The notes under the pieces: generated by a model
What the model saw: the letters and a program-made list of their open reading frames with translations, nothing else
Database searches by the model: none
Told to the model about the DNA's origin: nothing
Source of the DNA: Celeribacter naphthalenivorans
GTDB lineage: Bacteria > Pseudomonadota > Alphaproteobacteria > Rhodobacterales > Rhodobacteraceae
DNA: 64,000 nucleotides
Assembly (NCBI RefSeq): GCF_020524585.1
Contig: NZ_JAIVLK010000002.1
Coordinates: forward strand, 372,001-436,000
Direction of reading: 5' to 3'
Made by a program: the position numbers and the translations under genes
Shown here: piece after piece, positions 1 through 64,000 of the stretch
Layout of the letters: each line of letters begins with the position of its first letter
Position numbering within the stretch: the first letter of the stretch is position 1

Positions 1-904
1 GAATACCGGCCACGGCACCAATGATCAGCGCTTCAATCGGGCCGACAAAGCCCGAGGCCGGGGTGATCGACGCAAGCCCGGCGATGGTGCCGGTCACAAG
101 CCCGACAAGTGAGGCTTTGCCATATTTGATCCGCTCCCACAGCGCCCAGGTGAGCGAGGCGGCGGCCGCCGACAGATGTGTCACGGTGATCGCCATGGCG
201 GCGCCCCCGTCGGCGGCAAGCTGTGAGCCGCCGTTGAACCCGAACCAGCCGACCCAGAGCATCGAGGCGCCGATCATCACATAGCCGGGGTTGTGCGGCG
301 GTTTGTTGTCCACTTTGCGCCGCCCGAGCATGACCGCGATGATCAGCGCGGCAAGCCCTGCGGTTTCATGCACCACGATGCCGCCCGCAAAATCGCGCGT
401 TCCGGTTTCGCCGAAAATACCGCCATCGGCCATAAAGCCGCCGCCCCAGATCCAATGGGTCACCGGCGCGTAGCACAAAAGCATCCAGAGCGCGGAAAAC
501 AAAAGCACAAAGCCGAAGGTCACGCGTTCGACATAGGCGCCGACGATCAGCGCCGGGGTGATGATGGCAAAGGTCATCTGAAAGGCAAAGAACAGCACTT
601 CTGGCAGGGTGCCCGACAGGCTCTCGGCGTCGATGCCCGCGAGGAACATCTTACCCGGACCGCCCCAGATCGCGCCCCAGACCCCGCTGCCTTCACCAAA
701 GGCAATGGAATAGCCAAAGGCCAGCCACAAGACGCTCATCAAACAGGCGATGGCATAGACATGCATAAAGACCGAAAGCACGTTCCGGGCCCGCACAAGC
801 CCGCCGTAAAACAGGGCGAGCCCTGGCAATGACATGAAGAGCACCAGTGCTGTGGCCACCAGTATCCAGGCGGTATCCGCTCCGACCATTGTTCCTTCGA
901 CCAT
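1..904 (-). CDS. amtB: Ammonium transporter AmtB (3' end outside window)
   Basis: Inner-membrane ammonium channel of the Amt/MEP/Rh family. The first 301 residues are visible. They hold repeated hydrophobic helices, the HWIWGGG stretch with the pore tryptophan, and the GGIVVHETAG segment that carries the first of the paired pore histidines in this family. The start at 904 follows an AGGAGGGG ribosome site about 6 nt upstream; a second in-frame ATG lies at 889 without a comparable site. The gene is divergent from nothing nearby: the next gene, pncC, is also on the minus strand, 219 bp upstream. No PII gene (glnK), the usual partner of amtB, is visible in this window. Family assignment is firm; the substrate comes from family knowledge. 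Confidence 0.93.
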   Translation of the reverse strand, partial: MVEGTMVGADTAWILVATALVLFMSLPGLALFYGGLVRARNVLSVFMHVYAIACLMSVLWLAFGYSIAFGEGSGVWGAIWGGPGKMFLAGIDAESLSGTLPEVLFFAFQMTFAIITPALIVGAYVERVTFGFVLLFSALWMLLCYAPVTHWIWGGGFMADGGIFGETGTRDFAGGIVVHETAGLAALIIAVMLGRRKVDNKPPHNPGYVMIGASMLWVGWFGFNGGSQLAADGGAAMAITVTHLSAAAASLTWALWERIKYGKASLVGLVTGTIAGLASITPASGFVGPIEALIIGAVAGI

Positions 905-1004
905 TGTCCCCTCCTTGGTCAAAATCTGCGCATGATTTGCGCGTTGTGCTGCGTAAAGCGGCACTGATGATGATTTAAAAGAGGCAAGACAGTGGGAAAT
1001 GAGG

Positions 1005-1025
1005 CCAAAAATGCATCATTTTTGG
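1005..1025. promoter_or_regulatory. Perfect 9-bp palindrome upstream of amtB
   Basis: CCAAAAATG (1005-1013) and CATTTTTGG (1017-1025) are perfect inverted arms around a 3-bp spacer, 101 bp upstream of the amtB start. The intergenic region is 905-1123. It does not match the NtrC dyad consensus that I know, and I found no clean -24/-12 promoter here. It is a candidate operator only. Confidence 0.4.
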
Positions 1026-1123
1026 AATTGCATATAAAATGACCTAAAATTCCGGCTTGAGTGCAAAATCTAGCCGGAATTGAATCTTTGTCGCACCAGA
1101 GGGCGATTCATCGGAGAGAGAGG

Positions 1124-1624
1124 TCAAATCCGGTCGCTATGAAGACTCTCGCAGAGCATTTCCAGCGCCGTGATCACGGTCGCACTGCGCACATTGGCGC
1201 GGCCAATGGGGCCGAACTCCACCGTTTTCACGATCGTGTCGTGCCCCTCATAGGCCAACCCGAAACAGACCCGGCCTTCTGGTTTGTGCTCCGACCCGCC
1301 GGGGCCTGCGATGCCTGTGACCGCGACGGCGATCTGGGCCTGAGAGCGGCTCACGGCGCCTTCCGCCATCTCACGCGCCACCTGTTCGGCGACCGCGCCA
1401 TATTGCGCCAAGGTCACCGGCGAGACGCCCAACATTTCACGCTTGGCGGTGTTGGAATAGGTGATGAAGCCGCGCTCCACCACGTCCGACGAGCCCGCCA
1501 CTTCGGTCAGGCTGCCGATGATCATGCCACCGGTGCAGCTTTCTGCGGTGGCGATCATCACGCCTTTCGCGCGCGCCGCCGCAAGTGTCGCCTCGGCCAG
1601 CTCATAGGGAATTTCGGTCGTCAC
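1124..1624 (-). CDS. pncC: CinA C-terminal domain amidohydrolase (PncC type)
   Basis: 166-residue stand-alone CinA_C protein. The family hydrolyses nicotinamide mononucleotide to nicotinate mononucleotide plus ammonia in the NAD salvage (pyridine nucleotide) cycle. Diagnostic stretches are TAESCTGG near residues 26-33, with the proposed catalytic serine, and VTGIAGPGG near residue 100. Length equals that of stand-alone PncC; the N-terminal MoCF domain of full CinA is absent. The ATG overlaps the pgpA stop codon by 4 bases, so it is the last gene of an ispDF-pgpA-pncC operon and is probably translationally coupled. Confidence 0.9.
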   Translation of the reverse strand: MTTEIPYELAEATLAAARAKGVMIATAESCTGGMIIGSLTEVAGSSDVVERGFITYSNTAKREMLGVSPVTLAQYGAVAEQVAREMAEGAVSRSQAQIAVAVTGIAGPGGSEHKPEGRVCFGLAYEGHDTIVKTVEFGPIGRANVRSATVITALEMLCESLHSDRI

Positions 1625-2118
1625 ATGATCACCTTATGGTAAATCCCCGCCATGATCACCACGACCAGCGCGGCAAACACACCGGCGATCACATCGTCCA
1701 GCATCACGCCCAAAGCATCGCCGCGCCGGTCGGCCCAGCCGACAGGTCCGGGTTTCCAGATGTCGAAGAGGCGGAATGCGATGAACGCCGTGGGCCAGGC
1801 GGGCCAAAGCGCGGTCGAGGGCGCACCGGCCATCGCAGAGCCGATGGAGACCGGAATGAGCGCGATCCACATGCCGACCAACTCGTCGATGACAATCTCG
1901 GAGGGGTCGTGATTGTCGGAGCCGCGCGTCATTTCGCCCGTGGCCCAAAGCCCCGCGACGAACATCACGGCGGTGCCGATCAACACGCCCGGAACGCCCA
2001 GAGTTTCATGCAGAATCCAGAACAAAGGCACAGCGGCCGCCGAGCCCCAGGTGCCGGGGCCGGGGCGCATATAGCCGATCCGGGCCATGGTCGCGATGAG
2101 TTCGGCGAAAGGGTTCAT
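1621..2118 (-). CDS. pgpA: Phosphatidylglycerophosphatase A
   Basis: 165-residue membrane enzyme that removes phosphate from phosphatidylglycerol phosphate in phosphatidylglycerol/cardiolipin synthesis at the inner membrane. The PgpA signatures are present: a GTWGS motif near residues 22-26 and the acidic DPSEIVIDELVG motif around residue 70, followed by hydrophobic helices. The start at 2118 follows a GGAGAGA site. It lies 22 bp after the ispDF stop and overlaps pncC by 4 bases, consistent with one transcript. Confidence 0.92.
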   Translation of the reverse strand: MNPFAELIATMARIGYMRPGPGTWGSAAAVPLFWILHETLGVPGVLIGTAVMFVAGLWATGEMTRGSDNHDPSEIVIDELVGMWIALIPVSIGSAMAGAPSTALWPAWPTAFIAFRLFDIWKPGPVGWADRRGDALGVMLDDVIAGVFAALVVVIMAGIYHKVIM

Positions 2119-2140
2119 GTCTCTCTCCTTCGGGGTCAGG

Positions 2141-3322
2141 TTAGCGGCGCATCAGGGCGGCGGTGGCTAGGGACGCGATGCCTTCCTCGCGCCCGGTAAA
2201 GCCCAGCCGCTCAGAGGTGGTTGCCTTGACCGAGACTTTTTCGACATCGACATCCATGATCTCGGCCAGAGCGGCACGCATGGCCTGAGCATGCGGCCCC
2301 ACCTTGGGGCGCTCGCAGACCAGTGTCACGTCGCAATTCATCAGCTCATAGCCCATTTCGCGCGCCAATCCGATCGCATGACGCAGGAAGATAGGGCTCT
2401 CGGCGCCTTTCCATTGCGGATCGGAGGGCGGAAAATGCTGGCCGATGTCGCCGCGCGCCAGAGCGCCGTAGATCGCATCCGTTAAAGCATGCATGCCGAC
2501 ATCGGCGTCGGAATGGCCCTGAAGGCTGCGTTCATGCGGAACTTTGACGCCGCAGAGCCAGACGTGATCGCCTTCGCCGAACCGATGCACGTCGTAGCCA
2601 TTTCCAAGACGTATATCCATCTGTGTCGTCTCCTGTTCCTGCTGGCGCAAAAGCGCCTCCGCCCGGGCGAAATCCTCCGGGTGGGTGATTTTGAAATTCT
2701 CTTCCGCACCGCGCGTGATCGTGACTTTGATGCCAGCCGCGCGGGCCACTTCGACATCGTCGGCGGCCTCGCCCTGATACGCTCTGTGGGCGGCCAGAAT
2801 CGCCTCGAACGCGAAGCCCTGCGGTGTCTGGGCGCGAAACAATCCGCTGCGATCCTGCGTACCGTCCACGAAACTGCCTGTTTCCGTGGCATCCTGCGAG
2901 AGGCCCCCCCGCCAAAGCGCATCCGTCACAGCAAGCGCGGGGGCGGCGCCTTGGTGGTGGGTGAGGGCGCTCTTCACGCCTTCGATCACGGCATCGGGGA
3001 CCAAAGCGCGCGCCGCGTCATGGATCAGAACCCGGTCGATGCCCAGCCCGACGAGCGCCTCAAGCCCCGCCCGCACCGACTCCGCACGCGTCGCGCCGCC
3101 GCAGACAAGTGTCACATTTTCAAGGCTTTGCGCGAGGTCGAGATCGTCCGGGTGATGCACCACGACGATGTTGTCAGCCTGCGCCCGAAACCGCGCGATG
3201 CTATGGTCGATCACGCGCATGGACGCAGCCGCGCCCTTGAGCACCTGCCATTGCTTCGGCAGCGTCCCGCCCGCGCGGGTGCCGCGTCCGGCGGCAACGA
3301 TGATGACGGCAGTTTTTGTCAT
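2141..3322 (-). CDS. ispDF: Bifunctional MEP-pathway enzyme IspDF
   Basis: Fused isoprenoid-precursor enzyme of 393 residues. The N-terminal part (about 1-225) is 2-C-methyl-D-erythritol 4-phosphate cytidylyltransferase, with the nucleotide-binding [11 protein letters not shown] near residues 8-18 and PKQW shortly after. The C-terminal part (from about 235, beginning [14 protein letters not shown]) is MECDP synthase, with the metal-binding DVH and the GHSDADV motif. The fusion is common in alphaproteobacteria. I chose the ATG at 3322 (MTKTAVII) because the frame upstream to 3358 adds a stretch not seen in the family. First gene of the operon with pgpA and pncC. Confidence 0.95.
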
Positions 3323-3501
3323 GCGACTTGGGATAAGCGCTGGCGCGCGCCCTTGCAATGCGCTGTTTTTGACTGTCTGATAGATTAAATTTTGTGCAAA
3401 CGTCGTTTTTCGCCCCTTTTTTCCTCGAAAGCCCCGCGCGACCCTTTGCGACTCGCATCTCTGGACGCTACCTCTGGTCGAAATGCTTAAGGATTAATCG
3501 C

Positions 3502-4497
3502 TTGCCCGTTCGTTTGGCGCAACTCACACTGGACCCTCCCGTGTTTCTGGCCCCTATGGCCGGGATCACCGATCTGCCGTTCCGCACGCTGGTCTCCAGC
3601 TTTGGGGCGGGGCTTGTGGTGTCCGAGATGGTGGCCTCGCATGACATGATCAACGCGCGTCCCGGCACTCGCGAAAAGGCGGAGCTGGGCTTTGGTGTCG
3701 AAAACACTGCCGTGCAGCTTGCGGGGCGCGAGGCAGAGCCGATGGGCTTGGCCGCGAAGATCGCCGAAGACAGCGGTGCGCAGATCATCGACATCAACAT
3801 GGGCTGTCCTGCGAAAAAGGTGGTCTCCGGCTATTCCGGTTCGGCGCTGATGCGCGATCTCGACCATGCCTTGACGCTCATTGAGGCGGTGGTGGCGGCG
3901 GTCGATGTGCCGGTGACGCTGAAAACCCGGCTGGGCTGGGACGATGCGCTGTTGAACGCGCCGGAGCTTGCGAAACGCGCCGAAGACGCGGGCATCCAGA
4001 TGATCACCATCCATGGTCGCACCCGGTGCCAGTTCTACAAAGGCCGTGCCGATTGGTCGGCGATCCGGGCGGTGAAAGAGGCGGTGTCGATCCCGGTGAT
4101 CGCCAATGGCGACATCACCTCGCCCGAGGCCGCGCAGGAGGCATTGAGCCAATCGGGCGCGGATGGTGTGATGATCGGGCGCGGCGCGCAGGGTCAGCCT
4201 TGGGTTCTGGCGCAGGTGGCGGCGAACCTCACTGGCCTGCCTGAACCCGTGCGACCCGAGGGCAAGGAGTTCGCCGATATGGTCGCCGGACATTATGAGG
4301 CTGGTGTCGCCTTTTATGGCAGGGACCTGGGCGGGCGCGTGATGCGCAAACATCTGGGCTGGTACATGGAGACCGCAGGCACGCCCGCGGCGCTGCGCAA
4401 ACGTGTTTTGACCGAAAAGACGCCCGAAGGCGTGCTGGCGCTTTTGCCGGATGCGCTCAGCGGAGATTTTACCGATACGGAAGGATATGCCGCATGA
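3502..4497 (+). CDS. dusB: tRNA-dihydrouridine synthase DusB (NifR3)
   Basis: Flavin enzyme that reduces uridine to dihydrouridine in tRNA. Visible family motifs are PMAGITDLPFR, the NMGCPAKKV loop with the catalytic cysteine, and HGRTR. I set the start at TTG 3502, which has an AAGGA site 8 nt upstream and gives a family-like N-terminus; the in-frame ATG at 3394 would add 36 residues not typical of the family. The stop overlaps the ntrB start (ATGA). The nifR3-ntrB-ntrC order is the classic Rhodobacter/rhizobial arrangement, so dusB is probably co-transcribed with the nitrogen regulators. Confidence 0.93.
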   Translation: MPVRLAQLTLDPPVFLAPMAGITDLPFRTLVSSFGAGLVVSEMVASHDMINARPGTREKAELGFGVENTAVQLAGREAEPMGLAAKIAEDSGAQIIDINMGCPAKKVVSGYSGSALMRDLDHALTLIEAVVAAVDVPVTLKTRLGWDDALLNAPELAKRAEDAGIQMITIHGRTRCQFYKGRADWSAIRAVKEAVSIPVIANGDITSPEAAQEALSQSGADGVMIGRGAQGQPWVLAQVAANLTGLPEPVRPEGKEFADMVAGHYEAGVAFYGRDLGGRVMRKHLGWYMETAGTPAALRKRVLTEKTPEGVLALLPDALSGDFTDTEGYAA

Positions 4498-5576
4498 CAG
4501 ATGCGCGGTTCGATATGCTCTGGCCTTCGCTGCCGGTGCCTGCGGTCATGATCGACGCGACGAATCTGATCAATGAGGTGAATTCCTCGGCGGAACTGTT
4601 TTTGAATGCCTCCGCGCGGACCCTGATGGGCGTGCCGGTGTTTGACAAACTGGCCATCGATGCGCCGCTCGAAGAGGCTTTCGCCCGCGTGCGTCGCGAC
4701 AATTCGCCTTTGTTTATCAACAATGTGGATGTCTCGGGCGGCAATGCCGCACCCGTGCAATGCAATATCCAGATCGCGCCTTTGCAGGGCATGGACGACT
4801 GGCTGGTCCTGTTGATGGAGCCGCGCCAGATCGCCGACCGGCTGGGGCGCGCGCATCAGGTGAAAACCTCTGCACGCTCGGCGATCGGCATGGCGGAAAT
4901 GCTGGCGCATGAGATCAAGAACCCGCTTGCGGGCATCACCGGGGCTGCGCAATTGCTCTCGATGAGCCTCAGCCCCGAGGATCTCGAACTGACCGATCTG
5001 ATCGTCGCCGAAAGCCGCCGGATCGTGGCGCTTTTGGAGCAGGTCGAGCAATTCGGCAACCTGCGCCCGCCTGCGAAACGCGCGATCAACATTCACGACC
5101 TTTTGGACCGTGCGCGCAAATCGGCCGAGCTCTCCTACGGCGCGAATATGAAGTTTGTCGAGGAATTCGACCCCTCTCTGCCGCCCACTTTTGTCGATGG
5201 TGATCAGCTGTTGCAGGTCTTTTTGAATCTGATCAAGAACGCCTCCGAGGCGGCTGGCAAAGAGGGCGGTGTGATCCGTCTGCGCACCTTTTACGACCTG
5301 TCTTTGCGCCTCAGGCGCAAGGATGGCACCGGCGGCGCGTTGCCGCTTCAGGTCGAGATCATCGACGACGGCCCCGGTCTTCCGCCGGAGATCGCCTCGG
5401 ATATTTTCGAACCCTTCGTGTCGGGCCGCGAGAACGGCACCGGGCTTGGCCTTGCTTTGGTGTCCAAGATCATCTCGGATCACGAGGGTTGGATTTCGGT
5501 CGACTCGACGCCGGGCAAAACCGTGTTCCGAATTTCTCTGCCGGTTGCTCCACGCGATGCAACATCCTCGACGTGA
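4494..5576 (+). CDS. ntrB: Nitrogen regulation sensor kinase NtrB
   Basis: Cytosolic PAS-histidine kinase of 360 residues that controls phosphorylation of NtrC in response to PII/nitrogen status. The layout is an N-terminal PAS-like region (about 10-110), the HisKA box with phospho-acceptor H139 in LAHEIKNPLAG, then the HATPase domain with N-box LNLIKNASEAA, DDGPGLPPE and the G-rich GTGLGLALV. There are no membrane segments, as expected. It overlaps dusB by 4 bases. ntrC follows after 130 bp, a gap large enough for its own promoter. Confidence 0.94.
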   Translation: MTDARFDMLWPSLPVPAVMIDATNLINEVNSSAELFLNASARTLMGVPVFDKLAIDAPLEEAFARVRRDNSPLFINNVDVSGGNAAPVQCNIQIAPLQGMDDWLVLLMEPRQIADRLGRAHQVKTSARSAIGMAEMLAHEIKNPLAGITGAAQLLSMSLSPEDLELTDLIVAESRRIVALLEQVEQFGNLRPPAKRAINIHDLLDRARKSAELSYGANMKFVEEFDPSLPPTFVDGDQLLQVFLNLIKNASEAAGKEGGVIRLRTFYDLSLRLRRKDGTGGALPLQVEIIDDGPGLPPEIASDIFEPFVSGRENGTGLGLALVSKIISDHEGWISVDSTPGKTVFRISLPVAPRDATSST

Positions 5577-5706
5577 AGGCGATGATCTGGGCATGATGTG
5601 TAATAAAACTGTGAAGAACCCCGTTAAAAAGGGGATGCGCGGCGGGCAGGGGACGGCTTTGGTTCCGTTTTCAGCTCTGGCGCGAAACTGACAAGGAGAG
5701 AAAAAC

Positions 5707-7083
5707 ATGGATGGCACGATCCTCGTCGCTGATGACGACCGCACGATCCGCACCGTTCTGACCCAGGCGCTGACCCGCGCCGGATGTAAGGTCCATGCGA
5801 CCTCATCTTTGGTCACCCTGATGCGATGGGTCGAGGAGGGGAAGGGCGATCTGGTCATCTCCGATGTGATGATGCCCGATGGCAATGGCTTGGAAGCGCT
5901 GCCGAAAATCGCCGAGCTGCGCCCCGGTCTGCCGGTCATCGTGATCTCGGCGCAGAACACCATCATGACGGCGATTCAGGCGGCAGAGGCCGAGGCCTTC
6001 GACTACCTACCGAAACCTTTCGATCTGCCCGATTTGATGAAGCGTGCCGCGAAGGCGTTAGAGGTCAAACGCCGCGCCAATCCGGCGCCGTCCAATGCCA
6101 AAGCGCCCTCCGAGGGGCCGAAAGAAGACCTGCCGCTGGTGGGACGCACGCCCGCGATGCAGACGCTTTACCGCCTTGTCGCCCGCGTGATGAACACCGA
6201 TCTGCCGGTGCTGATCACCGGCGAGAGCGGCACGGGTAAGTCGCTGATCGCTCGTGCGATTCATGATTTCTCGGACCGGCGCACATTGCCCTTCGTGGTG
6301 GTTTCGGCCGCCGATCTGGCGACGATGGAAGGCCCGGCTGCGGTGATTTCCAAGGCCAAGAATGGTTCGATCCTGTTTGACGAAGTGGGCGATCTCGATG
6401 AGGAGGCGCAGGCTCGCATCGTGCGCATGCTCGACAGTTTCACCGACAACGGCCCGCGCATCATGGCCAGTTCTCAGGCCAATCTGGCCGCGAAAATGGA
6501 AAGCGGCGCTTTCCGTCAGGATCTGTTCTACCGTCTGGGCGGCGTGACGATTTCCGTGCCATCGCTGCGGGAACGCGTCGATGACATCCCGCTTCTGGCG
6601 GAGTTCTTCCTGTCGAAAGCCGAGCGCGATGGCCTGTCCGCGCGCCGCTTCTCGCATGAGGCGATGGAGCTTGTCCGGGCCTACAGTTGGCCGGGCAACG
6701 TGCGTCAGTTGGAAAACACCATTCGCCGGTTGATCGTCACCTCTCCCGAAGAGGAAATCACCCGGATCGAGGTCGAGACGGTGTTGGGCAATCAGCCCGC
6801 GATGGAGCCGCTACAAGGCGGCTCCGAGGGGGAAAAACTGTCCTCTTCCGTGGCAAAACACCTGCGCCGCTATTTCGACCTGCATGGCGGTGTGCTGCCG
6901 CCGCCGGGGCTGTATCAGCGGATTTTGAAGGAAGTCGAAGGGCCTTTGATCGAAATCGCGCTCGATGCGGTGGGCGGAAATCAGGCCAAATGTGCCGATC
7001 TGCTTGGCATCAACCGCAATACCTTGCGTAAAAAGATCAATGATCTCGATATTCAGGTGACACGCCGCCGCAAGTTGATGTAA
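5707..7083 (+). CDS. ntrC: Nitrogen response regulator NtrC, sigma54-loop-less type
   Basis: 458-residue response regulator with a receiver domain (phospho-acceptor D53 in ISDVMMPD), an AAA+ domain (Walker A GESGTGKS at 172-179, Walker B SILFDE at 221-226) and a Fis-type DNA-binding helix-turn-helix at the C-terminus ([17 protein letters not shown]). The segment between Walker A and B is short, and the GAFTGA loop that contacts sigma54 is absent. This matches what is known for Rhodobacter capsulatus NtrC, which activates sigma70-type RNA polymerase. The ribosome site AAGGAGA precedes the ATG. Targets are inferred to include nitrogen-scavenging genes such as amtB. Confidence 0.94.
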
Positions 7084-7240
7084 AAAGGCCACATCCGTGG
7101 TGATTTGGGCGCAGTGATGCGGAAAGCGCGCAGCTGCGACCAGATTGCAACGGATGTCCGTGCTTTGCGTCTTGGTCATGATTTTGGTCCAACCCGCGCA
7201 AGAGGGCAGGACCAGGAGCAGGATAAAGACGAGGCGCAGC

Positions 7241-9529
7241 GTGGCCAAAACACGGGCAGATAAGGCCCTGGCACAACGGATCGGACGGCAAAGCTGGCAG
7301 CGGTTGACGCGGCTCAGGCGTCAGCGCCGTTTGCAAAATGTCGCGACCCTCGCGGTGTTCATTCTCGGCCCGGTTCTGGCGATCATGACCTTCCTCGTCT
7401 TGGGGCCTTTGGATCATGGCCCGGCCTCGACCGTGCTGCGCTCGGTGCTTTTGGCCGATGTGGTCTATGTCATTCTGGTTGCGGGGCTGGTGGCGCAACG
7501 CATCGCACGGGTTATCGCCGCCCGGCGCGCGCATTCCGAAGGCTCGCGGCTCCACCTTCGGCTCTCCGGCGCCTTCGTGCTTTTGGCGCTCATCCCGACC
7601 GTCATGGTGGCGATCTTCGCCGTGGTGACGGTGAATTTCGGCCTCGAAGGTTGGTTTTCTGATCGGGTGCGCAATGTGGTGGGCTCCTCTTTGGAGGCCG
7701 CGAAGGCCTATGAGGACGAGCACCACGATGGCCTCACCGAGGACACCCGCGCGCTTGCGAATTTCATCATCGACCGCCGCCGTCAGGTGACGATCCTGCC
7801 CGATGGGGCGCTCAGACAGGTGCTCAATCAGGGGCAGGGCCTCATTCAGCGCGGCCTGCGCGAAGCCTATGTGATCGACCGGGCGGGCGACATCAAAGCG
7901 CGCGGTGATCGCTCCTATCTCTTTGATTACGAACATCCCTCCGAGGCCGATCTGGCCCGTGCCGAGACCGGCGAACTGGTGCTGATCGACGACTGGGATC
8001 AAAACGAATCCCGTGCGCTTCAGCGGCTTGCCGGGTTTTCGGATCGCTATCTCTATGTGACCCGCGATGTGGACGGCAAAATCCTCAATCTCTTGGACGA
8101 AACGCAGGACAGCATCGCGCTTTATAACCAGTTGGAAAGCGACCGCGGGCGGCTGTTGTTTGAATTCGGGCTTTTGTACATCGGCTTTGCCATCATCCTC
8201 ATTCTGGCAGCGACTTGGCTGGGCTTGTGGTTCGCCGAACGCCTCGCGCGGCCCATCGGGCGGCTGGCCGGGGCGGCGCAGAAGGTGGGCGAGGGCGATC
8301 TGTCTGTGCGTGTGCCTGAGGAAGAGGGCCAGGACGAAATCGCCACCTTGGGCCGTGTGTTCAACCAGATGACCGGGCAGGTGAAGCTGCAACGCGACGA
8401 GCTTTTGGAGCGCAACGAACAGATCGACCAGCGCCGCCGCCTGTTCGATAGCGTGTTGTCTTCGGTGACGGCGGGCGTCGTGGGCTTGGACGCGGAAGGG
8501 CGCGTGACGCTTTTGAACCGCTCGGCGCAGGCGCTTTTGAGCCTTGGCGAGCGCGATGTGACGGGCGAGGCACTGGCCGTTGTGGTGCCGGAATTCGGGC
8601 CTTTGTTCGATGTGCTGCGGGCAGGCAATCGCGAGGTGGCGCAAGAAGAGTTGCGGCTCATTCGCTCCGGCGCGCAGGAAAGCCTTTTGGTGCGCATCGC
8701 CACGCGGCGCGACGTCGAGGGGCGGCTTGAGGGCTATGTGGTGGCCTTTGACGATGTGACCGATCTGGTGAGCGCGCAGCGTCTGGCCGCTTGGGGTGAT
8801 GTGGCGCGGCGCATTGCGCATGAGATCAAGAACCCGCTGACGCCCATTCAATTGTCCGCCGAACGCATCCTGCGCAAATTTGGGCGGGGCCTCGACGAAG
8901 AGGCGCGGGCGGATCTTGAGCAATACACCTCCGTCATCGTGCGCCAGACCGGCGATTTGCGGCGCATCGTGGACGAGTTCTCGAAATTCGCCCGCATGCC
9001 AAGCCCGGAACGGCGCGAGAATGATCTTGTCGATCTGGTGAAAGGCGCTGTGCTGTTGCAGCAAAACGCGCTGCCGGACGTAAAGGTGCGGGCGGAGATC
9101 GAGCCGGATCACGCCTGGGCCGAAGTGGATGCGACGATGATCGGTCAGGCCTTTACAAACTTGATAAAGAACGCCGGAGAAGCCATTGAAACCGTGTTGG
9201 AAAATGGGTTTCAGATGGGCTATGAGCCAACCGTCCGCGTGGCGATGCGGCGCGAAGACAATGAGGCGGTGGTGACGATCACGGACAACGGCATCGGCCT
9301 GCCCGAAGATCGTTCGCGCCTGTTTGAACCCTATGTGACGACGCGCGAGAAAGGCACCGGTTTGGGCCTGCCGATCGTCAAGAAAATCATCGAGGAACAT
9401 GGCGGAACGCTGACGCTCACGGATGGTGAGCCGATTGATCCCTCGGGGCGGATCGGGGCCTGTGCCACCATTCGCCTTGCCTTGGTTGAGGGGGTGAATA
9501 AAGATGAAAAACAAGAGCTTGCAGTGTAA
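7241..9529 (+). CDS. ntrY: Membrane sensor histidine kinase NtrY
   Basis: Membrane-bound kinase paired with NtrX; the family senses nitrogen/redox state in alphaproteobacteria. The N-terminal part has three hydrophobic helices within about 150 residues, then an extracytoplasmic region, another helix (LLYIGFAIILILAATWLGLW), a HAMP linker, a PAS region, the HisKA box RIAHEIKNPLTPIQLS with the acceptor histidine, and a HATPase with FTNLIKNAGEA and GTGLGLPIVKK. I chose GTG 7241 (VAKTRADK), with GAGG 10 nt upstream, giving 762 residues. ATG codons at 7145, 7154 and 7178 in the same frame are alternatives. It is followed by ntrX after 21 bp. Confidence 0.9.
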   Translation: MAKTRADKALAQRIGRQSWQRLTRLRRQRRLQNVATLAVFILGPVLAIMTFLVLGPLDHGPASTVLRSVLLADVVYVILVAGLVAQRIARVIAARRAHSEGSRLHLRLSGAFVLLALIPTVMVAIFAVVTVNFGLEGWFSDRVRNVVGSSLEAAKAYEDEHHDGLTEDTRALANFIIDRRRQVTILPDGALRQVLNQGQGLIQRGLREAYVIDRAGDIKARGDRSYLFDYEHPSEADLARAETGELVLIDDWDQNESRALQRLAGFSDRYLYVTRDVDGKILNLLDETQDSIALYNQLESDRGRLLFEFGLLYIGFAIILILAATWLGLWFAERLARPIGRLAGAAQKVGEGDLSVRVPEEEGQDEIATLGRVFNQMTGQVKLQRDELLERNEQIDQRRRLFDSVLSSVTAGVVGLDAEGRVTLLNRSAQALLSLGERDVTGEALAVVVPEFGPLFDVLRAGNREVAQEELRLIRSGAQESLLVRIATRRDVEGRLEGYVVAFDDVTDLVSAQRLAAWGDVARRIAHEIKNPLTPIQLSAERILRKFGRGLDEEARADLEQYTSVIVRQTGDLRRIVDEFSKFARMPSPERRENDLVDLVKGAVLLQQNALPDVKVRAEIEPDHAWAEVDATMIGQAFTNLIKNAGEAIETVLENGFQMGYEPTVRVAMRREDNEAVVTITDNGIGLPEDRSRLFEPYVTTREKGTGLGLPIVKKIIEEHGGTLTLTDGEPIDPSGRIGACATIRLALVEGVNKDEKQELAV

Positions 9530-9550
9530 TGATGAAGTCTGGAGTGAACC

Positions 9551-10954
9551 ATGTCTGATATTCTGATCGTCGACGATGAACGCGATATTCGCGAGTTGAT
9601 CGGGGATATTTTGCAGGACGAAGGCTTTGAGACGCGGCTGGCGGCCAATTCCGACGACTGCATGAAACAGATCGGTGACGCGGTGCCGGCGCTGATGATC
9701 CTCGACATCTGGCTGAAGGACAGCGAGATGGACGGGATTGACATTCTCAAACATGTCAAACGCGAGCACCCAGAGGTGCCGATCATCATCATTTCCGGCC
9801 ACGGCAACATCGAGATCGCGGTGGCTGCGATCAAACAGGGCGCTTACGATTTCATCGAGAAACCGTTTAACATCGACCAGCTCATGGTGGTGATCACCCG
9901 CGCGATGGAGACCTCGCGTCTACGTCGTGAAAACGCCACGCTGAAACGGTCGGGGTCGGGCGATGTCGAGATGATCGGCGTTTCCACCGCCTTCAAACAG
10001 CTCAAACTCAATCTGGAAAAAGTCACCAAATCCAACGGCCGTGTTATGCTGACGGGCGGCGCGGGCGTGGGCAAGGAAGTGGCGGCGCGGTTCATCCATG
10101 CGGGTTCTGACCGCAACGACGCGCCTTTCGTCTCTGTGTCCTCCGCCAATATCGAGCCCGACCGGATGGAAGAGGTGCTCTTTGGCCGTGAGAGCCCGGA
10201 GCGCGGCATTGAGAAAGGCTTGTTGGAGGAGGCCAACGGCGGTGTGATCTATTTCGACGAGGTGGCGGATATGCCGCTTGGCACCCAGTCGAAAATCCTG
10301 CGCGTGTTGGTCGATCAACGGTTCACACGGGTGGGCGGCACGGCGCAGGTCTCCGTCGATCTGCGGGTGATTTCCTCGACTTCGCGCGATCTGACGGCGG
10401 AGATCGCGGCGGGGACCTTCCGCGAGGAATTGTATCACCGGCTGAACGTGGTGCCGATTGAGGTGCCTGCGCTGGAAAAACGTCGCGAGGACATCCCGGA
10501 ACTGGCCGGGTATTTCATCGAGAAACTGAACCGCGAACAGGGCCTGCCGCAGCGCGCGCTGACCGAAGACGCCGCAGCGATGCTTCAGACCATGACCTGG
10601 CCGGGCAATGTGCGCCAGCTCAAGAACGTCATCGAACGCGTCTTGATCCTCGGTGACAGCACGGGCGACATCGAGGTCTCTGAGCTGCCGTCCGAGGATG
10701 GTGCGCGCGAAGACGACGGGCGGGCGGTTCTGTCGCCTGCGATTGCGACGCTGCCTCTGCGCGAGGCGCGTGAGTTGTTCGAACGCGAGTATCTTCTGAC
10801 GCAGATCAACCGCTTTGGCGGCAATATTTCCCGCACCGCGACCTTCGTCGGCATGGAGCGCTCGGCGCTGCACCGCAAGTTGAAATCTCTGGGCGTTGTG
10901 ACCGGCAACAAACAGGGCGGTCGCGTGGCCTATGTCTCGGAAGAGGCGGAGTGA
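9551..10954 (+). CDS. ntrX: Response regulator NtrX
   Basis: 467-residue regulator phosphorylated by NtrY. Receiver domain with D52 (MILDIWL) and KPF switch lysine; AAA+ domain with Walker A GGAGVGKE (169-176) and Walker B GVIYFDE (231-237); Fis-like helix-turn-helix near the C-terminus (ISRTATFVGMERSALHRKLK). Where sigma54 activators have GAFTGA, this protein reads RESPERGIEKG (213-223), so it probably cannot open a sigma54 promoter. A GGAGTGA ribosome site precedes the ATG. The ntrYX-trkAH-hfq-hflX order that follows is conserved in many alphaproteobacteria. Confidence 0.93.
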   Translation: MSDILIVDDERDIRELIGDILQDEGFETRLAANSDDCMKQIGDAVPALMILDIWLKDSEMDGIDILKHVKREHPEVPIIIISGHGNIEIAVAAIKQGAYDFIEKPFNIDQLMVVITRAMETSRLRRENATLKRSGSGDVEMIGVSTAFKQLKLNLEKVTKSNGRVMLTGGAGVGKEVAARFIHAGSDRNDAPFVSVSSANIEPDRMEEVLFGRESPERGIEKGLLEEANGGVIYFDEVADMPLGTQSKILRVLVDQRFTRVGGTAQVSVDLRVISSTSRDLTAEIAAGTFREELYHRLNVVPIEVPALEKRREDIPELAGYFIEKLNREQGLPQRALTEDAAAMLQTMTWPGNVRQLKNVIERVLILGDSTGDIEVSELPSEDGAREDDGRAVLSPAIATLPLREARELFEREYLLTQINRFGGNISRTATFVGMERSALHRKLKSLGVVTGNKQGGRVAYVSEEAE

Positions 10955-11045
10955 CGGCTGTTGACGGCCCGAAATGACGTGACAGCCACGTTGACGCCTT
11001 CGCCGTTAAGTGCGAAGGCTGGGGCGAAGCAATAAAGGTGATGCG

Positions 11046-12422
11046 ATGAAAGTCATCATTTGCGGCGCGGGCCAGGTCGGCTGGCAGATCGCCAAACAAC
11101 TCTCTTCCGAGAAAAACGACGTCACGGTCGTGGACAACAACCCCGCGCTGGTGCGCCGCGCGACCGACACATTGGACGTGCAGGGCATCGAGGGCTTTGC
11201 CTCCTACCCGGACGTGTTGGAGCGGGCAGGGGCACGGGACGCCGATATGGTGATCGCCGCGACCTATTCCGATGAGGTGAACATGGTCACCTGTCAGGTG
11301 GCGCATTCGGTCTTTGGCGTGCCGCGCAAAATCGCGCGTCTGAGGGCACAGAGCTACCTGACCGCGATCTATTCCGATCTTTACCGCCGCGATCACCTGC
11401 CGATTGATGTGGTGATCTCGCCCGAAAAAGAAGTGGCCGAGGCCGCGTTGCGGCGTTTGGCGGCGCCTGCGGCCTTTGACACGCAGGCGTTTCTGGCGGG
11501 CGGCGTACAGCTCATGGGCATCCTGCTCGATGAGGACTGCCCGGTGCTCAACACCTCTCTGCGCGAGCTGTCGGATCTGTTCTCGACGCTCCGGGCCATC
11601 GTTGTTGGCGTGCGCCGCGAGGGGCGGTTGTTCGCGCCGGAACCGGGCGATCAATTGTTTGCCAAAGACGAAATCTATGTCTTTGCCCATTCCGACGACC
11701 TGACCCGAACGCTGGAGATTTTCGGCAAGACCCATGCCAAACAGGACCGTGTGGTCATTCTGGGCGGCGGCAACGTCGGTCTCGCCGTGGCGCAGGCCTT
11801 GGAAACCCGCACCGAACGCGTGCGCGCCAAGATCATCGAGAAGAACCGCAAGACTGCAGAGAAGGCCGCCGACAGTCTGGAGCGCACCATTGTGCTCAAC
11901 GGCGATGCGCTGGATCAGGAGCTTTTGGCCGAAGCGGGGATCACCCGCGCGGACGCCGCGCTTTGCGTGACGGATGACGATAAGGTCAACATGCTCGCCG
12001 CCGTGCGCGCGAAACAACGCGGCGCGAAGATGGCGATTTGTCTGGTGAACGACCCGACTCTGGTGCCGATCCTCAATGCGCTCGACATCGATGCCTATAT
12101 CAACCCGCGGGCGACCACGGTGTCCTCGATCCTGCGCCACATCCGTCACGGGCGGGTGCGCAATGTCTATTCGGTGGGTGATGGCGAAGCGGAGGTGATC
12201 GAGGCGCAGGTGCTTTCGACCTCGCCGATTTCTGGCAAGCCGATCCGCGACATCGACTTCCCCGAGGGCGTGTTGGTTGGCGCGATCTCCAAAGGCGGCA
12301 AATACGTCAAACCGACCGGGGCCACGCGCATCGACGAGGGCGATGTGATCACCATCTTCTCGCTCCGGGACGACGTGCCCGAGGTCGAGCGCCTGTTGCA
12401 AGTGTCGATTGATTACTTCTGA
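11046..12422 (+). CDS. trkA: Trk potassium uptake regulatory subunit TrkA
   Basis: Cytosolic, NAD(H)-binding gating subunit of the Trk potassium uptake system. It is built from two RCK halves: VIICGAGQVGWQIAKQL at the N-terminus and VVILGGGNVGLAVAQAL near residue 235, each a Rossmann GxGxxG fold followed by an RCK_C domain. The 458-residue length fits TrkA. The ATG at 11046 follows an AAGGTG site; the upstream in-frame ATG at 11010 adds 12 non-conserved residues. Its end overlaps the trkH start by one base, so the two are co-translated. Confidence 0.94.
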   Translation: MKVIICGAGQVGWQIAKQLSSEKNDVTVVDNNPALVRRATDTLDVQGIEGFASYPDVLERAGARDADMVIAATYSDEVNMVTCQVAHSVFGVPRKIARLRAQSYLTAIYSDLYRRDHLPIDVVISPEKEVAEAALRRLAAPAAFDTQAFLAGGVQLMGILLDEDCPVLNTSLRELSDLFSTLRAIVVGVRREGRLFAPEPGDQLFAKDEIYVFAHSDDLTRTLEIFGKTHAKQDRVVILGGGNVGLAVAQALETRTERVRAKIIEKNRKTAEKAADSLERTIVLNGDALDQELLAEAGITRADAALCVTDDDKVNMLAAVRAKQRGAKMAICLVNDPTLVPILNALDIDAYINPRATTVSSILRHIRHGRVRNVYSVGDGEAEVIEAQVLSTSPISGKPIRDIDFPEGVLVGAISKGGKYVKPTGATRIDEGDVITIFSLRDDVPEVERLLQVSIDYF

Positions 12423-13969
12423 TGAACCGCTTTTCGCGCATGCCATTTTTTGTCCAGCTGATGCTGGTGAGCGGGGGCGCGATGCTGGTCCCTGCGATCT
12501 ATGCTTTGGTGCTGCGCGAATGGGACGATACGCGGGCGTTTTTCTATGCGGCGGTGCTGTTTTCCTCGCTCGCGGGGTTCATCGCCATTGCCCGGTTCCG
12601 CCCCGAGGCGACCGAGGATCGCGAGAGCCTTATGGACCGCGACCGGGAGGGGCGAAATCAGCTTTTGACCCTTTTGGGCACCTATACCGCCGTGCCTTTG
12701 ATCCTTGCCGTGCCTTTCGCCGAGGCGACGAAAGACACCACCTACTTCAACGCCTATTTCGAGATGGTCTCGGCGCTCACCACCACGGGCGCGACGCTGT
12801 TTGACGACCCGGCGCGACTGTCGCGCCCGGTGCATCTCTGGACCGCTCTGGTGGGCTGGCTTGGCGGGCTTTTTGCCTGGATCACGGCGGTGGCGGTGCT
12901 GGCGCCTTTGAACCTTGGCGGCTTCGAGGTCATCTCCTCGCGCGGCGCGGGGCAAAGCGAAGTGCGCGCCTCTCAGATCACCCGTGTTGCCGCCGCGCCC
13001 GAGCGCCTCGCGCGCTTCACCGTCAAGCTGTTCCCGATCTATCTCGGCCTGACCTTGGCGCTGTGGTTTGCGCTCTCGATGATCGGCTCGAACCCCTATG
13101 TGGCGCTCTGTCACGCCATGTCCGTGATGGCCACCTCTGGCATTTCGCCCGTTGGCGGGCTGACCGAGGCAGGCACCGGATTTATCGGCGAGGTTCTGGT
13201 CTTTGCCTTCCTGTTTCTCGCCCTGTCGCGCAAGACCTTTACCGCAGATCAGGCCCGCACCGACGCGCCGCCTTTGTGGCGCGACCCGGAGATGAAGATC
13301 GGCCTGGCGCTCATCGTCGTGATCCCGATCTTGCTGTTCCTGCGCCATTGGGTGTCGGTGCTGGAGGTCTCGGGCGACTGGACCTTTACCCGCGCGCTGT
13401 CGTCTCTCTGGGGCGGCACCTTCATGGTGCTGTCCTTCCTGTCGACCGCGGGCTTTGAGAGCCTCGGCTGGGAGGAGGCGCGGCTTTGGTCCGGGCTTCA
13501 GGCGCCGGGGGTCTTGCTCATGGGGCTGGCGATTTTCGGCGGCGGCGTGGCGACCACGGCGGGCGGTGTCAAGCTGCTCCGGCTCTATGCGCTGGTGCGT
13601 CACGGCGAGCGCGAGATCGAAAAGCTGATCTCGCCACACTCTGTCGGCGGCGCGGGCGCCAATGCCCGGCGCATCCGGCGCGAAGGCGCCTATGTGGCCT
13701 GGGTCTATTTCATGGTTTTCGCCTTCACCATCGCCGCCGTGATGATGCTTTTGTCCCTGTTCGGGCTGCATTTCCAAGAAGCGGCGGTGTTCACCATTTC
13801 CGCGCTCACGACGACGGGGCCTTTGGCCAATGTGGTGGGCGATGTGCCCCTGAGCTACGCGAGCCTTGGGGATGCGGAAAAAATGATCCTGGCGGCCACC
13901 ATGGTGCTCGGGCGGCTTGAGATGTTGGCGATCATCGCGCTGTTGAACCCGGAATTCTGGCGGCGGTGA
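12422..13969 (+). CDS. trkH: Trk potassium transporter membrane subunit TrkH
   Basis: 515-residue potassium-translocating membrane subunit with about ten hydrophobic helices. Pore-loop sequences with the TTG/TSG signature recur (SALTTTGATLFD, MATSGISPVGG, LSTAGFES, ISALTTTGPLAN), which correspond to the four MPM-type filter motifs of the Trk/Ktr/HKT superfamily. It works with TrkA, encoded directly upstream (TAATG-like overlap at 12420-12424). It is followed by a 190-bp gap that holds an inverted repeat and the presumed hfq promoter. Confidence 0.94.
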   Translation: MNRFSRMPFFVQLMLVSGGAMLVPAIYALVLREWDDTRAFFYAAVLFSSLAGFIAIARFRPEATEDRESLMDRDREGRNQLLTLLGTYTAVPLILAVPFAEATKDTTYFNAYFEMVSALTTTGATLFDDPARLSRPVHLWTALVGWLGGLFAWITAVAVLAPLNLGGFEVISSRGAGQSEVRASQITRVAAAPERLARFTVKLFPIYLGLTLALWFALSMIGSNPYVALCHAMSVMATSGISPVGGLTEAGTGFIGEVLVFAFLFLALSRKTFTADQARTDAPPLWRDPEMKIGLALIVVIPILLFLRHWVSVLEVSGDWTFTRALSSLWGGTFMVLSFLSTAGFESLGWEEARLWSGLQAPGVLLMGLAIFGGGVATTAGGVKLLRLYALVRHGEREIEKLISPHSVGGAGANARRIRREGAYVAWVYFMVFAFTIAAVMMLLSLFGLHFQEAAVFTISALTTTGPLANVVGDVPLSYASLGDAEKMILAATMVLGRLEMLAIIALLNPEFWRR

Positions 13970-14010
13970 TCCGCCCCTCCCGGAATGTTAGCGTCCGGAG
14001 TGACGTAAAT

Positions 14011-14041
14011 TTGTGTCGTCTTTTCCATAGCTGCGACACAA
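14011..14041. promoter_or_regulatory. 8-bp inverted repeat upstream of hfq
   Basis: TTGTGTCG (14011-14018) and CGACACAA (14034-14041) are perfect arms separated by 15 bp, in the trkH-hfq gap. It could act as a weak trkH end hairpin or as an operator for hfq; there is no T-tract after it. Confidence 0.35.
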
Positions 14042-14066
14042 GAGCGGGGAATTTCAGACGCTTATC

Positions 14067-14095
14067 TTGACATTCGGGTGAATCTGCGGCGAGGT
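14067..14095 (+). promoter_or_regulatory. Possible hfq promoter (-35 element)
   Basis: A consensus TTGACA at 14067-14072 lies 88 bp before the hfq start. The -10 position at 17 bp spacing is poor (GC-rich), as is common in alphaproteobacteria, so this is a tentative call. Confidence 0.3.
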
Positions 14096-14159
14096 GTGCT
14101 CAAGTGCTGTCGCCCGAGGGACAGTTCGCATCATAAAGCGCAAGAAAAAGGCAAAGATC

Positions 14160-14396
14160 ATGGCCGCCGACAAACAGAACCTTCAGGACGCCTTCCTTAA
14201 CCACGTTCGCAAGACCAAAGTGCCCGTCACGATCTTTTTGATCAACGGCGTGAAACTTCAGGGTGTGATCACCTGGTTCGACAACTTCTGCGTCCTTCTG
14301 CGCCGTGACGGCCAATCGCAGCTCGTGTACAAACACGCGATCTCGACGATCATGCCGGCCCAGCCGATCAATCTGTACGACGGCGAAGAGGCCTGA
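14160..14396 (+). CDS. hfq: RNA chaperone Hfq
   Basis: 78-residue Sm-like hexameric RNA chaperone that pairs small RNAs with mRNAs. It has the Sm1 region ([30 protein letters not shown]) and the Sm2 signature YKHAISTI. The C-terminal tail is short, as usual for alphaproteobacteria. I chose the ATG at 14160 ([10 protein letters not shown]), preceded by an AAGGCAAAG stretch; the frame upstream to 14094 is rich in arginine and lysine and not family-like. hflX follows, the usual hfq-hflX arrangement. Confidence 0.96.
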
Positions 14397-14518
14397 TTTC
14401 GGGCCCTCTTGCAGTTTGCATCTCGAAGATTACCTAAGGACGCGCACCTGACGTTTCGGCGACAGGTGCTTTTGCGCGTTCTGGCGTAACGTTTTAGACC
14501 CTATCAAAGGAGCGGCAT

Positions 14519-15814
14519 TTGGCCGAACTTTACGAACATGAGGTGAAGCAGACCCGTGCCTGGGTGCTTCATCCCGACATCACCTCCGACCGCAATCGCC
14601 GCGAACCGCAGGCGGGGTTGGAGGAAGCCGTGGCGCTGGCCGCCGCACTCCCTGACCTCGAAGTGGTCGGCTCCGAGATTGTGCGCCTGCCGAAAATTCA
14701 GCCCGGCCATCTTTTCGGCTCCGGCAAGATCGAAGAGCTGAAACAGCGCATGAAGGCCGCCGAGGTCGAGCTTGTGCTGATCGACGGCCCGGTGACCCCG
14801 GTGCAGCAGCGCAATTTGGAAAAGGAATGGAAGGTCAAACTTCTCGACCGGACCGGCCTTATCCTCGAAATCTTCTCCGACCGCGCGCGCACCCGCGAGG
14901 GCGTGTTGCAGGTCGAAATGGCCGCGCTCAGCTATCAGCGCACGCGATTGGTCCGCGCCTGGACCCACCTTGAGCGGCAACGCGGCGGGTTGGGCTTTGT
15001 CGGCGGCCCCGGCGAGACCCAGATCGAGGCCGACCGTCGCGCCATCGACGAACAGCTCGTGCGTCTGCGCCGGCAGTTGGAGAAAGTGGTGAAAACCCGC
15101 GAGCTGCACCGGGCTTCGCGCGCGAAAGTGCCGTTCCCGATCGTGGCGCTGGTGGGCTACACCAACGCTGGCAAGTCGACGTTCTTCAACACGGTCACCG
15201 GCGCCGATGTCTTTGCGAAAGACATGCTCTTTGCGACGCTCGACCCGACCATGCGCCAGCTTGTGATCGAAAACGCCCACGGGGGCGACCGAGAGATCAT
15301 CCTGTCCGACACGGTGGGCTTTATTTCCAACCTGCCGACGCAACTCGTGGCCTCCTTCCGCGCGACGCTCGAAGAGGTGCTGGACGCCGATCTCATCCTG
15401 CATGTGCGCGACATCGCCGCCGAGGAGACCGAGGAACAGAAAGACGACGTGCTGAAAATCCTGTCCGATCTGGGCATCAAGGAAGACGCGCCGATGTTCG
15501 AGGTCTGGAACAAGATCGACCTTCTGGACCCGGAGGCCCATGCCGCCCGGATGGAGCGTGCGGGGCAGGAAGAGGGCATTTTCGCGATCTCCGCCGTCAC
15601 GGGCGAGGGCGTGCCGGAGCTTTTGTCGGCGATTTCGGAGTTTTTCGAAGAAGACAAGATTGAACGCGATCTCGTCCTGCCCTATTCCGAAGGCAAGAAA
15701 CGGGCCTGGCTCTTTGAAGAGGGCGTGGTCTTGGGCGAGGAGATGGCCGAGGATGGCTATCAGCTCAAGGTGCTTTGGACCCCGCGTCAGGAAAAGCAAT
15801 TTCGGGAGATGTGA
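14519..15814 (+). CDS. hflX: Ribosome-associated GTPase HflX
   Basis: 431-residue GTPase that binds and splits stalled ribosomes. An N-terminal HflX domain with GSGKIEEL (near residues 64-71) is followed by a basic, coiled helix region with GGPGETQIE, then the G domain with GYTNAGKST (G1), DTVGFISNLP (G3) and NKID (G4). The start is TTG 14519, supported by an AAAGGAGCGG ribosome site just upstream and the family-like N-terminus. The downstream small gene starts 2 nt after its stop codon. Confidence 0.95.
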   Translation: MAELYEHEVKQTRAWVLHPDITSDRNRREPQAGLEEAVALAAALPDLEVVGSEIVRLPKIQPGHLFGSGKIEELKQRMKAAEVELVLIDGPVTPVQQRNLEKEWKVKLLDRTGLILEIFSDRARTREGVLQVEMAALSYQRTRLVRAWTHLERQRGGLGFVGGPGETQIEADRRAIDEQLVRLRRQLEKVVKTRELHRASRAKVPFPIVALVGYTNAGKSTFFNTVTGADVFAKDMLFATLDPTMRQLVIENAHGGDREIILSDTVGFISNLPTQLVASFRATLEEVLDADLILHVRDIAAEETEEQKDDVLKILSDLGIKEDAPMFEVWNKIDLLDPEAHAARMERAGQEEGIFAISAVTGEGVPELLSAISEFFEEDKIERDLVLPYSEGKKRAWLFEEGVVLGEEMAEDGYQLKVLWTPRQEKQFREM

Positions 15815-15815
15815 G

Positions 15816-16184
15816 ATGAGCAAAGAGCAGGCAGCCAAGACAAAGACCAAACCGGACGCCAAGGCCCCCGGCGAGGGCAAGCCTCAAAGACATCTGTTCA
15901 TGATGCTGTTTGAGGCCACGGCCGGCGCCAAAACCGGCCTGCGTCTGGGCGGGCGTCACGCGATCATGGTCTTCATGGTGGCGGGCGAACAAAAGCTCGC
16001 GATTGCCAAGGGCTTTAAGGCGCTTGAGGCCACTGGCTGGTCCAGCATGGAGATGAAAAAGGGTCTGGACCTCACCGGGCGCCCGCGTCTCAAAGACAAG
16101 GCACTCGATGCCTCGGCGCGGAAAGCCATGCAAAAGGGCGCGGCGTTCTTGGTCTATAAGGATGAGATCAAAGGGCAGGCGTGA
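15816..16184 (+). CDS. Unknown 122-residue protein downstream of hflX
   Basis: I do not recognise this protein. It begins with a lysine- and alanine-rich, probably disordered stretch (MSKEQAAKTKTKPDAK), then an ordered region with LGGRHAIMVFMVAGEQKLAIAKG and a basic C-terminal half. It has no signal peptide, membrane helix or cysteine cluster. It starts 2 nt after the hflX stop with GGGAG upstream, so it is probably the last gene of the hfq-hflX transcript. Codon use is like its neighbours, which supports a real gene. Confidence 0.7.
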   Translation: MSKEQAAKTKTKPDAKAPGEGKPQRHLFMMLFEATAGAKTGLRLGGRHAIMVFMVAGEQKLAIAKGFKALEATGWSSMEMKKGLDLTGRPRLKDKALDASARKAMQKGAAFLVYKDEIKGQA

Positions 16185-16193
16185 GGCCTTTCC

Positions 16194-16628
16194 ATGCATG
16201 TCTTTTACGAAGACATTTTGAGCCGCATTTTTGAGCCGGTGCTTTGGTTCGACGAGAATGCGGTTCCGCGCTATTCTGACTTTTCACCTGACCGGGTTGC
16301 CAACATTTATGCGCAGGAAGTCGTGTTGCTTTTGATCCGATGCCAAGCCTGTTGTAGGGAGTTCCGCGTCGCGCTGTCTTCGTCTGAAATAAAGCCAGTT
16401 TTAGCATCAAAGATTGAAGCTCAGGCATTGCGCTTTGGCGATCCGCCAAATGTTCAATGCTGTCCCACTGGACCGACAATGAATTCCATTTCGGTGCGGG
16501 TTTTGGAATACTGGTTCAAACAACAGATCCATGGAAGGCTTGGACCGGAGGTCGGGCTTGATGCATGGGCTGCACAAAGTGAATTTGCGCGAGGTTCAGA
16601 GTACGAGCGCGTATTTTCGTCGCATTAA
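16194..16628 (+). CDS. Unknown 144-residue protein with paired cysteines
   Basis: No family recognised. The protein has CQACC near residue 50 and a second CC near residue 92, which together could form a zinc site. Base composition is more AT-rich than the flanking genes, which hints at later arrival. It starts 10 nt after the preceding unknown gene, with GAGG upstream of the ATG, and ends 7 nt before the convergent acetyltransferase gene. I cannot assign a function. Confidence 0.6.
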   Translation: MHVFYEDILSRIFEPVLWFDENAVPRYSDFSPDRVANIYAQEVVLLLIRCQACCREFRVALSSSEIKPVLASKIEAQALRFGDPPNVQCCPTGPTMNSISVRVLEYWFKQQIHGRLGPEVGLDAWAAQSEFARGSEYERVFSSH

Positions 16629-16635
16629 GGGCTTC

Positions 16636-17181
16636 TTAAATCCCCCGCGCCGGATTCCCCACGACCCGCGTGCCCGGGGCCACATCCTTGGTCACCACAG
16701 AGCCAGCCCCCACGATGGCGCCATCGCCAATCGTGACCCCCGGCAAGATGATCGCAGCGCCGCCGATCCAGACATCCCGGCCAATCGTGACGGGCAGGGC
16801 GCGTTCGATGAGTTGCCCGCGCAGCACGGGATCGCGGTGGTGATCGGCGCAGTAGATTTGCGTGCGCGGCTCGATCATCGTGTTCTCCCCGATCTCGACC
16901 CGCGCGCTGTCCAGCACGACACAGCCGACATTCAGAAAGGCACCGTCGCCCAGAAACAGGTTCTCGCCATACAAGAGGTGAAACTGCCCCTCAATCCGGG
17001 CGGTCTCGGGCGCGGCACCCAGCAAAGCGCGCAGCTCAGGGTGGATGTCACCGCGCTCTGAGGGCAGCGCCATGTTGTGGCGGTGCACGGCGTCAAAGAC
17101 CTTTGTCCGGCGCGCATCTATGTCGGGGTCCATGCAGCAATACCACTCGCCCGCGCGCATTTTATCCCACTCAGAGCTCAT
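16636..17181 (-). CDS. Sugar O-acetyltransferase (Maa/LacA type)
   Basis: 181-residue left-handed beta-helix acetyltransferase that uses acetyl-CoA. The N-terminal Maa domain ([15 protein letters not shown]) is followed by hexapeptide repeats, including [19 protein letters not shown] with the likely catalytic histidine, [30 protein letters not shown], and a VVGNPAR end. The start at 17181 has an AGAGGA site and overlaps the stop of the penicillin acylase-like gene by 4 bases (ATGA), so the two are one transcription unit. Maltose, galactoside or another sugar could be the acceptor. Confidence 0.85.
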
Positions 17182-19637
17182 TCCTCTGGCACCAGATGGG
17201 TGATACCGACGCCGGCGGCGCGCGCGAGTTCCGGGTCGAGGCTCATCGGTACATATTCGCCGCGCCGCCACAGCTCGCCCAGATCGTCATAGTGCCGGCT
17301 CAAAGGATGGCCGGACTGGCCGGTGGCGGTGATGAAGACCGAACTGTCGGGATCGGCGAAGTCATAGACGCCACGGTACGCCGCGCCATGGACGTTGGCA
17401 AAGGGCGCCGCCCCATCGCCCGCCGTCACGCCGCGCATCAGCGTGTTGTCGCCGCCGGAGGTCGACTGCCGGATGTTCACCACCCATTTCAGCAAAGGCA
17501 CATCGCCCAGCACCGGGTGATCGTGTTGCGCCATATGAGCGTCGCCCCAGCGCAGGCTCTCAAGGTTCGTGGAATAGTGCTCACCAATCCACAACAGCGC
17601 ATCGTCGAGAGATTGCCGCGCGATGTCGGTACAGGTCTCCACCGGCGCCGATTGGATCACATCGCACCAAGCCGAGGCACCGCCGATGTCGCGGTAGACG
17701 CGCTCGATAAAGATCGGATCGACATGGGTGAACTCGTGGGCCAGCGGCCCGATCTCGTCGCGGATCAGACGATCCTGAAGCGCACGCATCCAGGCGTAGT
17801 AAATCAGCGGCTCCGGCAGATGTTCGTTCATCTCGCCATTCCACTCGGCCAAAAGCGTGAGCGCGCGTTGGCGTTGGCGCTCGGTCGTGCCTTCGGGTGC
17901 GGCCTCGCCGGTGAACCACAGATCGGCACCGACCAGCGGCAAGAGGTTGCGCGCGGCGGGGGAAACCACGTCGTTTTGCACCTCGATGAAACTGTCACGG
18001 GTGTGGACCTCACGCGATTGCATCAGGCGCTGCCAACGCTGGATGCGCTGGGTGTCGCCCCAATGGTAGGACAGGTGATCGGGAAAGGGCGCATCGACGG
18101 TCTTGTTGTTGGTGTTGCCGATGATGCCGTCGCGTGCGGCGGTAAAGAGCGGCAGATCGTCGAAATCGCGCCAACCCTGCCAACGGTCGGCCTCAAGCCA
18201 CCCGGGCGAGGGGATGCGGCCCTTGGATTGATGCAGCGGATCGCGCAGCGGCGCGCGGCCGATGACCTTCATCTGCACCCGGTCGGGGTCTGCCATGGCG
18301 AGGTTCAGCGCGGGGGCGGCAAAGTCACGCGCGGCGACCATGGCCTGCGTCAACGTCGTCGCATGGTTGAGCGCAATCACCGCCGACATGGACCGGTCAT
18401 CGGGCACAAGCGCGGTCCAGGCCACAGAGACCAGATGCCCCGGCGGGGTGATTGTATCGACGTCAAAAGCGGTGCTGGGCAGGATCGGGCCATTCTCGGA
18501 CCACTCCAGCGTCAAGGTGACGGGATCGGCGTCCTTGATCTGGACAATCGAGGGGCGGCTGCGCAGCGGTTTATAGCCGTCAGGCGTCAGAACCTCGCCC
18601 GGCGCATCGGGGTTTTGCTTTTCGATATAGAGATCGGCGTCGTCCAAATAGGCCGCCGTGATGCCCCAGCCGAAACTCTCATGTCGGCCCGAAACAATCG
18701 CGGGGATGCCCGGCACGGAGGCGCCGATCACACCGCCGGTGCTGAGTTGCAGCCGCGCCAGATACCAGGCGCCGGGGGCGGAGAAATTCAGATGCGGGTC
18801 ATTGGCCAAAAGCGTGGCACCGGTGGCCGAACGCCCCGGTCCTGCGGCCCAGACGTTGGAGGCACCCGCAAGGCCGGATTTCGGGAAAGGCGAGAGGGCA
18901 TATTGCGTGCCGGAGGGGGCCAAGCCCGGCTGCGCCTCGGGGAAAAGTGCGGCGTAAGAGGGCAAAAGCCCAAGCCCCGTGCCCGGCGCGTCCGGCATCA
19001 GATCGCGCAGGCGCTCTTGCGGCAACAAGAGAGAGGCGCGGGCGCGCAGCACTTCGTTCGGGATTTGATCCGAAAGCTGCACGGCCACGAGTTTCAGGAT
19101 CGCGATGGAATCGGCGGGTTGCCAATAGGCGATCTCCGAGGGGAAGAGAAAGAACTCCGGCGCGCCGCGTCCCAGTGCGCCTTCGTTCACCTCTTTGATC
19201 CAGGCGTTCACCCCGCGCGCATAGGCCTCGAGCGCGGCGGTGGCTTCGGGGCTTTGCACCTGTGCGGATTGCCGCGCGGCCTCGTAAAGGCCGAGACGCC
19301 GCATCAGCTCGTCGGTCTTCAAAGTGCGCTCGCCGAACATCTCCGACAACCGGCCCTGCGCTGTGCGTCGCAGAAGCATCATCTGGAACAAGCGGTCCTG
19401 CGCATGCGCAAACCCCAGCCCGTAATAGACATCCTCATCTGTGGCGCCGAAAATATGCGGCACATTGGCGTTGTCGCGCGCGATCTCCACCGGCGCGCTG
19501 ATGTCCGCCACCTCAAAATCCGCGTTGTAGTCGGGCAGGGAGCGCGCGGCGAGCCAATAGGTCAGCCAGATCGCCAGAACGGTCAAAAGAACAAGACCTG
19601 ATACGATCTTGAGCAGCAAAGAGAAAATCCGGGCCAT
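17178..19637 (-). CDS. Penicillin acylase-family N-terminal nucleophile hydrolase
   Basis: 819-residue Ntn hydrolase of the penicillin amidase/AHL acylase family. The N-terminus is a hydrophobic signal or anchor ([21 protein letters not shown]...), so it acts in the periplasm. The self-processing site is clear: GASNVWAAG, with S260 as the new N-terminal nucleophile of the beta chain after removal of a spacer. The alpha-chain signature [16 protein letters not shown] is also present. Family substrates include penicillins, acyl-homoserine lactones and other N-acyl amides; I cannot choose between them. An in-frame ATG at 19673 is a longer alternative start. Confidence 0.88.
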
Positions 19638-19741
19638 GAGGTGGACGGTCCTGTCATATGTGCGCGAATGCATGTTGACGCCGCGCCGCGAGCGGCTACG
19701 GTTTCGGCCGTTAAACCACATCGACGCGCGAGGGAAAAGCC

Positions 19742-20626
19742 ATGGTGAAAACGGGCGTGAACGCTGCATTTTTGGGTCTTGGGGTCATGGGATACCCGAT
19801 GGCGGGGCATCTCGCCGCGATAGGCCATGCGGTGACGGTCTACAACCGCACCAGTGCGAAAGCCGAAAGCTGGGCCAAAGAGCACGATGGCGGCTTTGCT
19901 AAAACCCCGCGCGAGGCGGCAGAGGGCGCGGATTTTGTGATGGCCTGTGTCGGCAATGACGACGACCTTCGCTCCGTCTGCCTCGGCCCCGACGGGGCGT
20001 TTGCGGGCATGAAACCCGGCGCGATCTTTGTCGATCACACCACAGTGTCGGCTAAAGTGACCCGTGAGCTGGCCGCACACGCCGCAGAGGCCGGGATCGG
20101 CTATGTCGACGCGCCGGTGTCCGGCGGGCAGGCGGGCGCCGAGAATGGTGTACTCTCCGTCATGTGCGGCGGCGCGGAGGGGGATTACGCCAAGGCCGAG
20201 CCGGTGATGGCCGCTTACGGCAAGATCGTCAAACGACTGGGCGAGGTCGGCATGGGCCAGACCGCCAAGATGTGCAACCAAATCTGCATCGCGGGGCTGG
20301 TGCAGGGGCTCTCCGAGGCGCTGTTGCTCGCCGAAAAATCCGGCCTCGATGGTGAGGCGCTGGTCGATGTGATCTCCGGTGGCGCTGCGGGAAGCTGGCA
20401 AATGGTCAACCGCCACAAGACGATGCTTGCAGGACAGTACGAGCATGGCTTTGCCGTCGACTGGATGCGCAAGGACTTGGCGATCTGTCTCGAGGCGGGC
20501 GAGGACACCGGCACGCCCTTGCCGGTCACGGCGCTGGTCGATCAGTTTTACAAGGATGTGCAAACCATGGGCGGCGGGCGTTGGGACACCTCGAGCCTCA
20601 TGGCGCGGCTCAAGGCTTTTGGCTGA
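19742..20626 (+). CDS. 3-hydroxyisobutyrate dehydrogenase-family oxidoreductase
   Basis: 294-residue beta-hydroxyacid dehydrogenase. N-terminal Rossmann motif FLGLGVMGYPMAGHL, the substrate-binding segment DAPVSGGQAGAENG, and the catalytic lysine in QTAKMCNQICIA. Members oxidise 3-hydroxyisobutyrate, tartronate semialdehyde or related acids with NAD(P); the exact substrate is not determined by the sequence. It is divergent from the penicillin acylase-like gene. After the stop lies a long inverted repeat that may terminate transcription. Confidence 0.88.
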   Translation: MVKTGVNAAFLGLGVMGYPMAGHLAAIGHAVTVYNRTSAKAESWAKEHDGGFAKTPREAAEGADFVMACVGNDDDLRSVCLGPDGAFAGMKPGAIFVDHTTVSAKVTRELAAHAAEAGIGYVDAPVSGGQAGAENGVLSVMCGGAEGDYAKAEPVMAAYGKIVKRLGEVGMGQTAKMCNQICIAGLVQGLSEALLLAEKSGLDGEALVDVISGGAAGSWQMVNRHKTMLAGQYEHGFAVDWMRKDLAICLEAGEDTGTPLPVTALVDQFYKDVQTMGGGRWDTSSLMARLKAFG

Positions 20627-20634
20627 GCTGTGAG

Positions 20635-20709
20635 TGAGTATTTTCGGCAGCAAAGGAAACAGCGCCCGAAAAGAGCGGGGTGAGGTTTCCTTTGCTGTCT
20701 AAATACTCA
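20635..20709. repeat. Bipartite inverted repeat after the dehydrogenase gene (TGAGTATTT element)
   Basis: Two nested pairs of perfect arms: TGAGTATTT (20635-20643) with AAATACTCA (20701-20709), and CAGCAAAGGAAAC (20648-20660) with GTTTCCTTTGCTG (20685-20697), around a 24-nt loop. It probably forms a long hairpin in RNA. Related half-elements lie at 52334 and 60838 in this window. Confidence 0.75.
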
Positions 20710-20776
20710 TGCGGCTCTTTCCCTGAGCGCGTCGGCTCTGTTATAAGGCCTTTCGATCAAAAGGACGCGGAAACTC

Positions 20777-21493
20777 ATGGCCGACAAAAAGAAAACCGGG
20801 GCAACCTCAGGACGCGGCGCGCGGGATTTGCGCGTCAAGGTGAAGTCTGCGCGCGGGCGCAAGCTGTCTTCGACGCTATGGTTGGAGCGTCAGCTCAACG
20901 ATCCCTATGTCAAACGTGCGCGTGACGAGGGCTACCGGGGGCGTGCGGCCTTCAAGATCATGGAGATCGACGACAAGTTCCGCTTTCTCGTGCCCGGCGC
21001 GCGGGTGGTCGATCTGGGCTGTGCGCCCGGCGGCTGGTGTCAGGTGGCGGTCAAGCGTGTGAACGCTTTGGGCGAGAAGTCCGGCAAGAAGATCGGCACC
21101 ATTCTGGGCGTCGATTTGCAGGAGGTCGAACCGATCCCCGGCACAGAGATTCACCAGCTCGATTTCATGTCCGACGATGCCGACCAGAAGGTGAAGGATT
21201 GGCTGGGCGGCGAGGCGGATGTGGTGATGTCGGACATGGCGGCGGCGTCCTCGGGGCACAAGCAGACGGACCACCTGCGGATCATCGCGCTCTGCGAGGC
21301 GGCGGCCTATCTGGCCTTTGATGTGCTTTCTCCGGGCGGCACCTTTGTGGCCAAGGTTCTGGCCGGCGGCGCCGAGGGAGAGTTGCAGCATTTGCTCAAG
21401 CAGAAGTTCGAGAAGGTGCAGCATTTCAAGCCGCCCTCGTCGCGCTCTGACAGCTCCGAGAAATTCGTCGTCGCGACAGGGTTCCGTGGTTAG
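20777..21493 (+). CDS. rlmE: 23S rRNA (uridine-2552-2'-O)-methyltransferase RlmE
   Basis: 238-residue RrmJ/FtsJ-fold methyltransferase that uses S-adenosylmethionine to modify the ribosomal A-loop. The SAM-binding motif is [15 protein letters not shown]; downstream are [30 protein letters not shown] and [12 protein letters not shown], which hold the K-D-K-E catalytic set of the family. The basic N-terminal extension (about 30 residues) is common in alphaproteobacteria. The 150-bp gap upstream contains the inverted repeat described separately. Confidence 0.95.
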
Positions 21494-21505
21494 GGTTTGG
21501 GGCTG

Positions 21506-22567
21506 ATGGAGCTGCGGCTGTGTTGCGGGGCGCTTGCGCTTAGGTTTGACGCCTCTGTCGGCAATATCCGAAGCTACACCGTTCAGGATCGCGAGGTGTT
21601 CCACACGGCGCATTGGGTCGGTACGCCTTTGGCGGCTGAGGCTCTGAGCGTGGTGGACGCGCATCTGGCGGGGGATTTTCTGGCCGCGCCCTTTGGCGGT
21701 TCTGATGTCGTACAAGATCCGCCCCATGGCTGGACGGCCAATTCGGCGTGGCATTTGATGTCTCGCTCTGAGACTGACGCTCATGCCCATATGAAGCTCG
21801 CGCTGGAGCGTCCGGTGATGGGGGCGCAGATCACCAAGGAGATTACGCTCCGTGCCGATCAGCCGGCGCTCTATCAGCGGCATGAGATCGCGGGCGGTGA
21901 GGGCGGTTTGACCTTTGCGCATCATCCGATGATCCGCGTCTCTCCCGGAGATCACATCGCGACCTCTCCGAAACGCGTGGCGCTGACCTCGGGGGTGCCT
22001 TTGGAGGAGGCGCATATTCTGGCCTATCCGGGGCGCAGTACCGATCTGACGCAATTCCCCGCGCGGGATGGGGGCAGGGTGGATTTGAGCCACTATCCGC
22101 ATCAGACGGGGCACGAGGATTTCGTGACGCTGGTTGAAAAGGACGTGGAGGGGCTCGGTTGGACCGCCGTGTCGCGGGCCCGGGAGCGCGACATCGTGGT
22201 GTTCGTCAAAGACAGCCGTGTCATGCCCGTCACCATGCTCTGGATGTCGAACGGCGGGCGCGATTATGCGCCTTGGGACGGGCGGCATGACGGCGTTTTG
22301 GGTGTCGAGGATGGCTGTGCGGCGGGAGCTGAGGGGCACAGGGCGGCGCTTGGCGACAATGCCGTGGCGCGGGAGGGCGTGCGCACCGTGCTCGCGCTGG
22401 ACGAGGGGCGCAAACATGTGCTCTGCCATGCCACGGTGGTGCTCGATCAGCCGGAGGGTTGGACGGGTGTTGCGGGTATCCGTTTCGAAGATCACGCCAT
22501 GATCGTCGCGGGGCAAAACGGCAAAACTCTGCGCGTGCCCTTCGAGGCCTCTCATTTCTCTATCTGA
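21506..22567 (+). CDS. Unknown protein, possibly aldose-mutarotase-like fold
   Basis: 353 residues, no signal peptide or membrane helix. The run of short beta-like segments and histidines (HHPMIRVSPGDHI, PWDGRHDGVLGVED, HVLCHATVVLD) reminds me of galactose-mutarotase-like proteins, but I see no firm catalytic signature. It begins 12 nt after rlmE and so is probably co-transcribed with it. An in-frame TTG at 21497 would add three residues. Treat as a hypothetical protein with a weak fold guess. Confidence 0.65.
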   Translation: MELRLCCGALALRFDASVGNIRSYTVQDREVFHTAHWVGTPLAAEALSVVDAHLAGDFLAAPFGGSDVVQDPPHGWTANSAWHLMSRSETDAHAHMKLALERPVMGAQITKEITLRADQPALYQRHEIAGGEGGLTFAHHPMIRVSPGDHIATSPKRVALTSGVPLEEAHILAYPGRSTDLTQFPARDGGRVDLSHYPHQTGHEDFVTLVEKDVEGLGWTAVSRARERDIVVFVKDSRVMPVTMLWMSNGGRDYAPWDGRHDGVLGVEDGCAAGAEGHRAALGDNAVAREGVRTVLALDEGRKHVLCHATVVLDQPEGWTGVAGIRFEDHAMIVAGQNGKTLRVPFEASHFSI

Positions 22568-22578
22568 AATATACCTTT

Positions 22579-22592
22579 CTGATCCAGATCAA
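22579..22592. promoter_or_regulatory. FNR/Dnr-type box upstream of the NsrR-like gene
   Basis: CTGAT-CCAG-ATCAA matches the TTGAT-N4-ATCAA consensus of FNR/Crp-family oxygen and NO regulators at 9 of 10 fixed positions. It lies 89 bp before the regulator start codon, in a 113-bp intergenic region. Binding is inferred, not shown. Confidence 0.5.
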
Positions 22593-22680
22593 AGTCACAG
22601 TATTTTGACGCCAAGTAATGTGGCTGAAACCTGCGTGCGCCCCTTGTCCAAACCCAAGCCAGAGATGGAGACCGCCAACC

Positions 22681-23160
22681 ATGCGTTTGACGATCCGAAC
22701 CAACCTCGCCATGCGTGTGCTCATGGCCTGTGCTGTGAACGAAGGCCATATGGTGCGCCGTGCGGGCATTGCCAAGGCGGCCAATGCCTCGGAAAACCAT
22801 CTGGCGCAGGTGGTGCATCTTTTGGCGAATGAGGGCTATATCGAGACCACGCGCGGCCGTGCGGGCGGGATCGTTTTGGCGCGCAATCCTGACGAAATCA
22901 CCATCGGCGAGGTGTTTCGGCATTTCGAGGCGCATGTGCCCTTTGCCGAATGTTTCGCGGCGCAGGACAACACCTGTCCGCTGCAGGCCGTGTGTCGTTT
23001 GCGTTTGGCGCTGACGGCGGCTCTGGAGGCGTTTTACGGCGTGCTTGACGATATGACGCTGGCCGATTTGGTGGCGGACAATGCGGGGCTTGAGGCGCTG
23101 TTGAACCTGCCGCAGCCGGATATGATGATGCCGCAAGAGGGCTGCATGGCACGCGGCTGA
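22681..23160 (+). CDS. Rrf2-family regulator, NsrR-like
   Basis: 159-residue winged-helix regulator with an iron-sulfur site. The N-terminal helix-turn-helix includes IAKAANASENHLAQVVHLLANEG, followed by the wing GRAGGI. Three cysteines C91, C99 and C105 (CX7CX5C) match the cluster-binding pattern of NO-sensing NsrR rather than the CX5CX5C of IscR. GGAGA precedes the ATG at 22681. The upstream FNR-like box suggests control by oxygen or NO. No NO-detoxification gene is adjacent, so its targets lie elsewhere. Confidence 0.82.
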   Translation: MRLTIRTNLAMRVLMACAVNEGHMVRRAGIAKAANASENHLAQVVHLLANEGYIETTRGRAGGIVLARNPDEITIGEVFRHFEAHVPFAECFAAQDNTCPLQAVCRLRLALTAALEAFYGVLDDMTLADLVADNAGLEALLNLPQPDMMMPQEGCMARG

Positions 23161-23162
23161 CC

Positions 23163-24413
23163 CTAGGACCCGCCGCCTTTGAGGTGCGGTTGTTCCGGTT
23201 CCTTGAGCGCGAGGATCAAGAGCGCGGCCAACCCCAAGCAAATCGGCACGGCAGAGAGCGCCAGCGCGTGATTGCCGCCCGTGAGGTCCAAAAGCCAGCC
23301 AACCAGTGGCTGAAACACCAAAGCCGCGCCGATCCCGATCATGTTCACGAAGGCGGTGACGGTGCCGACCGCGCTTTGGTCCTGGCCCTCTTTCGCCATG
23401 GCGAAGGTCAGCATCTGTGCGCCGCAAAACAGCCCGCCGAAGAAGAGCGCGGCGGAGATCAGCACCATGTTGCTGCTGCCCCCCAAAATGACCCAGCCCC
23501 AGAACAGTGTGGCCGCCACGGCGCCCGTGAAGACGATCCATTTGCGATGGCCCAAGGCGTCAGAGACGGCGCCCCACAGCACCGATCCTGCCGCCATGCC
23601 CCAAAACATCATAGAGACGGCGGTCTCGGCGGAGACGGCAGAGAGAGCGTGATCGGCGATCAGCTCTTCGTTGCCCCAAAGCCCGCCATAGACGTTGATC
23701 GGCATGTAGATCAGCGCGCCCACGAGGGACAAAAGCCAGACCTGCGGGCTTTTGATCACCTGACCCAAGGGGCCGATCGGATTTGTGTGCGTGTCCGTGT
23801 CGCCCGCAGACGGCGCTTCGCGGTAGAAAAACAGCGCCAGAACGAAAAGCGCGCCGCCGGTGATCCCGATGCCGATGAAAGACGGGCGCCAGCCTGCGGT
23901 CTCGGTCAGGGATGTGAGCCAGATGACACCAATCGCTGTGCCCAACATGCCGACCGCATTGACGAGGCCTGACAGAAGCGCAAAGCGCGCGGGCGCGAAC
24001 CAGTGGTTCACCACATAGAGCGCGCCGACAAAGGCGAAAGACGCGCCAAACCCGGTCATCAACCGCCCGACGGAGGCGATCACCACATTGGGCGCGAGAC
24101 CGATGAGGGCAATCCCTCCGGCGCAAAGCGCGATGGCCGGCACCACAAACCGCCGCGCCCCCCAACGGTCGAGCAACAGTCCGACCACGATCTGCATGGG
24201 CGCATAAACCCAGAAAAACAGAGAGGAAAACACGCCGAGACCGGCCTTGGTCAGATCAAGATCCTGCGTGATCGCCGTGGTCGCGGTGGAGGGCGCGATG
24301 CGGGAGATGAATTCGAAGAGGAAAAACAGCGTCGCCAGCGCAAAGGCCGCGGGGGCTTTCCAGCTTGTGCTCCGTCCTGTGCTCTGTCTTGTGATCCGTG
24401 GTGTGTCGGTCAT
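23163..24413 (-). CDS. Major facilitator superfamily transporter
   Basis: 416-residue membrane protein with about twelve hydrophobic helices and the MFS loop motif LLLDRWGARRFV between helices 2 and 3. Broadly like the anion/sugar-phosphate or nitrate/nitrite-type MFS carriers (FFLFEFISRIAPS at the start), but the substrate is not evident. The start at 24413 has GGGAGA upstream and gives a polar 30-residue N-terminus. It converges with the NsrR-like gene, with stop codons 2 nt apart. Confidence 0.85.
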   Translation of the reverse strand: MTDTPRITRQSTGRSTSWKAPAAFALATLFFLFEFISRIAPSTATTAITQDLDLTKAGLGVFSSLFFWVYAPMQIVVGLLLDRWGARRFVVPAIALCAGGIALIGLAPNVVIASVGRLMTGFGASFAFVGALYVVNHWFAPARFALLSGLVNAVGMLGTAIGVIWLTSLTETAGWRPSFIGIGITGGALFVLALFFYREAPSAGDTDTHTNPIGPLGQVIKSPQVWLLSLVGALIYMPINVYGGLWGNEELIADHALSAVSAETAVSMMFWGMAAGSVLWGAVSDALGHRKWIVFTGAVAATLFWGWVILGGSSNMVLISAALFFGGLFCGAQMLTFAMAKEGQDQSAVGTVTAFVNMIGIGAALVFQPLVGWLLDLTGGNHALALSAVPICLGLAALLILALKEPEQPHLKGGGS

Positions 24414-24610
24414 GCGCGCGTCTCCCTGTGTCGCGCATGTGTTTGGGATATTGTGCGGAGGCTCGCAAGGGGAGGCTCTTGTCATTTGCGGCGAAGGTCT
24501 GATTCGAGGCCAAGGTGTTCAATTTCTGCAATGCAATTAAAGTCTGCTTTTGAGAAGCACGATATCACGCTCACATAAACCGGCTCAAATCTGTGCCATG
24601 AGTAGCAGAG

Positions 24611-25264
24611 TTAAACGGGTAATAGGAGATATTCTACGAAGTCTTCTGTAAACTCAAATCGGTCGACATCGTTGTATGTAGTTTCAATGATCGCATCATA
24701 ATTTTGCATCACCTTCAGCATAGGCTTCAAGTTGTCGTGGTCTTCAAAAAGGTATGCGAAAATGCGGTTCTGCGGGTCCCTATTGTATGACCCATTCTTG
24801 GAGCCAATAATGAATTCACGCACAAAAGGTGCGCCAGTTAAATCTTCTCGCATCTCTGCTAAAAGACTTGGCATCTTGTCTTCAAGCTTCTGAAAGCTTC
24901 GAGATATTACAATTGCAAATCCGCGAATACCTAAATACGCGCGCATCTCAGCGAGAGTTTTCCACTCTCTAAGCTGATCAATGGAATGACTGGTGATATC
25001 TACGTCAACCAACCTGCTACAGGTCTGACAGAGCCAAATACCATTTTCGGCGGCGGCTCGTTCTTCGGGCGTCAAAGTGGGATCATACCTTGGCCCGCCT
25101 TCGGCAGCGGCAGTAATGTGTGCGGCAACACCAATGCTAGCGCTTTCGTCGGCTCCGTCCGGTCCAATCGTCGGACGCAAACAGGTTTGATTTGAACAAC
25201 GATATCCTGCACGTTGCGCAATTGTTCTTATTACGGGAGCTCTAAAATCATCGCGGTTTGCCAT
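24611..25264 (-). CDS. HNH-nuclease-like protein, AT-rich, probable acquired defence gene
   Basis: 217 residues. The N-terminal half is an HNH-type zinc module: C23 and C28 (CSNQTC), H49 in AAHITAAAEGGPRYDP, N74 in ENGIWLCQTC, and C79/C82. This particular module is known to me mainly from bacterial defence and STAND-type proteins. The C-terminal half (from about 110) is not recognised. The gene is clearly more AT-rich than its surroundings and stands alone between a transporter and a hydrolase, which suggests horizontal transfer. No strong ribosome site precedes the ATG. Confidence 0.72.
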   Translation of the reverse strand: MANRDDFRAPVIRTIAQRAGYRCSNQTCLRPTIGPDGADESASIGVAAHITAAAEGGPRYDPTLTPEERAAAENGIWLCQTCSRLVDVDITSHSIDQLREWKTLAEMRAYLGIRGFAIVISRSFQKLEDKMPSLLAEMREDLTGAPFVREFIIGSKNGSYNRDPQNRIFAYLFEDHDNLKPMLKVMQNYDAIIETTYNDVDRFEFTEDFVEYLLLPV

Positions 25265-25391
25265 ATGTAATACAATACTACATCAGATGTCTCTTGAAAA
25301 GCGGACACCGTCTGGAACTATACAAACGGCAGCTCCGTCCGCATACCAGTCTCCCCCAACGCGCGTGAAACCATCTCCAAACTTCGCCTCG

Positions 25392-26417
25392 TTACCTTTC
25401 CCCCAGATACACCATCCCCTCAATCCATGTGAACATCGTGTTCAGCGCATCGGATGCGTAGGCGTTTCGGCCTTCGAGCAAAAACCTGACGACCGCAACG
25501 CGTGACCACTCCTCGGTCAATTGCCAGTTATACTCCGGGGCCTTCAAAAGCCCGTGCGTTGCATTGGGAAAAACAATGATGCGGGCGGGGATGCGGCTGT
25601 GGTCGGGGCGGTTGTCGAGAGTTTCATGGAAAATCTCGGGGTTTCGGGTGGGGTCGACATTCAAATCCTCCGCGCCCCAGAGCGCCAGCAGGGGGATGTC
25701 CAGCTCAGACAAGGCCTGTCGCGCGTCTGCGCCTCGGTTCAGGTGGATGAACTGCCAGCGGTCCGGGGACATGCCGTCAGGTCTGTCTTCGGGCGTCGCG
25801 TTGGGGCCAAAGAGCCGGTCGTCTTCGATCTCTTGCGCGGCGAGCGTGGCTTTGATGACCTCTGCGTCAGTGCCTTCGCGGGTCAGGCGCACGGCGGTGT
25901 AATAGTCGCCCTGATCCTGCCAGGAGACCGCCGCACCGACGGTCACCAGAAAATCCGCATCAGTACGCGTCAGGCCGGGGAGGACCCAGCCCGCTTGAGA
26001 AAAGCCGAGGGCGCCGACTGGGGTGTCTTCGAACCGCTCTTTGAGAACTGCGAGAACCGCGCGGGTCTCTGCTGTGCGATCCGACATGGTTTGCCGCAAC
26101 CAGTTGCCCTCGCTTTGGCCAACGCCCGGCTTGTCCCAGGACGCGATGGCGAAACCCCGGTCGAGAAAGGCATTGATCAGAGGCGCGTAGCCGCCCGAGG
26201 ACGTCCGGTCTTGTGCGCCATCGCCATGCACGAGCGCCACCACCGCGGTCGGGGCCTCGTCAGGCAGCCAGATCGTTCCGGCGATGCGCGCGCCCGAGAC
26301 CGTGACAAAGAGCGTCTCGCTGGGGCGGCGCTCCAGATCGTGATCGCCCAGCCGCCACATCACGACGCACACTAATAAGGCCACAACCCCGGCCGCCCCA
26401 AAAAACCATCGCTTCAT
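25392..26417 (-). CDS. Alpha/beta hydrolase with N-terminal signal/anchor
   Basis: 341-residue serine hydrolase. A hydrophobic N-terminus (WFFGAAGVVALLVCVVMW) suggests export or membrane anchoring. The oxyanion region is ALVHGDGAQDR, the nucleophile elbow GFSQAGW (GxSxG), and a late histidine is in NATHG. It resembles the dienelactone hydrolase/acyl-peptidase-like esterases; the substrate is unknown. Divergent from the acetyltransferase gene 55 bp away. Confidence 0.8.
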   Translation of the reverse strand: MKRWFFGAAGVVALLVCVVMWRLGDHDLERRPSETLFVTVSGARIAGTIWLPDEAPTAVVALVHGDGAQDRTSSGGYAPLINAFLDRGFAIASWDKPGVGQSEGNWLRQTMSDRTAETRAVLAVLKERFEDTPVGALGFSQAGWVLPGLTRTDADFLVTVGAAVSWQDQGDYYTAVRLTREGTDAEVIKATLAAQEIEDDRLFGPNATPEDRPDGMSPDRWQFIHLNRGADARQALSELDIPLLALWGAEDLNVDPTRNPEIFHETLDNRPDHSRIPARIIVFPNATHGLLKAPEYNWQLTEEWSRVAVVRFLLEGRNAYASDALNTMFTWIEGMVYLGER

Positions 26418-26472
26418 TTGAAATCAGTTGTCTTTGTCACCATCTACGCTCTGTACCTATGGAGTGCGTTTA

Positions 26473-27084
26473 ATGAGTACAATATTCCAAATCGAGCCCT
26501 TCACCGTGGAGCAGGGGGTTCAGCCGCAGCATCTTGCGCAGGCGGCGCAGGGATATTGGCGCGCCTTCTCGCGCAAGCTGCGCTATCCTCTGGGGCCGGA
26601 GAAAAAGGCCGTCGCCTTTCTTGAGAGCGTCATGGACCCGACCCACGCGATTTCTGCGGTGTCGAAAGACGGGGCGTTTCTCGGCATGGCGGGGTTCAAA
26701 TCGCCTCAGGGCGCGCTGGTCGGTGGGAATATGCGGGATATGGCGCGCGTCTATGGCTGGCTCGGCGGCAGTGTTCGGGGCGCCTTGATCCAAGCCCTGG
26801 AGCGCAGATGCGACGATGATACGCTCTTGATGGACGGGATTTTCGTGGAACCGGAGGCGCGGGGCCAAGGTGTCGGCACCGCGCTTTTGAACGCGATAGA
26901 GGTCCATTGTGCCCGTCAGGGGCTGCGCCAGATCAGGCTCGATGTCATCGACACCAACCCACGGGCGCGGGCGCTTTACGAACGGTTGGGATTTGCGGAG
27001 CGCTCTGTCTTGTCGCTGGGTCCATTGCGGTCTGTCTTTGGCTTTTCGTCAGCCACCGAGATGACGAAAAGCCTCATTCGCTAA
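26473..27084 (+). CDS. GNAT-family N-acetyltransferase
   Basis: 203-residue acetyl-CoA-dependent acetyltransferase. The acetyl-CoA loop is VEPEARGQGVGTALL and the family's C-terminal pattern DTNPRARALYERLGF is clear. The acceptor is unknown. GGAG lies 12 nt before the ATG at 26473. Downstream genes on the same strand begin about 105 bp later. Confidence 0.85.
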   Translation: MSTIFQIEPFTVEQGVQPQHLAQAAQGYWRAFSRKLRYPLGPEKKAVAFLESVMDPTHAISAVSKDGAFLGMAGFKSPQGALVGGNMRDMARVYGWLGGSVRGALIQALERRCDDDTLLMDGIFVEPEARGQGVGTALLNAIEVHCARQGLRQIRLDVIDTNPRARALYERLGFAERSVLSLGPLRSVFGFSSATEMTKSLIR

Positions 27085-27188
27085 GGGGCTTTGGGGCGCT
27101 TTGGCGATGGTCAAAACGCCTGTGCAGGATTTTTGCTTTACCTTTTCGGCGGAAAAGCCATCCTCAGCGCAACTGGAGGAGACCCCCA

Positions 27189-28028
27189 ATGAAATTCACA
27201 CGTTTTGGCCCCAAAGGGGCGGAAAAGCCCGGTTTGATCGACGCCAAGGGCCGTTTGCGCGATTTGTCGGATCATTTGGACGACATGTCGGGCGATGTTT
27301 TGACGCGGCTCAGTGAGTTCAATCGGCTCGACATCGAGACGCTGCCCTTGATCACCGAAGAGGTGCGTTTGGGGCCCTGTGTCGGCGGCACGGGCAAATT
27401 CATCTGCATCGGGCTGAATTTCGCGGATCATGCCGAGGAGAGCGGCATGGACCTGCCGAAAGAACCGGTGATTTTCGCGAAATACACCTCTGCGATCTGT
27501 GGGCCGAACGATCCGATCCTGATCCCGCGCGGCGCGGAAAAGGTCGATTGGGAGGTCGAACTGGGTCTCGTGATTGGCAAGCCTGCGAAATATGTCACTG
27601 AGGACAAGGCGTTGGAGCATCTGGCGGGCTATTGCCTCGTGAACGACGTCTCCGAGCGCGGCTTTCAACTGGAACGCGCGGGGCAATGGTCAAAGGGCAA
27701 GTCGTCGGACAATTTCGGCCCCGTCGGTCCGTGGCTGGCGACGCCTGACGAGATCAAAGACCCGGAGGCTTTGGCGATGTGGTGTGACGTGAATGGCGAA
27801 CGCATGCAGGACGGGTCGACGGCGACGATGATCTTCAAACCGGCCTTCCTGATTTCCTACCTGTCGCAGTTCTTCACGCTCCATCCGGGTGACATCATCT
27901 CGACCGGCACGCCCGCCGGTGTCGGCATGGGCAAGTCGCCGCAGCAGTATCTCAAGGACGGCGATGTGGTCGAGCTGGGCATCGAGGGCCTCGGCGCCCA
28001 GCGTCAGGTTTGCGTGGCGGACGTTTAG
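27189..28028 (+). CDS. Fumarylacetoacetate hydrolase-family protein
   Basis: 279-residue FAH-superfamily enzyme (hydrolase, decarboxylase or isomerase acting on beta-dicarbonyl acids). Diagnostic segments are GLNFADHAEESGM, DWEVELGLVIGKPA with metal-binding acids, and STGTPAGVGMG. The closest relatives that I recall act as ureidoglycolate lyase-like or 2,4-diketo-3-deoxy-L-fuconate-type hydrolases. AGGAGGA just upstream sets the ATG. It converges with a small exported protein, overlapping its end by 4 bases. Confidence 0.88.
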   Translation: MKFTRFGPKGAEKPGLIDAKGRLRDLSDHLDDMSGDVLTRLSEFNRLDIETLPLITEEVRLGPCVGGTGKFICIGLNFADHAEESGMDLPKEPVIFAKYTSAICGPNDPILIPRGAEKVDWEVELGLVIGKPAKYVTEDKALEHLAGYCLVNDVSERGFQLERAGQWSKGKSSDNFGPVGPWLATPDEIKDPEALAMWCDVNGERMQDGSTATMIFKPAFLISYLSQFFTLHPGDIISTGTPAGVGMGKSPQQYLKDGDVVELGIEGLGAQRQVCVADV

Positions 28029-28435
28029 GGGCTTGGCTGAAGCTGCAGGTTGCCGATTGAGAATTGGCAACTTGCGCCGTGGTGATAGGTGCAGCCGGGG
28101 CCTTGATCGAGATCGAAACTGCCCCTTGTGGCGCTCTGGGCGTTGGGCCTGAGCGCGATCAGGCATTGGGTCGTGTCATACTCGTCATCCATGATGACAT
28201 AATTCCCGAGCTGATCCTGCATCAGAGTGCCGGTCATTTGGCCAAGACAGTTATGGGTGCCGACGGTCAATAGGACCCGGTTGCCCGTCAGTTGAAAGCT
28301 GACGCGATAGCCGTCGCTGCCCGCCCGATAGGTGCCGGAGTAGAGCTGGAGCGGTGGCTCCTGTGCCGACAGGGGCTGGCCGGCAAGGGGCAGGCTGACA
28401 AGAGCGAGGCAAAGGGCTTTGAACAGGTCGGTCAT
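28025..28435 (-). CDS. Small exported protein of unknown function
   Basis: 136 residues with a Sec signal peptide (cleavage expected after LSAQ, near residue 25). The mature part has four cysteines (in HNCLG, TQCLI and PGCTYHHGASCQF), so disulfides are likely. No known domain recognised. It overlaps the tail of the FAH-family gene on the other strand. An inverted repeat precedes its start. Confidence 0.65.
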   Translation of the reverse strand: MTDLFKALCLALVSLPLAGQPLSAQEPPLQLYSGTYRAGSDGYRVSFQLTGNRVLLTVGTHNCLGQMTGTLMQDQLGNYVIMDDEYDTTQCLIALRPNAQSATRGSFDLDQGPGCTYHHGASCQFSIGNLQLQPSP

Positions 28436-28443
28436 GCGTAAAA

Positions 28444-28468
28444 TCCATTGAAGATGCAGATCAATGGA
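28444..28468. promoter_or_regulatory. 8-bp inverted repeat just upstream of the small exported protein
   Basis: TCCATTGA (28444-28451) and TCAATGGA (28461-28468) are perfect arms with a 9-bp spacer, 9 bp before the start of the minus-strand gene and 40 bp past the end of cobO. It could be an operator or a hairpin; spacing does not fit an FNR box. Confidence 0.3.
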
Positions 28469-28507
28469 GAAAGCTTACGGCAAAACCGCGCGGCTTCGAT
28501 CAGAAAA

Positions 28508-29149
28508 TCAAAGCTCCACGCCCTTTTGCGCCTTCACCCCGTCTTTGAACGGATGTTTGACCAGCGTCATCTCGGTCACCAGATCGGCGGCTTCGATCAG
28601 CTCGGGCTTGGCGTTGCGGCCGGTGAGGCAGACGTGGGTCATCGGCGGCTTTTGCGTCAACAGGAAATCGACCACCTCGTCGATGTCGAGGTAATCGTAG
28701 CGCAGCGCGATGTTGATCTCGTCCAGAAGCACGAATTGGATCTCCGGGTCGAGGATCTGTTCCTTGGCGATGCGCCAGCCGTTTTGCGCCGCCGCCACAT
28801 CGCGGTCACGGTCTTGGGTTTCCCAGGTAAAACCCTCGCCGGAGACGAAAAACCGCACTTCGTCGGAGAACCGCTCGCGCAGGAGGGTCTTTTCGCCGGT
28901 CTCCCAGCTGCCTTTGATGAATTGCACCACGGCGGCGGGCATACCGTGCCCGATGCAGCGCATGATCATGCCGAACCCCGACGAGGATTTGCCCTTGCCA
29001 CTGCCGGTATGCACCATGATGAGACCTTTTTCCTCGGTCTTCGTCGCCATGATCTTGTCCCGCGCGGCTTTGATCTTGCGCATTTTTGCGTTGTGGCGGG
29101 CCGTGATGTCGTCTGGGGTGGGGGCGTCGGGCGTGGGTGCATCGGTCAT
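28508..29149 (-). CDS. cobO: Cob(I)yrinic acid a,c-diamide adenosyltransferase
   Basis: 213-residue BtuR/CobO-type ATP:corrinoid adenosyltransferase, a step of adenosylcobalamin synthesis and corrinoid salvage. The P-loop HTGSGKGKSSSGFG spans about residues 47-60; further family segments are IKGSWETGE and LLDEINIALRY. The N-terminus is a proline- and aspartate-rich tail (TDAPTPDAPTPDD). No other cobalamin gene is in view, so it stands alone here. Confidence 0.93.
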   Translation of the reverse strand: MTDAPTPDAPTPDDITARHNAKMRKIKAARDKIMATKTEEKGLIMVHTGSGKGKSSSGFGMIMRCIGHGMPAAVVQFIKGSWETGEKTLLRERFSDEVRFFVSGEGFTWETQDRDRDVAAAQNGWRIAKEQILDPEIQFVLLDEINIALRYDYLDIDEVVDFLLTQKPPMTHVCLTGRNAKPELIEAADLVTEMTLVKHPFKDGVKAQKGVEL

Positions 29150-29236
29150 GGCGTTTCCTGACAGTTTTTGTTTCTGCCGGGAAACTGGCAGTCAAAGCGC
29201 GGGCTGTAAACAGGGAAAGCTGAGGACGGCGTGGCC

Positions 29237-29689
29237 TTAGTCCGCGATTTCGATCCGCACAGAGGTCTCGCCCGCGTCGACCAGAGGCGCAAGAGAGCCA
29301 TCGAAAGCGCCGAGACGCACAAGGCCGTTCGATTTCTGGAAGGGTTTGTAAAAGATCGCAAGATTGCCCCAGGGCGCATAGAGCGTGATGTCGCCGGTCT
29401 CGGGTTTATAGGCCCGAGGCGCGTCGGTGGTGTCGAGTTTGCGTGGCAGGTCGGCGATCTTCTCAATGCCGTGGTAATCTGTGAGGTCTAGGTCGAGCGG
29501 CAGCAGGGCGGCGAAATCCCGACCGGCGGGGGTGTCGTCGAGCGTGGCGGTGAGAACCTCTGCGCCGAAGGTGAACTGGATTTTCGTCATTGGGCTGTCT
29601 TTCTGGGGTGTCGTCGCGGAAGTGTCCGCGAAAGCCGGAGCGGTCAGGGCAAGGCCCAGCAGCGCGGTGCGGAGGATGGGGGCGAACAT
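29237..29689 (-). CDS. Exported cyclophilin-like-fold protein
   Basis: 150 residues with a Sec signal peptide (LRTALLGLALTAPAFA). The mature part resembles the cyclophilin_like family: ATLDDTPAGRDFAALLPLDLDLTDYHG, then YAPWGNLAIFYKP and RLGAFDGSLAPL. This family is small and mostly uncharacterised; it is not a proven prolyl isomerase. It lies 60 bp downstream of the Tat-exported alcohol dehydrogenase on the same strand, so it may share its transcript and periplasmic setting. Confidence 0.78.
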   Translation of the reverse strand: MFAPILRTALLGLALTAPAFADTSATTPQKDSPMTKIQFTFGAEVLTATLDDTPAGRDFAALLPLDLDLTDYHGIEKIADLPRKLDTTDAPRAYKPETGDITLYAPWGNLAIFYKPFQKSNGLVRLGAFDGSLAPLVDAGETSVRIEIAD

Positions 29690-29749
29690 CTCTTTGGCTC
29701 CGTAAGGGGGATCAGGACGGGGGCTAGGACCCGTCCCGACAGAATGGCA

Positions 29750-30952
29750 TCAGGCCGCGGTCATGTCGATGACATAGCGGTAGCGCGCCTGTTTGTTGAC
29801 GACCTTTTCACAGGCCGCGCCGATCTGATCCGGGGTGATCATCTCGTAAGACGCGGCCACGCCATGGTCGGCGGCAAAGTCGATCACGGCTTGGGTTTCC
29901 GCGATGCCCCCGGTCATGGAGCCCGCAAGGCTCTGGCGGTTGAAGGCCATCATCATGCCCTGAGCGCCCTGAACCTCGAAGAGCGCGCCGACATTGACCA
30001 GCGTTTTGTCGAGTTTCAGCATGTTGAGGAAGGGCTGCATGTCATAGGCCACGGGGACTGTGGAGATCATCAGATCAAAGCTCATCGCCTGTTGCGCAAG
30101 CGCCTCTTCGTCGGACCAGAGATAGGCTTCGGTGGCGCCAAAGGCCTTGGCATCGGCGAGTTTGTCCTCGGAGGTGGTAAAGACCACGACCTCGGCGCCT
30201 TTCGCAACGGCGAGTTTGACGGCGAGGTGGCCCAGACCGCCCATACCGATCACGCCGTACCGCTGACCCGGTTTCAGATCCCAGTGGTTGATCGGCGAAA
30301 AGGTGGTGATGCCCGCACAGAGGAGCGGCGCAAAGCCCGCAAGGTCCACCCCCGGCGGGATGCGCAGGGCGAACTCTTCTTTGACGACGATCTTCTTGGA
30401 ATAACCGCCATAGGTCACACCGCCGGAGATTTTATCCTCGGAGCCATAGGTGAAGGTCGTGCCGTTGAGACAGTTCTGTTCCCGGTCGGCCATGCAGTTG
30501 GCACAGTCTCCGCAGCTGTCGACCATGGTGCCGACACCGGCGAAATCTCCCTCGCGGAATTTGATGACATCTGCGCCCACGGCGACCACACGGCCGACCA
30601 TTTCGTGGCCCGGCACCAGCGGATAGACCGCAGGACCCCAGTCGCCTTTGTAGGTGTGAATGTCGGAGTGACAGATCGAGCTGTACATGATCTCGACCAC
30701 CACGTCTTTCGGCCCGGCGGCGCGGCGCGTGATGGTGTGGGGGGCAAAGGAGCCCTCGGTGTCGAAGGCGGCCCAGGACTGTACTTGGCTTTCCGCAAGC
30801 GCATTGGCGTCTTGCGCCTGAGCGGTCCCGACAAAACCGGTCGCAGCCAGAGGGGCGGCCACAGCGGCGGCGGCACTGGCGGTCAGAAAGCCACGACGGC
30901 TCTCGCCTTCACGGGTCAGAAATTCGGGGGAGGAGTTACAGGCGTCACACAT
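29750..30952 (-). CDS. Tat-exported zinc alcohol dehydrogenase
   Basis: 400-residue medium-chain dehydrogenase of the YahK/cinnamyl-alcohol type. Residues 18-40 form a twin-arginine signal (SRRGFLTASAAAAVAAP). The catalytic zinc region is SSICHSDIHTYKGDW with PGHEMVG, the structural zinc site is CGDCANCMADREQNC, and the NAD(P) fold is GMGGLGHLAVKLA. I chose the ATG at 30952, with AAGAGA upstream; the frame runs on to 31048. A periplasmic, NAD(P)-type enzyme is unusual, since the cofactor must be bound before export. The dyad operator at 31046-31070 lies 94 bp upstream. Confidence 0.88.
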   Translation of the reverse strand: MCDACNSSPEFLTREGESRRGFLTASAAAAVAAPLAATGFVGTAQAQDANALAESQVQSWAAFDTEGSFAPHTITRRAAGPKDVVVEIMYSSICHSDIHTYKGDWGPAVYPLVPGHEMVGRVVAVGADVIKFREGDFAGVGTMVDSCGDCANCMADREQNCLNGTTFTYGSEDKISGGVTYGGYSKKIVVKEEFALRIPPGVDLAGFAPLLCAGITTFSPINHWDLKPGQRYGVIGMGGLGHLAVKLAVAKGAEVVVFTTSEDKLADAKAFGATEAYLWSDEEALAQQAMSFDLMISTVPVAYDMQPFLNMLKLDKTLVNVGALFEVQGAQGMMMAFNRQSLAGSMTGGIAETQAVIDFAADHGVAASYEMITPDQIGAACEKVVNKQARYRYVIDMTAA

Positions 30953-31045
30953 GATCTCTTTGGCGTCCTTTTGTGGGAAGGGGGCAAACATATGCAGAGA
31001 GGATGACGCAAAACGGGGCGAGGATAATCGCCAATCCATGCAAGC

Positions 31046-31070
31046 CATTCATGAGAGGTCATCATGAATG
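31046..31070. promoter_or_regulatory. Dyad operator 1 (LysR-type), divergent adh/cupin promoter region
   Basis: CATTCATGA (31046-31054), 7-bp spacer, TCATGAATG (31062-31070): perfect arms. The centre reads TGA-N7-TCA, which is a T-N11-A LysR box. It sits between the divergent alcohol dehydrogenase and exported cupin genes. The same motif recurs at 33649 and 35624. Confidence 0.75.
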
Positions 31071-31151
31071 CGTTGAGAGAAGGGACCATGATCCGAGAGG
31101 GGGCGCGACCTAAGTTGTCTGCAACATGTATCAAACGAGAGAGGACTACCT

Positions 31152-31604
31152 ATGAAACTCGCACTTGGCCTGACGCTGGCCCTGACCCCCGCCGCACTCT
31201 TTGCTCAATCCGTCGAAATCTCCCACCATCACGAACGCCCCGGTCAGATCGGCAGCGACGAGACCTTTACCGGCACCGCCTATGTCGCACCGGTCTTCGC
31301 ACCCGAGATGCATGACGTGAGCGCCGGTGAAGTGACCTTTCTGCCGGGGGCGCGCTCCGCGTGGCACACGCATCCGGCAGGTCAGATGTTGGTGATCACC
31401 CACGGGACGGGCTGGACCCAAGAACGCGGGCAGGAGAAACAGATCATCACCGCAGGCGATGTGGTCTGGTGTCCGCCGGGGGTTGAGCATTGGCATGGTG
31501 CCACCGACAGCACCTCTGTGACGCATTACGCCATTCAGGCCAGCGTGGAAGGCTCCGCCGTGGAATGGGGCGAGAAAGTCACGGATGCCGAATATGGCGA
31601 GTAA
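31152..31604 (+). CDS. Exported cupin-domain protein
   Basis: 150 residues with a Sec signal (KLALGLTLALTPAALFAQ). The single cupin has metal-ligand motifs AWHTHPAGQ (two histidines and, in such cupins, a nearby glutamine) and HWHGA for the third histidine. It is a clear paralogue of the cytosolic cupin at 35204: both share FTGTA/FTGTV, HTHPAGQ, AGDVVW and YAIQ. Manganese or iron binding is likely. Its end overlaps the next gene by 20 bases, so the two are coupled. Confidence 0.85.
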   Translation: MKLALGLTLALTPAALFAQSVEISHHHERPGQIGSDETFTGTAYVAPVFAPEMHDVSAGEVTFLPGARSAWHTHPAGQMLVITHGTGWTQERGQEKQIITAGDVVWCPPGVEHWHGATDSTSVTHYAIQASVEGSAVEWGEKVTDAEYGE

Positions 31605-32631
31605 GCTGAGGCCCGCGCTGGGGCTGGCCTTGGTGTTCAGCTCTGGCGTGACAGCTGCGGCAATGGCACAGGGGATGACGCCGGGGGAGGCCGTCTTGGA
31701 CGGTCTCGACTACCCGTGGGACATCGAGGCGCTGGGCGATGTGATCTATGTGACCGAGAAGGCGGGCAGTTTGGGTCTGTTCGACGGGGAGGGCTTTACG
31801 CGTTTGCCCGTCGAGACCTCTGTGCCGATCCTCAATCATCGTGGCGGGGGGCTTTTGGGCCTCGCGCTGCGTCCTGATTTTGCCGAGACCAACCGCGCGG
31901 TGCTCTATCATCACGCGGGGACACCGGAGGCGCGGTACAATCGGGTGATCGAGGTTGAGAGAGACGGGGAGCGCTGGCGTGAGACCCGTGTGCTCTTGGA
32001 CAATATCCCCGGCCATCCGCTTTACAACGGCGGGCGCGTGGCCTTTGGGCCGGACGGGATGCTTTATGTCACCACCGGTTGGGTCGAAAACCGCGCGCTG
32101 CCGCAGGATGTGGAGAGCCTTGCGGGCAAAATCCTGCGCCTGACGCCCGACGGCGCGGTGCCGGGGGACAATCCTTTTCCCGGCTCGCCTGTCTACTCCT
32201 TGGGGCATCGCAACCCGCAGGGGATCACTTGGGACGCGTCGGGACAGATGTTTGCCGCAGAGCACGGGCAATCCGGTCACGACGAGGTCAATCGCATCGT
32301 CGCGGGGGGCAATTACGGCTGGCCCGTGATCCAAGGCGATGAAACCCGTGAGGGGATGCTGGCGCCTTTTGCGCACTCCGGTCGTAGCACCTGGGCGCCT
32401 TCCGGGCTGACGTCTTCGGGGCAGGGGCTTTTGCTCGCTGGGCTTCGGGCAGGTGCTGTGCTTGGTCTCTCCGAGACGGGGGAGGTCACAGAGGCCTATG
32501 GGGCCTATGGCGCAGGCGAGCGTCTGCGCGATGTGCTGGTTGTGGGCGATGAGGTCTATGCCATCACCACCAATCGCTCGCCGCGCCGTGATGGTGCCTC
32601 GGAGGATCGGCTCGTGCGGCTCGCGCCATAA
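31585..32631 (+). CDS. Exported PQQ-type glucose/sorbosone dehydrogenase-like protein
   Basis: 348-residue beta-propeller of the GSDH/YliI (soluble aldose sugar dehydrogenase) family. Signal peptide at the N-terminus (PALGLALVFSSGVTAAAMAQ). Family marks are LDYPWDIEAL, NHRGGGLLGLALRPDF, GGRVAFGPDGMLYVTTG, SLGHRNPQG and NYGWPV. Oxidises sugars or polyols with PQQ in the periplasm by family knowledge; the substrate is unknown. The ATG at 31585 overlaps the cupin end; ATG 31594 is an alternative start. Confidence 0.87.
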   Translation: MPNMASKLRPALGLALVFSSGVTAAAMAQGMTPGEAVLDGLDYPWDIEALGDVIYVTEKAGSLGLFDGEGFTRLPVETSVPILNHRGGGLLGLALRPDFAETNRAVLYHHAGTPEARYNRVIEVERDGERWRETRVLLDNIPGHPLYNGGRVAFGPDGMLYVTTGWVENRALPQDVESLAGKILRLTPDGAVPGDNPFPGSPVYSLGHRNPQGITWDASGQMFAAEHGQSGHDEVNRIVAGGNYGWPVIQGDETREGMLAPFAHSGRSTWAPSGLTSSGQGLLLAGLRAGAVLGLSETGEVTEAYGAYGAGERLRDVLVVGDEVYAITTNRSPRRDGASEDRLVRLAP

Positions 32632-32705
32632 CGATCCCGTTATGAGCCACGCATAATCCGTCGACTTTATGAGTCTGAAACATATATCATGAGGGAACCC
32701 GTTAG

Positions 32706-33638
32706 ATGATCACCTCCCAACCCCCGGCTTCCCTCATGATACGCGAGAATATCAACGACCTCATCGCCTTTGCCGCCGTGGCCGAAGAGCGCAGCTTTAC
32801 CAAAGCGGCGGCCCGGCTCAACGTGTCGCAATCGGCGCTGAGCCATACCATCAAGGGGCTGGAAAAGCGCCTTGGCTTGCGGCTTTTGACCCGCACGACG
32901 CGCACGGTGGCGCCGACGCTGGAGGGCGAGGATCTTTTGGCCACCCTCAACCCCTGTTTCGAGAAGATCGAGAACCGGTTGCAGGCGCTCAACGATGCGC
33001 ATGACACGCCCACCGGCACCGTGCGGATCGTCGCCGTGGAATATGCCATCGAGAGCATTCTTTGGCCGAAACTCTCACCCGTGCTCAAGCAATATCCGTC
33101 GGTCAATGTCGAGTTCGTCATGGATTACGGCTATACCGATCTGGCCGCCTCGCAATGTGATGCGGGCGTGCGTTACGGCGATCAGGTCAGCGACGGCATG
33201 ATCGCGATGCGGATCGGGCCGGACGAGCGGATGATCTGTGTCGGCGCGCCGGAGTATTTCGAGGCGCTGGGCGCGCCGGAGGTGCCGCAGGATCTGGTGG
33301 ATCACCGCTGTATCAACCTGCGGCTTTCGACCCATGGCGCGCTTTATGCTTGGGAATTCGAGGATAAGGACGGGCAGGAGATCAACGTCAAGGTCAAGGG
33401 GCAGGCCTGTTTCAACACCGTCAACCCGGTGCTTCAGGCGGCGATTGACGGGCATGGGCTGGCGCTTGTGCCCGAACGTCTCGCGCAGCCGCATCTCGAG
33501 CGTGGCGCGCTCAAGATGTGCCTCGATGACTATTGCCCGTATTTCCCCGGATTTCACCTCTATTATCCCAGTCGCCAGCGGCCGTCCTCGGCCTTCACGG
33601 TGGTCTTGGAGGCGCTTCGGGAGCGGGGGGCATCGTAG
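32706..33638 (+). CDS. LysR-family transcriptional regulator
   Basis: 310 residues with an N-terminal winged helix-turn-helix (FAAVAEERSFTKAAARLNVSQSALSHTIKGLEKRLG) and a periplasmic-binding-like effector domain (about 100-300). GAGGGAA precedes the ATG at 32706; an in-frame ATG at 32736 would remove ten residues. It lies in the middle of the redox/detoxification set, and three dyads with T-N11-A cores flank its neighbours, so it is the likely regulator. Upstream of its own start is a half-site TCATGAGGG (32687-32695), possibly for autoregulation. Confidence 0.9.
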   Translation: MITSQPPASLMIRENINDLIAFAAVAEERSFTKAAARLNVSQSALSHTIKGLEKRLGLRLLTRTTRTVAPTLEGEDLLATLNPCFEKIENRLQALNDAHDTPTGTVRIVAVEYAIESILWPKLSPVLKQYPSVNVEFVMDYGYTDLAASQCDAGVRYGDQVSDGMIAMRIGPDERMICVGAPEYFEALGAPEVPQDLVDHRCINLRLSTHGALYAWEFEDKDGQEINVKVKGQACFNTVNPVLQAAIDGHGLALVPERLAQPHLERGALKMCLDDYCPYFPGFHLYYPSRQRPSSAFTVVLEALRERGAS

Positions 33639-33648
33639 GTTTGACTGG

Positions 33649-33673
33649 GATTGATGAAATCGGTTCATGAGTG
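33649..33673. promoter_or_regulatory. Dyad operator 2 (LysR-type), upstream of the CMD operon
   Basis: GATTGATGA (33649-33657), 7-bp spacer, TCATGAGTG (33665-33673). The right arm matches the other copies exactly; the left arm matches at 7 of 9 positions. The TGA-N7-TCA core is intact. It lies 71 bp before the carboxymuconolactone decarboxylase-like gene. Confidence 0.6.
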
Positions 33674-33743
33674 GGGTGATGCTGAGCGGCATTAACCGCG
33701 CCGCCCTGCGCCCCATATGTCTGGAAACACAACAGGAGTTCCC

Positions 33744-34517
33744 ATGACGTTTTCGAAAAAGACCCCGATTGCCGCTTCCGCCTTCGCTCTGGTGACCAGT
33801 GCCGCCCTCGCGCAGGATGTGCGCGACACCGTGCCCTCGTCGCTCGCCCAAGTTGCTCCGGCGCTTGAGGCCTACACCTCTGAGACCATCCTCGGTTCCG
33901 AGTGGGAAAGCGAGGCGATGTCCGTGCGCGACCGTGCGCTCGTGACCTTTGCTGCCCTGATGACGCGCCATGAGACCGAAAACCTCGCAAGTTATGTGAC
34001 GCTGGCGCTGGACGCTGGTGTGACGCCTGCGGAACTCTCCGAGACCATCACCCATCTGGCCTTCTACACCGGTCTTGGCAACGCCACCGCCGCCGCCGAA
34101 GTTGCGGCCCCCGTGTTCGAGGCCCGTGGCATCACGCCCGATAGCCTGCCCGGCGCGGAGGTTGAATTCCTGCCGCTGAACCAAGAGGCCGAGGACGCGC
34201 GCGAAGAGCTTGTCAGCGGCAATTTCAGCAATGTCAGCATCGGCGTGGTGGACAACACCCGCGACGTGCTGTTCCGCGATCTCTGGCTCCGTCCGGACCT
34301 CGCACCGCGTGACCGCAGCCTCGTTACTGTCGCCGCTCTCATCGCCGCCGGTCAGCCGGAACAGATGACATTCCACCTCAACCGTGCCATGGACAATGGT
34401 TTGACCCAAGAGGAAGCCGGGGCCATGCTGTCGCATCTCGCTTTCTATGCGGGCTGGCCGAAGGTCTTTTCGGCCCTGCCGGTGGCGAAAGCCGTGTTCG
34501 AGAGCCGCGCAGAGTAA
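33744..34517 (+). CDS. Exported double carboxymuconolactone-decarboxylase-domain protein
   Basis: 257 residues with a Sec signal (KKTPIAASAFALVTSAALAQ). Two CMD repeats follow: RALVTFAALMTRHETENLASY...HLAFYTGLGNA, and RSLVTVAALIAAGQPEQMTFH...HLAFYAGWPK. There is no CxxC as in AhpD, so a peroxidase role is unlikely. GGAG before the ATG at 33744. The reductase gene follows after 19 bp. Exported CMD proteins are uncharacterised; aromatic or lactone substrates are possible. Confidence 0.85.
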   Translation: MTFSKKTPIAASAFALVTSAALAQDVRDTVPSSLAQVAPALEAYTSETILGSEWESEAMSVRDRALVTFAALMTRHETENLASYVTLALDAGVTPAELSETITHLAFYTGLGNATAAAEVAAPVFEARGITPDSLPGAEVEFLPLNQEAEDAREELVSGNFSNVSIGVVDNTRDVLFRDLWLRPDLAPRDRSLVTVAALIAAGQPEQMTFHLNRAMDNGLTQEEAGAMLSHLAFYAGWPKVFSALPVAKAVFESRAE

Positions 34518-34536
34518 AGAACAGGGAGAGTTTGGC

Positions 34537-35175
34537 ATGAAAATCGGCATTCTGGGATCGGGTCTCATGGGCGGCAAACTGGGCCGCATCTGGGCCGAGG
34601 CGGGTCATGACGTGACCTTTTCCTACGCCAGGGATCATGCCAAGCTCGACCGGCTCGCAAACGCGGTTGGCGCCTCATCGGGCAGCGTGGCCGAGGCCGT
34701 CGAAGGTGCAGATGCGGTGCTTTTGGCGGTGCATTGGTCCCGCCGCGCCGATGTCTTGGAACAGGCGGGCGATCTGGCGGGCAAGGTTGTGCTGAACTGC
34801 TCTTTGCCTTTGAACGACAGCAACACCGCGCTGGTCGTTGGCACCACCTCCTCTGGCGCAGAAGAGCTTGCGAGGTTGCGGCCTCATGCCCGCTGGGTGT
34901 CCTGTTTCAACACCAACCCGTCGGAGAGCTTTTATCCGGTCTTTGCCCAAAAGGGGCAGGGACCAGCCCCGCAGGTCATGACCTATGGCGACGACAAGAG
35001 CGCCAAGGAGACTGCATTCGGGTTGATCCGCGACGTCGGGTTCGAGCCCTTGGACTGCGGCGGCCTGCACAACGCCCGCTTCATCGAACCCTTCGCCATG
35101 GCGACCGTGGAATTGGCCTATGTTCAACCCGGCGGCCCGGCGCTGACCTATCGTTTTGACAAATTGCGCGGCTGA
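34537..35175 (+). CDS. NADPH-binding reductase (F420-reductase-like)
   Basis: 212-residue Rossmann protein: [26 protein letters not shown] is a GxGxxG dinucleotide site followed by the family's NADP-type region. The rest resembles NADPH-dependent F420 reductase-like proteins, which in organisms without F420 act on unknown partners. No signal peptide. AGGGAGAG precedes the ATG. It sits between the CMD and cytosolic cupin genes, with 28 bp to the latter, so the three probably form an operon. Confidence 0.84.
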
Positions 35176-35203
35176 GCCCCGCGTTTCTGAAAGGAGTATC
35201 CCC

Positions 35204-35599
35204 ATGAAAATCATCCGTTCCGGCAGCAATCCCTCCATGCCTGGTCCCGAAGATTGGTTCACCGGCACCGTGCGTGTCGATCCGATGTTCCAAGCCGAAG
35301 ACCCGGGCCGCGTCGGTGGCTCGCATGTGACCTTCGAGCCGGGCGCGCGCACCGCATGGCACACCCACCCCGCAGGTCAGACCATCATCATCACCTTTGG
35401 CCGTGGTCGCGTTCAACGCGAAGGCGGCCCGGTCGAAGAGGTGAGCGCAGGCGATGTCGTCTGGTTCCCGGCCGGCGAGAAACATTGGCACGGGGCCGCG
35501 CCCGAGAATGCCATGAGCCACTATGCGATCCAAGAGACCGTGGATGGCTCCGCCGTGACCTGGATGGAGAAGGTCGCGGACGACGATTACAACGGCTGA
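35204..35599 (+). CDS. Cytosolic cupin, hydroxynitrile-lyase-like
   Basis: 131 residues, no signal peptide. The cupin metal site is AWHTHPAGQ and KHWHGAAP. Length and motifs ([43 protein letters not shown]) closely recall, from memory, the small manganese cupins described as (R)-selective hydroxynitrile lyases in acidobacteria. Whether this protein acts on cyanohydrins is unknown; many homologues are uncharacterised. Ribosome site AAAGGAG. Paralogue of the exported cupin at 31152. Confidence 0.85.
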
Positions 35600-35623
35600 T
35601 CTCTGATCTGAGCTCAATAGGGT

Positions 35624-35648
35624 CACTCATGATTTCTCGTCATGAGTG
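35624..35648. promoter_or_regulatory. Dyad operator 3 (LysR-type), upstream of the aldo/keto reductase
   Basis: CACTCATGA (35624-35632), 7-bp spacer, TCATGAGTG (35640-35648): perfect arms with the same TGA-N7-TCA core as operator 1. It lies 146 bp before the aldo/keto reductase start and 25 bp after the cupin stop. Confidence 0.75.
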
Positions 35649-35793
35649 GCATCTATTTTGCCCGGATTATCATAGCTCACGCTTTGACCTAGATTGAGCC
35701 AAGACAGAGGTCTCCTGCTTCGGTTGGGGGCCGCGCCGTTCCCTTGGCGCCTTTGTTGCGCAAACGGCGAAACGCAAAAGAAAGGAAGATCCA

Positions 35794-36654
35794 ATGATCC
35801 TTCAAGAGACATTCACTCTCTCCAATGGCGTCGAAGTTCCGAAACTCGGCCTCGGCACCTGGATGATCGACGATGACAAAGTGGCCGAGTCCGTAAAGGC
35901 CGCCGTCAAACTCGGCTACCGCCACATCGACACCGCGCAGGCCTATGGCAACGAACGCGGCGTCGGCGAAGGCCTGCGCGATTGCGGCGTGGCCCGCGAA
36001 GAGCTGTTCCTGCAAACCAAACTGGACGCAGGCATCAAGGATTATGAAGGCGCAAAAGCCGCCATCCAAGGCTCGCTCGATCTTTTGGGCGTCGACTACA
36101 TCGACCTGATGATCATTCACAGCCCGACGCCTTGGGACAAATTCGGTGGCGAAGACCGCTATTTCGAAGGCAACCTCGCCGCCTGGACCGCACTGGAAGA
36201 GGCCTACAAAGAGGGCAAAATCCGTGCGATCGGCGTGTCCAACCACGAGAAGGCCGATCTCGACAACCTGATCGACAACGGTACCGTGGCACCGATGGTG
36301 AACCAGATCCTCGCCCACATCACCAACACGCCTTTTGAGCTGATCGACTATTGCCAGAGCAAAAACATCCTAGTTGAAGCCTATTCCCCGATGGGCCACG
36401 GCGAGCTGATGAAAAACACCGAAGTGCAGGCCATGGCCGACACATACGGTGTGAGCCTGCCGCAGTTGGCGATCCGCTATTGCTTGCAACTGGATCTACT
36501 GCCGCTGCCGAAAACCGCGACGCCTGCCCACATGGAAAGCAACGCCGCCGTCGATTTCGAAATCTCCGCCGAGGACATGGATGCCCTCAAAGCCATGGAG
36601 AAAATCAAGGACTACGGCGACGCCAGCATGTTCCCGGTCTACAGCGGCGTGTGA
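35794..36654 (+). CDS. Aldo/keto reductase
   Basis: 286-residue NADPH-dependent (beta/alpha)8 reductase, of the 2,5-diketo-D-gluconate reductase/AKR5-like type. The tetrad is visible: D in HIDTAQAYGNE with its Y, K in FLQTKLD, and H in IIHSPTPW. The NADPH loop LPKTATPAHMESN is present. Reduces reactive aldehydes or ketones by family knowledge. AAGGAAG precedes the ATG. It follows a dyad operator and ends with a good terminator. Last chromosomal gene before the integrated element. Confidence 0.92.
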   Translation: MILQETFTLSNGVEVPKLGLGTWMIDDDKVAESVKAAVKLGYRHIDTAQAYGNERGVGEGLRDCGVAREELFLQTKLDAGIKDYEGAKAAIQGSLDLLGVDYIDLMIIHSPTPWDKFGGEDRYFEGNLAAWTALEEAYKEGKIRAIGVSNHEKADLDNLIDNGTVAPMVNQILAHITNTPFELIDYCQSKNILVEAYSPMGHGELMKNTEVQAMADTYGVSLPQLAIRYCLQLDLLPLPKTATPAHMESNAAVDFEISAEDMDALKAMEKIKDYGDASMFPVYSGV

Positions 36655-36682
36655 TCTTCTGGATCGCTAGGCTTTATGCTTC

Positions 36683-36711
36683 AAAGGCTCCACGACAGTG
36701 GGGCCTTTTTT
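36683..36711 (+). terminator. Rho-independent terminator after the aldo/keto reductase
   Basis: Stem GGCTCCAC (36686-36693) with GTGGGGCC (36698-36705), one G-T pair, loop GACA, followed by TTTTTT. Good intrinsic terminator. Confidence 0.85.
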
Positions 36712-36785
36712 GTTGGCTGTTAACTAAGGGAGCAGGGCATCGGCAGGCTGGTCCGATGAATAAGATACTTCGATGGTTTGGGGAA

Positions 36786-36801
36786 TATGGCGGAGAGACA
36801 G
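36786..36801. repeat. attL core, displaced tRNA-Ser 3' end
   Basis: TATGGCGGAGAGACAG, identical to 45032-45047 at the end of the tRNA-Ser gene. TGG is the complement of the CCA end. The rest of the tRNA is missing here, as expected for the distal junction. Confidence 0.85.
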
Positions 36802-36847
36802 ACGCCCATCGTAGATTCTATGGTGTTCCTGAAATGTGCATTTTGTT

Positions 36848-36869
36848 CCTAATATAACAACGTATTAGG
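36848..36869. promoter_or_regulatory. Inverted repeat upstream of the integrase
   Basis: CCTAATA (36848-36854) and TATTAGG (36863-36869), perfect arms with an 8-bp spacer, between attL and the arm-type repeats. Candidate site for AlpA or integrase control. Confidence 0.4.
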
Positions 36870-36920
36870 TGATTTTCACGTTCCGAACAATTCTTGTGGA
36901 TTCTTGCTGTTTCCGGTTTT

Positions 36921-36944
36921 AAAAGGGGGAACAAAAGAGGGAAC
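36921..36944. repeat. Left arm-type tandem repeats
   Basis: AAAAGGGGGAAC directly followed by AAAAGAGGGAAC. Near-identical units recur at 44957-44978 near attR in the same orientation, as expected for integrase arm sites. They lie 29 bp before the integrase start. Confidence 0.6.
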
Positions 36945-36972
36945 ATAGTATAGTTCTTCATGGGAAAACGAG

Positions 36973-38178
36973 ATGGGCAAGAAACTGACGGCGACCTTCG
37001 TGCGCAACATTCAAACGCCGGGGAGCTATTCGGATATGGGCGGCATGGGGCTGCGTCTGCGGGTCAAACCGGATGGTCGGAAAAATTGGATTCAGCGCCT
37101 CACCGTGAGTGGAAAGGTCAGGGAAACCGGCCTTGGGTCTTTTCCGGTCGTGACCCTCGCCATGGCGCGCGACAAGGCGATTGAGAATAAGCGCATGGTG
37201 ATCGACGGGCTGGACCCGATCGAGGAACGCCGCAAGACGCGCGCCCGGCTGAGTTTCGCGGATGCCGTGGATCGCTACATTGACGTGAAGGTGCGGGAGT
37301 TGCGGAACGAGAAGCACCAAAAGCAATGGCGGTCTACGCTCGACACCTATGCCGTGCCGATCATTGGGGCGCTGCCGGTCGATAGCCTGACCGTGCATGA
37401 CGTGCTGCGGGTTCTTGAGCCGATCTGGACCACGAAAACCGAAACCGCGACCCGGTTGCGGCAACGGATGGAAGCGGTCCTGTCGTGGGCAACTGTGGCG
37501 GGGTTCCGCACCGATGCAAATCCGGCGATCTGGAAAGGCAATCTCTCGGAACTACTGCCCAAGCCCGCGAAAGTCGCGAGCAAGCGCCACCATGCGGCGG
37601 TGAAGGTCGCGGATATGCCGGAGTTCTGGCAAGCGCTGTCGGCGCGGGACGGGATGAGCGTCATGGCGCTGCGTTTCCTGTGCCTGACACTGGCGCGCTC
37701 GGGCGAGGTGCGCGGGATGGTCTGGAACGAGGTGGATTTGGACAACCGTCTGTGGGTCATTCCGGCAGAGCGGATGAAAGCCGGGCGCGAACATCGTGTG
37801 CCGCTTCCCGATACGGCGGTGAGCCTACTCAAGGCCGTGCCCCGGGTGAAGGGCTGTGACCATGTGTTCTTTTCGACCCGCAACGGTCCACTCTCGGATA
37901 TGTCCCTGTCTGCGGTCATGCGGCGGATTGACGAGAAGGCGCAGGAAACCGGCGGTAAACGCTTCCTAGACCCGCGTTCCAACCGCCCCGCAGTCCCGCA
38001 CGGCCTGCGCTCCACCTTTCGAGTTTGGGCGGCAGAGAATGGCGTGGATCATATCCAAGCCGAATTGGCGTTGGCCCATACCGTGGGGAGTGAAGTGGAG
38101 CGGGCGTATCGGCGGACGGATATGGTGGAGCAAAGAAGAGCGTTGTTGGAGCGGTGGGCGGCGTTTGCGGGAGGGTAG
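36973..38178 (+). CDS. Tyrosine integrase (P4-like, DUF4102 N-terminus)
   Basis: 401-residue site-specific recombinase. The N-terminal DUF4102/arm-binding domain (about 1-90) has GMGLRLRVKPDGRKNW; a core-binding domain follows (about 92-180). The catalytic set is visible: R242 (ARSGEVRG), K269 (ERMKAGR), H343 and R346 (HGLR), H369 (LAHTVG) and Y379 (ERAYRR). It should recombine the 16-bp att cores at the tRNA-Ser gene. It is transcribed away from attL; unusually, it is at the end of the island far from the tRNA. Confidence 0.95.
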   Translation: MGKKLTATFVRNIQTPGSYSDMGGMGLRLRVKPDGRKNWIQRLTVSGKVRETGLGSFPVVTLAMARDKAIENKRMVIDGLDPIEERRKTRARLSFADAVDRYIDVKVRELRNEKHQKQWRSTLDTYAVPIIGALPVDSLTVHDVLRVLEPIWTTKTETATRLRQRMEAVLSWATVAGFRTDANPAIWKGNLSELLPKPAKVASKRHHAAVKVADMPEFWQALSARDGMSVMALRFLCLTLARSGEVRGMVWNEVDLDNRLWVIPAERMKAGREHRVPLPDTAVSLLKAVPRVKGCDHVFFSTRNGPLSDMSLSAVMRRIDEKAQETGGKRFLDPRSNRPAVPHGLRSTFRVWAAENGVDHIQAELALAHTVGSEVERAYRRTDMVEQRRALLERWAAFAGG

Positions 38179-38474
38179 GGTGGGTTTTGTTGAACACTCT
38201 TCGATCAGAAATTGGTGCCGCAAGCTTGGAACCCTGTTCTCCTAAACCGCATGCTGGGAAACACTATTTTTGTAGAAAGCTGCTTGGTGGGCAAGTATCT
38301 TGCAAAACTGAAAGTAGCCACTCAAACACAGAAATTTTCAGAAAAATCGGCGGAGAACTGTCTCTCTCTGCGAGTAAACTATGGTGCCTCTCACCGTCTT
38401 GTGAAAAGAAACTGTCTTTTGCTTTGTGAACTGTAGTAGCTTTTAGAAACAGTAGTTTAATAAAGGAATTTCAT

Positions 38475-40130
38475 ATGGAAGCACGTACCAAAACGGTTGA
38501 AGACTGGTTTGCAATGATCCGCGAGGGGCTTCTGACATTGCCCAGATTTCAACGCTTCGAGGCATGGCGACCAAGCCAGATTGAAGGCGTTCTTGAAAAT
38601 ATTCTCCGTGTTCCATCATTACCCATCGGTGCACTTCTGCTCTTGGAAGTGGGCGATAAGGAGCTTTTCCACTCACGGCCACTTTCCGGGGCGCCAGACC
38701 CAAAGGGCATGCCGCAAATGAACTTACTTGATGGGCAGCAGCGCATGACTGCGCTTTGGAGGTCATTGATTGATAACTACGAGGAGTTCACGGTCTTTGT
38801 TTCTTTGGGAAATGAAGAGCGTCCAGAGATCGAGATCGTAAAACGTTATTTTTCCAAGTCGGGAAAGCGCATGCCTCTTTGGGCCGACAATCCCGTTGAG
38901 TGTTTGGAGCGTCGTTATTTCCCGGTTTCTCTTCTTTGCCCGGGCGCCAAAGGCGAAGATGCGATGGATAAGTGGACTGAGGTAGCTGAGACGAACAAGG
39001 CGACTGACAAAACCATCATGCGCTTGCGCCAAAGACTTGCCTCCTATCCGATTCCATTTCTATCGCTACCCGTAACTACGGAACAGGAAACCGCGCTCGA
39101 CGTATTCATCAAGATGAACACGTCGGCATCTCCGTTGAAGGATTTCGATATCGTTGTTGCGCAGCTCGAGGGGGCTGTTGGCGACTCTCTTCATGATATG
39201 ATTGCCCAACTCAACGAAAAGGTTCCTACCGCAGCGGACTACGGTAAGGTGGAAGATATGGCCTTGGCGGTTGGAGCGTTGCTGAACGGTAAGCCACCAT
39301 TGAAACGCACTTACCTCGATCCAGCATTTGGCAATGAGTTGGCCCAAGTTTGGAAACAAGTCGTCGTTGGGTTGGAGCGTGGCATGGCATTTTTGAGGGA
39401 CGAAGCAATTTTCAATGAGCGTTTGCTGCCGACTGAGGTGATTGTCTACCTGACGGGAGCCCTCTGGGCCCATGTTCCTGTCGACGGTGCAGATCAAGAG
39501 GGGCGCGCTCGCACGCTAATCAGGAAAACGATCTGGCGAGCAAGTTTCACGGATCGCTATCTCAAGACGGCAAGCACCCGTGCCTTTGCTGACTACAAGG
39601 CAATTCAGGATATGATCGTAAATCCAAATTCAAGAGCCGCACCGGATCTGTTTGATGATGCTCAAAATCCGTTACCTCCGGCCGCAGAACTGATTCGTGG
39701 CGGTTGGCCGAGTCGCAAGGATAGGCTTGGGCGAGCAATCGTAGCGGTCTCCCTCTATGGAGGAGGCTATGATTTCGCCGATGGCGCGAAAGCAACTGCA
39801 GACACTGTACGCTTCCGCGAGTACCACCACGTCTATCCGCGTAGCCTCGTTCAAAATAAGTTCCCTGATAATGAAGTGAATTCCGCCCTCAACTGCGCGC
39901 TAATTTCGTGGAAGACCAACAGAAAGATTGCAGCCAAAAATCCCAAACAGTACCTTAAAGAGCGTGGGCAGGATGCGAATGCCACAAAAGAACAGGTTCG
40001 GCATAGGCTGGAAAGCCACCGTGTGCCTTACGATGATCTGGTAAAAGGTGATTTTCGCGAGTTCATCGAAACTCGCGCAAATCTGATCCACGCGTCAATG
40101 CAAAAACTTTGCGAAGGTTCAATTCCTTAA
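38475..40130 (+). CDS. DUF262-HNH protein (GmrSD-like), probable defence cargo
   Basis: 551 residues. The N-terminal DUF262 has LPRFQR (22-27), PIGALLLLEV and the NTPase motif LLDGQQRMTAL (DGQQR 86-90). The C-terminal part has an HNH/DUF1524-like nuclease signature: H451/H452 in YHHVYPRSL, N473 in LNCALIS and N482 in KTNRKIAAKNP. Fused DUF262-HNH proteins such as GmrSD and BrxU restrict phage DNA with modified bases; this is the best guess. Lower GC than the backbone, with its own AAAGGAATTTCAT leader. It stands alone between the integrase and the replication operon, a usual cargo position. The 296-bp gap before it (38179-38474) shows no gene. Confidence 0.85.
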   Translation: MEARTKTVEDWFAMIREGLLTLPRFQRFEAWRPSQIEGVLENILRVPSLPIGALLLLEVGDKELFHSRPLSGAPDPKGMPQMNLLDGQQRMTALWRSLIDNYEEFTVFVSLGNEERPEIEIVKRYFSKSGKRMPLWADNPVECLERRYFPVSLLCPGAKGEDAMDKWTEVAETNKATDKTIMRLRQRLASYPIPFLSLPVTTEQETALDVFIKMNTSASPLKDFDIVVAQLEGAVGDSLHDMIAQLNEKVPTAADYGKVEDMALAVGALLNGKPPLKRTYLDPAFGNELAQVWKQVVVGLERGMAFLRDEAIFNERLLPTEVIVYLTGALWAHVPVDGADQEGRARTLIRKTIWRASFTDRYLKTASTRAFADYKAIQDMIVNPNSRAAPDLFDDAQNPLPPAAELIRGGWPSRKDRLGRAIVAVSLYGGGYDFADGAKATADTVRFREYHHVYPRSLVQNKFPDNEVNSALNCALISWKTNRKIAAKNPKQYLKERGQDANATKEQVRHRLESHRVPYDDLVKGDFREFIETRANLIHASMQKLCEGSIP

Positions 40131-40828
40131 TTTGATCGTGGGACAGTCATTCAGACAAAACTAACGACAATTCCGTTTTCAGAATAGGCGTTCGAGTTAC
40201 TATAGCTATGCTCTCGCAGTGAATGGTCGCAATGCGGCCTGCAGCTGCAGCATAGTAACATTATTTCAAGCGGCAACTTTGGGTCGGTGGCTGCCCGCCT
40301 TACGGCCCTCGATCTAAAATATAGTAGTCTTACTCCCGCAAGTTCGACTGCTCGAACGTCCACAATCGATTCGTCAAATCTGCTTCGACATTTCGCGGGT
40401 TTCTCCATTTCGAATCTCTATGAAGCATTTTTGTTCGTAGGAAGAGTTAATAAGGCAATCTCGAGTAAAATTTAATTTTGTATATTTTACAATGATTTGC
40501 GGACAGAGGTGGAAACGTGTTTATGAGAAAGCTTGTTCATAAAATGCTGTTTTTTATGGTTAAGGGAGCCTTAGTTTGCGGACATTCCTCTTATGAACTT
40601 TTCTTGCGCAAGCCCATGTAAATACGCTGATTTTGTTTGAACTCCGACGCTGTCTTGCGCTTATTTCGGCCTTGCGAGGCGCTTCCCGGTGGTAGGCGGC
40701 TTGTGTCGGAACCGATGCGCTAACATCGGTCCCGACGAGTTGGGACTCAGCAAGACCCACTCCCTCATATCGCCAGAAACATGACCGCGTCAAAGCTCTT
40801 GGCGCGGAACAGAGGAGGTTTGTCCAAA
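40131..40828. other. 698-bp non-coding region of the island
   Basis: No convincing gene. The left part is AT-rich. TTTGCGGACA occurs twice (40496-40505 and 40574-40583); GTTCATAA (40535-40542) and TTATGAAC (40591-40598) are inverted arms. A longer imperfect hairpin spans about 40707-40735, with ACCGATG and CATCGGT as inner arms and TCGG/CCGA outside. These probably hold the promoter and control sites of the alpA operon. Confidence 0.5.
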
Positions 40829-41005
40829 ATGGAGAGCCGTGTTCTGAGACGACCCGAGGTCGAACATATGGTGGGCCTGTCCCGCTCGACGATTTACGCG
40901 ATGATGGCCGAGGGGCATTTTCCGAAGCCGGTGCGGCTGGGACGCCGCGCGGTCGGTTGGCGCGAGGCGGATTTGCGCCGCTGGCTTGCGAGCCGGGAGG
41001 TGTGA
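40829..41005 (+). CDS. AlpA-family regulator / excisionase
   Basis: 58-residue MerR-like helix-turn-helix protein: RRPEVEHMVGLSRSTIYAMMAEGHFPKPVRLGRRAVGWREADLRRWLA is the complete AlpA pattern. In P4-like elements AlpA activates the integrase or acts in excision. GAGGAGG lies about 10 nt before the ATG at 40829. First gene of a tightly packed operon; the next starts 3 nt after its stop. Confidence 0.9.
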   Translation: MESRVLRRPEVEHMVGLSRSTIYAMMAEGHFPKPVRLGRRAVGWREADLRRWLASREV

Positions 41006-41008
41006 GCG

Positions 41009-41314
41009 ATGGAGGGATCAAACCCGACGCCCGGCACTGCGTCCTCCGATCAGGGCCATTGCGAAACCGCCGCGAACTATCGCCGCGTCATTGTCACTCA
41101 TGGCCGCTACCGGGTCGCGATCTGTCGCGATGGGGTGCAATGGTTGTTTCAAAAATGCACTCGCGAAAAACCCTGTGCTCGGGCGCGTTGGAAGACGGTC
41201 GGGTACTTTGTCACCCGCGAGGCGCTGCGCGCGCTGCAACACAGGTCCACGGGCGCGAACTGGCCGGAATTGGATGCACTCCCCGAGGGGATGGATCGGG
41301 AGACCAAAGAATGA
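41009..41314 (+). CDS. Unknown 101-residue protein of the island operon
   Basis: Not recognised. A polar N-terminus is followed by YRRVIVTHGRYRVAICRDGVQWLFQKC, a compact beta-rich stretch, and KTVGYFVTREALRAL. Three cysteines. It starts 3 nt after alpA and overlaps the primase start (ATGA), so translation is coupled. Small proteins in this position occur in many such satellites. Confidence 0.75.
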   Translation: MEGSNPTPGTASSDQGHCETAANYRRVIVTHGRYRVAICRDGVQWLFQKCTREKPCARARWKTVGYFVTREALRALQHRSTGANWPELDALPEGMDRETKE

Positions 41315-42195
41315 GCCGGGCGGAGAACCTGACCCGCCAGCTCGGCGGGCGCTGGCACGGTCATTACGGTATGGCGCTTTGCCCTTCACATGAAGATCGC
41401 AGCCCAAGCCTCAGTATCACATTGGGAAATGACGGGCGCATTTTGCTTAAATGTCACGCGGGGTGCTCTTACGCGGATATTCGCGCGGCGCTTGAGGCGG
41501 GCGGTATGGATCGGAGCGCGTTACGCGGGAATCTGAGCCTTGATCCCGAACGAGACGCGGAGCGACGGGCCAAGGCGGATGCAGACCACCGCAAGCGTTC
41601 GGATCAGGCGCGGCGGCTTTGGGAGGTGGCGCAACCTATCTACAGTAGCATTGCGGAGCGCTACCTACGTAAGCGCGGGATCAGTTGCCCTCTGCCTGAT
41701 ACGCTTCGTTACGTAGAGACGTGCTGGCACCCGACGGCCAAGCGGCTCCCCGCTATGTTATGTTACGTATCGGTCGGGGACGGGTTTGCATTGCATCGCA
41801 CTTACCTATGTAACGATGGGAGCGGGAAAGCCCCGGTGACACCCGCTAAGGCTATGCTCGGGCGCACCAAAGGCGGCGCTGTGCGCTTAATTAGGGGCCA
41901 CGGGCGTTTGGTGGTCGCGGAAGGGGTCGAAACCGCGCTGTCGCTTGCCTCGGGCCTCATTAAAGACCGCCCCACGATCTGGGCGGCCCTGAGCGCATCA
42001 GGCATGATCTCCCTGCGCCTGCAGCAACAACCGGGCCTGCTAACCATTGCTGGTGATGGCGATCCTGCCGGACGCGCGGCGGCGGGGCAACTGGCTCGGC
42101 GGGCGTCGGACATGGGGTGGCAGGTCTCGCTCATGATCGCCCCTGAAGGGCAAGACTGGAATGACGTGCTCAGAGAACGGGAGGGGGTGCTGTGA
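41311..42195 (+). CDS. Toprim/CHC2-type primase-like protein
   Basis: 294 residues. An N-terminal zinc finger of the CHC2 type (C24, H27, C48, C52 in LCPSHEDRSPS and LKCHAGC) and a C-terminal toprim fold with VVAEGVETALSLASG and IAGDGDPAGRAAA, whose glutamate and DxD bind metal. This is the DNA-primase-like protein typical of P4-like and other satellites, and should prime replication of the excised element. The ATGA overlap with the preceding gene and GTGA overlap with the next place it in one operon. Confidence 0.88.
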   Translation: MSRAENLTRQLGGRWHGHYGMALCPSHEDRSPSLSITLGNDGRILLKCHAGCSYADIRAALEAGGMDRSALRGNLSLDPERDAERRAKADADHRKRSDQARRLWEVAQPIYSSIAERYLRKRGISCPLPDTLRYVETCWHPTAKRLPAMLCYVSVGDGFALHRTYLCNDGSGKAPVTPAKAMLGRTKGGAVRLIRGHGRLVVAEGVETALSLASGLIKDRPTIWAALSASGMISLRLQQQPGLLTIAGDGDPAGRAAAGQLARRASDMGWQVSLMIAPEGQDWNDVLREREGVL

Positions 42196-43691
42196 ACATG
42201 CTACCACAAGAGACCCCGTTCATGGGCGATTGGCCGGTGCCGTCCCCGCGTCTCACGCAGGGCGCGACCTTGCCCGCCCCGGAATTGCCTCTCGCTGATG
42301 TGTTTGGCCCGCTCTGGGCCGATTGGATCAGTCGGGCGGCAGAGGCCAAATCCGCACCGCCGGATTATGTCGTGGCGGGTCTGCTCGCGACGGTCGGCTC
42401 TGCCATTGGCAACACCCGTTGGGCTGCGCCGTGGGAGGGCTGGCAGGAGCCGCCGATCCTCTGGACCATTTCCATTGGCTCGCCCTCCTCGAACAAATCA
42501 CCCGGTCTCGATGCTGTGCTGGGACTGATCAAGGAAGTTGAGCGCGAGAAGCGACATGCCATGGAAGGCGATCTGGCGGAGTGGCGCGAGAAAGCCGAGA
42601 TTGCCAAGCTCGCCGAAAGCGCGTGGAAAGAGGTGGCAAAAGCGGCGCTGAAGGACGGGAGCGAGCCGCCGGAGCGTCCGGATACGTTACGTATTGAACC
42701 AGAACCATTTCTTCCGCGCTTTTCGATTGCGGACGGGACGGTAGAACGGCTGGCGGTGATTGTTTCGAAACAGCCGCGTGGCACCTTGCTGGCGCGCGAT
42801 GAGCTGGCCGGGTGGTTGCAGGGTATGACGCGCTATTCCGGTGGCGGCTCGGATCGGCCTTTCTGGTTGGAGGCCTATGGCGGGCGGGCCTATTCGGTCG
42901 AACGGATGGGGCGCGAACCTGTCCATATCGACCGGCTGTCGATTGCCGTGACAGGCGGCATTCAGCCGGACCGGCTCAAATCGCTCTTGCTGCGGAGCGA
43001 TGATGATGGGTTGCTGGCGCGTTTCATCCCGATCTGGCCCGATCCCGTACCGCTGCGCAGACCGCGGGCGCAAGCAGGGGCGGAACGCTGCGCCATAGCC
43101 CTGCGGCGGCTATACGGCCTTTCGATGTATCGCGACGAAAACGACAGGGAGCGGCCTTGGGTCATGCCTTTCTCCGATCCGGCGCGGGATGTGCTCGACG
43201 CCTTCCGCTTGTCGGTGCGGGCATGGGAGCGCGATGCCGAAGGGCTGCTCTTATCCTTCATCGGCAAAATGTCGGGTCTCGCGGTGCGCCTGTCGCTGAT
43301 CTTGTCCTATCTCGATTGGGCGATGAGTGACGAAGGGGAGCCGCAAGAAATCGGCCGTAACGCCTTCGGTCGTGCGGCGCATTTTGTCGAGTTCTATGCG
43401 CTGCCGATGGCCCGCCGGGCCTATGCCGATGCGGCGACTTCCAAGGCGGAACGCGGCGCGCGGCGTTTGCTTGATGCGATCCGGGCAAGGGGCTGGCCGC
43501 GTTTTACCAGCCGGGAGGCCCTGCGCCTCGATTTGTCCGGCCTAAGCTCCGCAGCACAACTCAACGCGGCGCTGACGGTATTGGAGGATGGGGACGCGAT
43601 CCGACCGATTGCACCGCCGCCCAATCCCAACGGAGGCCGCCCCACACGGCTCTTTGCGGTCAATCCGGCGCTCTTGGCGGGGATGTCATGA
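42192..43691 (+). CDS. DUF3987 helicase-like protein
   Basis: 499 residues. A P-loop variant ISIGSPSSNKSPGLD near residue 100 (GxPSxxKS) and a Walker B-like LLARDELAGWL near residue 205 are as in DUF3987 proteins, which accompany primases in mobile elements and are thought to be replicative helicases. The GTG start at 42192 overlaps the primase stop; ATG 42198 is an alternative. C-terminal winged-helix-like region (FTSREALRLDLSGLSSAAQLNAAL). Its stop overlaps the next gene by 4 bases. Confidence 0.86.
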   Translation: MNMLPQETPFMGDWPVPSPRLTQGATLPAPELPLADVFGPLWADWISRAAEAKSAPPDYVVAGLLATVGSAIGNTRWAAPWEGWQEPPILWTISIGSPSSNKSPGLDAVLGLIKEVEREKRHAMEGDLAEWREKAEIAKLAESAWKEVAKAALKDGSEPPERPDTLRIEPEPFLPRFSIADGTVERLAVIVSKQPRGTLLARDELAGWLQGMTRYSGGGSDRPFWLEAYGGRAYSVERMGREPVHIDRLSIAVTGGIQPDRLKSLLLRSDDDGLLARFIPIWPDPVPLRRPRAQAGAERCAIALRRLYGLSMYRDENDRERPWVMPFSDPARDVLDAFRLSVRAWERDAEGLLLSFIGKMSGLAVRLSLILSYLDWAMSDEGEPQEIGRNAFGRAAHFVEFYALPMARRAYADAATSKAERGARRLLDAIRARGWPRFTSREALRLDLSGLSSAAQLNAALTVLEDGDAIRPIAPPPNPNGGRPTRLFAVNPALLAGMS

Positions 43692-43990
43692 GCATCTGGC
43701 TCGATGCCGCCCGGCAGGGTCCGGGGGCGATGACAAAACTGACAAAACCGACAAAACCCCAATCCGGTCCGGGGGCTTCGGGGGAGGTTTTGTCAGTTAA
43801 GTCGGTTTTGTCAGAGGGGGGAGAGCTTACCCCCTCTGATCTCTTTGATCTCTGGGAAGAACGCGCCGCGATCCTGCAATTTGACGCCGGGATGAGCCGG
43901 GAACGGGCGGAGCGCGAAGCGGCTAGGCGTCTCGGGTTGTCTCTGCGTGCAATGCAGACATTGGTGGAGCGCGCGGCGAAAGCGAACTAA
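43688..43990 (+). CDS. Small protein overlapping iteron-like repeats
   Basis: 100 residues, not recognised. The N-terminal third is low-complexity because it is encoded by the 9-bp repeats (TKLTKPTKP and VLSVKSVLS). The C-terminal half is a helical region (DLFDLWEERAAILQFDAGMSRERAEREAARRLG) with a possible helix-turn-helix (RLGLSLRAMQTLVERAA). ATGA overlap with the DUF3987 gene. It may bind the repeats inside its own gene; this is inference. Confidence 0.7.
   Translation: MSIWLDAARQGPGAMTKLTKPTKPQSGPGASGEVLSVKSVLSEGGELTPSDLFDLWEERAAILQFDAGMSRERAEREAARRLGLSLRAMQTLVERAAKAN
43732..43812. repeat. Symmetric 9-bp iteron-like repeats, candidate replication origin
   Basis: Three direct units GACAAAAC(T/C) at 43732-43740, 43741-43749 and 43750-43758, a 27-bp spacer, then three inverted units GGTTTTGTC, AGTTAAGTC and GGTTTTGTC at 43786-43794, 43795-43803 and 43804-43812. 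The middle inverted unit is degenerate. The 27-27-27 geometry lies just after the primase and helicase genes. Confidence 0.65.
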
Positions 43991-44226
43991 GAGCCCAAAC
44001 TGCCGAATGCTGCAGAAAGCATGAACGGCTGCGAAGCGCGCAGACAGACATTGGCAAATGCAATCATAGTGGACATCGGAGGCCCAGTCTGGTTGCAGCA
44101 TTCGCAATCTGCTTTGTTAACGTTCGAAGAACCTTAATACTCGGTTAGGGTTTGACTTGGCAGTGGCACAGACTGCTGAGAGGAAGACTGGCGCACCTTG
44201 GTCTCCGGGTTGCACCGCAGGTACAA

Positions 44227-44526
44227 TTAGGAATCCTTGCCGCTTGCAAAAACATACCCGGCAAGCGTTCCAAGAAGCGCAGCAACTGCCTCTCCCGGAA
44301 ATTCATTAATTGCTGTCACGCCCAGCAGAATGGGTAGGAACAACACGATCCCAAGTGCGCGCACAGTCTGGGGACCAAAACCATCATCCTTTCGCCTGAG
44401 AACTGACCAAACCAAAGCCAAACCTGCCAGAAACATTATCAGAACAATGACCATAAGAAGGGAACCTGTTTGGCCTCCCCAGAAGGTTGCCCAAGCCGTT
44501 TTCACAACACTTTCTCCGTTTTCCAT
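44227..44526 (-). CDS. Small two-helix membrane protein of the island
   Basis: 99 residues. Two hydrophobic helices (SLLMVIVLIMFLAGLALVWSVL and ALGIVLFLPILLGVTAINEF) and a third weaker one near the end (VAALLGTLAGYVFA). The start at 44526 has GGAGG 6 nt upstream; ATG 44538 is in frame but lacks a site. Convergent to the replication operon. No family recognised. Gap 43991-44226 shows nothing. Confidence 0.6.
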   Translation of the reverse strand: MENGESVVKTAWATFWGGQTGSLLMVIVLIMFLAGLALVWSVLRRKDDGFGPQTVRALGIVLFLPILLGVTAINEFPGEAVAALLGTLAGYVFASGKDS

Positions 44527-45031
44527 AGCTTCCTCCATTCAAAGCGATATTTTCCAAATATGACATCATTGGTTGCGATAGTGCTGCTCGCAAAGCGCTT
44601 TGACAACCTATTCCGACCATCCGCTCAGCCGACGCCCCGGTTGTTTATATCCAGATTCCGCGTTTGCGGGCGATAACCAGATAGTTCTGCAGATGCAGAA
44701 AAGTTCAGCGTTCTGCCCGAGGTGCGCTCGCCTCAGTCGCCTAACGCACAAACCTGACATTGGCGCAGGCGCAGCGAAATGGTGCTCCGTCCCGCATAGT
44801 CAACGTTCGCAGTTCAACGGGTGAATGTCTGCTCTGGCCCTGATCAGCACGTTTCGGTGTCTTCCCGTTGCAAAACCAAAACACGCTACCCGCCGTCACG
44901 ACCCCCCGTGGTCGGCGTGTTGTTTTGGGAAATCCAAACTCAGGCATGAAATCCGCAAAAGGGATCAAAAGGGGGATCAGATTTCGCGATTTGAGGAAAA
45001 ACTGTTTAAATACATTGACTTACAGAAAATG
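44527..45031. other. 505-bp right-end region of the island without genes
   Basis: No convincing gene. It holds AAAAGGGATC (44957-44966) directly followed by AAAAGGGGGATC (44967-44978), matching the left arm-type repeats, 53 bp from the attR core. A larger hairpin spans 44876-44928: CCAAAACACGC with GCGTGTTGTTTTGG outside and CGACC/GGTCG inside. Confidence 0.55.
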
Positions 45032-45047
45032 TATGGCGGAGAGACAG
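45032..45047. repeat. attR core within the tRNA-Ser 3' end
   Basis: TATGGCGGAGAGACAG, identical to attL at 36786-36801. It overlaps the acceptor stem and CCA end of the tRNA, so insertion leaves the tRNA intact. Confidence 0.85.
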
Positions 45048-45123
45048 GGATTCGAACCCTGGGTCCCCGTGAAGGGACAACGGTTTTCGAGACCGCCCCG
45101 TTCGACCACTCCGGCACCTCTCC
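45034..45123 (-). tRNA. tRNA-Ser(CGA)
   Basis: 90 nt on the minus strand from GGAGAGGTGCCGG (5' end at 45123) to an encoded CCA at 45034. The acceptor stem GGAGAGG/CCTCTCC-type pairing, the T-loop GGTTCGAATCC, a long variable arm and the anticodon loop CTCGAAA (anticodon CGA, reads UCG) identify a class II serine tRNA. It is the integration target of the element to its left. Confidence 0.95.
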
Positions 45124-45318
45124 GCGGGGGTCTGGTGGCGGGTGATTTATCCTTGCATTCGGGGGTGTGCAACCCCTTTCGTGACATTCTTTTTAGCATA
45201 TTTACGCTCAACGGCTCGCAAAATCATGCCGCTCGGGCACAAATACGTGTCCAGTCTTGTTCTGTGCTTCACTCTTTGTTTAGCTGTTTGGGTGACATTA
45301 CGATCGGAAGGGACCGAA

Positions 45319-46224
45319 ATGACTGCGATTGCCACTCCTAAGATGTTTTCCTGCCTGTCCGGCTTTGCGCCGCGCGACGGTTTGAAAAATGGTGTGAAAT
45401 ATACGCTCTTGTCGACGGCGCTTTGTCTTTTCGGCGTGGGCGCGCAGGCGGGCCCGGATGAGGCACAGCTCACGACGCTGATGCAGGCGATGATGTTCGA
45501 GGATGTCGTCGATGTGCTCTGCGACGAGGGGGCCGAGATGTCCGAGGATTTCGTCGAGGCGGGTTACGGCGTGCCGAAACCGATGTGGGACAAGATGCTC
45601 TCGCGTCTTTACGATGAAGATGTGATGGCCAAGGCGTTTCACGAAGAGATGGGCGAGGCGCTTGGCGATACCGATCTGGCGCCGATGATCGCGTTTTACG
45701 AGTCGGATCTGGGCCAAAAGATTGCCCGGCTCGAACTTGAGACCCGCAAGGCCATGTCCGACGAGGCGACCCAGGAGGTGGCGAATGACGCCTGGGCCCA
45801 GCTCGACCCGGACACTGCGCGCGCGCATCTGATCGAGGACTACGTGCAGGTCAACGATCTGGTCGAGATGAATGTCGTGGGCGCCATGAACAGTGACATC
45901 GCCTATTATCAGGGTCTCTGGAGTGCCGGGTTCGAAAACGCCCAAGGGTCGAGCGACAGCGACATCCTGAACGAAATCTGGGCGTCTGAGCCCGAGGTGC
46001 GCGCGGATGTGTCGGAATGGGTCTACGGCTTTTCGACCATGGCCTATCAGACGCTGTCGGACGATGAATTCGAGGCCTATATCGATTTCGGTCGCACGGA
46101 GGCCGGGCAAAAGCTCAATCATGCGCTTTTCTCTTCCTTCGATGCGGTCTATGAGCATGTCTCGCGCGGCCTTGGCGCGGGCACTGCGAAGCTGATGCAG
46201 GATTTCGACGGTCAGCAGCTCTGA
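45319..46224 (+). CDS. DUF2059-domain exported protein
   Basis: 301 residues. A hydrophobic signal segment (LLSTALCLFGVGAQAG, cleavage near residue 50) follows a polar lead of about 30 residues. The mature part is helical and acidic, and carries the DUF2059 pattern LAPMIAFYESDLGQKIARLELETRKAM; a second similar region is LSDDEFEAYIDFGRTEAGQKLNHAL. Function is unknown. I chose the ATG at 45319 (GGAAGGGA upstream); earlier in-frame starts give a longer, less likely N-terminus. Confidence 0.78.
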   Translation: MTAIATPKMFSCLSGFAPRDGLKNGVKYTLLSTALCLFGVGAQAGPDEAQLTTLMQAMMFEDVVDVLCDEGAEMSEDFVEAGYGVPKPMWDKMLSRLYDEDVMAKAFHEEMGEALGDTDLAPMIAFYESDLGQKIARLELETRKAMSDEATQEVANDAWAQLDPDTARAHLIEDYVQVNDLVEMNVVGAMNSDIAYYQGLWSAGFENAQGSSDSDILNEIWASEPEVRADVSEWVYGFSTMAYQTLSDDEFEAYIDFGRTEAGQKLNHALFSSFDAVYEHVSRGLGAGTAKLMQDFDGQQL

Positions 46225-46306
46225 GTGACGTCGTCGCCAAAGTCTGAGCGGGGCAGGCGGCTGCCCCGTCTTGGTCGTCAAGACAGGCCTGATCGCCAAT
46301 ATATGC

Positions 46307-46335
46307 TTGACTTTTAAGCCCCGATTCCCGATACA
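46307..46335 (+). promoter_or_regulatory. Probable promoter of rplU-rpmA
   Basis: TTGACT (46307-46312), 17-bp spacer, GATACA (46330-46335), in the 305-bp gap between the DUF2059 gene and rplU. A leader hairpin follows: CCGAAA (46474-46479) with TTTCGG (46488-46493). The gap holds no gene. Confidence 0.45.
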
Positions 46336-46529
46336 CGCGCCACCCGGCGGACCCTTGGTGCGACCGGGTGATGTGTTTTTGTCCGGAAGTTTTCCAACAA
46401 ATCAGGGCCAAAACCGCATCTTACATGAAAATCTCGTCCCCAAAGGGGCGCGCTGTTTGAAGGCACCCCAACGCCGAAACTCTACGATTTCGGGGCCACA
46501 GAACGCGGGTATATCGAAAGGAAGACTGC

Positions 46530-47120
46530 ATGTTTGCGGTTTTGAAAACTGGCGGTAAGCAATACAAAGTGCAGAGCGGCGACGTTCTTCGCGTGGAAAA
46601 ACTTGCCGCTGATGCTGGTGAAAAAATCCAGTTCAACGAGATTCTGATGGTTGGCTCCACCATCGGTGCCCCCCTCGTGGAAGGCGCCGGCGTGCAAGCC
46701 GAAGTCATCGACCAGATCAAGGGTGAGAAACTCATCCACTATGTGAAGCGTCGTCGTAAGCACTCTTCGCAGCGCAAAAAAGGTCACCGTCAGCAGCTCA
46801 CGCTGCTCCGCATCACCGACATTCTCGAATCCGGTGCGGACAAATCCGGTGTCAAAGCTGCCATCGGCGCGGGTTCCGTTTCCGCTGCTCCGGCTGCTGC
46901 CGCTGCTCCGAAGAAAGCTGCTGCCAAAGCTGAGGCTCCGGTCGCTGCTGGTGCAGACGATCTGACCGCCATCACCGGTGTGGGTCCGGCTGCTGCCAAG
47001 AAATTGGCTGAAGCAGGTATCACCACCTACGCTCAGCTCGCCGCTGTTGACGTCGACACCTTCGACGCCGTCAAAGTGAAGGCCGAGTGGGTCGCACAAG
47101 CCAAAGATCTGGCTCAGTAA
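46530..47120 (+). CDS. rplU: Ribosomal protein L21 with helix-hairpin-helix tail
   Basis: 196 residues. The first about 103 are standard L21 (MFAVLKTGGKQYKVQSGDVL...RRRKHSSQRKKGHRQQLTLLRI). An alanine/lysine-rich linker (about 115-145) leads to a C-terminal helix-hairpin-helix module: LTAITGVGPAAAKKLAEAGITTYAQLA. Tails of this kind occur in some alphaproteobacterial L21 proteins; the role of this one is unknown. AAAGGAAG ribosome site. rpmA follows after 22 bp. Confidence 0.96.
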   Translation: MFAVLKTGGKQYKVQSGDVLRVEKLAADAGEKIQFNEILMVGSTIGAPLVEGAGVQAEVIDQIKGEKLIHYVKRRRKHSSQRKKGHRQQLTLLRITDILESGADKSGVKAAIGAGSVSAAPAAAAAPKKAAAKAEAPVAAGADDLTAITGVGPAAAKKLAEAGITTYAQLAAVDVDTFDAVKVKAEWVAQAKDLAQ

Positions 47121-47142
47121 GTTACGTTAAGGAGAGAACACC

Positions 47143-47412
47143 ATGGCACATAAAAAAGCAGGCGGCTCATCCCGTAACGGTCGCGACTCCGCAGGTCGTC
47201 GCCTCGGCGTCAAACTCTACGGTGGCCAGTCCGCCATTTCCGGCAACATCATCGTCCGTCAGCGCGGCACGAAGTTCTGGCCGGGTGAGGGCGTTGGCCT
47301 TGGCAAAGATCACACGATCTTCGCAACCACCGATGGCGTTGTGACCTTCCGCAAAGGTCTCAAAAAACGCACCTTCGTGGACGTGCTTCCGGTGGCGGAG
47401 GCCGCTGAGTAA
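47143..47412 (+). CDS. rpmA: Ribosomal protein L27
   Basis: 89 residues: [24 protein letters not shown] is the standard N-terminus that reaches the peptidyl transferase centre. AAGGAGAG precedes the ATG. Second gene of the rplU-rpmA operon, which ends in the terminator at 47450. Confidence 0.97.
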
Positions 47413-47449
47413 GCCGACCCACCGTCCAGACATCGGACATCACAATCAG

Positions 47450-47480
47450 GGGATCGGCGAGAGCCGGTCCCTTTTCTTTT
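47450..47480 (+). terminator. Rho-independent terminator after rpmA
   Basis: Stem GGGATCGGC (47450-47458) and GCCGGTCCC (47463-47471) with one mismatch, loop GAGA, then TTTTCTTTT. Confidence 0.85.
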
Positions 47481-47698
47481 GCGTTTTCTGACTTAAGTAA
47501 GATTCAGAAGGCCTTGAAAAATTTTGAAATTTCAGGCCAAATCAGCTTTCGCGCATGGGTTTGTTCAGCCGAAGTTAACGGAACTGTCGTATTGGGACGC
47601 TAGGCTGTGTCTTCATATCCGACGTCTCGGGACCGACGGGCAGGGCAACCTCTCTTCAGGGAGGAAGAGGGCGCGGAAACTCTTTTGGAGGAAGAGGG

Positions 47699-48280
47699 AT
47701 GAAAATGGAGACCGTGAAAGACAGAGCCGCACAGGCTGTTTTGGGCAGTGTGGAGGGCGTCGTCACGCAGCCGGTGATCGAAACCGATCGCTTTGTCATG
47801 CGCCCACCGCGTCTCTCGGACGCCGGTCTGTTGAACATGTACGCCAGCGATGCCCGCGTGGCGCGCAATTCGCGTTCCCTGCCGCATCCGATGCCGCCGG
47901 GCGCGACGGAGGCCTTTGTGGCCCGCGCGCTGAAACCTGAGACCCGTGAAAAAGTCTGGATTCTCGACGGTTCTGCGCATGGTCTGTCCGAAGTTCTGGG
48001 CGTGATCTCCCTCAAGCCGCTTGACCGCGATCAATGCGAAGTGGCCTTTTGGGTGGCGCCGAGTTTCTGGGGCACTGGTTTGGCCCGCACCGCGTTGAAG
48101 GCACTGGTCGAGGCCAACCCAATGGGCGCCAAGACGCTTTTTGCGGAGATTTTTCAGGACAATCAGGCCTCGGCCCGTGTCGTGACCGCCGCAGGGTTCG
48201 ACTATATCGGCGATGCCGAGACCTATTCCGTTGCCCGCGGCGCGCAGGTCCCAACCTGGACCTACCTGCGCAAACTTTAA
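47699..48280 (+). CDS. GNAT acetyltransferase (RimJ/RimL-like)
   Basis: 193 residues. ETDRFVMRPPRLSDAGLL at residue 28 onward is the usual N-terminal strand of RimJ/RimL-type enzymes; the acetyl-CoA region is VAFWVAPSFWGTGLARTAL, and NQASARVVTAAGFDYIG follows. It may acetylate a protein N-terminus; not provable here. GGAGGAAGAGGG upstream of the ATG. Paralogue and neighbour of the next gene. Confidence 0.85.
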   Translation: MKMETVKDRAAQAVLGSVEGVVTQPVIETDRFVMRPPRLSDAGLLNMYASDARVARNSRSLPHPMPPGATEAFVARALKPETREKVWILDGSAHGLSEVLGVISLKPLDRDQCEVAFWVAPSFWGTGLARTALKALVEANPMGAKTLFAEIFQDNQASARVVTAAGFDYIGDAETYSVARGAQVPTWTYLRKL

Positions 48281-48319
48281 AGACCTCGGAGATCGGGGTC
48301 GCCATATTGGAAGACCCCG

Positions 48320-48829
48320 ATGACCCAGCCCATTCTCACCACAGACCGCCTGACTCTCCGCGCCCTTCGAGCTGAGGACGCAGGCGATGTCGTGCGCGCG
48401 TTGAACGATTTCGAAGTGAGCAAATGGCTGACCCGTGTGCCTTTTCCGTATTCTGTTCACGATGCGAACTGGTTCACCCGCAGGGTGGCCGCGACAGCCT
48501 TTGTCTTCGGCCTTGAATTTGAGGGGCGTCTCATAGGCACCATCGGCTGCGAAGGCGAATTCGGCTATTGGCTCGGGCGCGCCTATTGGGGGCAGGGGCT
48601 GATGACGGAGGCGGCGCGGGCCGTGCTTGCGGCCTATTTCGCCGAAGGTCATGACGGGATCAAAGCCGGATATTTCGCGGAAAATATCCGCTCCCCAAAT
48701 GTGTTGCGCAAAATGGGCTTTGTCGAGACCGGGCATTCGCGCAGTTTTAGTCTCGCGAGGGGCCAAGAGGTCGACCGGATCGACATGATCCTGACCCGAG
48801 ACGCCTTTGAGGCGCGAAACGGCAATTGA
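48320..48829 (+). CDS. GNAT acetyltransferase, second copy type
   Basis: 169 residues, same family: TDRLTLRALRAEDAGDVVRALNDFEVSKWLTRVPFPYS, then GYWLGRAYWGQGLMTEAARAVL and SPNVLRKMGFVETG. About 40 bp after the previous acetyltransferase and 78 bp before obgE, on the same strand. Substrate unknown. Confidence 0.87.
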   Translation: MTQPILTTDRLTLRALRAEDAGDVVRALNDFEVSKWLTRVPFPYSVHDANWFTRRVAATAFVFGLEFEGRLIGTIGCEGEFGYWLGRAYWGQGLMTEAARAVLAAYFAEGHDGIKAGYFAENIRSPNVLRKMGFVETGHSRSFSLARGQEVDRIDMILTRDAFEARNGN

Positions 48830-48835
48830 GTTTAA

Positions 48836-51065
<2,230 letters not shown>

Positions 51066-51069
<4 letters not shown>

Positions 51070-52331
51070 CCGATAGTGACGTGAAAGACATGATGAAAGA
51101 CCTGGGCCGTCGCGCGAAAGCCGCGGCGCAGGTATTGGCGACGGCCTCCTCCGAGGCCAAGGAACAGGCGCTTTTGGCTGCTGCCGACGCGCTTTGGGCC
51201 AACCGTGCGGAGATCATCGCCGCCAACGAGAAAGACCTCGAATTTGGCCGCGACAAAGGCCTGACGGATGCCATGATGGACCGGCTCAAACTCGATGAGC
51301 CGCGCATTCAGGGCATGATTGACGGGCTCAAGGCCATCGCGGCCCAAAAGGACCCGGTGGGCGATGTGATCGCCGAGTGGGATCAACCGACGGGGCTGCA
51401 CATCAAACGCGTGCGCACGCCTTTGGGGGTGATCGGCGTGATCTATGAGAGCCGCCCGAATGTGACGGCGGACGCGGGGGCTTTGTGCCTCAAGGCCGGG
51501 AATGCCGTGATCCTGCGCGGCGGCTCCGAGAGTTTCCATAGCTCCGGCGCGATCCATGCCTGTCTGGCCGAAGGGTTGAAAGCCGCCGGTCTGCCCGAAG
51601 ACGCCATCCAACGCGTGCCGACCCGCGACCGGGCGGCGGTGAGCGAAATGCTGACCATGACCGATTATATCGACGTCATCGTGCCGCGCGGTGGCAAGGG
51701 CCTCGTGGGCCTCGTGCAGCGCGAAGCCCGCGTGCCGGTCTTTGCCCATCTCGAGGGCATCGTGCATGTGTTTGTCGATGCCTCCGCCGATCCGGAAAAG
51801 GCGATGAAGGTCGTATTGAACGCGAAAACCCGGCGCACGGGGATTTGCGGGGCTGCGGAATGTTTGCTGATCCATCAGGACATTGCCGACACGCTGGGCC
51901 GTGATCTGGTGGCGGCTCTGGTTGAGAAGGGCGTCGATGTGCACGGCGATGCAAGGGTGCAAACGCTGGTCGATCAGGTGATGCCCGCCACGGAGGAGGA
52001 TTGGGGGCGCGAGTACCTTGATAGCATCATCGCGGCGAAAGTCGTGGCGGATGTGGATGAGGCCATCGCGCATATCCAGCGCTATTCCTCGTCGCATACC
52101 GAATGCATTTTGTCTGAGACTCCGGAAAATGTGGAAGCGTTTTTCTCCCGCATCGACAGCGCGATCCTGATGCACAATAGCTCGACGCAATTCGCCGATG
52201 GCGGCGAGTTCGGCATGGGCGCAGAGATCGGCATCGCGACAGGCAAGATGCACGCGCGCGGGCCGGTGGGCGCGGAACAGCTGACGAGCTTTAAATATCT
52301 CGTGACCTCGGACGGGGCCGTTCGGGCCTGA
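51066..52331 (+). CDS. proA: Gamma-glutamyl phosphate reductase
   Basis: 421-residue second enzyme of proline synthesis (aldehyde-dehydrogenase fold, NADPH). Family pieces: [42 protein letters not shown], and the catalytic cysteine in [14 protein letters not shown]. The ATGA overlap with proB indicates coupling. Ends at a strong terminator beginning at 52365. Confidence 0.96.
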
Positions 52332-52333
52332 TC

Positions 52334-52392
52334 TGAGTATTTGAGCTGCAATGAAGACAAATAGGGCGCGCCAAACCGGCGCGCCTTTTCTT
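52334..52392 (+). terminator. TGAGTATTT element and terminator after proA
   Basis: TGAGTATTT at 52334-52342 with a CTGCAATGAAGAC tail resembles the elements at 20635 and 60838. It leads into a perfect hairpin, GGCGCGCC (52365-52372) and GGCGCGCC (52378-52385), followed by TTTTCTT. The ~115-bp repeat begins at the last base of this terminator. Confidence 0.85.
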
Positions 52393-52505
52393 AAAGCGTT
52401 TTTGTTTAATCTGGATCAGATTGAGCGAAAAACGTTGCCACACTGGATTGATATTGCTGCGTTTCTCAAAAATTGAGTGCCTCAAGTTTTTTGAGAAACG
52501 CTTTA
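52392..52505. repeat. MITE-like palindromic repeat, copy A
   Basis: 114 bp starting TAAAGCGTTT and ending AAACGCTTTA (perfect terminal inverted repeats). It contains two internal hairpins: one around AATCTG-GATC-AGATT with CGTTTTT arms, one with GCGTTTCTCAAAAA arms. It is nearly identical to the reverse complement of 63044-63158. The right-end TAA is the stop codon of chpT (minus strand). Confidence 0.8.
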
Positions 52506-53138
52506 TGCCATCAGAGAGATCACGCCATCACCAGAGCCCTGTGTGATCCGACGCCCGAGGGCGGCGGCTTGCAAAGGGGCGAGGATGAACTGCACCTGAG
52601 AGGGTTTCAGCCCCTCGGTGCCTGTCACACTGCCGAGCCGGGCCCAGAGATCGGGCGCCGGTTCAAGGCGTTCGGAAGAGGCGCGAATTTTCCATTGGCT
52701 GTTGGAATAGGTCACCTTGATTTCACCGCCACGGGGCAGGGCGGTTTCCAGGCACATGAGCATGAGGCAGGCCAGTTTGACCTCTTCGCGCGGCAGATCC
52801 TCTGCGGGGTCCCAGACATAGGTCAGACGCGGGGTGGAGATCGCGTTCAGGATGCCGGAGATTTCGGCGCGCGAGGTCATCTGACCGGCCGAGGCCATGC
52901 CGAACGCGATGCGAAAGAATTTCACCCGGGCATTGGCATTGTCGACGCTTTCGGAGATAAGGCTAAGCTCAGGGCCGGTTCCCGCGCCCGACATGGCCAT
53001 CAATTCGACACCGTTCGAGATCGCGCCCACCGGGCTGATCAGGTCGTGACAGATACGGGAACCGATCAGGGCGGCGATGTCGCGGGTCATGTCACGTTTC
53101 GTGTCTTTTGGCGCATCTGTGGGCATGTCGTGGGTCAT
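52503..53138 (-). CDS. chpT: Histidine phosphotransferase ChpT
   Basis: 211 residues. The dimerisation helix carries the phospho-histidine motif RICHDLISPVGAISNGVELM, and a degenerate HATPase-like domain follows. In alphaproteobacteria ChpT passes phosphate from CckA to CtrA and CpdR, controlling cell cycle, motility and, in Rhodobacterales, gene transfer agent production. The stop codon falls inside the terminal repeat of the MITE-like element, so the tail GDGVISLMA may have been shaped by it. An in-frame ATG at 53088 would shorten the N-terminus. Confidence 0.9.
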   Translation of the reverse strand: MTHDMPTDAPKDTKRDMTRDIAALIGSRICHDLISPVGAISNGVELMAMSGAGTGPELSLISESVDNANARVKFFRIAFGMASAGQMTSRAEISGILNAISTPRLTYVWDPAEDLPREEVKLACLMLMCLETALPRGGEIKVTYSNSQWKIRASSERLEPAPDLWARLGSVTGTEGLKPSQVQFILAPLQAAALGRRITQGSGDGVISLMA

Positions 53139-53189
53139 TCAAGTCTCCGTTTTTGGCCGGGTCAGGCCGGTATTTCGAGGAAGAAACCG

Positions 53190-53384
53190 ATGCAAAATCG
53201 CACTCTGGACGATCTCAATGCCATGCTGGAGCCGGGCCAGATGGTGCGCCACCCGCAGGAGCCCGATTGGGGGCTGGGTCAGGTGCAATCGAACATCAAT
53301 GGCAAGTTGACGGTGATGTTTCAGCATCAGGGCAAGGTTGTGATCGACAGTCGGCGGCTTGCGCTCCTCCCCGTTTTCGACTGA
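53190..53384 (+). CDS. DUF3553 small protein
   Basis: 64 residues: EPGQMVRHPQEPDWGLGQVQSNINGKLTVMFQHQGKVVID is the DUF3553 pattern, a short SH3-like beta barrel of unknown function common in alphaproteobacteria. GAGGAAG precedes the ATG. Divergent from chpT, with 51 bp between the start codons. Confidence 0.85.
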   Translation: MQNRTLDDLNAMLEPGQMVRHPQEPDWGLGQVQSNINGKLTVMFQHQGKVVIDSRRLALLPVFD

Positions 53385-53578
53385 GGCCCGGTCGAGGCCG
53401 TGTCGCGTGGCGTTTGCGCCCTATGGTGGCGCGAATTGGTCGAATTTTCAACCTAAGCGGTATTCGCGCCGCATGGAACCCCGCCAGTCTGTTGCATTGA
53501 AATCAACAAAATCTTAAAACCCGCCCACCTGTCACCCGTCAGGGCCAAACAAATCAGGGCCAAGCAAAAGAGATCGAC

Positions 53579-54367
53579 ATGAGCGCAGAGGCGCAGCCGT
53601 TCCAGTTGAAATTCGCCGAGACCGAGGCCGATCTGCGCGCGGCGCAGCGTTTGCGCTATCGGGTGTTCGTTGAGGAACTGGGCTCCGACGGCGAAATGGT
53701 GGATCATGTGGCCATGTTGGAGGCCGACCGCTTTGACCCGGATTACCAGCATCTCATGTTGATGGACCCGACGCGCTCTGACGACCCTCTGGAGCAGTGC
53801 GTCGGCGTTTACCGGCTTTTGACCGGGGAAAAGGCCGCAGACTTGGGGCATTTCTATTCCGAGGGCGAATACGATCTGACGGCTTTGAAAACTTCTGGCA
53901 AGCGGCTTTTGGAGCTGGGGCGGTCCTGCGTGGCGCGCGAGTATCGCGGTGGCGTGGCGCTGTTTCAGATGTGGGCGGGGCTGGCGAAATATGTGATCGA
54001 AGAGGGCTATGACGTGCTCTTCGGCACGGCCTCGTTTTTCGGCGCGGATGTGGCGCAACATGCCGAGGCTTTGTCTTTGCTGCATTCCCGACATCTGGCG
54101 CCAGAGGTCCTGCGGGCCCGCGCCCAAGAGGCGCATTTCCAGAGCATGGATTTGGTGCCTGAGGATCAGATCGACCGCAAACGCGCGATGCTGGCGATCC
54201 CGCCGCTGATCAAGGCCTATCTGCGGCTTGGCGGCACGGTGGGCGAGGGGGCGTTCGTGGATCGGGCGTTCAACACGGTGGATGTGTTGTTGATCCTCGA
54301 CGTCGACCAAATCTCCGAACGCCAGCGCGCGATGTATACCAAGGGCCTCACAGGAGCCGGATCATGA
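53579..54367 (+). CDS. olsB: Ornithine-acyl carrier protein N-acyltransferase
   Basis: 262-residue GNAT-fold enzyme that attaches a 3-hydroxyacyl chain to ornithine, the first step of ornithine lipid synthesis. Family features: LRYRVFVEELG at the start, LGRSCVAREYRGGVALFQMWAGL, LFGTASFFGAD, and PPLIKAYLRLGGTVGEGAFVDRAFNTVDVL near the end. ATGA overlap with olsA. Ornithine lipids replace phospholipids under phosphate limitation. No Pho box was found in the 195-bp gap upstream. Confidence 0.92.
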   Translation: MSAEAQPFQLKFAETEADLRAAQRLRYRVFVEELGSDGEMVDHVAMLEADRFDPDYQHLMLMDPTRSDDPLEQCVGVYRLLTGEKAADLGHFYSEGEYDLTALKTSGKRLLELGRSCVAREYRGGVALFQMWAGLAKYVIEEGYDVLFGTASFFGADVAQHAEALSLLHSRHLAPEVLRARAQEAHFQSMDLVPEDQIDRKRAMLAIPPLIKAYLRLGGTVGEGAFVDRAFNTVDVLLILDVDQISERQRAMYTKGLTGAGS

Positions 54368-55221
54368 GCCGTGCGCCGAATGGACCTCTCTGGGAAAGCC
54401 GCATTCCGCCCTCCGAACCCGCAGCCGTCAAAGGCGGCACATGGCGGATGATCCGCCGGGGTCTGCCGGTGATCCTGCTCATCGTGATCTGCATGGTGCT
54501 GATGTTTGCGACGCGCGCGGTGGAGCGGCTGTTCTACGGGTTGCGGCGTCCGTGGTCGTCGTTTTATCCGCGTTTCGTGTCGCGCAACGCGCTGCGGCTT
54601 ATGGGGGTCAAACTCAGCGTCAAAGGCCAGCCGATGCGCCACCACGGGGCTGTCGTGGCGAACCATTCGACTTGGCTCGATATTTTCGTGCTCAATGCCG
54701 TGCAGCGGATTTTCTTTGTCTCCAAGGCCGAGGTCGCGAATTGGCCCGGCATCGGCACCATGGCCAAGGCGACCGGCACTGTGTTCATCAACCGCGACCG
54801 CAAAGAGGCCGCTGAGCAGAAGCGCGTGTTCGAAGAGCGGCTGCATCTCGGGCATAAACTTTTGTTTTTCCCGGAAGGCACGTCCAGCGACAGTCTTCGG
54901 GTTTTGCCTTTCAAACCAACGCTTTTTGCCGCCTTCTTTACGCCAGAGCTGCGTGAAGAGGTCTGGATTCAACCCGTCACCGCGCGCTACATCGCGCCGG
55001 AGGGGCAAGACGTGCGGTTCTACGGCTGGTGGGGCGAGATGGAGTTCGGGCCGTCTCTGGTACACGTGCTGAAAGCCAACCCGCAGGGCCGCGTCGAGGT
55101 GACGTTTCACGATCCTATTGCGGTGAAAGACGTGAAGGACCGCAAGGAGATGGCCCTGCGCTGTGAGGCGGCGGTGCGGTCGGGATTGCCGGAGATACCT
55201 GAGACCTATAAACACGTTTAG
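54364..55221 (+). CDS. olsA: Lyso-ornithine lipid O-acyltransferase
   Basis: 285-residue PlsC-family acyltransferase; second step of ornithine lipid synthesis. One membrane helix (LPVILLIVICMVLMFATRAV), the NHSTWLDI catalytic HX4D box, and FPEGTSSD. Follows olsB directly, giving the usual olsBA pair. Confidence 0.92.
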   Translation: MSRAPNGPLWESRIPPSEPAAVKGGTWRMIRRGLPVILLIVICMVLMFATRAVERLFYGLRRPWSSFYPRFVSRNALRLMGVKLSVKGQPMRHHGAVVANHSTWLDIFVLNAVQRIFFVSKAEVANWPGIGTMAKATGTVFINRDRKEAAEQKRVFEERLHLGHKLLFFPEGTSSDSLRVLPFKPTLFAAFFTPELREEVWIQPVTARYIAPEGQDVRFYGWWGEMEFGPSLVHVLKANPQGRVEVTFHDPIAVKDVKDRKEMALRCEAAVRSGLPEIPETYKHV

Positions 55222-55252
55222 GACCAATACGGGCAGGGGAAGGGAGAAGAAC

Positions 55253-55993
55253 ATGGGGATGCGGCGTCGCGGTATTGCGAGCGGACTTGTTTTTCTGGCC
55301 CTCGCGCTCGTGCAGGTTGACACGGCAGACGCGGACAGTTGCGAGTTTTGCGAAAAATATCGCAACGATCGCTCCGAAATGTCTGAAGACAACCTGTTCC
55401 GAATGGATCGGGTGGCTTGTATCGAGGACAATGATCCCGCGACCTTCGACAGGAACTGGTGTGTCTCAAGCGCTTGGTTCAACAGCGATCTGGATTTTTT
55501 TGCCCGCCTCGAGAAATGCGCCCCTGTCGATCCGAGAGGGCGGAGCGCGGCGCTTGAGATGTTTGAAACCTTGAACTGCGACTCGACAAGTCTCGATGAA
55601 CTTTCGAGGTTTTTCGGCGGCACAGATGATGATGCGGGCCAACAGGCAGGGCTGGCCACTGCCATCGTTCATGACAGTGAAAAGATTGGCGAGCCTTTCC
55701 AGTTTATGCGGAATATGGCCCGAGGCTATTACGAGCGCGGGAAAGGCGACGGGTTTCAGGAATTGACCCGTTTCGTCGCGGTTTTGAACCGGCGCGGTGA
55801 AAATGGATACGCCTATCTCGACAATGTCGCGGCGGCTATCGACATGTATGACGGCGAAGTTTTGGGGTATGACAACCTTGCCACACAGCACATGCGAATG
55901 ATGTGTGGTTTGGGTGTGACGTTTGCGCAATCGGATTACGCCGCGCGCTATCCTTGCGCGCGCAACCCGAAACTGTTCGATAAATATAACTGA
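55253..55993 (+). CDS. Unknown exported cysteine-rich protein
   Basis: 246 residues with a Sec signal (GIASGLVFLALALVQVDTADA). The mature part has at least seven cysteines (CEFC, VACIED, NWCVS, EKCAP, LNCDS, MMCGLG, YPCAR), so disulfides are expected in the periplasm. No family recognised. AGGGAGAAG precedes the ATG, 31 bp after olsA, so it may be co-transcribed with the ornithine lipid genes. Confidence 0.72.
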   Translation: MGMRRRGIASGLVFLALALVQVDTADADSCEFCEKYRNDRSEMSEDNLFRMDRVACIEDNDPATFDRNWCVSSAWFNSDLDFFARLEKCAPVDPRGRSAALEMFETLNCDSTSLDELSRFFGGTDDDAGQQAGLATAIVHDSEKIGEPFQFMRNMARGYYERGKGDGFQELTRFVAVLNRRGENGYAYLDNVAAAIDMYDGEVLGYDNLATQHMRMMCGLGVTFAQSDYAARYPCARNPKLFDKYN

Positions 55994-55999
55994 TCGGGC

Positions 56000-56626
56000 T
56001 CACCCCATCGCCGCGATCAACTCTCCAAGTGCAACCACCGGATCTTGCGCCCCCCAAATCTCCTCACCCACGGCGAAGAAATCGGTCACGGGGGTCAGCT
56101 CTTTGACGATGTCCACAGAGAGCGCGCCCTCGGCCACCACGGGCACTTCGATCATCTGCGACCACCACTCAAAGAGATCGCGCGGCGCTTTGGTGCCGTC
56201 GCCCAGATCGGTGTCGCCCACGGGGCCAAAGGCCACGTAATCCGCGCCCGCTTCGCCCGCCGTCATGCCGTCATGACGCGAGGCGCCACAAAACGAGCCG
56301 ACGATGGCGTCATCGCCCAGGGTTTTGCGCACTTTGCGGATCGAGCGCGCGCCATCGGTGAGGTGCACGCCGTCGAGGCCGTGACGTTCGGCGAGCGCCA
56401 CATGGCTTTCGATCACGATGGCCACGTCGCGGGCGTGGCACACTTCGCGGCAGGCGTCGGCGGCCTTGCCCAGCACATATTCGTCCTTCGAGGCCAACAC
56501 GAGGCGCACGCAGGCCACCTCATGCGCATCCAGAACCGCGGCCAGTTTCGGCGCGAAGTCTTCCGGCTCAAAAGCTGTCGGCGTCAGCAGGTAGATCTGC
56601 GGCAGTTCGGATTGCGGCTCGGACAT
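56000..56626 (-). CDS. Thiamine phosphate synthase-family protein
   Basis: 208 residues of the ThiE/TenI TIM barrel: IYLLTPTAF at the start, VIESHVALAERHGLDGVHLTDG, VGSFCGASRHDGMTAGEAGADYVAFGPVGDT, and VVAEGAL. ThiE joins the pyrimidine and thiazole phosphates; TenI relatives isomerise the thiazole. The GVHLTDG motif (rather than GVHLGQ) and an isolated position make the role uncertain. Convergent with the exported protein gene 6 bp away. Confidence 0.75.
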   Translation of the reverse strand: MSEPQSELPQIYLLTPTAFEPEDFAPKLAAVLDAHEVACVRLVLASKDEYVLGKAADACREVCHARDVAIVIESHVALAERHGLDGVHLTDGARSIRKVRKTLGDDAIVGSFCGASRHDGMTAGEAGADYVAFGPVGDTDLGDGTKAPRDLFEWWSQMIEVPVVAEGALSVDIVKELTPVTDFFAVGEEIWGAQDPVVALGELIAAMG

Positions 56627-56742
56627 TTGGGCACCTCAGGTGGAGTTTTGCCCGCTATAGCGCAAGCGACGCGCCGGGGGAAGCCTTGCTCACAGGGGGA
56701 AATGCCGCTAATCGGCAGGCAAAGCCGAAAGGAAACGCCGCC

Positions 56743-57492
56743 ATGTCCGAAACCCCTGACCTCATCACCCCCGCCATGATCCTTGTGCGCCCGCAGATGG
56801 GCGAGAACATCGGGGGCGCGGCCCGTGCGATGTGGAATTTCGGGTTGGACCGGATGCGGGTTGTGGCGCCGCGTGATGGCTGGCCGAACCAGAAAGCGGT
56901 GGCAATGGCCTCGGGTGCGGGGCGGTTGCTGGATGAGGCAGGATTGTTCGGTACGGTGCGCGAGGCGGTGGCCGATTGCGATTACGTCTTTGCCACGACC
57001 GCCCGGATGCGCGGCATCACCAAACCGATCATGACGCCGGAACGCGCGATGGAGCACGCGCGTGCCTTGGTCGCGGAGGGCAAGAAGGTTGGCGTGATGT
57101 TTGGCCCGGAACGTGCGGGGTTGGAGAATGAGGATGTGGTCGAGGCCAATGCCATCGTGACCGTGCCGGTGAACCCCGCGTTCGCCTCGCTCAATCTGGC
57201 GCAGGCGGTTCTGCTCATGTCCTACGAATGGGGGCGTCAGACCACGGACGTTCCGCCCGAGGTTATGGAGATGGCGAAAACGGAGTGGGCCGGTCACGTT
57301 GAGGTCGAGAAACTCGGCGATCACTACGAAGAGGTGATGGAAGAGGCCGGGTTCTTTTTCCCGGAGCATAAGGCCGAGAACATGAAGCTCAACCTTCGCA
57401 ATCTCTGGTCGCGCATGCCTTTGACGCGGGCCGATGTGCAGATGCTGCACGGGGTGATGCGTCAGATGAAGCGTTGGAAAGATCGTAGCTAA
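56743..57492 (+). CDS. trmJ: tRNA (cytidine/uridine-2'-O)-methyltransferase TrmJ-like
   Basis: 249-residue SPOUT methyltransferase: ILVRPQMGENIGGAARAMWNFGLDRMRVVAPRDGWPN is the family's N-terminal pattern, MFGPERAGLENEDV and VPVNPAFASLNLAQAVLLMSYE form the knot. The C-terminal extension (about 165-249) is TrmJ-like. Methylates position 32 of several tRNAs by family knowledge. Start at ATG 56743. Ends at a perfect-stem terminator. Confidence 0.88.
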   Translation: MSETPDLITPAMILVRPQMGENIGGAARAMWNFGLDRMRVVAPRDGWPNQKAVAMASGAGRLLDEAGLFGTVREAVADCDYVFATTARMRGITKPIMTPERAMEHARALVAEGKKVGVMFGPERAGLENEDVVEANAIVTVPVNPAFASLNLAQAVLLMSYEWGRQTTDVPPEVMEMAKTEWAGHVEVEKLGDHYEEVMEEAGFFFPEHKAENMKLNLRNLWSRMPLTRADVQMLHGVMRQMKRWKDRS

Positions 57493-57516
57493 TCTGGTCA
57501 CTTTGGACATGCGGAC

Positions 57517-57547
57517 AAGAGCGCGAGGGATGCCCTCGCGCTCTTTT
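57517..57547. terminator. Bidirectional terminator between trmJ and the SH3 gene
   Basis: AAGAGCGCGAGGG (57517-57529) and CCCTCGCGCTCTT (57533-57545), perfect 13-bp stem, ATG loop, T-run after it. It lies between convergent genes and can serve both. Confidence 0.88.
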
Positions 57548-57581
57548 GCGTTTCAAGTCTGGTGCGTTTTTAAGTCGTGGA

Positions 57582-58001
57582 TTACGACTGCGGGCGCACC
57601 ACGAGCGGGTATTGCCCCTCAAAGGCGGGTTTGCTCGGGTCGGGTTTCGCCTGCGGCACCACCAAAAGCCCGTCTGGTGCGGTCTGTTGCACCGGGACCA
57701 GATAGCTGCCCGAAACCCAAAGCGGCGCGGCGCCATGGGCGGACACCTTCACCCAACCGCCGCTGTGGCCCAGAGCGGTGAGCGGCGTGCCGGGTGCATA
57801 GGCGGTCACGGCGCGATAGCCGGTGCCGGGACCAGAGCGCGCGTTGAGCGTCACGCCGGGTTTGACCTTGTAATCCGCCCTGTAATTCGCATGCGCCACG
57901 GCTTGCGTTTGTGCTGTGGCGGCGGTGGGGGCGAGCATCGGAGCGGTGATGAGCGCGGCGCCCATCAGGGTGGCGGCGAGAATGTTGCGTTGAGCAGTCA
58001 T
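57582..58001 (-). CDS. Exported SH3-domain protein
   Basis: 139 residues. Signal peptide (ILAATLMGAALITAPMLAPTAATAQ). One bacterial SH3 domain: VTLNARSGPGTGYRAVTAYAPGTPLTALGHSGGWVKVS...WVSGSYLVP. Such domains bind cell-wall or other periplasmic targets; no catalytic domain is attached. Proline-rich tail. Confidence 0.87.
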   Translation of the reverse strand: MTAQRNILAATLMGAALITAPMLAPTAATAQTQAVAHANYRADYKVKPGVTLNARSGPGTGYRAVTAYAPGTPLTALGHSGGWVKVSAHGAAPLWVSGSYLVPVQQTAPDGLLVVPQAKPDPSKPAFEGQYPLVVRPQS

Positions 58002-58200
58002 GAGACGTCTCCTTTCGTCTGTACGAAGGAGAAACGCTTAAGGCGCCGGGCAGGGTTCCCCAAAAATTTCTCTCTCGGCGGTAACTTGCCGCACGTTTGC
58101 CAAGTCTCTCCTTGTGAAATTCATCCCGAAACGCTTGCCCTTCGCGGTGGACGAACCTAGGGTCTGCGCACGCAACGAGACGAGACCCCAAGAGGCCCAA

Positions 58201-59358
58201 ATGGCACAAAAACGCAGCATTTTCGAAGAGGTGGGCACAGATCAAAAGCCCAAAACCGCAACGGAGTCCAAACCCAAAGGCGGGCTGATCGAAAAGGGCA
58301 ACCGGGGCGCGCGCAAGGGCATCCGGGCCTGGCTTATGGTGATTTTCGCACTGGTGATGATGATGATCGCCGTGGGCGGTCTGACGCGGCTCACGGACAG
58401 TGGGTTGTCGATCACCGAGTGGAAACCCGTCACCGGTGCTGTGCCGCCGATGGATGAGGCGACGTGGCAGTCGGAGTTCGAGAAATATCAACAAATTCCG
58501 GAATATACGCTGCAAAACGAAGGCATGAGCCTGTCGGAATTCAAATCGATCTACTGGTGGGAATGGGGCCATCGTCAGTTGGGCCGAGTCATTGGCCTCG
58601 TCTGGGCGCTCGGGTTTGTCGGCTTTGCGGTCGCCAAAAAAGTCCCGACCGGCTGGCACAAACGGCTGATTTTCATCGGCGCTTTGGGCGGGCTTCAGGG
58701 CGCGATCGGTTGGTGGATGGTGTCCTCTGGGCTGACGGGCGAGATGCTCGATGTGGCCTCTTACCGTTTGGCGATCCATCTGGGGTTGGCCTTTATTATT
58801 CTGGGCTTCATCGCGTGGTATGTTTTCCTTCTGGGCCGAACTGAGGCCGAATTGATGCAGGCGCGCCGCGCCAAGGATGCAAAACTTTTCGGCATGTCCA
58901 CCGGCATGCTGCATTTCGCCTTCCTGCAAATCCTCTTGGGCGCTTTGGTCGCGGGCATCGACGCTGGCCGCGGCTATACCGATTGGCCGCTGATGGGCGG
59001 GCAGGTCTTGCCGCCCGATCCGTTCTACATCGAACCTCTGTGGCGCAATTTCTTTGAAAACCCGGCAACCGTGCAATTCATTCACCGCGTTGCGGGCTAC
59101 CTGTTGTTTGCCTTCGGCGTCGTGACTTGGCTCAAGGGCCGCAAATCCGCGAATAAAACCACCGTGGCTGCTTTTAACATGATGGGCGCGCTGCTGTTCC
59201 TGCAAGTCGTTCTGGGCATTGTCACCGTGCTGCATGGCGCACCTTTGGCTTTGGGCCTTGCGCACCAGGTGGGCGCCGTGGCGCTGTTTGTGGCGATCTC
59301 CCGCGCGCGCTTTCTGAGCCAGTTTCCGAAACCCCAATCGGTCCGGGAGGGCCTTTGA
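58201..59358 (+). CDS. ctaA: Heme A synthase (Cox15/CtaA type 2)
   Basis: 385-residue inner-membrane enzyme that oxidises heme O to heme A for aa3-type cytochrome oxidase. About eight hydrophobic helices. Heme-ligand histidine regions: WWEWGHRQLGRVIGLVW, RLAIHLGLAF, QFIHRVAGYLLF and LAHQVGAVALF; family start GGLTRLTDSGLSITEWKPVTG. AAGAGG precedes the ATG at 58201; the frame runs on upstream to 58114. The M32 peptidase gene starts at the next base. Confidence 0.95.
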   Translation: MAQKRSIFEEVGTDQKPKTATESKPKGGLIEKGNRGARKGIRAWLMVIFALVMMMIAVGGLTRLTDSGLSITEWKPVTGAVPPMDEATWQSEFEKYQQIPEYTLQNEGMSLSEFKSIYWWEWGHRQLGRVIGLVWALGFVGFAVAKKVPTGWHKRLIFIGALGGLQGAIGWWMVSSGLTGEMLDVASYRLAIHLGLAFIILGFIAWYVFLLGRTEAELMQARRAKDAKLFGMSTGMLHFAFLQILLGALVAGIDAGRGYTDWPLMGGQVLPPDPFYIEPLWRNFFENPATVQFIHRVAGYLLFAFGVVTWLKGRKSANKTTVAAFNMMGALLFLQVVLGIVTVLHGAPLALGLAHQVGAVALFVAISRARFLSQFPKPQSVREGL

Positions 59359-60840
59359 ATGTCTGCCTATGATGAGTTGATGAGCTACACCCGTGAGACC
59401 GAGGCGCTTGGCGCGATCATGGGGCGGCTGAGCTGGGATCAGGAAACCATGATGCCGCGCGGGGCCGCCGAGCAACGCGGCGAGGAAATGGCCGCTCTCG
59501 AAGGCGTGCTCCACGCCCGGCGCACCGATCCGAAAATCGGCGCTTGGCTGGAGGCAATCGACGCCTCTGTCTTGGGCGAGGTGGGGCTTGCGAAACTGCG
59601 TCACATCCGCCGGTCCTATGAGCGCAACACCAAGGTGCCCGCCAAATTGGCCGCCGAGATCGCGCGGGTGACCTCGGTCGCGCAGGGCACATGGGCCGAG
59701 GCCCGTGCGCGCGATGATTTCGCCCATTTCGCGCCGACCTTCAAAGAGGTCGTCCGCCTGCGCCGCGAAGAGGCGGCAGCTTTGCAAGAGGGCACGGATT
59801 TCGACCTCTGGGACGCGCTGCATCAGGATTACGAACCCGGCTCGACGGGCGCGGAGCTGGACGCGATGTTCGGCGCGCTGCGCCCGCGTCTTGTGGCGCT
59901 GCGTGATAAAATTATGGGGGCGGATCAGCCCAAAGGCCTCTCCGGCACCTTCGATGAGACCAAACAAATGGCGCTCACCGAGGGTTTGGCCGCCGCTTTC
60001 GGCTATGACTTCGCCCATGGCCGGGTCGACAAGGCGGTGCATCCGTTCTCCTCGGGGTCTGGCCTTGATGTGCGCATCACCACGCGCACCAACCCGGAAG
60101 ACCCGCTCAACTCGATCTATTCGACGATCCATGAGACCGGGCATGCGTGCTATGAGCAAAACATCTCCCGCGACTATTTGCTGACCCCTCTGGGCGAGGG
60201 CGTATCGATGGGCGTGCATGAAAGCCAGTCGCGGATTTTTGAAAACCAACTGGGCCGTTCGCGCGCCTTCACCGAATATCTTTACGGTCAGATGCGCGAC
60301 ACCTTCGGTGAGATCGGTGTGGACAGTGCGGAAGCGTTTTACGCTGCCGTCAACCGCGTCACGCCGGGCTATATCCGCACGGAAAGCGATGAGGTGCAGT
60401 ACAATCTGCACGTGCTGCTGCGCTTTGATCTGGAGCGTCAGATCATCGGCGGCGCGCTGGAGATCGACGATCTGCCGGAGGCCTGGGACACGCGGTTCGA
60501 GGCGGATTTCGGGGTCAAGGTCGACAAGGTTTCGAACGGCTGTTTGCAGGATGTGCACTGGCCCGTTGGACTGTTCGGCTATTTCCCGACCTATTCTTTG
60601 GGCAATGTCTACGCGGGCTGTCTGCACAAGGCGCTCCGGGCCGAGATGTCCGATCTCGATGCACAGATGGCCAAGGGCGACACATCCAAGGCGACCCGCT
60701 GGCTGGCGGAGAACCTGCAACAGTTCGGCGGCCTGCGCGAGCCGCGCGATACCATCGTGCATGCCTGTGGCTTTGAACCCACCGAAGCGCCGCTTTTGGA
60801 CTATCTCGAAGAGAAATTCGCGGGCATCTACGGGTTTTGA
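59359..60840 (+). CDS. M32-family metallocarboxypeptidase
   Basis: 493-residue zinc carboxypeptidase (Taq type). The zinc motif HETGH spans residues 258-262 (STIHETGHACYEQN), followed by the family block GVHESQSRIFENQLGRS with the third ligand glutamate and TPGYIRTESDEVQYNLHVLLRFDLER. Cytosolic, removes C-terminal residues. It abuts ctaA with no gap. The stop TGA is also the first three bases of a TGAGTATTT element. Confidence 0.94.
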   Translation: MSAYDELMSYTRETEALGAIMGRLSWDQETMMPRGAAEQRGEEMAALEGVLHARRTDPKIGAWLEAIDASVLGEVGLAKLRHIRRSYERNTKVPAKLAAEIARVTSVAQGTWAEARARDDFAHFAPTFKEVVRLRREEAAALQEGTDFDLWDALHQDYEPGSTGAELDAMFGALRPRLVALRDKIMGADQPKGLSGTFDETKQMALTEGLAAAFGYDFAHGRVDKAVHPFSSGSGLDVRITTRTNPEDPLNSIYSTIHETGHACYEQNISRDYLLTPLGEGVSMGVHESQSRIFENQLGRSRAFTEYLYGQMRDTFGEIGVDSAEAFYAAVNRVTPGYIRTESDEVQYNLHVLLRFDLERQIIGGALEIDDLPEAWDTRFEADFGVKVDKVSNGCLQDVHWPVGLFGYFPTYSLGNVYAGCLHKALRAEMSDLDAQMAKGDTSKATRWLAENLQQFGGLREPRDTIVHACGFEPTEAPLLDYLEEKFAGIYGF

Positions 60841-60884
60841 GTATTTGAACAGCAAAGGAGACATCGCCCTGAGGTGGTGTCTCC
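60838..60884 (+). repeat. TGAGTATTT element after the carboxypeptidase gene
   Basis: TGAGTATTT (60838-60846) and CAGCAAAGGAGACA (60850-60863), with GGAGACA (60857-60863) paired to TGTCTCC (60878-60884). The first three bases are the stop codon of the M32 peptidase. Same family as 20635. Confidence 0.7.
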
Positions 60885-60910
60885 GTTCGGTAAAATCGGC
60901 CGGGTAAAAG

Positions 60911-61861
60911 GTGAGTCTCGTGGCGCGTTGGCTAAAGGTGATGTTGCCGCTGATCTGTTTGGTCGCGGGAATGTTCGTGATCTATTTTTTGACGCTCTGG
61001 AGCGATCGCGATCTGGTTTCTCTGAGCTTTGTCATCGGCTTTCCCTTTGTGGCGGGGGGCGTTTTTACGGTTTTTCGCCCTAGAGGAGCGTTTCGGGGAT
61101 TGATCGGCCTGATCTTCTGGATCGTGCTGGTCATGGTGCTCAGCCTTGCGGGCTCACAGGCCTCGGGGTTCGAGGGGCTGATCTGTATCGCCATGGCGGG
61201 CGTGCCGATGATTGGGGCAGCACTTTTGGGCGGCGTGATCGCCCTGACCGTGCGACGCGCCAAGGTGGATCGCAAGACCACGACGGGCGTCTATCTTTTG
61301 CCTCTTCTGGCCTTTGTGGCGTTGGATCAGCTTCCCAATGCGCCGCGGATTTACGCAATCTCCAACACGGTCGTGATCGACGCACCTGCCGCCGCGGTGT
61401 TCGAATTCGTCAAAGAAATCCGCGACATCCGTCCCGAAGAGATAGACACCCGTGCCTCGCATCTTTTGGGCGTGCCGAAACCGACAGAGGCGCTTTGGGT
61501 CGAAGGCACTGAGGGCGTGGTGAGGCAGTCCTCATGGGGCGATGAGGTGCGGTTTCTCGAACATATCACCCGCATCGAGCCGGGGCGTGTGATCGAATGG
61601 CGCTTCGAGTTCCCCGAGGGCTGGGCCGAGGGTGTCGAAGACCCGCATCTGCAGGTCGGCGGCGCCTATCTCGATATTTTGAGTGGCGGCTATGAGATCG
61701 AGCCGATGGGCGACAAGACCCGGCTGACCCTAACCACGCGCAGCCTTGATCGCTCAGGGTTCGGGGCCTACGCGCGGTTCTGGCATCATTTCTTTATCGA
61801 GGATTTCCATCTGGTGATCCTCGATCTGGTCAAGCACCGGATGGAAGCCGCCAGACCCTAG
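60911..61861 (+). CDS. Membrane protein with SRPBCC/polyketide-cyclase-like domain
   Basis: 316 residues. Four hydrophobic helices in the first about 115 residues, then a soluble domain (about 140-310) like SRPBCC lipid-binding folds: NTVVIDAPAAAVFEFVKEIRDI, ITRIEPGRVIEWRFEFPEGW, GGYEIEPMGDKTRLTLTTRS. It may bind a hydrophobic ligand near the inner membrane. Start GTG 60911 with AAAGG close upstream; GTG 60920 is another option. Convergent with the HD gene, overlapping by 4 bases. Confidence 0.75.
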   Translation: MSLVARWLKVMLPLICLVAGMFVIYFLTLWSDRDLVSLSFVIGFPFVAGGVFTVFRPRGAFRGLIGLIFWIVLVMVLSLAGSQASGFEGLICIAMAGVPMIGAALLGGVIALTVRRAKVDRKTTTGVYLLPLLAFVALDQLPNAPRIYAISNTVVIDAPAAAVFEFVKEIRDIRPEEIDTRASHLLGVPKPTEALWVEGTEGVVRQSSWGDEVRFLEHITRIEPGRVIEWRFEFPEGWAEGVEDPHLQVGGAYLDILSGGYEIEPMGDKTRLTLTTRSLDRSGFGAYARFWHHFFIEDFHLVILDLVKHRMEAARP

Positions 61862-63036
61862 AGGGCGTTCCGCGCGACGAACCAAGGTTCGCATTTGGCG
61901 CGGATATAGGGCCAGAGTTTGGGGCAGCCACGGGCGATTTTGACGCCGACGCGGCTGTCGAGCTGGTGCAGTTTCACGTCATAGGTCCGCCAAGAGCCAC
62001 CGTCATCGGCGAGGTTGTGCAGCACCGGCTGGCAGCGGTCGATGGATTTTGCATAGATCGCGGTCGGTGTGTCTGCGGCCTCGAACTCGTCCCAGATGGC
62101 GCGGAATTCCATGGCCTGATCGGTGGGCAAAAGGCCAAAGAGCCGGTCGGCGGCGATGAGTTCCGCCTCTTCCTGAGCTTTCAAGGCCTCGGGCGTCACG
62201 GCGCCGTGGATCGGTGTGTCGCCGGCGTCAACCTCGACAATGTCATGCAGGAGGAGCATTTTGATCGCCAGATCGACGTCCACGCCATCGCCCGCATGAT
62301 CCGCGAGCGTGAGCGCGTAGAGCATGATGTGCCAGCTGTGCTCACCGGTGTTTTCCTTGCGCGAGCCATCGGCAATCGGCGTGGCGCGGTAGACGGTTTT
62401 CAGACGATCCGCCTCGCACCAGAACGCAAAGCGTTTGGCGAGGGTGGGATCGGTGTCCGCGCCTTCGAAGACGGCTTTCGTAAAGGCGAAAAGCTCCGGC
62501 AGGATGTCTTTGGTTTTCACCGCACGGCCCCGGCGCAGGTTGCCCGCAACGATCTCGCGCTCTTCGTCCAATTGCACTTTGGCACCAATGCTTTGCAGCG
62601 CAGGCGCGAGGTAGTCGATGGATTTGGCAAACCGCGCGGTCTCCGTTTCCATCGCTTCGAATTCGGTCCAGATGGCGCGGAAGGCGGTGCCGAGGTCTTC
62701 GGGCAAAAGGCCATAGATGCGGTCGGCGGCGGCGGCCTCGCGCGCGGCAATGTCGTCGGTGTCGTAGAGGATGTGGATCGGGTGATCGCCCGCGTCGACC
62801 TCGACGATGTCATGTAGCATGAGCATCTGGATCACGCGGCTGAGATCGACCTGATCCGAGGCCAGCGGCGCCATGAGAAAGGCCAAGAGGCAGGCGTGCC
62901 AGCTATGTTCAGCGGAGTTTTCGAACCGGGAGCGGTCCATGACCTGATTGGCGCGCTCCACCGTCTTGAGCCGGTCGGCCTCCATCAGGAAAGCGTATTG
63001 AGCGTCGAGGCGGGGGGAGGCGCTGTCTTTGGGCAT
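61858..63036 (-). CDS. Tandem double-HD-domain phosphohydrolase
   Basis: 392 residues with two homologous HD halves: (R)FENSAEHSWHACLLAF...MLMLHDIVEVDAGDHPIH in the N-terminal half and ENTGEHSWHIMLYALTLAD...LLLHDIVEVDAGDTPIHG in the C-terminal half, each with the H...HD...D metal set and ADRLFGLLP or ADRIYGLLP. Single-domain relatives (YfbR type) are deoxyribonucleoside 5'-monophosphatases. Duplication in one chain suggests an internal pseudo-dimer. The MITE-like repeat lies 7 bp upstream of the start. Confidence 0.87.
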   Translation of the reverse strand: MPKDSASPRLDAQYAFLMEADRLKTVERANQVMDRSRFENSAEHSWHACLLAFLMAPLASDQVDLSRVIQMLMLHDIVEVDAGDHPIHILYDTDDIAAREAAAADRIYGLLPEDLGTAFRAIWTEFEAMETETARFAKSIDYLAPALQSIGAKVQLDEEREIVAGNLRRGRAVKTKDILPELFAFTKAVFEGADTDPTLAKRFAFWCEADRLKTVYRATPIADGSRKENTGEHSWHIMLYALTLADHAGDGVDVDLAIKMLLLHDIVEVDAGDTPIHGAVTPEALKAQEEAELIAADRLFGLLPTDQAMEFRAIWDEFEAADTPTAIYAKSIDRCQPVLHNLADDGGSWRTYDVKLHQLDSRVGVKIARGCPKLWPYIRAKCEPWFVARNAL

Positions 63037-63043
63037 GGGGTCC

Positions 63044-63158
63044 TAAAGCGTTTCTCAAAAAGCTTGAGGCACTCAGTTTTTGAGAAACGCAGCAATATTA
63101 ATACAGTGTGGCAACGTTTTTCGCTCAATCTGATTCAGATTAAACGAAAAACGCTTTA
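63044..63158. repeat. MITE-like palindromic repeat, copy B
   Basis: 115 bp, inverted relative to copy A at 52392-52505. Ends TAAAGCGTTT and AAACGCTTTA; same internal hairpins. The right-end TAA is the stop of the small minus-strand gene beginning at 63425. Confidence 0.8.
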
Positions 63159-63425
63159 GTATTCGATGTCGTCCTCTGAGCCCGGCGGGGGCGCGGAGGC
63201 TTGGAGGCCAGCCTTGGCCTCAGCGATGCGTTTTTGCAAATACGCACGCGCGCGGGCCTCAGAGAGGCGAACGCGCGCGGCGGTGAGGAAGGCTTCTTGC
63301 GTGGTGATGGACGAGGCGCCGATCACACGGGCCACGTCCTGGATCAATTCGTCGGTGCCGACAATGTCGAGCGCCTCAATGGTTTCCTTCGCCAGATCGT
63401 CGGCGATGTCCTCCATGATCCCCAT
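63156..63425 (-). CDS. Unknown 89-residue protein
   Basis: Helical, acidic protein: DDLAKETIEALDIVGTDELIQDVARVIGASSITTQEAFLTAARVRLSEARARAYL, then a proline-rich tail ending DDIEY. No signal peptide. No family recognised. It lies 10 bp after the alpha/beta hydrolase gene on the same strand and is probably co-transcribed. Its stop codon is provided by the terminal TAA of repeat copy B. ATG 63416 is an alternative start. Confidence 0.72.
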   Translation of the reverse strand: MGIMEDIADDLAKETIEALDIVGTDELIQDVARVIGASSITTQEAFLTAARVRLSEARARAYLQKRIAEAKAGLQASAPPPGSEDDIEY

Positions 63426-63435
63426 AGCGCGCTCC

Positions 63436-64000
63436 TCAGCGGGTGTTTTCGGTCAGGCGACGGCGGACATATTCGTCCACGGAGCCGATCATCTGTTCCA
63501 TATGCGGGTCTTCAAAGAAGTGGCCCGCGCCCTCGACTTCCTCATGGGTGATGGTGATGCCTTTTTGCTCGTGGAGCTTGTTCACCAAGGACTGCGTGTC
63601 CTTCGGCGGCGCCACACGGTCGGCGGTGCCGTTGATGATCAGACCCGATGACGGGCAGGGCGCCAGGAAGGAGAAGTCGTACATGTTGGCGGGCGGAGCG
63701 ACCGAGATAAAACCGGTGATCTCCGGGCGACGCATCAAAAGCTGCATGCCGATCCATGCGCCAAAGGAGAAACCCGCGACCCAGCAATGTTTCGCATTGG
63801 GGTTCATCGATTGCAGGTAATCGAGCGCGGAGGCCGCATCGGACAGTTCGCCCACACCTTGGTCATACTCGCCCTGAGACCGGCCCACGCCACGGAAATT
63901 GAACCGCAGAACGGTAAAGCCCATGTTGTGGAAGGCGTAATGCAGGTTGTAGACCACGCGGTTGTTCATCGTGCCGCCAAATTGCGGATGCGGATGAAGA
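63436..64000 (-). CDS. Alpha/beta hydrolase (5' end outside window)
   Basis: Serine hydrolase whose reading frame stays open to the window edge: upstream of the ATG at 63969 it continues as LHPHPQFGGT, the family's oxyanion region, so the true start lies beyond 64000. The nucleophile elbow is AGFSFGAWIG, and a late histidine lies in GAGHFFED. Resembles the YsgG/dienelactone-hydrolase-like cytosolic esterases. Upstream gene of the 89-residue protein. Confidence 0.85.
   Translation of the reverse strand, partial: LHPHPQFGGTMNNRVVYNLHYAFHNMGFTVLRFNFRGVGRSQGEYDQGVGELSDAASALDYLQSMNPNAKHCWVAGFSFGAWIGMQLLMRRPEITGFISVAPPANMYDFSFLAPCPSSGLIINGTADRVAPPKDTQSLVNKLHEQKGITITHEEVEGAGHFFEDPHMEQMIGSVDEYVRRRLTENTR

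Follow-up and report, generated by a model that had tools for sequence, protein, structure and literature searches.

A fixed composite operator beside a lysR gene of Celeribacter naphthalenivorans and its probable regulon for aldehyde or electrophile detoxification

Do the genes around a lysR gene of Celeribacter naphthalenivorans answer to one regulator and what is their common job? The question is raised by an inverted repeat, CAYTCATGA-N7-TCATGARTG, which the initial annotation placed in three intergenic regions of a 64,000-nucleotide stretch of DNA (contig NZ_JAIVLK010000002.1, positions 372,001 to 436,000; the window, in which all positions below are numbered) and read as the LysR box of a single regulon for handling a reactive carbonyl or aromatic compound. 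All three sites were found where they had been placed. Operator 1 (31046-31070, without strand) is a perfect dyad, putatively serving the divergent adh and cupA promoters, which it faces on either side; operator 3 (35624-35648, plus strand), before akr, is likewise free of mismatches, and operator 2 (33649-33673, plus strand), before cmd, has two. The left arm of operator 2, GATTGATGA, had been called degenerate, but this is not decay, because its fifth letter is G in 26/44 relatives and C in 17/44. Since each of the three sites holds a TGA-N7-TCA centre, the T-N11-A dyad of LysR promoters is present in 3/3, as had been claimed. At up to three mismatches, three matches were observed in the window versus a mean of 0.13 expected from 100 shuffles, none of which had three or more. 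The PWM scores were 59.8 and 53.7 for operator 1 and 51.0 for operator 3, with 2.2 for the best non-site in the window.

The search of the host genome that had been proposed as a check showed the motif to be rare and clustered at the promoters of the gene set (the alcohol dehydrogenase/cupin pair, the CMD operon and the aldo/keto reductase), not common elsewhere. With up to two mismatches, five dyads were identified, all in two gene-flanking regions: the three of the window and a tandem pair on contig C10 (G000:C10:57804-57828 and 57862-57886), which adjoins a DUF2255/SDR unit and an MFS gene. With up to three mismatches there were six (three in the window, two on C10 and one on C8) and none for the backward pattern. 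The C8 dyad (C8:233523, three mismatches) was dropped; it lies within an ORF that is catalase-peroxidase-like by eye, and its PWM score is -0.7. Beyond the span annotated initially, the regulon takes in a cyclophilin-like gene (29237-29689) and genes on another contig.

The targets would comprise adh with the cyclophilin-like gene, cupA-gsdh, cmd-reductase-cupB and akr, together with the DUF2255/SDR unit and the MFS exporter on the other contig. The adh gene (29750-31048, minus strand; PF08240, PF00107) encodes a zinc alcohol/aldehyde dehydrogenase with a Tat signal, and an RRxFL-type motif is found in 7 of the 9 adh homologs examined. The ORF as listed overlaps operator 1, and the more likely start appears to be 30952, immediately ahead of the Tat signal. 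The adh gene is followed, also on the minus strand, by that of the cyclophilin-like protein (PF18050, 120 bits versus a cut-off of 22.7), which has a signal-peptide-like N-terminus; tblastn gave 46 matching stretches in 57 loci, 32 of them with a dyad (up to four mismatches) within 350 bp upstream. The remaining target genes of the window are on the plus strand. Both cupA (31152-31604) and cupB (35204-35599) encode cupins matching the profile of the (R)-mandelonitrile lyase family (NF049940, cut-off 140) with 159.5 and 193.6 bits, respectively; by eye, CupA has a signal-peptide-like N-terminus. The gsdh gene (31585-32631; PF07995, 204 bits) encodes a predicted exported glucose/sorbosone-dehydrogenase-like protein. 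The product of cmd (33744-34517; PF02627 in two stretches; start codon picked by a Shine-Dalgarno-like sequence) belongs to the carboxymuconolactone-decarboxylase (CMD) family and has two domains and, by eye, a signal-peptide-like N-terminus. It is followed by a gene for an F420_oxidored/NAD-binding reductase-like protein (34537-35175; PF03807), and akr (35794-36654; PF00248, 164 bits) encodes an aldo/keto reductase. The exported members would thus be Adh (by Tat), CupA, Gsdh, Cmd and the cyclophilin-like protein, whereas the reductase, CupB and Akr have no evident signal peptide.

As the operator is common to them, the target proteins can be expected to work jointly, and the presence of aldehyde enzymes in the set points to aldehydes as what they act on. 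The best NCBIfam match of Adh is the aldehyde reductase Ahr (267 bits, under the cut-off of 470) and that of Akr is DkgA (NF008598, 182 bits, under the cut-off of 425), which makes both proteins similar in kind to these equivalogs and not members of them. LysR regulators often control aromatic operons and CMD proteins are named after protocatechuate breakdown, which would fit a regulon for catabolism of an aromatic growth substrate and not for stress detoxification. We regard such a role as unlikely: Cmd, with its signal-peptide-like N-terminus, scores 98.3 bits against the PcaC (4-carboxymuconolactone decarboxylase) cut-off of 155.7, a ring-cleavage gene was recognised in none of the examined targets, and what relatives add to the regulon are iron-sulfur subunits of molybdenum aldehyde oxidases (behind operators), reductases and an exporter. 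The carbonyl half of the initial proposal therefore survives, and its aromatic half finds little support. The aldehyde theme is drawn from the Ahr-like and DkgA-like enzymes, from PaoA in Roseovarius (over its cut-off), from the iron-sulfur subunits and from parallels in print (PMC4776306, PMC5297802). The most likely common job of the targets is to detoxify reactive aldehydes or other electrophiles in both periplasm and cytoplasm, and a dyad regulon run by LysR for that purpose is, as an explanation of the whole, highly probable.

The dyad does not stand alone. A second element, ATKA, lies 17 nt past it (offset 42) in 97/118 oriented sites, the next commonest offset accounting for 8; this count, which takes for each gene of each locus the nearest site of up to four mismatches, with 30 unlabelled sites left out, may include loci of one species twice. 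Only one of six sites at f420 promoters has ATKA. In the window, the element is located at 31026-31029 (adh side, minus strand) and 31088-31091 (cupA side, plus strand) for operator 1, at 33691-33694 for operator 2 (with a -10-like CCATAT at 33713-33718) and at 35666-35669 for operator 3, and a weak -10-like box lies beyond ATKA. The composite of dyad and ATKA has six matches in the host genome at up to two mismatches (backward control, 0): four perfect ones in the cluster (with operator 1 entering once for each face), one on C10 and one by the closest LysR paralog on C4. The fixed-spacing downstream site near -35 (ABS) of LysR promoters is therefore present, relative to an inferred transcription start, and we read the arrangement as the classical LysR activator layout, with the dyad near -65 and ATKA near -33. 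One LysR dimer would occupy TSATGA-N7-TCATGA about 65 bp before the transcription start, and the second dimer of the tetramer would touch ATKA (SATTATC or CATTAA) about 31 bp further, at the -35 position; upon binding of a presumed inducer, or modification, LysR may assist RNA polymerase at the weak -10 box.

Related bacteria retain the motif at the equivalent promoters. In 53 loci with relatives of lysR, 76 dyads with up to two mismatches were found and 12 permuted dyads gave none; of the spacers, only 7 stood out as enriched. The lysR-cmd gap, the place of operator 2, contains a dyad (up to four mismatches) in 45/46 cases examined, and the TGA and TCA columns are nearly invariant among 44 relatives (L141 being left out as a likely repeat of L082). 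The letters and spacing of the operator are unchanged across dozens of related bacteria; the host is a marine bacterium.

The motif also co-occurs with lysR across genomes (p about 1e-8, with overlapping sample sets and with relatives that are not independent events). In a set of 148 genomes (at most 15 LysR candidates scored in each), LysR at 80% identity or more was present in 7, and the motif was found in 7/7 of these versus 7/141 genomes without LysR. In the family sample (394 genomes, at most 5 candidates each), the corresponding figures were 5/9 and 1/385; a site within one mismatch was missing in 4/9 LysR genomes, and G372 has a site without LysR. Two genomes with the motif and no LysR (G004 and G006) retain operators beside cluster fragments or remnants. 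At up to two mismatches, 5/14 motif-bearing genomes (G019, G020, G036, G048 and G098) lacked any regulon gene close to the site, and the backward-control pattern was matched in 3/148 genomes, so lone two-mismatch sites can be due to chance. The sites of G019, G020, G036 and G048 were rejected as chance-like (PWM -2.4 to 2.8); that of G098, an unrelated, smaller genome, scores 16.9.

From these data, we strongly infer that the lysR product recognises the dyad. Another regulator (of MarR, TetR or ArsR type, or the LysR paralog on C4) could bind it instead, lysR being in the cluster by coincidence; the core TCATGA of each arm is itself palindromic, as simple dimeric repressors favour, and a related composite site adjoins the C4 paralog. 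Such a coincidence is quite improbable, as co-occurrence tracks lysR, spacer 7 alone is enriched and the fixed second element suits LysR tetramers. Related dyads also accompany more distant LysR genes in settings without the same cluster: a Pseudomonas LysR (58% identity), without other cluster genes, has a one-mismatch dyad over its own start, and a Stenotrophomonas LysR and the host's own paralog have related dyads. The identity of the C4 paralog is 41%, and the site beside it, AAATGATGA-N7-TCATCATTG, has other outer arms. A role of the inverted repeats at the RNA level, as hairpins or terminators, is barely credible: the repeat at 35622-35650 does pass a terminator-like scan, but the total of that scan is 5 versus 5.8 in shuffles, and the dyads lie at a promoter-like distance from genes, face both ways in divergent gaps, are conserved in their letters and not in pairing alone, and have the fixed second element. 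The proposal of one regulon under LysR is thus upheld.

The lysR gene (32706-33638, plus strand; aligned with its orthologs) encodes a protein with the domains of the LysR type, HTH_1 at the N-terminus (79.6 bits) and LysR_substrate at the C-terminus (106.4 bits), both over cut-off. Dyads with spacer 14 gave 7 matches at three mismatches, several of them directly before lysR, and this led to a separate lysR-proximal element (32652-32688, plus strand), composed of CATAATC, 10-11 nt and then ATGA-N7-ACATATA. ATGA-N8-CATNTR precedes lysR in 44/50 orthologs (the truncated L109 left out), against an expectation of 0.02 for each set of mononucleotide shuffles, and is accompanied by a -10-like box in 31/44. 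We read 32652-32688, from its sequence, as the lysR promoter with an autoregulatory LysR box; it holds T-N11-A, yet it is also readable as a plain promoter with a competing -35/-10 at 32661-32690. Negative autoregulation is a mark of LysR-type promoters, and lysR may be autoregulated via this related box near its own promoter, perhaps with additional read-through from cupA-gsdh.

Among open-licence PubMed Central papers, no publication on the regulon was found. Like BenM/CatM-type LysR activators (RBS and ABS), the system has T-N11-A, an N7 inner spacer and a second site towards -35, and it may also be autoregulated. The BenM/CatM dyad is ATAC-N7-GTAT, whereas the core here is TSATGA-N7-TCATGA with outer CAY/RTG, the ABS is SATKA only, at one fixed distance, and the targets include no benzoate pathway. 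AdhR (NmlR) belongs to the MerR family, and the operator of MexT differs from the dyad described here. MexT was absent among the 38 solved-structure matches listed for the lysR product; among these, the closest solved full-length relative by sequence is 3szp/3t1b (E 1.9e-25), which we take to be AphB of Vibrio, and we know of no AphB targets shared with this regulon. YqhC of E. coli is the single activator for yqhD, which encodes an aldehyde reductase, and dkgA, which encodes the DkgA-type aldo/keto reductase (PMC5297802), a combination similar to the one here, but it is of the AraC/XylS family, and the present system has a LysR regulator, exported members and other genes. The AdhR-adhA-yraC system of B. 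subtilis, induced by methylglyoxal or formaldehyde, likewise joins an alcohol dehydrogenase with a CMD-family protein (PMC4776306), and differs in regulator family, in operator and in the genes involved. In Pseudomonas, the LysR regulator MexT is linked to aldehyde tolerance (PMC11144800), but it controls the MexEF-OprN efflux pump. For the exported CMD protein, the mandelonitrile-lyase-type cupins, the cyclophilin-like protein and DUF2255, regulator, operator and target list are now jointly testable, and the rigid geometry of dyad and ATKA is a search pattern usable for this LysR branch.

Three cysteines (84, 151 and 272) are conserved in at least 50/51 LysR orthologs versus 0/19 relatives, which suggests thiol sensing by these lineage-specific residues. 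More speculatively, and rather doubtfully at present, LysR may represent an undescribed subfamily in which electrophile sensing by the three cysteines was gained with the regulon, and in which one rigid composite operator governs a two-compartment aldehyde shield, made up of the exported dehydrogenase, cupin and CMD protein outside and of the reductases and second cupin inside, and supplemented in some species by a molybdenum aldehyde oxidase. Given this pattern of cysteines, thiol sensing in a LysR protein is open to direct test.

The dyad CAYTCATGA-N7-TCATGARTG, which the initial annotation placed in three intergenic regions, was recovered in each of them, with 0, 2 and 0 mismatches at 31046-31070 (operator 1, between the divergent adh and cupA genes), 33649-33673 (operator 2, before cmd) and 35624-35648 (operator 3, before akr), respectively. 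Shuffled windows contained a mean of 0.13 matches, and three were reached in 0 of 100. The genome-wide search proposed in that annotation (4,358,615 bases, 29 contigs) revealed six sites at ≤3 mismatches: the three of the window, a tandem pair on contig C10 and one within a catalase-peroxidase-like reading frame, while the backward-read dyad gave no match in the whole genome at this threshold. The tandem pair is flanked by genes for a DUF2255 protein and short-chain dehydrogenase and for a major-facilitator exporter, a layout (with the site pair in between) kept in genome G016.

Of the 54 loci found by scanning species genomes, 50 carry LysR orthologs with 73 to 96% identity, in genera including Celeribacter, Salipiger, Roseovarius and Rhodovulum. 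Three others carry more remote LysR genes, one from Pseudomonas (58%) and two from Stenotrophomonas (50% and 48%), and the last is a stray at 29%. Among named organisms, Celeribacter species match the window best, and it probably belongs to that genus. With a spacer of 7, the dyad occurred 14, 19, 43 and 54 times at 0, 1, 2 and 3 mismatches, compared with 0 to 2 dyads in total for each spacer of 2 to 6 and 8 to 13, 7 at 3 mismatches for spacer 14, and none for the reversed-arm control. Excluding the stray, the motif search in relatives, also suggested at the outset, revealed 76 sites at ≤2 mismatches in 53 loci (spread over 41 of them), versus none for twelve permuted-arm dyads.

The conserved columns of 44 cmd promoters are the dyad (0-24), TG (28-29), CATTAA (41-46) and CCA-N-AT (64-69). 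The second element, ATKA, is common to other promoters too: 97 of all 118 oriented sites have it at offset 42, and the runner-up offset accounts for 8. By gene, this applies to 42 of 45 sites before cmd, 25 of 34 before cupA, 8 of 8 before adh and 21 of 25 before akr, but only 1 of 6 before f420-type reductase genes. If the CCA-N-AT box is the -10 element, the dyad centre falls at about -65 and ATKA at about -33, the classical positions at which a LysR regulator has its recognition and its activation site, respectively. The composite of dyad and ATKA is an unusually clean operator. At ≤2 mismatches the genome holds six matches, of which four are perfect and all in the window (the two faces of operator 1 counted separately), one is at C10 and one adjoins the closest LysR paralog on contig C4, and the backward control gave 0. 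A 72-position weight matrix, trained on relatives and the window's own sites, scored the four window promoters at 51 to 60 and the next-best window position at 2.2.

Among loci with the lysR-cmd order, 45 of 46 carry a site in that gap (the exception, at ≤4 mismatches, is locus L088). Further sites lie ahead of cupA in 34 loci, of akr in 25, of lysR in 13, of adh in 8 and of f420-type reductase genes standing apart in 6. All of these counts, and those that follow, admit up to 4 mismatches and thus take in some weak sites. The dyad is also found upstream of iron-sulfur aldehyde-oxidase-type subunits (10/14; the Roseovarius one exceeds the PaoA cut-off, 334 vs 322), RibD-C-type reductases (7/10), cytochrome P460 (3/4) and, within 350 bp, 32 of 46 stretches matching cyclophilin-like genes in 57 loci. 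In the window, the cyclophilin-like gene (29237-29689, minus strand) follows adh, unlike the dyad-preceded copies in relatives. Divergent cyclophilin-cupA gaps (L076, L079, L089, L094, L100, L103, L108 and others) contain tandem dyads, often 45-60 bp apart, apparently one per promoter.

The encoded LysR is, by strong inference from sequence, the predicted regulator acting at the dyad. In 148 genomes, all 7 with a LysR of ≥80% identity have a site within 2 mismatches, as do 7 of the 141 others (Fisher p 1.3e-8), and the backward control matches 3 genomes. Two of the latter seven, G004 and G006, have operators beside cluster remnants; the other five have no regulon gene near the site. In an overlapping family sample of 394 genomes, a site within 1 mismatch was found in 5 of 9 with the LysR at ≥76% (none at this limit in the other four) and in 1 of 385 without it (p 9.7e-9). 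The Pseudomonas LysR, with no other cluster gene found at its locus, has a 1-mismatch dyad spanning its own start, directly past TATAAT. More remote LysR genes (48 to 57%) in many cases adjoin a weaker composite site (e.g. L118 30.8, L121 23.1, L120 16.8, L114 13.8, L113 12.6; low scorers, including L122, L123, L129 and L131, ≤0.6), and recognition-helix letters are similar throughout the branch. The proposal of one LysR regulon thus stands, real and conserved, with binding strongly inferred, and its extent exceeds that first noted. It is new relative to the open-licence PubMed Central literature searched; its kind is already known.

In G006, of the same genus, two operators about 2 Mb apart (L132 5884-6607, L133 5963-6373) adjoin fragments of adh, cmd and lysR; this is a broken cluster with relic operators. 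In G004 (L137), the operator has akr on one side and a partial match to the f420-type reductase on the other, and LysR was not found at E 1e-60. The closest LysR paralog (41%; L020 3216-4405) belongs to a sister regulon, its related composite site being oriented towards a Tat-signal protein of the alpha/beta-hydrolase type.

Ahead of lysR (32706-33638), ATGA-N8-CATNTR occurs in 44 of 50 orthologs (0.02 expected per shuffled set), with a -10-like box upstream in 31 of the 44. We read this element (32652-32688), which includes T-N11-A, as the putative lysR promoter and a candidate autoregulatory box; a simple consensus scan placed alternative -35 and -10 boxes inside it (32661-32690). Cysteines 84, 151, 178, 202 and 272 are kept in 50, 51, 51, 51 and 51 of 51 orthologs, and in 0, 0, 1, 18 and 0 of 19 relatives (40 to 57% identity), respectively. 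Cysteines 84, 151 and 272 would thus have come with the regulon and could be electrophile sensors, a suggestion weakened by the kinship of the orthologs.

The adh and akr products resemble aldehyde reductase Ahr and DkgA, respectively, both scoring under the curated cut-offs; cupA and cupB exceed the mandelonitrile-lyase model cut-off, and the CMD protein falls short of the PcaC model. By eye, adh has a Tat motif, and the N-termini of cupA, gsdh and cmd look like signal peptides; no such start was seen in the cupB and akr sequences. Published accounts describe that methylglyoxal or formaldehyde increases alcohol dehydrogenase and a CMD protein through AdhR of B. subtilis (PMC4776306), and that glyoxal and furfural increase YqhD and an aldo/keto reductase through YqhC (PMC5297802). 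Given these enzyme likenesses and parallels, reactive aldehydes or electrophiles are a somewhat likely theme of the regulon.

ARAGORN detected no tRNA at the tyrosine integrase gene beyond akr, the sole tRNA found being tRNA-Ser (45034-45123). This integrase (Arm-DNA-bind_3, Phage_integrase; 36973-38178) begins about 320 bp past akr, and the cluster may therefore have a mobile segment as its neighbour.
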